A stretch of DNA of 28,490 bases from IMG/VR virus record IMGVR_UViG_3300007516_000100, positions 1 through 28,490 of that record; one strand, given 5' to 3'. Numbering within the stretch: the stretch's first letter is position 1; the number at the start of each line of letters is the position of its first letter. The notes below the pieces were generated by a model that saw only the letters and a program-made list of their open reading frames with translations, searched no databases and was not told where the DNA came from. This stretch comes from a virus. Shown here in pieces: positions 1-28,490 of this stretch. Position numbers and translations under genes: made by a program.

Positions 1-1
1 C

Positions 2-253
2 AACCAGCGTCGAATAAGTCTAGAGCAGAAACACTCATTATTACCTAGACGATGTTATCTAAGTGGCAAGCAGCTTTGGTTTAAGCGATGCGAAGTAGTG
101 CATTGTATGATTACAGGTGCTGGTAATAATAAGAAAAAAGGAAAGGTTACAGTTTTTTCCAAAAAACCAAAGACCATTGGGAAAAACTCACAATCTGATT
201 TATCACCGGTTACATCAACCTTAACTAATAAGTATGTTATGCCGCCAAAGTGA
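2..253 (+). CDS. C-terminal part of a hypothetical protein (truncated by window edge)
   Basis: A frame is open from the window edge to a TGA at 251-253 and encodes 83 residues. It contains RRCYLSGKQLWFKRC and a Lys-rich middle (NNKKKGKV) and ends VMPPK. An early promoter follows, as expected at the end of a transcription unit. I do not recognise the family. An in-frame ATG at 107 could be an alternative start of a 48-residue protein, but the open frame upstream of it favours one partial gene. The reverse-strand frame here (55-270) is probably its shadow. Confidence 0.5.
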   Translation, partial: NQRRISLEQKHSLLPRRCYLSGKQLWFKRCEVVHCMITGAGNNKKKGKVTVFSKKPKTIGKNSQSDLSPVTSTLTNKYVMPPK

Positions 254-304
254 TCAAAGTGATCGATCAAATGTTGATTTGGTGAGTCATTAAATTGATG
301 TGTT

Positions 305-336
305 TTTACTTTTATTATTATTTTATATGTTATAAT
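305..336 (+). promoter_or_regulatory. T4-type early promoter, long spacer
   Basis: TTTACTTTTATT (-35 side, from 305) and TATAAT at 331-336 preceded by ATGT. The gap between TTTACT and TATAAT is 20 nt here against 17-18 in the other seven copies, so this copy may be weaker. It lies 19 nt upstream of the ATG at 356. Confidence 0.7.
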
Positions 337-355
337 AGATCAACAATAGGAAATT

Positions 356-700
356 ATGAAAATGAGTGATTACAATCCCGACAAATGGGTCATGCTAAAA
401 ATCGAATCTGAGTTCGGCATTACCTACAAAATTCTTGCGTCATGGTATGGCGGATATGCTAACGGTGATTCTTGGAAGCTAAGTTCCGGCACCGTGTCGA
501 TGATTCCGCGCGGCGATACCCTCTATGAGTTCCCACAGCACTCAGGTTCTACATATTTTGGTGCTGCGGGTAATTATGGGATGTCGTTTTATACCGAAAC
601 AATTCTTGCGGGCTTTATGGAAGATATTCTAAAATCGCCTGACGCTTCAATTGTAGTTCTGAAGTATGATGAAATTGCAACATTGGAATATAGCGAATGA
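356..700 (+). CDS. Conserved phage hypothetical protein (114 aa)
   Basis: First gene behind the early promoter at 305-336, with an AGGAAATT ribosome-binding site just before the ATG. The protein has YNPDKWVMLKI near the N-terminus and a Trp/Gly-rich segment SWYGGYANGDSWKLSSG around residues 29-45, a pattern I associate with uncharacterised proteins of T4-like and other large phages. There is no membrane segment or catalytic motif. Its TGA overlaps the ATG of the truncated gene at 697. Function unknown. Confidence 0.75.
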   Translation: MKMSDYNPDKWVMLKIESEFGITYKILASWYGGYANGDSWKLSSGTVSMIPRGDTLYEFPQHSGSTYFGAAGNYGMSFYTETILAGFMEDILKSPDASIVVLKYDEIATLEYSE

Positions 701-813
701 AAATCAACATCGGCCCATATATAAATTATTTGGGCCCATACCAAATAGCAGAGAAGCTGCTGTTCTGGATGGATAAAGCTGATAGAAATCAACCCCACCT
801 AGCAAACGTCTGA
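697..813 (+). pseudogene. Truncated 5' copy of the gene at 1516, cut by a homing endonuclease
   Basis: The ATG overlaps the preceding TGA. The first 27 codons (with GPYINYLGPYQIAEKLLF) match the start of the gene at 1516 (GPYLNYWGPYQIAEKLLF). After MDK the frame runs into unrelated sequence and stops at 811-813, inside the 3' end of the reverse-strand endonuclease. A perfect 23-nt repeat (751-773 and 1570-1592) marks the shared segment. This is the original 5' end of the gene, left behind when the endonuclease block arrived. A 38-residue product could still be made. Confidence 0.75.
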
Positions 814-1451
814 ATAGTCATTTCGGCGTGATCGGATAGTCTACATATCCTACGTTGCATACTATTACTTCCCATTTTTATGGTATTTTTCCTTTTATCT
901 CTAGTCTCTTTTGATTCCGACGATAATGACCTAATAAAATTTCCGATATCCATCACTTTTCTATCGGATAATCTGGTTACAAGAATATTGCCAAACGGCC
1001 TATTACCACACAATAATTTGGCCGTGGCACGCTGTAGGGTGCTAGATGGTATACCGGATTGATCGAACCCAGTTGAAGTTTGCTTTGCCTGATTATAGAA
1101 CTTTGGATTGCGAGCCACGTCGTACATGTTATGTAGTAATATCTCACGTTTGATTGCCAATTCACGGGTCTCAAATAGTCCGACAATCTTATATCGGTAG
1201 TTTAGTGAATTGACTTTTTGATCGGCTCTGAATGCGAGTCCATCTATACTACTGGCTGTACTGAAATATTTGTAGCCCAGATCAAGTCTCGGCTCGATAA
1301 TACAACTTCGTACACCATAGTAGTGCATTCTTGTTACTATATTAGTAATGCGATACACATAATTAAATGGATAAATAGTTTTGTTGCTCACTGAGACTTC
1401 TGATCGGGTTGGGTACTGTCGTCGGGGCTGCCAGGCCCGTGGATGGCACAA
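789..1451 (-). CDS. GIY-YIG homing endonuclease
   Basis: The only reverse-strand gene. The N-terminal domain has the GIY-YIG layout as YVYRITN and YYGVRSC, then a DLGYKYFSTAS stretch and LLHNMYDVARNPKFYNQAKQTSTGFDQSG, typical of T4-like phage homing endonucleases. A basic C-terminal tail (IPSSTL, then SSESKETRDKRKN) would bind DNA. The start is uncertain: the long frame begins at a TTG (1451) without a clear ribosome-binding site, and a GTG at 1391 sits closer to the domain. It cuts DNA at a recognition site to spread its own gene. It is inserted between a truncated and an intact copy of a phage gene. A TATAAATA late-type box lies upstream (1486-1493). Confidence 0.85.
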   Translation of the reverse strand: MCHPRAWQPRRQYPTRSEVSVSNKTIYPFNYVYRITNIVTRMHYYGVRSCIIEPRLDLGYKYFSTASSIDGLAFRADQKVNSLNYRYKIVGLFETRELAIKREILLHNMYDVARNPKFYNQAKQTSTGFDQSGIPSSTLQRATAKLLCGNRPFGNILVTRLSDRKVMDIGNFIRSLSSESKETRDKRKNTIKMGSNSMQRRICRLSDHAEMTIQTFARWG

Positions 1452-1485
1452 TTTATTTTATAACCATGGAATATAGGTTATAATC

Positions 1486-1493
1486 TATTTATA
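1486..1493 (-). promoter_or_regulatory. T4-type late promoter box (TATAAATA)
   Basis: The reverse strand reads TATAAATA, the T4 late-promoter core read by gp55-containing RNA polymerase, upstream of the reverse-strand homing endonuclease. The same box precedes both other homing endonucleases in the window. Whether this phage has a gp55-like sigma factor is not visible here. Confidence 0.5.
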
Positions 1494-1515
1494 TTGATAA
1501 TTTTGAAAGAAACTG

Positions 1516-2151
1516 ATGTTTATATATCATGGACCGTACCTCAATTACTGGGGGCCATACCAAATCGCTGAGAAGCTGCTGTTCTGGATGGACAAGCACG
1601 GCGATGAACGTGTACAAAATCTCGGAGAATGGTTATCTGGCACACCCATGAATACACTATGTGAATGGATCCACAAGAAGCGTAAACGGACGATCATTAC
1701 GAAAATTTCGCCATATTCTACCTGGAACATGAACGACACACTGGCGATGATTATCCTACCGATGCTACACCAGCTTAAAGCGACCAAGCATGGTTCACCT
1801 ATGGTTAGTGATGAGGATGTGCCTCACGGTCGGGGGCTCCGTTCTAGTGAGGCCCCACCCAAGGAAAACGATTGGGATACCGACGATAACCACCACCGCC
1901 GATGGAACTGGGTACTTGATGAGATGATCTGGGCGTTTACCCAGCTGAATGATGAAGATAACGATAAACAGTTCCGCAGCGGCGTCATTGATTTTGAATG
2001 GGTACCAAGCGAAGCCGGAGTTACTTCAAGGATGACGCACGGCCCAAAGCATACCGCTACGTTTGATAACGAAGGTTATCTTCACCATCAAACGCGTATC
2101 ATTGGCGGCACGACTTTGTTCGGCCGCTACTTTGGTGGCCTTTGGGACTAG
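1516..2151 (+). CDS. Conserved phage hypothetical protein (GPYQIAEK family), intact copy
   Basis: 211 residues. The N-terminus GPYLNYWGPYQIAEKLLF and the later blocks KRKRTIITKI, DTLAMIILPMLHQLK, APPKENDWDTDDNHH and WVLDEMIWAF resemble a widespread but uncharacterised family in tailed phages. The conserved acidic/His segment and internal Trp residues suggest a soluble globular protein; function unknown. The start at 1516 has a GAAAGA ribosome-binding site. The 5' end is duplicated at 697-777 on the other side of the homing endonuclease, so its first codons were probably re-supplied by recombination. The TAG stop merges into the next early promoter. Confidence 0.8.
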   Translation: MFIYHGPYLNYWGPYQIAEKLLFWMDKHGDERVQNLGEWLSGTPMNTLCEWIHKKRKRTIITKISPYSTWNMNDTLAMIILPMLHQLKATKHGSPMVSDEDVPHGRGLRSSEAPPKENDWDTDDNHHRRWNWVLDEMIWAFTQLNDEDNDKQFRSGVIDFEWVPSEAGVTSRMTHGPKHTATFDNEGYLHHQTRIIGGTTLFGRYFGGLWD

Positions 2152-2180
2152 TTTACTTTTATTATTTGATGTGTTATAAT
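2152..2180 (+). promoter_or_regulatory. T4-type early promoter
   Basis: GTTTACTTTTATT followed by TGTGTTATAAT (TATAAT at 2175-2180), 17-nt gap. The G of GTTTAC is the last base of the preceding gene's TAG stop. The next ATG (2186) falls at the expected transcription start, so that mRNA may be leaderless. Confidence 0.85.
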
Positions 2181-2185
2181 ATATT

Positions 2186-2401
2186 ATGAACGAAATTAAT
2201 TCTTATACACAAAGACTGCTTGAGGAACGAGCTCATCAAGTAGCCCCGCACAATTCAGTTCAAGATAATGAAGCTTTTCAAGCCATGTGGGATGCTACAA
2301 ACGCTAGATGGAAAGCTGCCGTTGCCGCAGATAATGCTGCCGCTAGAAAACTTGATGATGAACTATTTACGATAATTGAAAATGAACAAAGAGAAGTTTA
2401 A
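2186..2401 (+). CDS. Small hypothetical protein (71 aa)
   Basis: First gene after the promoter at 2152-2180. It is hydrophilic and Ala/Glu-rich (MNEINSYTQRLLEERAH..., NARWKAAVAADNAAARKLDDE), probably a helical protein. The ATG lies only 5 nt beyond the -10 box, so there is no room for a ribosome-binding site if transcription starts normally. The 3' end overlaps the next gene by about 20 nt. Function unknown. Confidence 0.65.
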   Translation: MNEINSYTQRLLEERAHQVAPHNSVQDNEAFQAMWDATNARWKAAVAADNAAARKLDDELFTIIENEQREV

Positions 2402-2978
2402 ATCGTATCCCAAGCACTGGGTTGCGTCGGATATCCACCTTTCGCACGAAAATATCCGGCAGTATTGCCCGGAAACTCGGGGCACTTGCAAGGATGTTCA
2501 CGAGATGAACGAGCTTATCATCGAGAGATGGAATAGCGATGTCGGCGTAAACGATCATACATTTATCATCGGCGATGTTGCTATGGGGCAAATCGTTCTT
2601 GCGCCACCACTGATTCGTCGCCTGAACGGGCATAAGACGCTAATTAGAGGCAATCATGATAAAACTCTCGTAAAATTACCTGAGTTCAATAGTCTGTTTA
2701 TCGACGCTCATGATTATCTTGAGCAAATCGTCGTCTCAACTATGGTCTGTATGAGCCACTTCCCGATGGCATCTTGGAATGGGATGGCTAAAGGGGCGAT
2801 CATGCTACACGGGCATCTCCACGGTGCCGAAGTTCAGGTTATCGATGCGGTTAACAAACGCATTAAGGATGTTGGGATTGATACCAATACGTTGTATGTA
2901 TATAATCTAGAAGAGTTGGTGGAGGAAATGAAGAAGATTCCTCTACCGACATTTAACCACCACGGGCGTGAACTATGA
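2382..2978 (+). CDS. Metallophosphoesterase (calcineurin-like)
   Basis: 198 residues from the ATG at 2382. All signature motifs of the calcineurin-like phosphoesterase fold are present in order: SDIHLSHENI (D17, H19), IIGDVAMG (D65), RGNHDK (N91, H92), SHFPM (H126) and HGHLHG (around 143-148). These bind two metal ions and would support hydrolysis of phosphomono- or diesters; the substrate (nucleotide, RNA end or cyclic nucleotide) cannot be told. Length is typical of the compact phage and bacterial members of this family. The TGA overlaps the next ATG. Confidence 0.9.
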   Translation: MNKEKFKSYPKHWVASDIHLSHENIRQYCPETRGTCKDVHEMNELIIERWNSDVGVNDHTFIIGDVAMGQIVLAPPLIRRLNGHKTLIRGNHDKTLVKLPEFNSLFIDAHDYLEQIVVSTMVCMSHFPMASWNGMAKGAIMLHGHLHGAEVQVIDAVNKRIKDVGIDTNTLYVYNLEELVEEMKKIPLPTFNHHGREL

Positions 2979-3214
2979 ATAAGCATCTTAAAGCACTTCT
3001 GAATACCCCAGGACTTGAACGTCTGCAAGATTTTTCGCTCGTCGGCCCTGTTCAGAAAGCAGCAGTTGAATATTTTGTTGATCTGTTAGTTCTAGAATGT
3101 GTTTATATAATAGCCGCTACAAAGGACGAATCGATTGATTTCGCCCGCAACGTCGACGAAGCGATGAGCTTAGCTGAGATGGATATAATGAAACATTTTG
3201 GAGTTAACTCATGA
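2975..3214 (+). CDS. Small hypothetical protein (79 aa)
   Basis: Translationally coupled to the phosphoesterase (ATGA overlap) and to the next gene (ATGA at 3211). Predicted mostly helical, with AVEYFVDLLVLECVYII as a hydrophobic centre and acidic flanks. Small proteins of this kind (repeated pattern of a Cys in a helix followed by an acidic segment) are frequent in phage early regions. Function unknown. Confidence 0.6.
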   Translation: MNKHLKALLNTPGLERLQDFSLVGPVQKAAVEYFVDLLVLECVYIIAATKDESIDFARNVDEAMSLAEMDIMKHFGVNS

Positions 3215-3375
3215 ATAATCTATGGTTTAATATTGGTTTGGTTGTAGGCATTTACAGATCAGTAGAAATGGAATATCATTCGGATTCAACAGTGTGCAAA
3301 AAATCTGGAAAAAAGAACAACCGAAAACCTGGAAATGGTTTGCGATTTATGTGTGGTTTGGGAAAAGTTTTTTGA
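3211..3375 (+). CDS. Small hypothetical protein (54 aa), possibly membrane-associated
   Basis: Starts in an ATGA overlap with the preceding stop. The N-terminus NNLWFNIGLVVGIYRSV is hydrophobic and could be a short membrane segment; the C-terminus is strongly basic (KKSGKKNNRKPGNGLRF). No family recognised. Without the coupling and spacing evidence it would be doubtful. Confidence 0.45.
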   Translation: MNNLWFNIGLVVGIYRSVEMEYHSDSTVCKKSGKKNNRKPGNGLRFMCGLGKVF

Positions 3376-3393
3376 TAACTATGTAAAGGAAAT

Positions 3394-3825
3394 ATGATGA
3401 TTGTAAAACTTGAAGCGTGTGATGATGGTTCTGGGGCACTGATGTTGCCCCTTGGCCACGAACTTTGCCTAGATATGGGTTGGGAAATCGGTGACGTTCT
3501 TACCTGGACTGATAATGGTGATGGCTCATTCTCTATTGCCAAACCAGATGTCGAGACCGAACTGGTTCTTGTAGAAACTATTTCTACATTCCGCCTAAGT
3601 TACGTTGTAGAAGTACCTAAGGGCAAAAAAGAATGGGCTCTTGATACTGTAGTTCTTGAAGAAGCACATGAAGTGGCCCAAGCACATCTTGGTGAACAAA
3701 TCGTATCCCATCGTGTTGTAACTATGGATGAAGTCAAAGTTTTAGCTCGTGAAGATAATGACTGGCTGTCTGATACGGCAATCGAACGATCGATTACTCT
3801 CTGGGACGAAAATGGAAACATTTAA
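3394..3825 (+). CDS. AbrB/SpoVT-like N-terminal domain phage protein
   Basis: 143 residues after an AAAGGAAAT ribosome-binding site. The first 50 residues (DDGSGALMLPL, MGWEIGDVLTWTDNGDGSFSI) have the form of a swapped-hairpin AbrB-like domain, which in other proteins binds DNA or forms antitoxins. The second half (LVETISTFRLSYVVEVP, HLGEQIVSHRVVT, DNDWLSDTAIERSITLWDENG) is a conserved phage module that I cannot name. The start may be either of two adjacent ATGs. A role in DNA binding is an inference from the N-terminal fold only. Confidence 0.65.
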   Translation: MMIVKLEACDDGSGALMLPLGHELCLDMGWEIGDVLTWTDNGDGSFSIAKPDVETELVLVETISTFRLSYVVEVPKGKKEWALDTVVLEEAHEVAQAHLGEQIVSHRVVTMDEVKVLAREDNDWLSDTAIERSITLWDENGNI

Positions 3826-3958
3826 AACTTTTATCACATCCGCTGCTACCATCGTTGTCGTTGGTGTTGTTATTACTGTCATTGTTTACTTTAGAATGTG
3901 GCAATGTGAGGAACTGTTTCCTAATGCCTCTCTTTTAGCATGTGTTTTTTGGCACTAA
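3812..3958 (+). CDS. Small single-span membrane protein (48 aa)
   Basis: ATG at 3812 overlaps the end of the preceding gene by 14 nt; longer in-frame extensions upstream lie inside that gene and are unlikely. One clear membrane segment (AATIVVVGVVITVIVYF, residues about 11-27) follows a short polar N-terminus; the C-terminal part has two Cys. The TAA is directly followed by the next ATG. Function unknown. Confidence 0.6.
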   Translation: METFKTFITSAATIVVVGVVITVIVYFRMWQCEELFPNASLLACVFWH

Positions 3959-3959
3959 A

Positions 3960-4376
3960 ATGACATCGCTCACCATCATTCGCGGTTTACCAGGAAGTGG
4001 GAAATCATCGATGGCAGCAGATTTGTTAGCTGCTAATGAAGAAGCATGCATTGAAACAGCTTGGTATGAAGCCGATCACTACTTCTATAAAGATGGTGTA
4101 TATACTTGGGATGGTATGCAAATCGGTAACGCCCACGCTTGGTGTCAAGAGATGGTATACGAACATTTGAAGATGGGCAAACATGTGATTGTGTCAAACA
4201 CGTTCACTCTGAAGCGTGAACTGTTACCGTACTTTGATATGATACAAGAGTATGGAAAAAATCCAACCGTTATTCTTATGCAGAGTAACTGGGGGTCAAC
4301 ACATGGCGTGCCCGATGGTGTACTACTGAATATGAAAAAACGCTTCTGTTTTGATATCTCGGATATGTTTCTATAA
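3960..4376 (+). CDS. P-loop kinase (AAA_33 / polynucleotide-kinase-like)
   Basis: 138 residues from the ATG at 3960; a GTG at 3942 would add six. Walker A is RGLPGSGKSS at residues 8-17. The downstream blocks EADHYF (about 45-50), IGNAHAWCQEMV and VIVSNTFT match the small N4BP2-like and phage P-loop kinases related to polynucleotide kinase. It would transfer phosphate from ATP to a nucleic acid or nucleotide; no phosphatase domain is attached, unlike T4 Pnkp. It follows the small membrane protein with a TAAA-ATG junction. An HNH homing endonuclease is inserted immediately downstream. Confidence 0.8.
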   Translation: MTSLTIIRGLPGSGKSSMAADLLAANEEACIETAWYEADHYFYKDGVYTWDGMQIGNAHAWCQEMVYEHLKMGKHVIVSNTFTLKRELLPYFDMIQEYGKNPTVILMQSNWGSTHGVPDGVLLNMKKRFCFDISDMFL

Positions 4377-4398
4377 GGAAACCTCCAAATTCGGAGTG

Positions 4399-4406
4399 TA
4401 TAAATA
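4399..4406 (+). promoter_or_regulatory. T4-type late promoter box (TATAAATA)
   Basis: TATAAATA lies 19 nt upstream of the HNH endonuclease ATG (4425), followed by an AGGAG ribosome-binding site (4415-4419). A small CTCC/GGAG hairpin (4383-4386 with 4393-4396) precedes it; the same CTCC could instead pair with the ribosome-binding site in read-through transcripts, as in the T4 I-TevI arrangement. That helix is only 4 bp, so this regulation is speculative. Confidence 0.5.
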
Positions 4407-4424
4407 AAGGATATAGGAGAATCT

Positions 4425-5459
4425 ATGTTCAAAGAAAATAAATACACCCGCTTGTATATCTCTATAATTGAAAGAGCGAGAACAAGAATCATTGATGATT
4501 ATACGGAATCACATCATGTTATCCCTAAGTGTTTGGGAGGCTCCAATCTAAAGGATAACATTGTTAGGCTAACAGCAAGAGAGCACTTCCTTTGCCATCT
4601 ACTTTTAACAAAGATGAATGATAACCATCTTCTAAAATTTGCAGTGTATATGATGAGTGTTGCCAACCCAAACCAAATAGGGAAAAGATATAAAATCAAA
4701 TCTAGGATATATAGTATCTCAAAGAGACTAATGAGTGAAGCGGCATCTATTAGGTCGATGGGTAATACAAATAATTTAGGTAAAAAAGGTTATTATAATC
4801 CGATCACAAATGAACAGTCTAATTTTATAGAAGAAAAAGTGCCTCTTGGATGGCTCCCCGGAAGATCCCCAGATTTTAAGGCTAGAAATAAAGGCATGAA
4901 TGGTTCTAATATATATTATAGCAATCCTTCAACGGGCGATTGTATTCACATCGCCCCCGGCTCGGCTCCACCAAATGGTTATATAAAGTTCAGTCTTTCG
5001 GCTAGTAAGGGCGGCTTATCTGCACCAAAAATAAATTGTTACCATCTAGAAACCGGAGAATTTACGAAAGTATATTCGATTGAAGATATACCTATGGGAT
5101 ATACTGAAGGTTCGCCTAGTATTTGGATAACGGATGGAACTATTTCAAAACAGATCAACCGTATAAAAGGCTTAGTTCCGAGCGGGTGGGTGATTGGGAG
5201 AACAATTTCTACTAATTCGGCAAAAAATATCTCAAAGGCTAGGGAGAGGCCAATAGAAACTCCCCTAGGGGACTATACTCATCCTTTGAGAATGTCAGAG
5301 AAATATGGATGCGACATTTATGCTATTATGGATAATCTTGATACAAAGATTAGAATTAGAAAATCCAATGAAAAACTCAGATTGGCTTTGGCTGAAGTTG
5401 GGTACGATTTTGGGAAAACAAAACGCGATAATGGGTTTAGATATAAAGGAAAATCATGA
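4425..5459 (+). CDS. HNH homing endonuclease
   Basis: 344 residues. The N-terminal HNH core reads ESHHVIPKCLGGSNLKDNIV followed by RLTAREHFLCHLLL (His30/His31, Asn45, His54). The middle carries four degenerate copies of a 40-60-residue unit, each with a Pro-x-Gly-Trp/Tyr turn (VPLGWLPGR, APPNGYIKF, IPMGYTEG, VPSGWVIGR), and the C-terminus has a NUMOD-like segment (ETPLGDYTHPLRMSEKYG). These repeats and NUMOD-like modules bind the long DNA target. It has its own late-type promoter box and strong AGGAG site and overlaps thyX by 4 nt. Likely cleavage target: the neighbouring kinase or thyX genes of uninfected relatives. Confidence 0.85.
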   Translation: MFKENKYTRLYISIIERARTRIIDDYTESHHVIPKCLGGSNLKDNIVRLTAREHFLCHLLLTKMNDNHLLKFAVYMMSVANPNQIGKRYKIKSRIYSISKRLMSEAASIRSMGNTNNLGKKGYYNPITNEQSNFIEEKVPLGWLPGRSPDFKARNKGMNGSNIYYSNPSTGDCIHIAPGSAPPNGYIKFSLSASKGGLSAPKINCYHLETGEFTKVYSIEDIPMGYTEGSPSIWITDGTISKQINRIKGLVPSGWVIGRTISTNSAKNISKARERPIETPLGDYTHPLRMSEKYGCDIYAIMDNLDTKIRIRKSNEKLRLALAEVGYDFGKTKRDNGFRYKGKS

Positions 5460-5953
5460 TTGAAGTTATTGGAAGAGAAGGCATTTCAGCCAAGATTGTA
5501 GCACATAGTGTATCTAGTAACGGTCTTGAGTTGCTTACTTACGAGCTAGAATATCCGCGATTTATTTTGAGTGAACTAAATACCCACAGGGTTCTATCAA
5601 AAAATTCTTCAAGTTCCCGTGCGATCCCGGTAAAAAAGGTTCTCGAGTTGATCGACGGCAATCCAGCGATGCCGGTCCACTGGGGCAAAAATCAGCCGGG
5701 CATGTCAGCCAAGGAAGAGCTTGTAGCGCATGCACTAACTGGTGCCAAAGCACTATGGGTCGCCGCGTCAAAATCTGCCATGTCACAAGTACAGGTTTTG
5801 GATGATATCGGTCTCCATAAACAAATCAGCAATCGCATTCTGGAACCCTGGGCCCGTATGAAGACGATCTGCACGGGCACCGAATGGATGAATTTTTTTA
5901 TCTCCGCAATCACCCAGATGCACAACCTGAGATTGCAGAGTTGGCTTCTGTAA
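5456..5953 (+). CDS. thyX: Flavin-dependent thymidylate synthase ThyX, N-terminal part (frame broken)
   Basis: ThyX makes dTMP from dUMP using FAD, NADPH and methylene-tetrahydrofolate. The N-terminal two thirds are here: LNTHRVLSKNSSSSRAIP (residues 41-57) corresponds to the ThyX substrate-binding motif, and ICTGTEWMNFF (from about 137) starts the next conserved block. From the T7 run at about 5889 this frame reads unrelated residues and stops at 5953, while the true continuation YLRNHPDAQPEI is in the -1 frame. The joined protein (5456-6405) would be about 316 residues, in the range of phage ThyX proteins. Either one T is missing, the gene is broken, or a -1 ribosomal frameshift joins the frames. 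Confidence 0.85.
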   Translation: MIEVIGREGISAKIVAHSVSSNGLELLTYELEYPRFILSELNTHRVLSKNSSSSRAIPVKKVLELIDGNPAMPVHWGKNQPGMSAKEELVAHALTGAKALWVAASKSAMSQVQVLDDIGLHKQISNRILEPWARMKTICTGTEWMNFFISAITQMHNLRLQSWLL

Positions 5954-6405
5954 TGATTGAAGCATTGTCATTATCAACTCCATTCTTTATCAAGTCCTGT
6001 GAATGGCATCTACCCTACCTCGATCGTGTTCGTAACTCCGAAACCGGTGAACTTAACTACGTTAGCAAACTCGGCGATGATGATCACTGTATGCTATATA
6101 CGCTTGAAGAGGCTCAGATGATCTCAGTATCTTGTTGCGCTCAAGTTTCATATCGAAAGCAGGATGATAGTATTGAAAAAGCTAAGAAGGTGTACGCGAT
6201 GCTGAATATCGGCTCGACAACGAAGCCAAATCATTCTAGTCCGCTTGAACATCTTGCAACACCTATGGATGATATTTCTCTGTGGCATCGTGAAGATCGT
6301 CTCGCATGGAAAAATGGCATCACCCATATTACACGCGATGGTGCACTTTGGTCTGGCAACTTTAAGGGCTGGATTCAGTATCGAAAACTTATGGAATCGT
6401 CATGA
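5884..6405 (+). CDS. thyX: ThyX C-terminal part (second frame of the split gene)
   Basis: This frame begins inside the preceding one and carries the rest of ThyX: YLRNHPDAQPEIAELASVM, a region of dUMP/FAD contacts, then SVSCCAQVSYRKQ, HSSPLEHLATP and GWIQYRKL near the end, which are conserved in phage ThyX. The shift point lies in GAATTTTTTTATC: the 0 frame reads AAT TTT TTT ATC, and a one-base slip back gives TAT CTC CGC, which matches the family. An ATG at 5884 is probably only an internal codon rather than a real start, because it lacks a ribosome-binding site. Ends in an ATGA overlap with the next gene. Confidence 0.8.
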   Translation: MDEFFYLRNHPDAQPEIAELASVMIEALSLSTPFFIKSCEWHLPYLDRVRNSETGELNYVSKLGDDDHCMLYTLEEAQMISVSCCAQVSYRKQDDSIEKAKKVYAMLNIGSTTKPNHSSPLEHLATPMDDISLWHREDRLAWKNGITHITRDGALWSGNFKGWIQYRKLMESS

Positions 6406-6575
6406 AATATCAAACCTATAAAATAGTTGAGGTTATGTCTACTACTGAATTAGAAAGACGGGTAAATGAATTTCTTGATGATGATTGGATACTCGTTGGT
6501 GGCCCATTTGTATATTGGAAAAACAATTCGATTGGTAACATTTTTGCCCAGGCCATAACAAAGGAATCTAAATGA
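6402..6575 (+). CDS. DUF1737 family protein (57 aa)
   Basis: Coupled to thyX by an ATGA overlap and to the next gene likewise. The layout YKIVEV, LERRVNEFLDDDWILVGGPF and FAQAITKE is that of the small DUF1737 domain, found in phages and bacteria, whose function is unknown. The product is close to the complete domain length. Confidence 0.7.
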   Translation: MKYQTYKIVEVMSTTELERRVNEFLDDDWILVGGPFVYWKNNSIGNIFAQAITKESK

Positions 6576-6775
6576 ACGACTATTCAAAAACAAAACCAGC
6601 CTATACAGAAACTGTAGCCACCTCACGCGGGTGGGAAGACGCCAAGACTGGTGAACTTCTCGTAGCAATTGATGGCCTCGACAAGAAATTGGGTGTTGCA
6701 TTAATGCCCGTTGTTCCCGTGAAACGAGGCGCTGGTAGGCCCAAGGGTTCGTTAGCTAAACCGAAAGCTGTTTAG
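6572..6775 (+). CDS. Small protein with C-terminal AT-hook-like motif (67 aa)
   Basis: The C-terminus has KRGAGRPKGSLAKPK, resembling the GRP core of an AT-hook, which in other proteins contacts the minor groove of AT-rich DNA. The rest (YTETVATSRGWEDAKTGELLVAIDGL) gives no family. DNA binding is inferred only from the short motif. The TAG stop runs directly into the next early promoter. Confidence 0.6.
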   Translation: MNDYSKTKPAYTETVATSRGWEDAKTGELLVAIDGLDKKLGVALMPVVPVKRGAGRPKGSLAKPKAV

Positions 6776-6804
6776 TTTACTTTTATTGCGCCTTGTGTTA
6801 TAAT
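6776..6804 (+). promoter_or_regulatory. T4-type early promoter
   Basis: GTTTACTTTTATT then TGTGTTATAAT (TATAAT 6799-6804), 17-nt gap. The -35 element starts in the TAG stop of the preceding gene. The next ATG is at 6833. Confidence 0.85.
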
Positions 6805-6832
6805 TAACAAGAGATCAATAACAAGGAATACA

Positions 6833-6973
6833 ATGAAAACCATTTACAAATTTACAATTGACCGCAGGTACCCAGTAAAAATGCCAGTGGGCGCGAAGGT
6901 GATTAATGTAGATGCCCAAGGTACAGAAATCTGTATCTGGGCTATCGTTGATGTTGAAATTAATACAGTTTAG
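6833..6973 (+). CDS. Short DUF7352-like protein, possibly truncated (46 aa)
   Basis: MKTIYKFTIDRRYPVKMPVG, then AKVINVDAQGTEICIWAIVD, resembles the first half of the phage DUF7352 family (pattern IYK....I.MP.GAKIL.V..Q....C.WA.VD). Family members as I recall them continue with a second beta-rich half of about 40 residues that is missing here: the frame stops after EINTV. An ACAAGGAAT ribosome-binding site precedes the ATG. Either a natural short form or a decayed gene. Confidence 0.6.
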   Translation: MKTIYKFTIDRRYPVKMPVGAKVINVDAQGTEICIWAIVDVEINTV

Positions 6974-6981
6974 GAAATATT

Positions 6982-7944
6982 ATGGGTGGTAATGTTTTCA
7001 AAAATGGCACAACTCGTCGCTATAGCGAAGCTGAGTATGCTGAAGTTGTCATTAGAATCCATCCACTGCTTGTGAAGATTGGAGGACGCTTCGGCGTCAT
7101 TCCAGCCTATGAGGAAAAAGATGACTTTGGTGATATGGATATTCTAATCGTACCCAGCTGTCTATGGGATAGAAAACTTCTAGACACACACTTCAAATCT
7201 GGGGGTAATGTCAGTCATAATGGTGGTGTGTGGAGTCTTGTCTTTGAGGAAATTCAAGTTGACTTGATTACTACATCCGATGAAGGTTTCGATCCTGCAA
7301 TGGATTATTTCAGTTACAACGACTTCGGAAATCTTCGCGGCAAAATCATCCACAAATTTGGTATGAAGTTCGGACACGACGGACTTACATTCCCAGTTCG
7401 TTCGGCAGATCACATTCTTGGCAACATCATGTTATCTCGTGATGCTGTTAAAGTCAACGAACTTTTTGGTTTCAAAGCAGGTCCATTCACTTATCTTGAA
7501 GATATGTTTGAGTCCGTGATCGGTTCGCCATATTTTAATCCTGCGGTCTTTTCATTTGAGGCTATGAACGCTGCTGGCAGAGTTCGTGATAAGAAGCGCT
7601 CAAGCTATAATTCGTTCCTAAAATATATTGAGAAGATGGATGGTGAATATTATCCATTTCATAAAGATAAGAGTCTTTATCTCGATTGGATATTTCATGA
7701 GTTCCCACACGCAAAACCACAATTTGATCGACTGTTGGAACGTAAGGCTATTATAGAAGCAGCTGCACTGAAGTTCAACGGTGACCTTGTCCGTGAATGG
7801 ACTGGGCTTGATGGTGTCGAACTCGGTCGTCTGATGAAGGAAGTTCGACCATTGTACCCACCGGATATAGTAATTAGATCAACCGAATCTCAAATAATGG
7901 AACACGTAAAAAGGATACATAATGCAAATAAAACTAACTCGTAA
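6982..7944 (+). CDS. Nucleotidyltransferase-fold phage protein
   Basis: 320 residues with an AGGAAATATT-ATG start region. FGVIPAYEEKDDFGDMDIL (about residues 37-55) has the G-D-x-D arrangement of the nucleotidyltransferase fold, with a further acidic site likely at EIQVDLIT (about 90-97). This fold transfers NMP groups to proteins, RNA or small molecules; the substrate is not evident. The C-terminal 150 residues are mostly helical (FNPAVFSFEAMNAAGRVRDKK, LERKAIIEAAALKF). Related proteins occur in large phages. The 3' end overlaps the next gene by 23 nt. Confidence 0.7.
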   Translation: MGGNVFKNGTTRRYSEAEYAEVVIRIHPLLVKIGGRFGVIPAYEEKDDFGDMDILIVPSCLWDRKLLDTHFKSGGNVSHNGGVWSLVFEEIQVDLITTSDEGFDPAMDYFSYNDFGNLRGKIIHKFGMKFGHDGLTFPVRSADHILGNIMLSRDAVKVNELFGFKAGPFTYLEDMFESVIGSPYFNPAVFSFEAMNAAGRVRDKKRSSYNSFLKYIEKMDGEYYPFHKDKSLYLDWIFHEFPHAKPQFDRLLERKAIIEAAALKFNGDLVREWTGLDGVELGRLMKEVRPLYPPDIVIRSTESQIMEHVKRIHNANKTNS

Positions 7945-8110
7945 ACAAGTAGATCAATTGGCTGAAATTATGGAACAATTTACTGAAGTGCAAGACTTTA
8001 CAATTGAATCGACATGCCCTTCTGGAATCGGACCAACGGTCACAGTTAGTTTCGATTTATTCAAACCAAAAGACACGATCGTTGATATAACAGACGTGTC
8101 TAACTGGTAA
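7922..8110 (+). CDS. Small hypothetical protein (62 aa)
   Basis: Starts inside the end of the nucleotidyltransferase gene, after an AAAAGGATAC ribosome-binding site. It reads as one helix (LTRKQVDQLAEIMEQF) then a beta segment (DFTIEST, PTVTVSFDLF). No family recognised. Followed after 14 nt by the GTG-started gene. Confidence 0.6.
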   Translation: MQIKLTRKQVDQLAEIMEQFTEVQDFTIESTCPSGIGPTVTVSFDLFKPKDTIVDITDVSNW

Positions 8111-8124
8111 ACAAAGGGAGTTCC

Positions 8125-8343
8125 GTGATCGAATTATCGCCAGGCGATACGCTTGATATCGTCTATAAGTTACAGACGAGAGCTTTAATTCGCCGTCAAA
8201 TAACTAGTCGTACATCAGTTCAAGAAGGTAAGCCAGATAGAATCTCTGATCTTCTTGAAGATGCTGCGCGTGTTATCATTCAACAAAGAGCTGAAGCAAG
8301 ATTATCCTGTTTCCAAAAATTTATACGATGGATGTTGAAATGA
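8125..8343 (+). CDS. Small hypothetical protein (72 aa), GTG start
   Basis: The GTG at 8125 is preceded by AAAGGGAG, a good ribosome-binding site, which decides the start. The protein is basic and helical (VYKLQTRALIRRQITSR, LLEDAARVIIQQRAEARL). It ends in an ATGA overlap with the next gene. Function unknown. Confidence 0.6.
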   Translation: MIELSPGDTLDIVYKLQTRALIRRQITSRTSVQEGKPDRISDLLEDAARVIIQQRAEARLSCFQKFIRWMLK

Positions 8344-8588
8344 AATATAAAATTGTTGAGCATTCAAATAAAGCCGGTGATGTTTTTTATGTTGGCTTTA
8401 TAAAATATTATTGGTGGTCGCCTTACTTTGAGATGAAGAAGATGCAGAAAGGCGCAGTATCGTCCTATATCCGTGCTGTTACGATAAGATATAAAACAGT
8501 TGATCTAGCGATGGCTGGTATTATTGAATACACAAACAGCAGAAGCAGTTCTTGGTCTAAACACGAAGTTATTAGAGGCAATCTGTGA
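8340..8588 (+). CDS. Small hypothetical protein (82 aa)
   Basis: The ATG at 8340 overlaps the preceding TGA; an upstream in-frame ATG at 8328 is less likely. Aromatic-rich N-terminal half (YVGFIKYYWWSPYFEMKK), suggesting a small beta-rich fold. Overlaps the start of the helicase gene by 4 nt. Function unknown. Confidence 0.6.
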   Translation: MKYKIVEHSNKAGDVFYVGFIKYYWWSPYFEMKKMQKGAVSSYIRAVTIRYKTVDLAMAGIIEYTNSRSSSWSKHEVIRGNL

Positions 8589-9823
8589 TTGTTTTAAATA
8601 AAGATCAAGAAAAACTAATCGAGCTTTTGCTTGCATTCGTTAAAAACGACGAGCAATATTTTCTCCTAGCAGGGCAAGCCGGTGTAGGCAAGACGATGTG
8701 TATGCGCATATTTTCACAGGCACTTAAGAAGAAATACCCGGGCTTCAAGATTTGCATGTGCGCTCCAACAAATAAAGCAACAGCCGTTCTTCGGATGACT
8801 GTTGATGACGACAAGATTGATTATAGAACTATCTATGCGGTTCTTGGTCTAAGAATGACGCCAGATGGTGGTATAAAAGTATTGACAGACAAAGGCAACA
8901 ACACCATTGAGTCGTACGATATCGTGATTTTAGATGAAGGTAGTATGATCAGTGAGGAGTTGTTGGAATACATTCAAGCAAAAACCATCGTATCTGGAAC
9001 AAAGATAGTGATCATCGGAGATGTTGAGCAACTGCCCCCAGTTCAAGAAGCAGATTCTCCAATCTGGCGTCATTTTACAATTGATTTCGAACTCAACGAA
9101 GTTATGCGCCACCAAAATTCCATTCTCAAATTCGTGCAATCCATTCGGGCAAACGACAAACCGCGTTTCGTGTCCCAAGGCGAACAGGTCTTTATCGAGT
9201 CAGATCTTGGCTTTATAGATGGTATCGAAGTTGCAGCCAAAGCTGGAGAGTTTCATAACGGAACAGCCAAGGCTATTGCTTGGAGAAATATTACCGTAAA
9301 TTTTTTGAATAAGCTGATTCGAGAAGCTCATAAACCAGGTATAAATTCATTCTTCGTCCCTGGTGATCGAGTTGTGTTTAAGGAGCCTGTGTTTATTGGT
9401 ACTGGCAAAACAAAACATGCAATTGCCTATACCGATCAGGAAGGTATCGTTGTGGGGGTTAATGCGACCCAACATACAAAATATTCTATGCTAAAAACAT
9501 GGCATCTTAATATCAAACTAGATAACGGTAAGTTACTTACATCTTATGTTATCCATGAGGCTGCAGCTCAACTGATGCAAGATATGTTGCAGAAGTATGC
9601 CAACGACAAAAAATGGTTTCCATTTTGGCAACTAAAAGAAGCCTTTCACGATGTCGCTCACGCCTATGCAGTTACTACACATCGGTCTCAGGGTTCTACC
9701 TTCGAAAAAGTGTTCATCGAGGCTGGTGATATTCTCCTCAATAGAAATATCGACGAGCGTACGAAATGTTTATATGTCGCCTGTTCGAGGGCTAGTAAAG
9801 AACTCCATATTTTTCCACCATAA
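8585..9823 (+). CDS. dda: Dda-like SF1B DNA helicase
   Basis: 412 residues, near T4 Dda in length. Motifs in order: GQAGVGKT (Walker A, 30-37), APTNKATAVLR (Ia), ILDEGSM (Walker B, 115-121), GDVEQLPPV (III, 145-153), ELNEVMRHQ (IV), THRSQGSTF (V) and LYVACSRA (VI). This is the RecD/Dda branch of superfamily 1, which moves 5'-3' on single-stranded DNA and in T4 helps start origin replication and clear proteins from DNA. The GTG start overlaps the preceding stop (GTGA). The stop lies in the first unit of a threefold 11-bp repeat, so the final residues could vary. Confidence 0.92.
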   Translation: MIVLNKDQEKLIELLLAFVKNDEQYFLLAGQAGVGKTMCMRIFSQALKKKYPGFKICMCAPTNKATAVLRMTVDDDKIDYRTIYAVLGLRMTPDGGIKVLTDKGNNTIESYDIVILDEGSMISEELLEYIQAKTIVSGTKIVIIGDVEQLPPVQEADSPIWRHFTIDFELNEVMRHQNSILKFVQSIRANDKPRFVSQGEQVFIESDLGFIDGIEVAAKAGEFHNGTAKAIAWRNITVNFLNKLIREAHKPGINSFFVPGDRVVFKEPVFIGTGKTKHAIAYTDQEGIVVGVNATQHTKYSMLKTWHLNIKLDNGKLLTSYVIHEAAAQLMQDMLQKYANDKKWFPFWQLKEAFHDVAHAYAVTTHRSQGSTFEKVFIEAGDILLNRNIDERTKCLYVACSRASKELHIFPP

Positions 9824-9845
9824 TTCCACCATAATTCCACCATAA
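9813..9845 (+). repeat. Three tandem copies of an 11-bp unit at the helicase stop
   Basis: TTCCACCATAA occurs three times without gaps (9813, 9824, 9835). The first unit contains the last codons and TAA of the helicase gene; the others form most of the gap to the next gene. Probably a slippage product. Confidence 0.9.
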
Positions 9846-9853
9846 GGTACATC

Positions 9854-10276
9854 ATGAATCCACTTTTTGGCGATCAAACTCCTAATGTATTTGAATCTAA
9901 AGTTTATATAAACTATCTTTCTTCGAGTAGAGTTATAAATCCAAAAAATTCACTTGATACATATACATTTACGATGGTACGGATACCGATCAACAATCTT
10001 CGAAGCTATTCTTCAATGGAAGATTTAATCGGTGATCGAACTCTATTTCCTGATAATGATAAAAAGTTTCCGGTCGAAACACTATGCCGTCAGGTTATGC
10101 GGGATAGCATGAGAGCTTTGGGTATCGAGTACCCAGAATACGGTGTTGTTGCTTATTCGGGCGCCCAGATTCATGATCGACCGATTGCAACGATTATGTA
10201 TAACGCTGGAACACCAGAAGAACATACAAGATATTATGCTACACCTGAGTTCCATAAGCTTGTGAAAAGAGTATGA
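9854..10276 (+). CDS. Hypothetical protein (140 aa)
   Basis: Start after an AAGGTAC ribosome-binding site. The middle has TMVRIPINNLRSYSSMEDLIG and the second half YPEYGVVAYSGAQIHDRPIA. No known motif, no membrane segment. The TGA overlaps the next ATG. I do not recognise the family. Confidence 0.65.
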   Translation: MNPLFGDQTPNVFESKVYINYLSSSRVINPKNSLDTYTFTMVRIPINNLRSYSSMEDLIGDRTLFPDNDKKFPVETLCRQVMRDSMRALGIEYPEYGVVAYSGAQIHDRPIATIMYNAGTPEEHTRYYATPEFHKLVKRV

Positions 10277-10443
10277 GTGATGGTGGGAAGGGTAGCTCTC
10301 GTAGACCTACCGACGAAACCGCCTACGGCGATAATTACGACAAAATTTTTGGTCGCAAAAAACGTGAAGAAGCACTTGAAGAACTGGCTCGGATATCAGA
10401 AGAACTCGGGTTATACGAACTCAAGAAACCCATAAAACAGTAG
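10273..10443 (+). CDS. Small conserved phage protein (MSDGGKGS type, 56 aa)
   Basis: Begins MSDGGKGSSRRPTDETAYG, followed by YDKIFGRKK and a helical tail. This N-terminal signature is common among tiny hypothetical proteins of many tailed phages. Start in an ATGA overlap. Its TAG stop provides the first bases of the next early promoter. Function unknown. Confidence 0.75.
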   Translation: MSDGGKGSSRRPTDETAYGDNYDKIFGRKKREEALEELARISEELGLYELKKPIKQ

Positions 10444-10473
10444 TTTACTTTTATTATTTCATTGTGTTATAAT
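10444..10473 (+). promoter_or_regulatory. T4-type early promoter
   Basis: GTTTACTTTTATT then TGTGTTATAAT (TATAAT 10468-10473), 18-nt gap. It starts within the TAG stop of the preceding gene and drives the unit starting at 10494. Confidence 0.85.
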
Positions 10474-10493
10474 ATACTCATAAAGGAAATATT

Positions 10494-10751
10494 ATGACTG
10501 CCTACATCATGAACCCAAAAGCTACCGCAAAACTTGCCGCAGCCACCAAAGCGCTCAAAGCTCTTGGCATTAATCCCTACGAACTCTCCCGTCTCTTAAT
10601 GGCATCTGAGATGCTCTCGCGTCTTAATGGTGACGAAGATGAAGATGATGTTCTTACCGATGATGAAGTCTGTGATTCGTTTTTTGATTATCACACGGAG
10701 GCCCTCAGTGATGAAATCGATGCGGCATTCAGCCTCTTGTCTCCAATCTAA
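10494..10751 (+). CDS. Small acidic hypothetical protein (85 aa)
   Basis: Good AAAGGAAATATT ribosome-binding site. Ala/Lys-rich helical N-terminus (KATAKLAAATKALKALGI), then a strongly acidic segment (NGDEDEDDVLTDDEVCDS). Acidic small early proteins of phages often bind host proteins, but nothing specific is visible here. Confidence 0.6.
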   Translation: MTAYIMNPKATAKLAAATKALKALGINPYELSRLLMASEMLSRLNGDEDEDDVLTDDEVCDSFFDYHTEALSDEIDAAFSLLSPI

Positions 10752-10760
10752 TGAGTGATT

Positions 10761-10898
10761 ATGGTAAAAATAAAAACTGGTCGCTTTGCGGGCTGTATTG
10801 GAACTTTTGTGGTGGATAACGAGTTTATATCTCTGTTTGATGAAATTACTCAGATGTGGTATATCGTTCCTATTTCTGTTGGCTATGAGGTGATTTGA
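10761..10898 (+). CDS. Tiny KOW-like protein (45 aa)
   Basis: MVKIKTGRFAGCIGTFVVD resembles a KOW-type beta motif as seen in NusG and ribosomal proteins, where it contacts RNA or RNA polymerase. The remainder (SLFDEITQMWYIVPISVGYEVI) is beta-rich. An alternative ATG at 10751 gives only a 22-residue frame, so 10761 is preferred. The TGA overlaps the next ATG. The KOW assignment rests on a short stretch. Confidence 0.5.
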   Translation: MVKIKTGRFAGCIGTFVVDNEFISLFDEITQMWYIVPISVGYEVI

Positions 10899-11158
10899 TG
10901 TCGGAAGTAATTAAAGCCTACGGGCTTACGTTTGGAATTGAAGACTTTTCGGAAGAGAGTTTGATAAAATCTCACTCTTTTCTTCGAGATGAATTTAAGA
11001 AATCCAATGAGGTCCGAAATGACGAATATCGTGATGGCTATGAAGCCGGAAAGCTACAGGGCTTTGTCTTCATATCAGAGTTAGAGTACATTTCAATAGC
11101 TAAACTAAAGTCGATGACTGTGCAAGAATTAGCCAATATGTTGGAAGATTGTACATGA
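10898..11158 (+). CDS. Small hypothetical protein (86 aa)
   Basis: Starts in an ATGA-type overlap and ends in another. Charged, helical, with ESLIKSHSFLRDEFKKSNEV and a Gly-containing turn at YRDGYEAGKLQGF. No family recognised. Confidence 0.6.
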   Translation: MSEVIKAYGLTFGIEDFSEESLIKSHSFLRDEFKKSNEVRNDEYRDGYEAGKLQGFVFISELEYISIAKLKSMTVQELANMLEDCT

Positions 11159-11574
11159 AAAAAAATTACACCTATCTATGCGGACCTATGGAAGGTCTTA
11201 CACCAGAACAACAAAGCGCATGGCGAAACGAGGCTACACGAGTACTTAATCTCTGCGATATATCTACTCTAGACCCATGTCGGCGGATAAACGACCCGGA
11301 AGATAATCCACTCAATGCAGCTAAACGTCTTTTTAAATGTGATTTGCAGGACATCGATAGTTCGACTGTCATTTTGGCAAACTTATCAGAATCGTTGCCA
11401 GGAAAAAAATGGGGTAGCGTGGCAGAGATCGCCCACGCTCACACCCATAACAAAATTATTATTGTAATACTGGACAAAGGGCAGTTTAATCACCCGTTTA
11501 TTCAGTGTTATGCCACAGAAATCCACTACACTCTTGAAGACGCCATTGATGCAGTTAAAGAATATTATATTTGA
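11155..11574 (+). CDS. Nucleoside 2-deoxyribosyltransferase-like protein
   Basis: 139 residues. The N-terminus YTYLCGPMEGLTPEQQSAWR matches the nucleotide-binding start of this fold, and KKWGSVAEIAHAHTHNKIII supplies the segment with the family's catalytic Glu. Enzymes of this type exchange or hydrolyse the base of deoxynucleosides, fitting the nucleotide-metabolism genes nearby (thyX, dCMP deaminase, MazG-like). Whether it is a transferase or an N-glycoside hydrolase cannot be told. Start in an ATGA overlap. Confidence 0.75.
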   Translation: MKKNYTYLCGPMEGLTPEQQSAWRNEATRVLNLCDISTLDPCRRINDPEDNPLNAAKRLFKCDLQDIDSSTVILANLSESLPGKKWGSVAEIAHAHTHNKIIIVILDKGQFNHPFIQCYATEIHYTLEDAIDAVKEYYI

Positions 11575-11586
11575 TACGGAAATAAC

Positions 11587-11853
11587 ATGCCCTATATTAA
11601 ACAAGAAGATAGATATACACTGCGTGATCTGACCAGCTGTATCAATGATACAACTTTAGCTTCACCTGGAGAACTAAACTATATTATAACAATGTTATGC
11701 AGAAAATATTATAATAATATTAAAAGAAGTAATTATCAGGGGATAAATGATATAGTTGGTGCGCTAGAAGGCGCTAAATTAGAATTTTACCGGCGTGTTG
11801 CGTCACCCTATGAAGATGTTAAAAATAAAATAAATGGAGATGTATATGACTGA
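11587..11853 (+). CDS. Conserved phage protein, DUF6899-like (88 aa)
   Basis: The pattern MPYIKQEDR, PGELNYIITMLCRKYY, NYQGINDIVGALEGAKLEFY, RRV.SPYED and NGDVY near the end is a well-conserved family present in many phages and some bacteria. No function is known to me. ACGGAAATAAC precedes the ATG. The end overlaps the next gene by 8 nt. Confidence 0.75.
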   Translation: MPYIKQEDRYTLRDLTSCINDTTLASPGELNYIITMLCRKYYNNIKRSNYQGINDIVGALEGAKLEFYRRVASPYEDVKNKINGDVYD

Positions 11854-11953
11854 AATCTTTGAAACTATTGTAGCTATAGCAATGTACGGTGCGTTTATCT
11901 ATTTTGTCGGGAGAGTTTCCGGTGTTTTCAAATCCAAGGATGAGGAAAAATGA
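11846..11953 (+). CDS. Tiny membrane protein (35 aa)
   Basis: MTEIFETIVAIAMYGAFIYF is a single hydrophobic segment, followed by a short basic/acidic tail ending KSKDEEK. A GGAGATGTAT ribosome-binding site lies within the preceding gene. The TGA overlaps the ATG of the next gene. Confidence 0.55.
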   Translation: MTEIFETIVAIAMYGAFIYFVGRVSGVFKSKDEEK

Positions 11954-12372
11954 AAAATCAATTAGAAGATATCGACGCCTGGTTTAAACAGGCGGTTGTC
12001 ACACCCACCGATAAGAATAAAGAAGTGCAACTTGGCGTCCACTTTGAGGAAGTAGCTGAGATGTTTGAGTCAATTACATTGGATCACTCGGCTCAAGTTG
12101 TACATAAAACGGCAGATGAATTAAAGCGCGGCCGTTATGCTCTATGTGATTTGGGCATTGATCGACAAGCTCTTCTTGACTCACTCTGTGACCAGATTGT
12201 AACTGCCGTTGGAGTCGCGCATATGTTTGAACTAAATATTCTTGATGGGTTGACGGAAGTTAATCGAAGTAATTGGTCAAAGTTCGTCGATGGAAAGCCT
12301 TTGTTTGATGAGAACGGAAAAATCAAAAAAGGGCCTGGATATTCAAAACCAGACTTAAGTGGCCTTGTATGA
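11950..12372 (+). CDS. MazG-like NTP pyrophosphohydrolase
   Basis: 140 residues, all-helical. Metal-binding motifs of the all-alpha NTP-PPase fold are visible as FEEVAEMFE (Glu33, Glu34, Glu37) and LLDSLCDQIV (Asp77, Asp81). The tail NRSNWSKFVDGKPLFDENGK is typical of phage members of this family (often annotated MazG-like or phosphoribosyl-ATP pyrophosphohydrolase-like). It would convert NTPs or dNTPs to NMPs plus pyrophosphate, recycling nucleotides or removing non-canonical ones. Confidence 0.8.
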   Translation: MKNQLEDIDAWFKQAVVTPTDKNKEVQLGVHFEEVAEMFESITLDHSAQVVHKTADELKRGRYALCDLGIDRQALLDSLCDQIVTAVGVAHMFELNILDGLTEVNRSNWSKFVDGKPLFDENGKIKKGPGYSKPDLSGLV

Positions 12373-12626
12373 TGAAATTCTATAATCCGTACAAGCCGCA
12401 TATTGCTCAGTTCAAAGACGGTAAGTTCGCTGTTCGTAAACTGACAAATTCTGGGTGGGGTTTCATTAGTCACGATCTGCGCGACGATTACGACGATTAT
12501 TGGTGGTGCGTCGCGGAAAATATTCACAAGCACGCAAAATGCGAACTATCAACATGTCGGATCATTATAACGAAACTTAACGAGAAAACTAAGATGCTAG
12601 ATGTATCATCAAAATGGGTGGAATAA
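12369..12626 (+). CDS. KPHI-type small hypothetical protein, copy 1 (85 aa)
   Basis: KFYNPYKPHIAQFKDGKFAVRK and YWWCVAENIHKHAKC. It is a clear paralogue of the gene at 15633 (same blocks YNP.KPHI..F.DG.FAVRK, GWG, YWW, KC). Both copies lie directly after a nucleotide-metabolism gene. Start at one of two adjacent ATGs in an ATGA overlap. Function unknown. Confidence 0.7.
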   Translation: MMKFYNPYKPHIAQFKDGKFAVRKLTNSGWGFISHDLRDDYDDYWWCVAENIHKHAKCELSTCRIIITKLNEKTKMLDVSSKWVE

Positions 12627-12799
12627 TGGACGAACTTAATATGTACTATATAGAAGTAGATGTTAATCTTGTTCGACTAACCTTTGCTATCATTGCTGAA
12701 GATGGTCATAAAGCAGTTGAGAAGGTTTTAAAGTATGGGACTAGGCCGATCATGAAATCAGGTCCATATTCTCTTTCTAATTTTTGGGTTCATATTTGA
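12626..12799 (+). CDS. Small hypothetical protein (57 aa)
   Basis: Start in a TAATG overlap with the preceding stop. YYIEVDVNLVRLTFAIIAEDGH is beta-like. After the TGA a -1 frame continues for 14 codons (KQILASMAIALP) to a TAA, so a lost T in the ATTTG context could have shortened the gene; this is uncertain. Followed by an early promoter. Confidence 0.5.
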   Translation: MDELNMYYIEVDVNLVRLTFAIIAEDGHKAVEKVLKYGTRPIMKSGPYSLSNFWVHI

Positions 12800-12847
12800 A
12801 GCAAATTTTAGCATCGATGGCAATAGCGTTACCGTAATATTCTGTAG

Positions 12848-12876
12848 TTTACTTTTATTCACATCTGTGTTATAAT
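12848..12876 (+). promoter_or_regulatory. T4-type early promoter
   Basis: GTTTACTTTTATT then TGTGTTATAAT (TATAAT 12871-12876), 17-nt gap. The region 12800-12847 before it shows no further feature. Confidence 0.85.
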
Positions 12877-12902
12877 AGTATCTTAACAACTTAGGAATAA
12901 AA

Positions 12903-13043
12903 ATGTCTATATTTCTTTCAACTCGTGTCCCAGTAAAAACCAAAGAAGCTCGTAAAATGTCTTCGCTTGCCAAACGCCTCCCAAAAGCGATTCGGGCCCG
13001 AGCAAAACCTGGTACTTGTGTTACGATATACCCGCTCGCGTGA
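12903..13043 (+). CDS. Small basic hypothetical protein (46 aa)
   Basis: First gene of the promoter at 12848; TTAGGAATAA precedes the ATG. Strongly basic (KTKEARKMSSLAKRLPKAIR, ARAKPG), possibly nucleic-acid binding by charge alone. Ends 2 nt before the next ATG. Confidence 0.55.
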   Translation: MSIFLSTRVPVKTKEARKMSSLAKRLPKAIRARAKPGTCVTIYPLA

Positions 13044-13045
13044 TT

Positions 13046-13213
13046 ATGGAACATATAGAATATACCAAGGAATATCTCGAGTTGATGGCTCGAAATATAA
13101 TTCGTGTGCAAGAAGCAAAAGATAAAATGGGAAAAATCTGGATTGGTCACCCAGATAATTTTGTGACACGAAAGCGGCCTCATGAGACCAAAATTTTAAC
13201 TAACCAAGGATGA
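13046..13213 (+). CDS. Short DUF5662-like protein (55 aa)
   Basis: MEHIEYTKEYLELMARNIIR resembles the start of the DUF5662 family of phage and bacterial proteins; the rest (KMGKIWIGHPDNFVTRKRPH) is shorter than that family usually is. Start two nucleotides after the preceding stop; TGA overlaps the next ATG. Tentative. Confidence 0.5.
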   Translation: MEHIEYTKEYLELMARNIIRVQEAKDKMGKIWIGHPDNFVTRKRPHETKILTNQG

Positions 13214-13461
13214 TTATGAAATTATTGAAAAATCTACTGAACGATGGCCTGGTGGAAGTCACATTTACAAAACAAGATGGCACGGAACGTGTTATGACAT
13301 GCACTAACAACTCGAGAGTAGTTAATGAATTAGTGGGCCCACCTAAAGTTGATGGTGTATCAAAACCGGGCTCCGATACTCTATTTCGTGTCGTTGATAT
13401 GAATCTTGGCGAGTGGCGCAGTTTTAATTTTGATCAAGTGATAACATTTAAAGCCGTTTAA
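13210..13461 (+). CDS. SH3-fold phage protein, DUF2693-like (83 aa)
   Basis: LLNDGLVEVTFTKQDGTERV, then MTCTNN, and LFRVVDMNLGEWRSFNFDQVI match the small T4-like phage family annotated as SH3 beta-barrel or DUF2693 (core pattern VTFTK.DGTER.M.CT). Role unknown. Last gene before the tRNA pair. Confidence 0.75.
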   Translation: MIMKLLKNLLNDGLVEVTFTKQDGTERVMTCTNNSRVVNELVGPPKVDGVSKPGSDTLFRVVDMNLGEWRSFNFDQVITFKAV

Positions 13462-13469
13462 GTTACATC

Positions 13470-13544
13470 GCGATAGTAGCTCAATGGTAGAGCAGGGTAC
13501 TCATAATGCCTTGGTCGCTGGTTCAATTCCAGCCTATCGCACCA
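13470..13544 (+). tRNA. tRNA with anticodon CAT (Met, or Ile after lysidine modification)
   Basis: Complete cloverleaf: acceptor GCGATAG/CTATCGC, D arm AGCTCAATGGTAGAGC, anticodon loop CTCATAA with CAT at 13502-13504, T loop TTCAATT. ACCA is encoded at 13541-13544. Elongator Met and Ile2 (modified C34) cannot be separated from sequence alone. It sits in the gap between the DUF2693-like and DsbA-like genes. Confidence 0.9.
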
Positions 13545-13548
13545 TTTT

Positions 13549-13619
13549 TGGGTTATAGTTCAACGAAAGAACACAGCAAAGATAAAGCTGTTACGCCGGT
13601 TTAACTCCAGCAAACCCAT
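13549..13619 (+). tRNA. Aberrant tRNA-like element, anticodon GAT (Ile-like)
   Basis: Folds as a cloverleaf: acceptor TGGGTTA/AAACCCA (last pair A-A), D stem GTTC/GAAC with a loop lacking GG, anticodon stem CAGCA/AGCTG with a 7-nt loop AAGATAA, T arm GCCGG-TTTAACT-CCAGC. The anticodon position is GAT, but the universally conserved U33 is A, and no CCA is encoded. It starts only 4 nt after the tRNA at 13470. Either a divergent functional tRNA-Ile or a decaying copy. Confidence 0.55.
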
Positions 13620-13638
13620 TTTTTATTTAGGAAAAACA

Positions 13639-13905
13639 ATGTCAGATACCATCGCATTCTCGGATATCCAAATTAAAGCCATCAAGGGGTTGTGCTCCGA
13701 GATGAGCGCCAGTTGGGCTCGAATGGAAGGTGAGCGAGACTTTTTAAAAGAAGCGGTCAAGAATATTTCTACTGAACACGAAATTCCAAAACCCCTGCTC
13801 AAAAAAATGGCTAAAATTTTCCACAAGTCCAGATTCTCCACTGTACAAGAAGAGAATACCGAACTCGAAGAATCGTATTTGGCAGTCTTCGGAAATCGCG
13901 GCTAA
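13639..13905 (+). CDS. dsbA: DsbA-like double-stranded DNA-binding protein
   Basis: 88 residues, against 89 in T4 DsbA. The C-terminal half PLLKKMAKIFHKSRFSTVQ, then EENTELEESYLAVF, parallels the T4 DsbA end (LLALYHK..., then E.EE...LYD.VF). T4 DsbA binds double-stranded DNA near late promoters. As in T4, it is adjacent to the RNase H gene, though here it precedes it. Low similarity elsewhere keeps the call moderate. Its TAA overlaps the ATG of rnh. Confidence 0.65.
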   Translation: MSDTIAFSDIQIKAIKGLCSEMSASWARMEGERDFLKEAVKNISTEHEIPKPLLKKMAKIFHKSRFSTVQEENTELEESYLAVFGNRG

Positions 13906-14798
13906 TGCCAATATTACTAGATTACAGTAATATCTTTATAGCTTCGGTAACCGCATTCGGTTCCGATTTTAAAAAAGGCGCACCCATTTCAAAGATGGAA
14001 TCTATTGCGCGCCATGTTTTTCTAACTAGTTTGCTTGGGTATAAAAAGACTTGGGGCGATAAATGCGGCAATATTGTTGTCTGCTGTGATGGTAAGAACA
14101 ACTGGCGCAAAGATATTTTCCCTTATTACAAAGGCCTGCGTGGAAAAAACCGAGAAGAATCTGAACTAGATTGGAACTCTATCTTCGCTATAATGGGTGA
14201 TATCAAGATGGAACTTGCTATGTTATTTCCATACAAAGTTATTCAAGAGGATAAAGCCGAAGGTGATGACGTAATTTTTGTATTGTCTGATTACTTCGCG
14301 GCCAACGATCTTATACAAGAGGGGCTCGAAGAATCACCGCAGAAAGTAATAAATATTTCTTCTGATCACGACTTCCTGCAGCAACACAAGCACAAGAACT
14401 ATGCTCAATGGTCCCCTATGACCAAGAAGGTTATTCCAAAGCCACCAAAAACTTTTCTGGTGGATAAGATTATTAGCGGTGATGATGGCGATGGTGTGCC
14501 AAGTGTTCTTATGTTCGACGACTTTTGTATGGATAAAGCAAAATATGGTCGCGCTAAGCCGATTACCAAGAAAATAATTGATAAGTATTCTGATCACGCT
14601 AATTTAAATGAAGCAGAGCTAGCTAGATATAAGAGGAATGAAGTACTAATAAGTTCGGCGTATGTGCCGACCGATGTTCGTGACCGTATTTTAGCTCAAT
14701 ACAAGCTTGCTCCGGATAAAGCGAATCGTCAGGGCATTTTTGATCTTCTAGTTAGGCATCAATTGAGACAATTGATGCCGAGAGTCACCGAATTTTAA
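13905..14798 (+). CDS. rnh: RNase H / 5'-3' exonuclease (T4 Rnh-like)
   Basis: 297 residues, close to T4 Rnh (305). The FEN-1/Rnh active-site acidic residues are in place: LLDYSNIF (Asp6), VVCCDG (Asp62), KAEGDDVIF (Glu119, Asp121, Asp122), SSDHDF (Asp154, Asp156) and ISGDDGDGVP (Asp193, Asp194, Asp196). The enzyme removes RNA primers and adjacent DNA from Okazaki fragments. Arrangement with the DsbA-like gene upstream (TAATG overlap) mirrors the T4 gene neighbourhood. Confidence 0.92.
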   Translation: MPILLDYSNIFIASVTAFGSDFKKGAPISKMESIARHVFLTSLLGYKKTWGDKCGNIVVCCDGKNNWRKDIFPYYKGLRGKNREESELDWNSIFAIMGDIKMELAMLFPYKVIQEDKAEGDDVIFVLSDYFAANDLIQEGLEESPQKVINISSDHDFLQQHKHKNYAQWSPMTKKVIPKPPKTFLVDKIISGDDGDGVPSVLMFDDFCMDKAKYGRAKPITKKIIDKYSDHANLNEAELARYKRNEVLISSAYVPTDVRDRILAQYKLAPDKANRQGIFDLLVRHQLRQLMPRVTEF

Positions 14799-14807
14799 GG
14801 AAATATT

Positions 14808-15209
14808 ATGGCAAATCTACTAATCAACGAAATACTCAAAGATATCAATAACGATATCTCTAACCTCACAACGAAGTTTGCAACCCACAATTATCTCCGT
14901 AATGTACTCGAGCACGCATATCTTCCAGAGAAGAAGTTCCTATTACCCGAAGGTATTCCTGAATACAAGAATCAGTTGGGCCCAGCCTATCAGCACGAGC
15001 AATCTTTCTGGCTTGAGGCGAAAAAGTTTTATGTGTATCTCCGGACCGATTTGAAGACGCAAAAGCGGGAATCGATGTTTATTGCCGCACTTGAATCAAT
15101 GGCGACTGAAGAAGCCAAAATTTTTATTGCTATCAAAGAGCAAAATCTCGACATCATTTATCCAAATATCACCTTGGCAAAATTGCGCGAGGTTGGTTAT
15201 CTCCAGTGA
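14808..15209 (+). CDS. DUF6433-like phage protein (133 aa)
   Basis: The pattern LPEKKFLLPEGIPEYK, FWLEAKKFYVYLRTDLKTQK, RESMFIAALESMATEEAKI and ITLAKLREVGYL is that of a conserved family in T4-like cyanophages and relatives, named DUF6433. Function unknown. AAGGAAATATT precedes the ATG and the end overlaps the GTG of the dCMP deaminase (GTGA). Confidence 0.75.
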   Translation: MANLLINEILKDINNDISNLTTKFATHNYLRNVLEHAYLPEKKFLLPEGIPEYKNQLGPAYQHEQSFWLEAKKFYVYLRTDLKTQKRESMFIAALESMATEEAKIFIAIKEQNLDIIYPNITLAKLREVGYLQ

Positions 15210-15646
15210 CACCAAAAGAACTAAAATATCATTCGCTTTATCTTGATATCGCTGAACGTGTGGCTCAGATGTCACACGCGGTTCGCGCGAAAGTTGGGGC
15301 CCTGATGGTGAAGGATGGCAATATTCTCGGCTTCGGCTGGAACGGCATGCCGGGTGGGATGGATAACACGTGCGAACACTTTGAAAACATGAACCTGGTT
15401 ACAAATTCCGAGGTCTCCCATGCAGAAGAAAATCTTCTTGGAAAAATCGCAAAATCAACCGTATCATCTGAGGGCGCAACTGTTTATATCACGCTATCCC
15501 CATGTATACACTGTGCCAAATTGTTGGCTACGTGTGGTATTAAAAAGGTTGTTTTTCGAGACCAATATCGAGATAACGATGGGGCCGAGTTCTTATCAGA
15601 GCTTGGCATTGCCGTCATACAAATAGGAAATCATGAAACTCTATAA
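15206..15646 (+). CDS. cd: dCMP deaminase
   Basis: 146 residues; converts dCMP to dUMP, the substrate of thymidylate synthase, so it feeds ThyX. Zinc-binding and catalytic residues are clear: SHAEENLL (His72, Glu74) and SPCIHCAKLL (Cys100, Cys103). FGWNGMPGGMDNTCE is the usual block before the active site. GTG start overlapping the preceding TGA. The protein is shorter than T4 Cd (193) but typical of phage members. It overlaps the next gene by 14 nt. Confidence 0.93.
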   Translation: MTPKELKYHSLYLDIAERVAQMSHAVRAKVGALMVKDGNILGFGWNGMPGGMDNTCEHFENMNLVTNSEVSHAEENLLGKIAKSTVSSEGATVYITLSPCIHCAKLLATCGIKKVVFRDQYRDNDGAEFLSELGIAVIQIGNHETL

Positions 15647-15881
15647 TCCATTCAAGCCACATATCGTTGAGTTCGATGATGGCACATTCGCAGTCAGAAA
15701 ATTTACCTGGACCGGTTGGGGGCATTTGGATAATGACATTTGCACTGAATATTGGTGGTTTTCGGTTACAATTAATACGGCTCGTCAGTTTAAGTGCAAA
15801 ACATTAGCCGAGGCCCGGGTGCTTTTAATTACACCTAAACGAGCATACATCGACCCATTGAAATCAAAACGAGTAGAATAA
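15633..15881 (+). CDS. KPHI-type small hypothetical protein, copy 2 (82 aa)
   Basis: MKLYNPFKPHIVEFDDGTF, then AVRKFTWTGWGHLDND and EYWWFSVTI. Paralogue of the gene at 12369. The ATAGGAAATC ribosome-binding site lies inside the deaminase gene. Duplication is older than the last common ancestor of the two copies in this phage, judging by their divergence. Function unknown. Confidence 0.7.
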   Translation: MKLYNPFKPHIVEFDDGTFAVRKFTWTGWGHLDNDICTEYWWFSVTINTARQFKCKTLAEARVLLITPKRAYIDPLKSKRVE

Positions 15882-15883
15882 CC

Positions 15884-16978
15884 ATGAGTAGAAAAAGCTG
15901 GATGAGTAACAGAGATACTGCCGCGGCAGCGTCAACAGCAATAAAAAATATGAAAAAAACTGAAGAACTTTCCTACGTTGAAACCGATATTACAGAATAC
16001 ATAAAGTCTGAGTTTTTGATGTCAAATATCAAAGCAAAACAATCTGTATTCGGTCGTTCACTTAGCATCCCTAAGGGTACTCTTGATACCGATATCATCT
16101 TTGACTTTATTTTAAAACATCTTAATGTATCTAAAACGGAAATAACTATAACCCGTCTGAGTTCTAGGTATTCAATCATCAGAGATAACCTAAATTTGTT
16201 GATGGTAACTATATCAACATCTGCTACGGCTATTAAAATTTCTATGAGTGGTAATCTTGTAATTATAAAAAGCCTTGAAAAGGCTTTTACCGATAAATTT
16301 GATATTGTAAATTGCTCAATTGAATGGGTTACTACGCAAGATATGAATTCTGTAACCATCCCATTGGTTCAACCAAAGGGTATTACTAATGAGTCGTATC
16401 CATTCATCATAGAGGGTATAGATAAGTTCGTATCTAATTATCTGAATGGTCCTGAGAATGTCTTATTGTTGATCGGCCCGCCTGGCACAGGCAAAACAAA
16501 TCTGATCAAGTATATCATCGCAACTTCTAAACGAGATGCTATGCTTACATACGATCCCGCAATTATGGCTAAGGACGGTATCTTCGCAAATTTCGCGGAA
16601 TCAGACTGCGGCACATTGGTATTTGAGGACGCAGATAATTTGCTTGGTTCTCGTGCCGACGGAAACGACATGATGGTGAAGTTTTTGAATTCATCTGACG
16701 GTTTAGTATCTAATGCAGGAAAGAAAATTATCTTCTCTACCAATCTGGAAAATCTGGAAAACGTTGATCCTGCATTGACTCGTCGAGGTCGTTGTGCGGG
16801 TGTTATCAAATTCCGCGCGCTGTCTTGTGATGAAACTGTTGCATTTCTTAAAGTACATCCAGATATTGCCGAGATTTGGACGCCCGACCCCGATGTTAAA
16901 AACTTCACTCTTGCGGATATTTACAATCATTCCGACGCTAATAGAACTATAGATAAACAGCGCGCTGGTTTCTATTAG
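15884..16978 (+). CDS. AAA+ ATPase
   Basis: 364 residues. C-terminal AAA+ module: GPPGTGKT (Walker A, 198-205), LVFEDAD (Walker B, 245-251), IIFSTNLENL (sensor 1, about 282-291), RRGRCAGVI (arginine finger region, 300-308). The first 180 residues are a phage-specific domain with no motif I recognise. Similar ATPases occur in T4-like phages of several hosts; roles proposed for AAA+ proteins (remodelling of complexes, proteins or DNA) cannot be narrowed here. It starts 2 nt after the preceding stop. Confidence 0.8.
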   Translation: MSRKSWMSNRDTAAAASTAIKNMKKTEELSYVETDITEYIKSEFLMSNIKAKQSVFGRSLSIPKGTLDTDIIFDFILKHLNVSKTEITITRLSSRYSIIRDNLNLLMVTISTSATAIKISMSGNLVIIKSLEKAFTDKFDIVNCSIEWVTTQDMNSVTIPLVQPKGITNESYPFIIEGIDKFVSNYLNGPENVLLLIGPPGTGKTNLIKYIIATSKRDAMLTYDPAIMAKDGIFANFAESDCGTLVFEDADNLLGSRADGNDMMVKFLNSSDGLVSNAGKKIIFSTNLENLENVDPALTRRGRCAGVIKFRALSCDETVAFLKVHPDIAEIWTPDPDVKNFTLADIYNHSDANRTIDKQRAGFY

Positions 16979-17023
16979 AATGAACAAAATGGATTCGTAT
17001 GTATTATAAATCAAAGGGATATT

Positions 17024-17197
17024 ATGGGTGGTAAGGCAAAATCAGTATACTTCTCTGTCGTCGAACTCGGCTCTCACAAAACGATTTTGAGAAAAGTCTT
17101 TTTTGACGCAAAGGCGTGCAATGAGTTCATGAACAATCCCGAGCTCCGCGTGACCTATCCCGAAGATAAATTCTATTTTCTTAAAGAAACATATTAA
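17024..17197 (+). CDS. Small hypothetical protein (57 aa)
   Basis: ATCAAAGGGATATT precedes the ATG. Sequence MGGKAKSVYFSVVELGSHKT, then a helix-turn (FFDAKACNEFMNNPEL) and aromatic tail FYFLKETY. Probably a compact alpha/beta protein. No family recognised. Confidence 0.6.
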   Translation: MGGKAKSVYFSVVELGSHKTILRKVFFDAKACNEFMNNPELRVTYPEDKFYFLKETY

Positions 17198-17199
17198 CC

Positions 17200-17424
17200 A
17201 TGTTAACAATCTCAGGTTTAAATGCTCGCCAAGGGTTCTTCTGTGAACTTCTCTGGGGCATGTCTAATGGAGAAGATATAGTAACCTTTCTGGCACTGCT
17301 AACCAATCGTGATCGAGAAATGTGTGAAACACTCATTGAGATGATGAGGTTATCGTTCTCCGATGCTATCGATTCTACAGATGAAGCTACTGAAGTTCTC
17401 GATTACATCCGGACTTGGAAGTAG
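17200..17424 (+). CDS. Small conserved phage protein (LNARQ type, 74 aa)
   Basis: LNARQGFFCELLWGMSNGED matches a recurrent start in small phage proteins of unknown function (LNARQ.FF..LLW). The rest is helical (REMCETLIEMMRLSFSDAID). Two nucleotides after the previous stop. Confidence 0.65.
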   Translation: MLTISGLNARQGFFCELLWGMSNGEDIVTFLALLTNRDREMCETLIEMMRLSFSDAIDSTDEATEVLDYIRTWK

Positions 17425-17425
17425 T

Positions 17426-17719
17426 ATGATTAGTTTAGCATGTGATATACGAATAGCCAATATAGCAATAGATCTTACGGAAATTCACGTCAGAAATATG
17501 AGAGCCGATATGCTTCGGCTGTCTGAAATGTCAGAAAAAATTAAACAGAAAAAAATTATAGGCGTCCGATTGCGATATCTGCATTTAATTTCGCCAAGAA
17601 TTATGCAAGGGCTATCTTTACAGAATATTGATACACATCCGTCTCAGACTGATGTATGGTCTCGATATGCGACCGCTCAGACTGAATTTAAACAAGAATT
17701 TGATACTACCTTCGGGTGA
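17426..17719 (+). CDS. Hypothetical protein (97 aa)
   Basis: The ATG at 17426 is one base after the preceding TAG; earlier in-frame starts fall inside that gene. Mostly helical, with RADMLRLSEMSEKIKQKK as a likely amphipathic helix. The end abuts the early promoter at 17721. No family recognised. Confidence 0.6.
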   Translation: MISLACDIRIANIAIDLTEIHVRNMRADMLRLSEMSEKIKQKKIIGVRLRYLHLISPRIMQGLSLQNIDTHPSQTDVWSRYATAQTEFKQEFDTTFG

Positions 17720-17720
17720 T

Positions 17721-17749
17721 TTTACTTTTATTGTTGATTGTGTTATAAT
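17721..17749 (+). promoter_or_regulatory. T4-type early promoter
   Basis: TTTACTTTTATT then TGTGTTATAAT (TATAAT 17744-17749), 17-nt gap, directly after the TGA of the preceding gene. It drives the unit with RNA ligase. Confidence 0.85.
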
Positions 17750-17768
17750 AAACACAAAGGAATCTATT

Positions 17769-18197
17769 ATGAAATCTGGAACATACTATATCGGCGATCT
17801 CTGCTACGTAATGCACGACGAGTGGGATGAATATTGCGCGCTCACGATTGTCGGCCCAGTCGGCAATCGAGTAGCGGATGGTGAGTTTACCCTTAAAGAC
17901 GGCAGAAAATTCGCCTCATATACTACCGCGTACGGCGATGGGACTTATTATGCATCAAACGGTGCAAGCCTTGGTGTTGACTCGGGCCTTATCGGCTGTA
18001 TCTTAATGTCGGATATCGACCAAACTAACTGTGAAAATGACGTTAGCCTTGGCACCGTTGTTGAGTATACAAACGACTTTGTAACCTATGGCGGTCGCAA
18101 CTCTGACGCCTGGGATGGCGTAATTCACTTTGGTGATATCACAGTCCATACAGACGCCGACGAAGAATATGATGACGAAGAAAATTACGACGAATAA
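17769..18197 (+). CDS. Conserved phage hypothetical protein (GTYYIGDLCYVM family, 142 aa)
   Basis: The ATG at 17769 follows an AAAGGAATC ribosome-binding site after the promoter. Beta-rich protein: SGTYYIGDLCYVMHDEWDE, FTLKDGRKFASYTTAYGDGT and VDSGLIGCI are conserved blocks in a family seen in large phages; the acidic tail (DADEEYDDEENYDE) is disordered. The stop is immediately followed by the RNA ligase ATG. Function unknown. Confidence 0.75.
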   Translation: MKSGTYYIGDLCYVMHDEWDEYCALTIVGPVGNRVADGEFTLKDGRKFASYTTAYGDGTYYASNGASLGVDSGLIGCILMSDIDQTNCENDVSLGTVVEYTNDFVTYGGRNSDAWDGVIHFGDITVHTDADEEYDDEENYDE

Positions 18198-19328
18198 ATG
18201 TTTACACTACAAGAAGCTCTAGAAGCTATCAAAAACAAGCCTGAGTTCACTGTGCGCGAGCGCGAATTTGGAACGAACATCGACTATAATGTCATGATGA
18301 AGGATTCGTTCGTCGGCGAAACCCACGCGCAGACTCTCATCCTGAAGAACCTACGCGGCACTTGCTTCGGCCACAACGGCGAGATTATCCGGCTTGCGTT
18401 CGACAAGTTCCACAACCTGAATGAGTGCGACGGCTGGCGCGAAGCCGACATCGACTTCACTGCCGAGCACGTAGTTCTGGAAAAGCTCGACGGTTCGATG
18501 ATTACTCCAATCTACTTTGACGGGACTTACCGGCTGGGAACTCGCGCAGGTATCACTGACGTATCGCTTAAGGCTGAGGCGTTCTTAGATATACAGCCAG
18601 AACAAATACAAAAGGCTTATGCACACTATATTATAGATATGCAGAAAATTAACTGCACCCCAATATTTGAATATTGCGCGCGCGACCAACGCATCGTTAT
18701 CGACTACGAAGTGCCACGACTGGTTCTTGTGGCCGTGCGCAATATGCATACAGGTAAATATGTGCCGTTTCATCATCTAAAATTTATCGCGGGTGAGCGT
18801 GGTCTGTCTGTTATCCAAAAGTTTATGGATGAAGAATCTTCTCTTGCAGAGTTGGTGTCGAAAACTGCGGCCCTAATTGGAACCGAGGGTGTCGTGATGA
18901 CGTTCGCTTCAGGCCACCGCGTGAAGATTAAGGGCTCTGATTATGTGCTGAAGCACCGCGCCCTCGACGGACTACGATTCGAGAAGGACGTGCTTGCGCT
19001 TATCTTATCTGGCGGTTTGGACGACGTGCTGCCACTTGTCGGCGATGATGTTGCGGCTCGGCTAGTTGCTTATCGTGAGTCTGTGATGATAAATCTAATC
19101 CACGCGACCACAGCACTGCATAACGCGTTTGAACGGTTTATGGTCGGCGCACCCGACAAGAAAACTTTTGCATTACGTGTGAAGGATTCGGTGAATAGCT
19201 CGGGGTTGTTCAAACTGTATGACGGAAAAGCTTATAGCCTGTTAGATTTTGCGGCAACTAAATGCGGTAGCCAAACCGCGACTGAATCTATCCGGTGGCT
19301 CATCGGCAAATCTTACTTGGAGTTTTGA
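18198..19328 (+). CDS. rnlA: RNA ligase 1 (T4 Rnl1-like)
   Basis: 376 residues, against 374 in T4 Rnl1. Nucleotidyltransferase motifs: EKLDGSM (motif I, Lys96 adenylated; T4 Lys99), IFEYCARDQRI (III, about 156-166), TEGVVMTF (IV, 229-236), VKIKGSDYVLKHR (V, 242-254). The C-terminal 110 residues correspond to the Rnl1 helical domain. In T4 the enzyme reseals tRNA cut by the host PrrC nuclease; here it may work with the P-loop kinase at 3960 and protect the phage or host tRNAs. It follows the preceding gene without a gap. Confidence 0.93.
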   Translation: MFTLQEALEAIKNKPEFTVREREFGTNIDYNVMMKDSFVGETHAQTLILKNLRGTCFGHNGEIIRLAFDKFHNLNECDGWREADIDFTAEHVVLEKLDGSMITPIYFDGTYRLGTRAGITDVSLKAEAFLDIQPEQIQKAYAHYIIDMQKINCTPIFEYCARDQRIVIDYEVPRLVLVAVRNMHTGKYVPFHHLKFIAGERGLSVIQKFMDEESSLAELVSKTAALIGTEGVVMTFASGHRVKIKGSDYVLKHRALDGLRFEKDVLALILSGGLDDVLPLVGDDVAARLVAYRESVMINLIHATTALHNAFERFMVGAPDKKTFALRVKDSVNSSGLFKLYDGKAYSLLDFAATKCGSQTATESIRWLIGKSYLEF

Positions 19329-19595
19329 ATGCAACGAATGATAGGATATGTAGTAATGAGGGATAATGGTATTGTTGTCAATTTTTCTAAAAGCCGAAAT
19401 ATGGCCGAGATATTTTGTCAGCAACATCGGATATCTGATTCTCATATAAAACAGGTGTTTATAAATGAACCTGGCGGTGAATTTATAAAGCCCGTGAATT
19501 ATACTGGCTTATATGAACCAGATACGCAAAATATTCTAAGACCTGTTATTACACACGAAACAACTAAGGTACAACCAACCGAGACTAAAGTATGA
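19329..19595 (+). CDS. Small hypothetical protein (88 aa)
   Basis: Starts right after the RNA ligase stop and overlaps the next gene by 4 nt. RMIGYVVMRDNGIVVNFSKS and a Thr/Pro-rich C-terminus (THETTKVQPTETKV) probably without fixed structure. No family recognised. Confidence 0.6.
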   Translation: MQRMIGYVVMRDNGIVVNFSKSRNMAEIFCQQHRISDSHIKQVFINEPGGEFIKPVNYTGLYEPDTQNILRPVITHETTKVQPTETKV

Positions 19596-20191
19596 AAATT
19601 ACATACAATAAGAATCCTCTAAAAACTACTATTGAACTTGACGAGCATGAGAAGAAGGAACTATGGTACAAAATCAAGCTGTCAGAATATGAAGATATTA
19701 TTTTTGAAGCACATTTCTATCTAGGTGAGAAGTATTTTGACGTGGCCCGTGTTCAAGGGGTCGTAACTCCCGATAAAGTACGGGTTGTCGATAAACGCGT
19801 TGCTGAGTTGTTTGAATACTACATTGCCGCGCTTGTCGAAGGTCATGGCGGTGACTGTACTTGCATCCCTTGTACCTGCGATAAATGTATGGTAGAGGAA
19901 ATGATTGGCATCGACACTATCAAGGGGCTCAACAAACATGCTGGATATAGAATCTCTCAAGCTTTTTATAAAGAGAAAACTCTCGATGAAGCCATTGAAT
20001 ATTTGAACGCAAATATTGTTTCAACGAAAGATATTGAATGGGATAATTTTTCACAAGAGGATTTTGACTCGCATATCCCACGATGGACCGAAGAAGGCAC
20101 GCTTGCCCTGACCTGGTTAAGAAACTATCGCGCGACACATTTTACAGAATTTAATTGGAAGCAACATGAACATGAACTTAAACTTACTTAG
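19592..20191 (+). CDS. Conserved phage protein with Cys cluster (199 aa)
   Basis: Begins MKITYNKNPLKTTIELDEHE, a conserved phage family of unknown function. The middle has HGGDCTCIPCTCDKC (about residues 85-99), a C-x-C-x2-C-x-C-x2-C cluster able to bind zinc, then IGIDTIKGLNKHAGYRI. The C-terminal part is helical and acidic. Starts in an ATGA overlap and ends inside the next frame. Confidence 0.75.
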   Translation: MKITYNKNPLKTTIELDEHEKKELWYKIKLSEYEDIIFEAHFYLGEKYFDVARVQGVVTPDKVRVVDKRVAELFEYYIAALVEGHGGDCTCIPCTCDKCMVEEMIGIDTIKGLNKHAGYRISQAFYKEKTLDEAIEYLNANIVSTKDIEWDNFSQEDFDSHIPRWTEEGTLALTWLRNYRATHFTEFNWKQHEHELKLT

Positions 20192-20204
20192 GAAATCATC
20201 TGAA

Positions 20205-20783
20205 ATGGACATCAACACTTTCGGTAAATCTCCCGCGGCAAATTATCTTGCACGCCGATTGAACGAACTCGATAACAAGAAGTTATCAAGAGCCTGTACA
20301 GTTAGGGTCACTGCATCTAACGCAAATGTATCTGCTATAATCAATTCTGTATCCGATGGCAGTATGTCAGCTAAAGTCGCAGCTAACTTACTTCGATTGT
20401 TACGTGAAGAAGCGACATATATTAGTCATTTAGCTGATGAGCTTGACACCCGAGAGACAGAGTTTGTTGGAAACTTGCTTCGCAATACTATCATTGGCCA
20501 TATCAAATCCGCGATGCGTAAGACTTCAATTATGCGCAAGATTGAAAACGGCAACGTTGATATTCACAAAGTTAACCGTAAGGCTCATCTCGAAGAACCA
20601 GTTGACCGTGGTGTAAAATTCTTCTCTATACTTGGTTATGCTGCTGGCGCAGTCTATTCTGACGGTGAGTACTATCGCCAACATCCTGCATTTGAAGATA
20701 TTGAAGATCCTACAACAGCAGAGCTATTGCATTTACGATCGAGAGCGAGATGCGTTCGACAAAACAAGGAGTGGACAAAATGA
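20205..20783 (+). CDS. Hypothetical protein (192 aa)
   Basis: The ATG at 20205 follows TTAGGAAATC; a longer form from 20166 would overlap the preceding gene. Predicted all-helical and basic, with SAKVAANLLRLLREEATYI, RNTIIGHIKSAMRKTSIMRK and a C-terminal RSRARCVRQNKEWTK. No family recognised. TGA overlaps the next ATG. Confidence 0.6.
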   Translation: MDINTFGKSPAANYLARRLNELDNKKLSRACTVRVTASNANVSAIINSVSDGSMSAKVAANLLRLLREEATYISHLADELDTRETEFVGNLLRNTIIGHIKSAMRKTSIMRKIENGNVDIHKVNRKAHLEEPVDRGVKFFSILGYAAGAVYSDGEYYRQHPAFEDIEDPTTAELLHLRSRARCVRQNKEWTK

Positions 20784-20941
20784 ATAAGGAAATTACTATG
20801 AACGAAGACACAAAATTTAATTTTATCGAACTAATGAAAGTTTTGCCAAAATATTCATTTAAAACAGAGACCACAGCAGCCTGGTTATATAAAATAAAGA
20901 CCCACTATGAAAAAGAGTCTCGATATACGCCTATCTCGTGA
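20780..20941 (+). CDS. Small hypothetical protein (53 aa)
   Basis: The ATG at 20780 has an AAGGAGTGG ribosome-binding site and overlaps the previous TGA. NFIELMKVLPKYSFKTET and AAWLYKIKTHYEKESR are helical. The end overlaps the GTG of the next gene. Confidence 0.6.
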   Translation: MNKEITMNEDTKFNFIELMKVLPKYSFKTETTAAWLYKIKTHYEKESRYTPIS

Positions 20942-21330
20942 GTGAATTCTTCCCTTCGGACCCAACGGTCCCTTTAGTACCGAATTTCTTTTTTATCACG
21001 ATTTATAAACTTGAGCGTGAAAAGAAAGTATATTATAATCCCTCGATTACACTTGTCGGATCATCAGTTACACAGAAGGATAGAGATAAAAGCTATGCTG
21101 TGACGATTGCCACAGAAATCTTTGGCTTTGATCTTGATGATACAATACGGCGAGTTATATCAATAAGTATGCAACTCGCCCCAAGCTATAAAAATGATAT
21201 TATGCTTGTTGAAGCGGGAAAATCTGCAACAATATATACTAGAAAAATCTGTGATTTTTTATACGAGTTAACTGAGATAATGGAAAAAATTTCTGGTATT
21301 CAAATAGAGAAGCCACAATATCTACACTAA
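20938..21330 (+). CDS. Hypothetical protein (130 aa), GTG start
   Basis: GTGA overlap with the preceding stop sets the start. Beta-rich first half (VPNFFFITIYKLEREKKVYY) and helical second half (FLYELTEIMEKISGI). No known motif. It is the last gene before the tmRNA/homing-endonuclease region. Confidence 0.6.
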   Translation: MSEFFPSDPTVPLVPNFFFITIYKLEREKKVYYNPSITLVGSSVTQKDRDKSYAVTIATEIFGFDLDDTIRRVISISMQLAPSYKNDIMLVEAGKSATIYTRKICDFLYELTEIMEKISGIQIEKPQYLH

Positions 21331-21337
21331 ATAAAAA

Positions 21338-21403
21338 TGAATGGTAGTAAACCTTTGGCAAGAAAGGTATGTTGGACGGGGGGTCGAATCCCCCCAGGTC
21401 GCA
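21338..21403 (+). other. Orphan tRNA/tmRNA 3'-half-like element
   Basis: An 18-nt hairpin ACCTTT-GGCAAG-AAAGGT (starting near 21349) is followed by TTGGACGGGGGGTCGAATCC and five more residues of the T-arm stem, then CAGGTCGCA. GGAC before the T stem and CAG after it resemble the acceptor piece of a tmRNA more than a tRNA; no 5' acceptor strand pairing with AGGTCGC is present nearby, and the anticodon-like loop has the wrong length. It lies just upstream of a homing endonuclease whose other side carries the complete tmRNA acceptor piece. Confidence 0.45.
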
Positions 21404-21414
21404 TTTTAAAGATG

Positions 21415-21422
21415 TATAAATA
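21415..21422 (+). promoter_or_regulatory. T4-type late promoter box (TATAAATA)
   Basis: TATAAATA, 15 nt before the ATG of the GIY-YIG endonuclease, followed by a strong ATAGGAGGT ribosome-binding site (about 21426-21434). Confidence 0.5.
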
Positions 21423-21437
21423 TAGATAGGAGGTACT

Positions 21438-22187
21438 ATGTACTATTATCTATATGAAGTAAAAAATAAACTTGACGGAAAAATCTATATTGGTGTACAT
21501 AGAACTAAAAATCTCGATGATGGGTATATGGGTTCTGGTTCAATTATAGTTTCCGCAGTAAAAAAGCACGGCAAAGAGAATTTTACCAAAACCATTTTGG
21601 AAATGTTTGATAATCCAGATTCAATGTACGCAAAGGAGATGGAGGTTGTAACAGATGAGTTCTTAAAAAGATCTGATACTTACAATATCAAGCTAGGCGG
21701 ATTAGGAGGTTTTGATCATATCAATAGAGGCCCAATTGAAGATAGAGTGAACATAAAGTCATTTCGGTCAAAACTTGCATTGGGTGAGTTTATTGTAGGT
21801 GGCGACAAATCGATGTTTTTTACAGAAGAATCTTATGAGAAAATAAGAATAGGAAGTAGAGAGGGTAATGCAGTACTTGCTAATAGGACAGAAGAGGAAA
21901 AGAATATTAGCAACAGGAAACGGTCTGTGAGTTCGACTGGTGAAAAAAATTCTCAATTCTATGTTAGGCACTTTATCAGCTCCAGCGGACATAGAATAAA
22001 GTGTAAACTGGGTGAGGAGCCAGCGGGGTATACCTCAACACGAGACCTATATGAAAACGGTATGCAAAACTCAAAAAGAAGATGGTTTAATGACGGATGT
22101 ACTAGCTATATGATGGCTAGTACAGACCCAAGAGTAGTAGAATTTGGCTTGAAGCCTGGTAGATTATCAAAGCTTCAAGCCAAGTAA
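21438..22187 (+). CDS. GIY-YIG homing endonuclease (Seg-like)
   Basis: 249 residues. YYYLYEVKNKLDGKIYIGVH contains the GIY-YIG pair as YLYEV and YIG (17-19), followed by NLDDGYMGSG (25-34) as in T4 Seg endonucleases, then KHGKENFTKTILE and the catalytic-domain end NIKLGGLGGFDHIN. The C-terminal half is a basic DNA-binding region ending SKRRWFNDGCTSYMMAS, a motif also seen in other phage homing endonucleases. It is placed between an orphan T-arm and the tmRNA gene, which suggests that the tmRNA locus is its target. A late-type box and strong ribosome-binding site precede it. Confidence 0.88.
   Translation: MYYYLYEVKNKLDGKIYIGVHRTKNLDDGYMGSGSIIVSAVKKHGKENFTKTILEMFDNPDSMYAKEMEVVTDEFLKRSDTYNIKLGGLGGFDHINRGPIEDRVNIKSFRSKLALGEFIVGGDKSMFFTEESYEKIRIGSREGNAVLANRTEEEKNISNRKRSVSSTGEKNSQFYVRHFISSSGHRIKCKLGEEPAGYTSTRDLYENGMQNSKRRWFNDGCTSYMMASTDPRVVEFGLKPGRLSKLQAK
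22144..22183 (+). repeat. 11-bp inverted repeat at the end of the endonuclease gene
   Basis: TTGGCTTGAAG (22144-22154) and CTTCAAGCCAA (22173-22183) are perfectly complementary with an 18-nt loop. It covers the last codons of the endonuclease and ends 2 nt before its stop. No T-run follows, so it is not a standard terminator. It could be an RNA-processing or stabilising stem separating the mRNA from the tmRNA precursor. Confidence 0.7.
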
Positions 22188-22457
22188 TAGATGTAAACTT
22201 AACAGGATGGAAGATCGCCGGACGGGAAGTTCAATTCTCCCCCAGCTCCACCAAAAAGATATTCTGTATCTTTCTGACGGGGCTGCCAGGCTTCGACGGA
22301 GATAACAGTAAACTAGAAAGCATCTCGTCATGTAACCGACGTTAATGATACAAAAAGAGAAATGCTAACGCAGCTCAAAATGATGAAATCTTCGCTCTAG
22401 CAGCGTGAAATTAGTCTGAGGATTTGCCGGTTGACCTTATATCCCAACCAACCGGCA
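22188..22457 (+). ncRNA. ssrA: Circularly permuted (two-piece) tmRNA
   Basis: tmRNA rescues stalled ribosomes by acting first as tRNA-Ala, then as mRNA for a degradation tag. Acceptor piece: T arm around TTCAATT (22230-22236), CAGCTCC (22243-22249) and ACCA (22250-22253). Spacer: 25 nt with a 7-bp hairpin AAAGATA/TATCTTT. Coding piece: GGGGCTG (22279-22285), which pairs with CAGCTCC as in E. coli tmRNA (including the G-U pair), then CCAGGCTTCGACGG, the conserved D-loop region. Tag frame 22364-22405: ANAAQNDEIFALAA, stop TGA 22406-22408. A hairpin TCAT-TAAC/GTTA-ATGA (22328-22348) lies where pseudoknot 1 is expected. The T stem has one A-C mismatch and I could not identify a convincing P2 helix. 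Exact ends are estimates. Confidence 0.85.
22425..22457 (+). terminator. Stem-loop at the end of the tmRNA gene
   Basis: TGCCGGTTG/CAACCGGCA, a perfect 9-bp stem with a 15-nt loop, followed by CCAATTTTAAT. Either a weak rho-independent terminator or the final helix of the tmRNA coding piece; the T-run is short. Confidence 0.5.
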
Positions 22458-22478
22458 CCAATTTTAATAGGATTTATT

Positions 22479-22754
22479 ATGCCGCTTTATGATAAACAGT
22501 GCCAACTCTGTGATACGCTTTTTGAACTACAGTGCAGAATCGCCGAAAAAGATGAACCCAAAGACTGCCCAAACTGCGGTTCATACGACACCGTCTATCG
22601 ACCAACAGCCCCAATGCTTTCCACCCATTCTGAACGACTAATGACACACAAGAAGGACTCGGGATTTAATGAAGTACTCTCGAAGATCAAAGAGCGTAAT
22701 CCAAGAACCCCGTTAGCTACTGGGCGAAATTCCGGTGAAAGGGTTATGGATTAA
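22479..22754 (+). CDS. FmdB-type zinc-ribbon protein (91 aa)
   Basis: MPLYDKQCQLCDTLFELQCR and DCPNCGS give a CxxC (Cys8, Cys11) and second CxxC (Cys30, Cys33), the FmdB putative regulatory zinc ribbon. The tail HKKDSGFNEVLSKIKERNP is typical of phage versions. AATAGGATTT precedes the ATG at 22479. It may regulate transcription or bind nucleic acid, but this is unproven for the family. Confidence 0.8.
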   Translation: MPLYDKQCQLCDTLFELQCRIAEKDEPKDCPNCGSYDTVYRPTAPMLSTHSERLMTHKKDSGFNEVLSKIKERNPRTPLATGRNSGERVMD

Positions 22755-22792
22755 TTCACCATATAGAATATGTTCAACAAATAAGGAAATTT

Positions 22793-23608
22793 ATGGCCCG
22801 CACACCAAAACCTAAAGCCGCACTATTTGTCGATGCACCGCCAACCCACAAGAAAAAGAGTGCAGCAGCACGGCGCCTAGAAGAAGTCGAGTTAGCAGAA
22901 CATAGGGGAACACATATGCCTATTACATCGAACGCATTAAAATTGAAGTTAGACCATCTAAAGACATTTTCGGCTCTAACAGAAAATCAGACAAAGTTTT
23001 TTGATGCATATCGCCGCGGCGATTACTTCATCGGTTTATTGGGTAGTCCCGGCACGGGGAAGACATTTATTGCCATGCTCCGAGCTATTGAAGAAGTTCT
23101 TGATCGCACAAATTCTTTTAAACAAGTCGTGATAGTTCGTTCTGCAGTTCAAACTCGTGATCAGGGTTTTATGCCAGGTTCTCTAGACGAGAAACAAGAA
23201 ATTTATGAACAGCCTTACAGCGAAATATCTGCGACTCTGTTTAATATACCCCAGGCCTGGGCGCGATTAAAGGAGCAGGGCCACTGTAGGTTTATCACAA
23301 CGACGGCTATACGAGGCATATCTATCGATGATGCGGTTGTGATTGTTGATGAATGCCAAAATATGACATTTCAAGAATTACATACCGTCATGACCCGCGT
23401 CGGTTATAGATCAAAAATCATCTTTAGTGGTGACGGTAAACAGAACGATCTCATCAAATCAAAATATGATCATTCTGGACTTGATGAGTTTTTGAAGATC
23501 GTTAGATCGATGCCGGAATTTACTGAAGTTAATTTTACGTCAGATGACATAGTTCGCAGTAGTTTAGTAAAGCAATTTATTGTAGCCTGTGAGTCGTTTG
23601 GGGTATAA
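22793..23608 (+). CDS. phoH: PhoH-like ATPase
   Basis: 271 residues. A basic N-terminal extension (RTPKPKAALF, HKKKSAAARR) is followed by the PhoH core: ALTENQTKFFDAYRRGDY, GSPGTGKTF (Walker A, 84-92), VVIVRSAVQTRDQGFMPG, TAIRGISIDD, VVIVDECQNM (Walker B), and KIIFSGDGKQNDL. PhoH proteins are ATPases common in T4-like and marine phages; proposed roles are in RNA metabolism, but none is established. TAAGGAAATTT precedes the ATG. Confidence 0.92.
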   Translation: MARTPKPKAALFVDAPPTHKKKSAAARRLEEVELAEHRGTHMPITSNALKLKLDHLKTFSALTENQTKFFDAYRRGDYFIGLLGSPGTGKTFIAMLRAIEEVLDRTNSFKQVVIVRSAVQTRDQGFMPGSLDEKQEIYEQPYSEISATLFNIPQAWARLKEQGHCRFITTTAIRGISIDDAVVIVDECQNMTFQELHTVMTRVGYRSKIIFSGDGKQNDLIKSKYDHSGLDEFLKIVRSMPEFTEVNFTSDDIVRSSLVKQFIVACESFGV

Positions 23609-23609
23609 C

Positions 23610-24269
23610 ATGCCTGTATTTATTACACACGACCTTCCCCATATTGAACAAAGAAATTCTCCAACTGGTCGGTTGTATATAACCCCGGATAAGCATGCTT
23701 ATCCATCAGTAACCACAGTTCTCGGAATCGAATCTATCGGTTATATCACTGAGTGGCGTAATAAAGTTGGACACGCCGTGGCTGATGAAATATCACGTAA
23801 GGCGGCAACCCGTGGTACTCGAGTTCATGAGGCATGCGAACATCATCTTGAAGGGAGAGAATATACTTGGGGTATGTTCGACGCGTCAACCAAGGAAATG
23901 TTTTCGTATCTAGTTCCAGTAATAGTCTCAATTCAAGAAGTACACGCTATGGAAACTCGTCTGTATTCCGATATGCTAGAAACTGCGGGAACTGTAGATT
24001 TGATAGCCAAGATAGATGGGGAGATGTGTATAGTAGATTGGAAAACATCAGCCCGCTTCAAAACTCGAGATGATATCCACGGATATTTTACTCAGTGTGC
24101 GTTCTATGCCCACGCCTTTTTCGAACGCACCGGAGTAGTAGTTCCAAATATAACTATAGCAATGACGGTAGAAGATTACGGACTGATTGTTTTTAAAGAA
24201 AAGGTTCGTGATTGGCTTGGCCCATTTATAGACGTTAGAAAACGATTCCGAGAACTTAAGGGTTACTGA
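23610..24269 (+). CDS. PD-(D/E)XK exonuclease
   Basis: 219 residues from the ATG 1 nt after the phoH stop. RecB/Cas4-type nuclease motifs in order: PSVTTVLG (32-39), RGTRVHEACEHHL (His73, Glu74), AGTVDLIAKI (Asp130), CIVDWKTS (Asp143, Lys145) and YFTQCAFYA (Gln162, Tyr166). Similar genes occur next to phoH or replication genes in T4-like cyanophages. Likely works on DNA ends in recombination or host DNA breakdown. No Fe-S cysteines are seen. Ends 1 nt into the next gene. Confidence 0.88.
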   Translation: MPVFITHDLPHIEQRNSPTGRLYITPDKHAYPSVTTVLGIESIGYITEWRNKVGHAVADEISRKAATRGTRVHEACEHHLEGREYTWGMFDASTKEMFSYLVPVIVSIQEVHAMETRLYSDMLETAGTVDLIAKIDGEMCIVDWKTSARFKTRDDIHGYFTQCAFYAHAFFERTGVVVPNITIAMTVEDYGLIVFKEKVRDWLGPFIDVRKRFRELKGY

Positions 24270-24448
24270 TGGATGATTCTAAACCAGAATACAGATGCCC
24301 ATTTTGTTTAGAATGGATACTCAAGAAGGACTTCAAGAATCATCAAGCTGGCCAACACCAAAGCACGCCCGATATAGAAATTCAACCTGAAAGTGTAGAA
24401 GATATCGAGCGCCGATTCATATTTCTTGGATTGTGGGACGACCGATAG
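24269..24448 (+). CDS. Small zinc-finger-like protein (59 aa)
   Basis: YRCPFCLEWILKKDFKNHQ with Cys10, Cys13, His25 and His30 forms a C2H2-like zinc site. The remainder is acidic (PDIEIQPESVEDIERRF). Overlaps the exonuclease stop by one base (TGATG), with the TAG leading into the next early promoter. Confidence 0.65.
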   Translation: MDDSKPEYRCPFCLEWILKKDFKNHQAGQHQSTPDIEIQPESVEDIERRFIFLGLWDDR

Positions 24449-24449
24449 T

Positions 24450-24478
24450 TTTACTTTTATTATGAGTTGTGATATAAT
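24450..24478 (+). promoter_or_regulatory. T4-type early promoter
   Basis: TTTACTTTTATT then TGTGATATAAT (TATAAT 24473-24478), 17-nt gap. The upstream TAG stop again touches the -35 element. Confidence 0.85.
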
Positions 24479-24490
24479 ATACTTGTTATT

Positions 24491-24517
24491 TTGGTGCACA
24501 CCATCAAGTGCTATAAT
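24491..24517 (+). promoter_or_regulatory. Possible second promoter of different type
   Basis: TTGGTG (24491-24496) and an extended -10 TGCTATAAT (TATAAT 24512-24517) with a 15-nt gap, only 18 nt before the lipoprotein ATG. This looks like a host sigma-70 extended -10 promoter and differs from the phage early consensus. Confidence 0.4.
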
Positions 24518-24534
24518 TTAAAAAGAATTTTATC

Positions 24535-24821
24535 ATGAAAAAACCCTCATCGCGCTGACCCTAGTTGCCGTTTTCGGTTTATCAGCCTGTGGCAAAAATG
24601 TATCGGATAAAGTAACTACTGAGATCCCAGAATCTTCGGGACTTTCTCCGAATACGCCCCAACACATAAAAAATACAGCCACTATTTTTGCGGAGCTTAA
24701 TCCTAAGCATGATTATCAATATTATTTCGATAAGCTAAACGAAATCTTTTCAGTCTGTAATGTCAGTTCTGATCTTCTCCCATGTTGGGTAGAAGCGGCG
24801 ACTGATTTAAAAGACAGTTAA
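24535..24821 (+). pseudogene. Small lipoprotein, frame broken after codon 3
   Basis: With one extra A in the A6 run after the ATG, the frame reads MKKTLIALTLVAVFGLSAC, an ideal lipoprotein signal peptide with lipobox LSAC (Cys19), and continues for 95 residues (GKNVSDKVTTEIPESSG, FAELNPKHDYQYYFDK, SVCNVSSDLLPCWVEAATD) to the TAA at 24819. As written, the frame stops after ATG AAA AAA CCC TCA TCG CGC. Either a base was lost in sequencing, the gene is off, or frameshifting operates on AAAAAAC. The mature protein has two further Cys. Small phage lipoproteins often act in superinfection exclusion; that role is only an inference. Confidence 0.75.
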
Positions 24822-24852
24822 ATTTTAAATCACGAGTGCTTGGGATGATAGT

Positions 24853-24881
24853 TTTACTTTTATTCGGACATGTGTTATAAT
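24853..24881 (+). promoter_or_regulatory. T4-type early promoter
   Basis: TTTACTTTTATT then TGTGTTATAAT (TATAAT 24876-24881), 17-nt gap. The next ATG (24888) is at the expected transcription start. This is the last such promoter in the window; the 3.6 kb to the right edge has none. Confidence 0.85.
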
Positions 24882-24887
24882 AGATAC

Positions 24888-25114
24888 ATGATAACAAAAA
24901 ACTCTATTACCAGTACCATCGCATGGGTGGGCGCGATAACCTCAATCCAGGTGCATTTATTGTTGCCTTCCAGATTTTTACGGTTGGATATGTATTATTT
25001 TTGATCGGTTCGACATCTTGTCTTTATGTCGGAATCGTCCGAAAAATAAAGCTCTCATTTTACTAAATGCCACGTTTTTCTGTGCCAATATAATTGGTCT
25101 ATTTAATTCATTCT
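24888..25114 (+). pseudogene. Small membrane protein broken by two frameshifts
   Basis: Three successive frames together give a plausible protein: MITKNSITSTIAWVGAITSI, then PGAFIVAFQIFTVGYVLFLI, then KNKALILLNATFFCANIIGL, ending NSF at the TAA 25112-25114. The joints are a CC (about 24940) and an A5 run (about 25046), each as if one base were missing. Joined, it has two to three membrane spans and resembles small YgjV/PnuC-like phage membrane proteins (AWVGA, FLIGS, NKALILLN, NIIGL). As written it would make only a 38-residue peptide. Confidence 0.6.
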
Positions 25115-25122
25115 AAGGGACT

Positions 25123-25758
25123 ATGAAATATCATTCATTAGTAACAGCAATCAATATATTTTTTAACGATGACAATCCACTATTTGGTGATAGTGTTACC
25201 GAGGTTAATTTATTAGATGAAGCGGGTGGCCCATTTATTGAGTTATCACAATCAAATGAATTTGTAAGTGGTGGGAAAATTCGTATCAACGACATGGATG
25301 AAATGGATGCTATCTACGCGGCAGTAACATCCCTATTGATGGGCGTCGCAAAATATTCTGAAACAAATGGAGCAAAAATGACTCAGTATCTGACTAATAA
25401 AATTCGTACGCCCGATGGGCATATTCTACAGTCGTTCAGTCGACACGATTATAAGACTTACACTGATAAAATCAGTGGTGAAGAATATATGGTCGATGGC
25501 GGGCTTGATTACCTTCGCCGGAATGTCACAAAAATTCCAGCTGAAGAATTATCTCTTGTATTGCCGCAACCCCACTCAGTAATTCGAGAAGAACTCACCT
25601 GGGGTACGTACGGGAAAAAGGGCGATCAACCACTAAAATTCTTGAAGATCTGTGATATGGAAAGTGATCATATCGTTGCTGTGCTTGAAACCCAACATCT
25701 AGGTGATCTGCGCAAACTCGCACTTCAGAATGAACTAAAATTTAGAGGTGATGTATGA
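25123..25758 (+). CDS. Conserved phage hypothetical protein (211 aa)
   Basis: CTAAGGGACT precedes the ATG. The second half carries conserved blocks TPDGHILQSFSRHDYKTY, EYMVDGGLDYLRR, PHSVIREELTWGTYGKKGDQ and DHIVAVLETQ, found in many phages without known function. The N-terminal third (FFNDDNPLFGDSVTEVNLLD) is specific. Ends in an ATGA overlap with the next gene at 25755. Confidence 0.75.
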   Translation: MKYHSLVTAINIFFNDDNPLFGDSVTEVNLLDEAGGPFIELSQSNEFVSGGKIRINDMDEMDAIYAAVTSLLMGVAKYSETNGAKMTQYLTNKIRTPDGHILQSFSRHDYKTYTDKISGEEYMVDGGLDYLRRNVTKIPAEELSLVLPQPHSVIREELTWGTYGKKGDQPLKFLKICDMESDHIVAVLETQHLGDLRKLALQNELKFRGDV

Positions 25759-25996
25759 GCGCCTATGATTGGGCGAACCTCGGGTTGAACCGCTTGTCCG
25801 ATCCAAGGAAATTGATGCGGCGAAGGCTGGAGCTTGGCTAGGTTGTAGCGACTGCGACTGCGATTATGACTGCTATGACGGTAAGACTCGCTGCATTCGT
25901 TTACCTAGAGCTAAACAATTCTGGCGTGATGTACTTGAGGGAATGAGCCTGCTGTACTGGTGGCGCAAGTGGAAATACCTTAGGAGCTTGAAATGA
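25755..25996 (+). pseudogene. Small Cys/Asp-rich protein with one-base frame break
   Basis: The ATG at 25755 (ATGA overlap) gives MSAYDW and then a frame that stops at about 25842. The neighbouring frame from 25769 reads GEPRVEPLVRSKEID, then CSDCDCDYDCYDGKTRC and KQFWRDVLEGMSLLYWWRKW. One extra G in the GGG after TGG joins them as MSAYDWGEPRVEPL. The Cys cluster could bind metal. The C-terminal 20 residues are repeated as an independent 26-residue gene at 27664. Without correction, a TTG at 25769 would be the only start for the second frame. Confidence 0.6.
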
Positions 25997-26106
25997 CCTT
26001 AATCCAACGATTCGTCAAGTGGGCGTGCTCAATGGAAGACTTGATAGAGTTACTTAAAAATGGCGATATGCTGAAAAATTGGAGCCACTATGACCACACT
26101 GATTGA
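25993..26106 (+). CDS. Tiny hypothetical protein (37 aa)
   Basis: ATGA overlap with the preceding stop; the TAGGAGCTTG just before is a good ribosome-binding site. MTLIQRFVKWACSMEDLIEL, then LLKNGDMLKNWSHYD. It overlaps the next gene by 17 nt. No family recognised. Confidence 0.45.
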   Translation: MTLIQRFVKWACSMEDLIELLKNGDMLKNWSHYDHTD

Positions 26107-26404
26107 CCGTCTGCGCGGAAACCCGGAGCAACTAAGCGGGTGGGTTCTTTACGAAGCAGCTGATGAACTAGATCGCCAAGCCAGAGAGGTTGAGGCGCTG
26201 GCATTAAGCAGAGACGACTGGCACAAAGTGGCCGATGACCGATCTGGGAAGATTGTGGAGATGATTGTTGAGACTGAGACGTTGAAATCAGCGGCGCGGA
26301 AAGCCATTGAACTGATTCTTGGACACCAAGGCCACTGTAGTTCAGACGACGTAATACAAGCATTACAGGCTGCCATAGAGCAGCAAACAAAGGAAACACA
26401 ATGA
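26090..26404 (+). CDS. Hypothetical coiled-coil protein (104 aa), parent of duplicated modules
   Basis: MTTLIDRLRGNPEQLSGWVL and YEAADELDRQAREVEALALS are a helical N-terminus; the C-terminus is QALQAAIEQQTKETQ. Both ends recur downstream: the N-terminus at 28365 (STLIEHLR, VEELERQAKEIEEL) and the C-terminus at 28249 (AAIAQQTKETK), with clear nucleotide similarity. Ends in an ATGA overlap. Confidence 0.6.
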   Translation: MTTLIDRLRGNPEQLSGWVLYEAADELDRQAREVEALALSRDDWHKVADDRSGKIVEMIVETETLKSAARKAIELILGHQGHCSSDDVIQALQAAIEQQTKETQ

Positions 26405-27042
26405 AAACCACACTAAACCAAATACGCGAAAAATCACCCTGCGTTAGTGGTTGGAAAAAGCTGCTTGCGTATCTTGGTAAAACGGTGGCCGATGACGAGC
26501 CCCTGTCAATCACCACCATCATCGACAGCAACGGTCTAGAAGATACCATCTGGTGCTTGCAGGCAGTCGAAGGTCATGACCGTGAAATCAGGTTGTATGC
26601 CGTCTGGTGCGCAAGGCAGGTGCAACATCTGATGACAGATAAGCAAAGCCTTGATGCGCTTGATGTCGCGGAGCGTTTTGCAAACGGCTTGGCGACAGTC
26701 AAAGAATTAGATGCTGCGGGGGATGCTGCGTGGGATGCTGCTGGGGCTGCTGCGAGGGCTGCTGCGGGGGATGCTGCGTGGGATGCTGTGTGGGATGCTG
26801 CGTGGGATGCTGCGTGGGATGCTGCGTGGGATGCTGCGAGGGCTGCTGCGAGGGCTGCTGCGGGGACTGCTGCGGGGGCTGCTGCGTGGGCTGCTGCGGG
26901 GGCTGCTGCGGGGACTGTTGCGGGGACTGTTGCGGGGACTGTTGCGGGGACTGTTGCGGGGACTGTTGCGTGGGATGCTCAAGAAAACCGACTGCGCGAA
27001 GTTTGCGCTGAGATTGACGCGGCTATGAAGGAGACGAAATGA
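26401..27042 (+). CDS. Ala-rich repeat protein with minisatellite
   Basis: 213 residues. A normal N-terminal domain (KSPCVSGWKKLLAYLGKTVA, DDTIW-like LEDTIWCLQAV, IRLYAVWCARQVQHLM; about 1-100) is followed by about 90 residues of four-residue repeats (DAAW, ARAA, AGTV types) encoded by 12-bp units, then a short helical tail (ENRLREVCAEIDAAMKETK). Proteins with this N-terminal domain plus Ala-rich repeats occur in phages; the repeats may form a helical rod. Function unknown. All three forward frames are open across the repeat, but only this one has the domain and an ATGA-linked start. Confidence 0.7.
   Translation: MKTTLNQIREKSPCVSGWKKLLAYLGKTVADDEPLSITTIIDSNGLEDTIWCLQAVEGHDREIRLYAVWCARQVQHLMTDKQSLDALDVAERFANGLATVKELDAAGDAAWDAAGAAARAAAGDAAWDAVWDAAWDAAWDAAWDAARAAARAAAGTAAGAAAWAAAGAAAGTVAGTVAGTVAGTVAGTVAWDAQENRLREVCAEIDAAMKETK
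26711..26976 (+). repeat. 12-bp-period coding minisatellite
   Basis: GATGCTGCGTGG-type units in the first part change to GCGGGGACTGTT units at the end (five near-identical copies about 26908-26967). The purine/G-rich unit keeps all three forward frames and one reverse frame open, which creates long spurious reading frames. Copy number is likely variable between isolates. Confidence 0.85.
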
Positions 27043-27467
27043 CTGTAATCGCATTCGATGGCAACTCAATGGCCTCTGATAGACAGGGTGAGTATTACTA
27101 CACAAAAACGCAGCGTACGAAAATTCAACGAGTTGGGCACGCTATTGTCGGGGGTGCTGGTACGGTTTGCGCCACTGAAGCCATGATCAAGTGGTTAGAG
27201 GCGGGGGCTAACATTGAAAAGTTTCCCAAAATTGCCGAGGCAGATAAATCGACATTATTGGTCGGTGGGCCGGAGGGAGTATGGCTCTATGAAAATAGTC
27301 CATACCCCATGAAACTTAGAAACAAGTTTTTTGCCATAGGCAGCGGAAGTGACGCAGCAATGGCTGCGTGGTGCGACTTCCACGATGACGTTTATCAACA
27401 GCTAGGAGCTTTGGCTTGGATGCAGGCCGAGTACGTCGAGCGACACATAAAGGAGAGATCGATATGA
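27039..27467 (+). CDS. HslV/proteasome-like Ntn peptidase
   Basis: 142 residues beginning MTVIAFDGNSMASDRQ, where Thr2 would become the N-terminal nucleophile after Met removal, as in HslV and the phage proteasome-like beta subunits. Supporting blocks are IVGGAGTVCATEAMIKWL, TLLVGGPEGVWLYEN and NKFFAIGSGSDAAMAAW. After that the C-terminus (DFHDDVYQQLGALAWM) departs from the usual family end, so it may be altered. No ATPase partner (HslU) is visible. AGGAGACGAA precedes the ATG. Confidence 0.7.
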   Translation: MTVIAFDGNSMASDRQGEYYYTKTQRTKIQRVGHAIVGGAGTVCATEAMIKWLEAGANIEKFPKIAEADKSTLLVGGPEGVWLYENSPYPMKLRNKFFAIGSGSDAAMAAWCDFHDDVYQQLGALAWMQAEYVERHIKERSI

Positions 27468-27667
27468 ACAACACTGAAATTACAGCAGCACCCGAGCCAA
27501 AAAACTCAATCACATTCCACGCACCTATGGGCGGTGCTGAGATGTTCCGCGTATCGCCAGACGGGTTCTACGTCCACGGCGTGAAGATTGAGCAAGATAC
27601 CGACGAGGCTACGGCAGTCTATGCCGCGTTTATTGCGTGGCTTAAAACTACAGGGTTTTACAAATGA
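27464..27667 (+). CDS. Small hypothetical protein (67 aa)
   Basis: The ATG at 27464 has AAAGGAGAG upstream and overlaps the preceding TGA. TFHAPMGGAEMFRVSPDGFY and VYAAFIAWLKTTGF: beta-rich with a helical end, similar in form to small phage proteins that repeat a PDG/VHG strand motif. Function unknown. ATGA overlap with the next gene. Confidence 0.6.
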   Translation: MNNTEITAAPEPKNSITFHAPMGGAEMFRVSPDGFYVHGVKIEQDTDEATAVYAAFIAWLKTTGFYK

Positions 27668-27744
27668 CTAAACAATTCTGGCGAGACGTATTTGAAGGCA
27701 TGAGCCTTCTTTATTGGTGGAAGAAACTTAGGGGAACGAAATGA
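27664..27744 (+). CDS. 26-residue protein repeated from the end of the 25755 gene
   Basis: MTKQFWRDVFEGMSLLYWW and a basic tail KKLRGTK. It is nearly identical to the C-terminus encoded at about 25912-25990 (KQFWRDVLEGMSLLYWWRKW). Start and stop are both in ATGA overlaps, which supports translation. Amphipathic Trp/aromatic-rich helix; a membrane or protein contact is possible. Confidence 0.55.
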   Translation: MTKQFWRDVFEGMSLLYWWKKLRGTK

Positions 27745-27914
27745 ACGCATGGCAAACAGTAAGACAACACGAAGTTGCCAATGAGATGGCAGACCGCAAC
27801 GGCTTCTATCTTGCCCACGGCAGGGAAAATGATGTGGCGTTAAAAGCCAAGCCCGACAGCGGAGTGTGGGTTGATGATGTAAAAGCACTACCGAAAAAGA
27901 AGGAGATGAAATGA
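27741..27914 (+). CDS. Small hypothetical protein (57 aa)
   Basis: ATGA overlaps at both ends. MNAWQTVRQHEVANEMADRN, then FYLAHGRENDVALKAKPDSG and a Lys-rich tail. The ribosome-binding site is GGGGAACGAA. No family recognised. Confidence 0.55.
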   Translation: MNAWQTVRQHEVANEMADRNGFYLAHGRENDVALKAKPDSGVWVDDVKALPKKKEMK

Positions 27915-28192
27915 CAAAAGTTGACTCAACAATGTACGGCGGTTTTCTTCACAAAAGGGTAGCCGACCAGCGGGGAATTACCGTTGGCATCGGCTACAAC
28001 TATCTCGGCATCCGCCCCGCCGCAGCAGAGTCTATCGAGAGGACAGAGAAAAACGAAGAAAACTTTATGGGCGCAACGCACTGTATCGTATTGGGTAGCG
28101 GAGCCAGCGCGTTATTAGACTATGAATTTGTATTGCGCACGCAACTAAGCAATGGGGCGTATAGCACCTTGCGAACTATCATGACTCATTAG
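27911..28192 (+). CDS. Hypothetical protein (93 aa)
   Basis: AAGGAGATGAA precedes the ATG. VADQRGITVGIGYNYLGIRP and HCIVLGSGASALLDYEFVLR suggest a beta-rich protein; no motif is identifiable. Stops at 28190-28192, after which a 56-nt gap contains only a 15-codon frame. Confidence 0.55.
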   Translation: MTKVDSTMYGGFLHKRVADQRGITVGIGYNYLGIRPAAAESIERTEKNEENFMGATHCIVLGSGASALLDYEFVLRTQLSNGAYSTLRTIMTH

Positions 28193-28248
28193 GAGTGGGA
28201 GACGATAGTAAAAGTTTTACATAGAACTGTAGAAGACCCCGAGGAGAA

Positions 28249-28377
28249 ATGACTGAAGAACTACGAGAGCTTGACCTACAGCTGGGTAAGGCTCATGCTG
28301 AGATACGGCTGTTGAAGGCTGATGCAATCGGCGCTGCCATAGCGCAGCAAACAAAGGAGACGAAATTAGCACACTAA
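28249..28377 (+). CDS. Small coiled-coil protein (42 aa), duplicated C-terminus
   Basis: GAGGAGAA precedes the ATG. MTEELRELDLQLGKAHAEIR, then LLKADAIGAAIAQQTKETK. The last part matches the C-terminus of the gene at 26090, including the DNA (GCAGCAAACAAAGGA in both). Overlaps the start region of the next partial gene. Confidence 0.5.
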   Translation: MTEELRELDLQLGKAHAEIRLLKADAIGAAIAQQTKETKLAH

Positions 28378-28490
28378 TTGAACACCTCCGAGCAGGTGCG
28401 TTATACGAAGAGTACGGTGACGTCAAAGATGCTGTTGAAGAACTAGAACGCCAAGCCAAGGAGATCGAGGAGTTGAAGGCTGATGCTTCC
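28365..28490 (+). CDS. Partial paralogue of the 26090 gene, apparent ATT start, cut by window end
   Basis: The frame from the ATT at 28365 reads ISTLIEHLRAGALYEEYG, then DVKDAVEELERQAKEIEELK and is open to the window edge. It matches the N-terminus of the 26090 gene (MTTLIDRLR..., ELDRQAREVEAL). An AAAGGAGACGAA ribosome-binding site sits at the right distance, but the start codon is ATT, a very rare initiator; a substitution from ATG is possible. Confidence 0.5.
   Translation, partial: MSTLIEHLRAGALYEEYGDVKDAVEELERQAKEIEELKADAS

Follow-up and report, generated by a model that had tools for sequence, protein, structure and literature searches.

The viral DNA record IMGVR_UViG_3300007516_000100 of IMG/VR, analysed here over its full length of 28,490 bp and referred to as the window, raises the question of how a tmRNA gene with its halves in permuted order came to lie directly behind a homing endonuclease gene, which is itself preceded by what looks like the remains of a second tmRNA 3′ piece. 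A first-pass annotation, made from the letters alone, described the tmRNA gene and assigned it to a T4-like phage; the adjacent endonuclease and the decayed 3′ piece were absent from it. The T4-like affiliation is borne out by genes for T4 RNase H, an RnlA-type RNA ligase, a Dda-like helicase and PhoH, and no gp23 was found within the window, which is the whole record and probably a fragment. Toward its end (26000−28490) the GC content rises from about 0.40 to 0.49−0.55, and an ORF at 26401−27042 contains a 12-base repeat array of 22 copies; this region may be of mosaic origin or result from an assembly join.

Covariance models identify the locus as a tmRNA gene of circularly permuted order and beta type, carried by a fragment of a T4-related phage. 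The Rfam model RF04321 (tmRNA_permuted) matches positions 22189−22408 with 112.4 bits (cut-off 47, E 1.8e-21) and RF01850 (beta_tmRNA) matches 22135−22479 with 91.6 bits (cut-off 84, E 9.7e-27), i.e., both curated cut-offs are exceeded; an ARAGORN scan of the window missed the gene. The parts that the first-pass annotation had recognized, with the 3′ half preceding the 5′ half, are all in place on the + strand. The intact 3′ piece or acceptor half (element B, 22189−22253, delimited by the RF04321 and RF01850 alignments) is composed of the P2 strand AGATG (22189−22193), an uninterrupted T loop TTCAATT (22230−22236), the acceptor strand CAGCTCC (22243−22249) and a terminal ACCA (22250−22253), and its T stem contains an A·C mismatch. 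It is followed by an intervening spacer of 25 nt (22254−22278), predicted to be removed, and by the 5′ piece or coding piece (22279−22457), which begins with GGGGCTG (22279−22285) and harbors TTCGACGG (22292−22299), the P2 strand CATCT (22321−22325), the tag reading frame ANAAQNDEIFALAA (22364−22405) with its TGA stop (22406−22408) and a post-tag hairpin (−15.4 kcal/mol, z −2.5). The 3′ end of this piece is approximate and presumably lies at about 22457, as placed only from the post-tag hairpin.

The acceptor strands of element B and the 5′ piece pair exactly, as had been claimed, in seven of seven positions including G3·U70, the alanine identity pair, and the P2 strands pair in five of five. 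The spacer forms the reported perfect 7-bp stem (p 0.008 against mononucleotide shuffles), with a folding energy of −4.4 kcal/mol (z −2.9), and the tag frame, at the tag position of both Rfam models, is open and has a degron-like ALAA end, in line with the LAA-type degron noted earlier. No standard 3′ half was found in the window downstream of the tag, nor did any group I intron or riboswitch in the window match above the Rfam cut-offs. Among the matches listed, the acceptor stem is fully paired, with seven of seven pairs, in 80 of 87 distinct permuted tmRNA cores (the loci fetched, almost all from phages, with the window and a few bacterial genomes among them). G3·U70 occurs in all 87, where pairs 1−4 were fixed by the search pattern, and pairs 5 and 6, which were free in that pattern, vary in a compensatory way. 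On these sequence data a chance origin of the structure is excluded. A search of IMG/VR with the exact 5′-piece pattern gave no match, and INPHARED held nucleotide relatives of the window tmRNA in the form of short matches only.

Permuted tmRNA genes are already known from T4-like phages, and the earlier remark, by which no such case was known to its author, is outdated. A two-piece, permuted tmRNA was described in 2022 in the T4-like OM43 myophage Melnitz, together with a set of 133 distinct phage tmRNA structures, mostly aquatic, of which 53 were two-piece (PMC9004378). The source of RF04321 is a census from 2025, in the accessible part of which a table gives 79 bacteriophage tmRNA sequences with the forms pooled (PMC11915505). 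Permuted tmRNA exceeded the cut-off in 25 of the 31 contigs that carry the closest PhoH relatives, and a pattern scan of IMG/VR yielded candidates in many contigs among the matches listed. Unannotated permuted tmRNA genes were also found in cultured phages, i.e., Stenotrophomonas phage DLP6 (KU682439.2:102838-103059, 136.8 bits), which has a T4-type gp23 (501 bits), Pseudomonas phage SM1 (KU245542.1:54071-54370), Acinetobacter phage BUCT628 (MZ593728.1:39452-39666) and Achromobacter phage JWDelta (KF787094.1:19736-20120). The beta model RF01850 is also passed by DLP6, SM1 and BUCT628. The tmRNA gene of JWDelta has an annotated HNH endonuclease immediately before it. Variovorax phage V45v66 and Achromobacter phage Motura yielded no permuted tmRNA.

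The hosts Stenotrophomonas, Pseudomonas and Acinetobacter are expected, by established knowledge, to have one-piece tmRNA. Because their phages nevertheless carry the permuted form, the form of the gene does not reveal the host, and the earlier suggestion that it may point to the host lineage had to be abandoned. Cellular genes with the acceptor of the window were found in Roseateles and Variovorax only, and their 5′ pieces score below those of phages. No phage SmpB gene was found in 12 phage records, so the phage would depend on the SmpB of its host. Melnitz and the pelagimyophages share with the window a circularly permuted tmRNA in a T4-like phage, but theirs is described as of the alphaproteobacterial type and under a glutamine riboswitch (PMC9004378), whereas that of the window is of the beta type (RF01850). 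With betaproteobacterial tmRNA (RF01850) the window shares the order of the pieces, the acceptor, P2, the hairpin after TTCGACGG and the tag position; the tag is four residues longer than in the consensus layout of RF01850, at AN-AAQN-DE, and the 3′ pseudoknot region matches more weakly. A further difference from Melnitz is found upstream, where the tmRNA gene is preceded by an endonuclease gene and a decayed 3′ piece.

The ORF at 21438−22187 (+) encodes a SegB-like homing endonuclease of 249 aa, putatively of the GIY-YIG type, which displays 39.1% identity to T4 SegB over 204 of the 249 aa and matches the homing endonuclease family phrog_314 (3.1e-36). The GIY-YIG Pfam model reaches 18.8 bits over residues 2−69 (cut-off 22.6), with the YIG motif visible; the Pfam search gave nothing over the cut-off, and a search of solved structures gave no match. 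A single nucleotide separates the stop codon of the endonuclease gene from the P2 strand of element B. The tmRNA is immediately preceded by a strong hairpin (22142−22184, +; region 22135−22190, −23.5 kcal/mol, z −6.3), which covers the end of the endonuclease gene and is a possible processing signal. The T4 late-promoter-like site TATAAATA is found at 21415−21422 (+), 15 nt before the endonuclease start, and 41 of 66 members of the endonuclease family have ATAAATA in the 60 nt that precede the gene, against a background of 3%. All three TATAAATA sites of the window sit just upstream of homing endonuclease ORFs, the other two being at 1486−1493 (−), before the ORF at 789−1451 (−), and at 4399−4406 (+), before the ORF at 4425−5459 (+).

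Upstream of the endonuclease lies element A (21340−21401, +), a decayed second tmRNA 3′ piece in which a P2 strand GGTAG, GTAAACC, GGAC, a T arm and an acceptor-like CAGGTCG can be recognized, with a changed T loop and no CCA. It scores 28 bits with RF04321, under the cut-off of 47, and its local alignment to the 3′ piece of L209, a phage with a related PhoH that gives the best match, scores 33, as compared to at most 20 among 200 dinucleotide shuffles. With the 5′ piece of the window, element A would form five of seven acceptor pairs and three of five P2 pairs; no other 5′ piece that it could use was found in the window, where the + strand has no CGACCTG partner. The alignment score of elements A and B is 14, i.e., at the level of shuffled sequences, which rules out a fresh duplication of B as the origin of A and equally implies that B is no recent copy of A; element B resembles other phage tmRNAs (L248, score 30). 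Since A matches L209 and is unlike B, it looks like the former front half, of the type found in relatives, that was stranded when B arrived.

To look for the same arrangement, relatives of the endonuclease were collected with an alignment-based scan and the matching records, IMG/VR contigs that are mostly fragments, were then searched with RF04321; a single-sequence scan had found no relatives of the endonuclease, whereas the alignment query did. In G083/L292 a truncated 3′ piece, which breaks off just after GTTCGACTC, is followed by a SegB-like gene, a complete 3′ piece with its P2 strand GCTGT within the last codons of that gene, a spacer and a 5′ piece, with which the P2 strand of the remnant still pairs in five of five positions. 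In G062/L270 a SegB-like gene and a complete tmRNA follow a 3′ piece that is cut short where the T stem ends. These remnants score 39 (G083/L292) and 35 (G062/L270), with shuffle maxima of 18, and the three clear remnants, including element A, all end in or at the T arm. In G068/L276 and G051/L051 a SegB-like gene lies directly upstream of the tmRNA, and in G052/L021 only the C-terminal part of such a gene does, with a marginal upstream remnant whose score is reached by 2 of 200 shuffles. The recurrence in independent contigs argues, at the level of sequence, against an assembly artefact as the source of the order of A, endonuclease and B.

The association extends to tRNA genes. A tRNA starts within 25 nt of the stop codon in 21 of 63 distinct SegB relatives, as compared to 52 of 327 control ORFs (p 0.002), and in L269:1000-1721 a SegB-like gene lies between a truncated tRNA 5′ half (assigned by eye) and a complete tRNA-Gly(GCC), the start of which overlaps the last codons of the gene, i.e., the layout is the same as at the tmRNA. 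A second type of arrangement is seen in G037 (L262-L268), where the tmRNA spacer encloses an HNH-like ORF in the loop of its hairpin; the ORF, recognized by eye through its Cys/His pattern and without a Pfam match, is identical in six of the seven contigs and 90% identical in the other. The acceptor strands around this ORF pair perfectly, and the tag is ANTNAAPVAYALAA. An HNH-like ORF nested in a permuted tmRNA spacer was also seen in L231:1230-1600 (reverse complement; contig IMGVR_UViG_3300042868_003731).

Taken from the sequence, the window contains an intact-looking permuted tmRNA gene of a T4-related phage that was probably invaded by a SegB-like homing endonuclease. T6 SegB cleaves within tRNA genes, with the mapped motif RAWTSGAAC (PMC13096335), the reverse complement of which, GTTCSAWTY, is by our own reading close to the T-loop sequence. 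The endonuclease may accordingly recognize T-arm DNA, as T4/T6 SegB cuts inside tRNA genes, and in a mixed infection would cut a resident permuted tmRNA gene, which would be repaired from a donor that carries the endonuclease together with an intact 3′ piece, or a whole tmRNA; the former front half would be left behind upstream of the endonuclease. In the permuted order the tRNA-like half comes first, so that about 65−70 nt would be enough to restore the gene, which would thus stay usable. Whether the 5′ piece arrived with B or resided there earlier is not separated by the scores; element A pairs with it at three of five P2 positions and the remnant of G083 with its own at five of five, i.e., exchange of the 5′ piece may differ between cases. 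Because the late-type promoter precedes the endonuclease, the tmRNA is probably also expressed late, by read-through. The RNA would then be cut into two pieces, charged with alanine and, together with host SmpB, would rescue and tag stalled ribosomes during infection; such a ribosome-rescue role is plausible. Immunity to the endonuclease through the GGCAGTA T loops of some endonuclease-linked tmRNAs was rejected as an explanation, since the alpha-type consensus is GGCgGUA.

An ordinary phage permuted tmRNA that adjoins the endonuclease by chance, with element A left from another recombination event, is unlikely, even if T4-like phages and tRNA clusters commonly contain SegB-like genes. G068 and G051, two of the six loci that combine endonuclease and tmRNA, lack a 3′-piece remnant upstream of the SegB-like gene, which counts against an invasion, and among tmRNA loci fetched regardless of endonucleases only L051 and L021 have the SegB-like family upstream among the matches listed. 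The tmRNA gene also lies just before PhoH in the window and 2−3 kb after PhoH in relatives, and this likewise speaks against an invasion. Chance adjacency, however, has to accommodate that the order of truncated 3′ piece, gene and complete 3′ piece is also found in G083 and G062, and that the SegB-like gene ends at or inside the 3′ piece each time.

The gene could instead be a decaying relic that is no longer expressed or processed, for which the A·C mismatch in the T stem and the Rfam score of 112, below the 135−152 of relatives, may be cited. We regard this as improbable: acceptor and P2 pairing are complete, the spacer hairpin is present, and the tag is open with its ALAA end and stop. A role as a decoy, in which the RNA would sequester SmpB and thereby inhibit trans-translation in the host, is very improbable; a form composed of the tRNA-like domain only is described in phage DS6A, as is inhibition of tmRNA by such a molecule (PMC4131195, PMC11915505), and the lack of phage SmpB in the records searched would fit, but a decoy does not need a complete coding piece and a tag ending in ALAA.

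The favored reading, invasion by the endonuclease, has parallels in known systems. T4/T6 SegB (PMC2988022, PMC13096335) similarly has a late-type promoter upstream, tRNA-like neighbors and repeated units, but in the window the neighbor is a permuted tmRNA gene and a 3′ piece is stranded upstream; tmRNA is unmentioned in these papers. Endonuclease-linked invasion of the T arm is also found in tmRNAs with T-loop group I introns, some with LAGLIDADG endonucleases (PMC11915505); the window has no intron, and function would be kept by a replacement half rather than by splicing. The association of a SegB-like gene with permuted tmRNA, including stranded and replaced 3′ pieces, looks new, as it is undescribed in the open-licence PMC papers examined.

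More tentatively, SegB-type endonucleases may be gene-restoring mobile elements of tRNA-like RNA genes. Such an element would insert into a tRNA or at the T arm of a tmRNA, and the front portion of the gene broken in this way would travel with it, attached to the 3′ end of the element. Permuted tmRNA genes would then be natural homes for endonucleases, since their order starts with the tRNA-like half and the spacer is not retained, and they would have been colonized in two ways, by SegB-like endonucleases ahead of a replaced 3′ piece and by HNH-like ones (L262-L268) inside the spacer. As the survey shows, some T4-like lineages commonly carry permuted tmRNA, which often lacks annotation, and its presence in phages of hosts expected to have one-piece tmRNA warns against reading the host from the form of the gene. 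If right, the proposed invasion would explain how phages can exchange tmRNA halves, and how an RNA gene can be broken by a selfish gene and still be retained by the phage.
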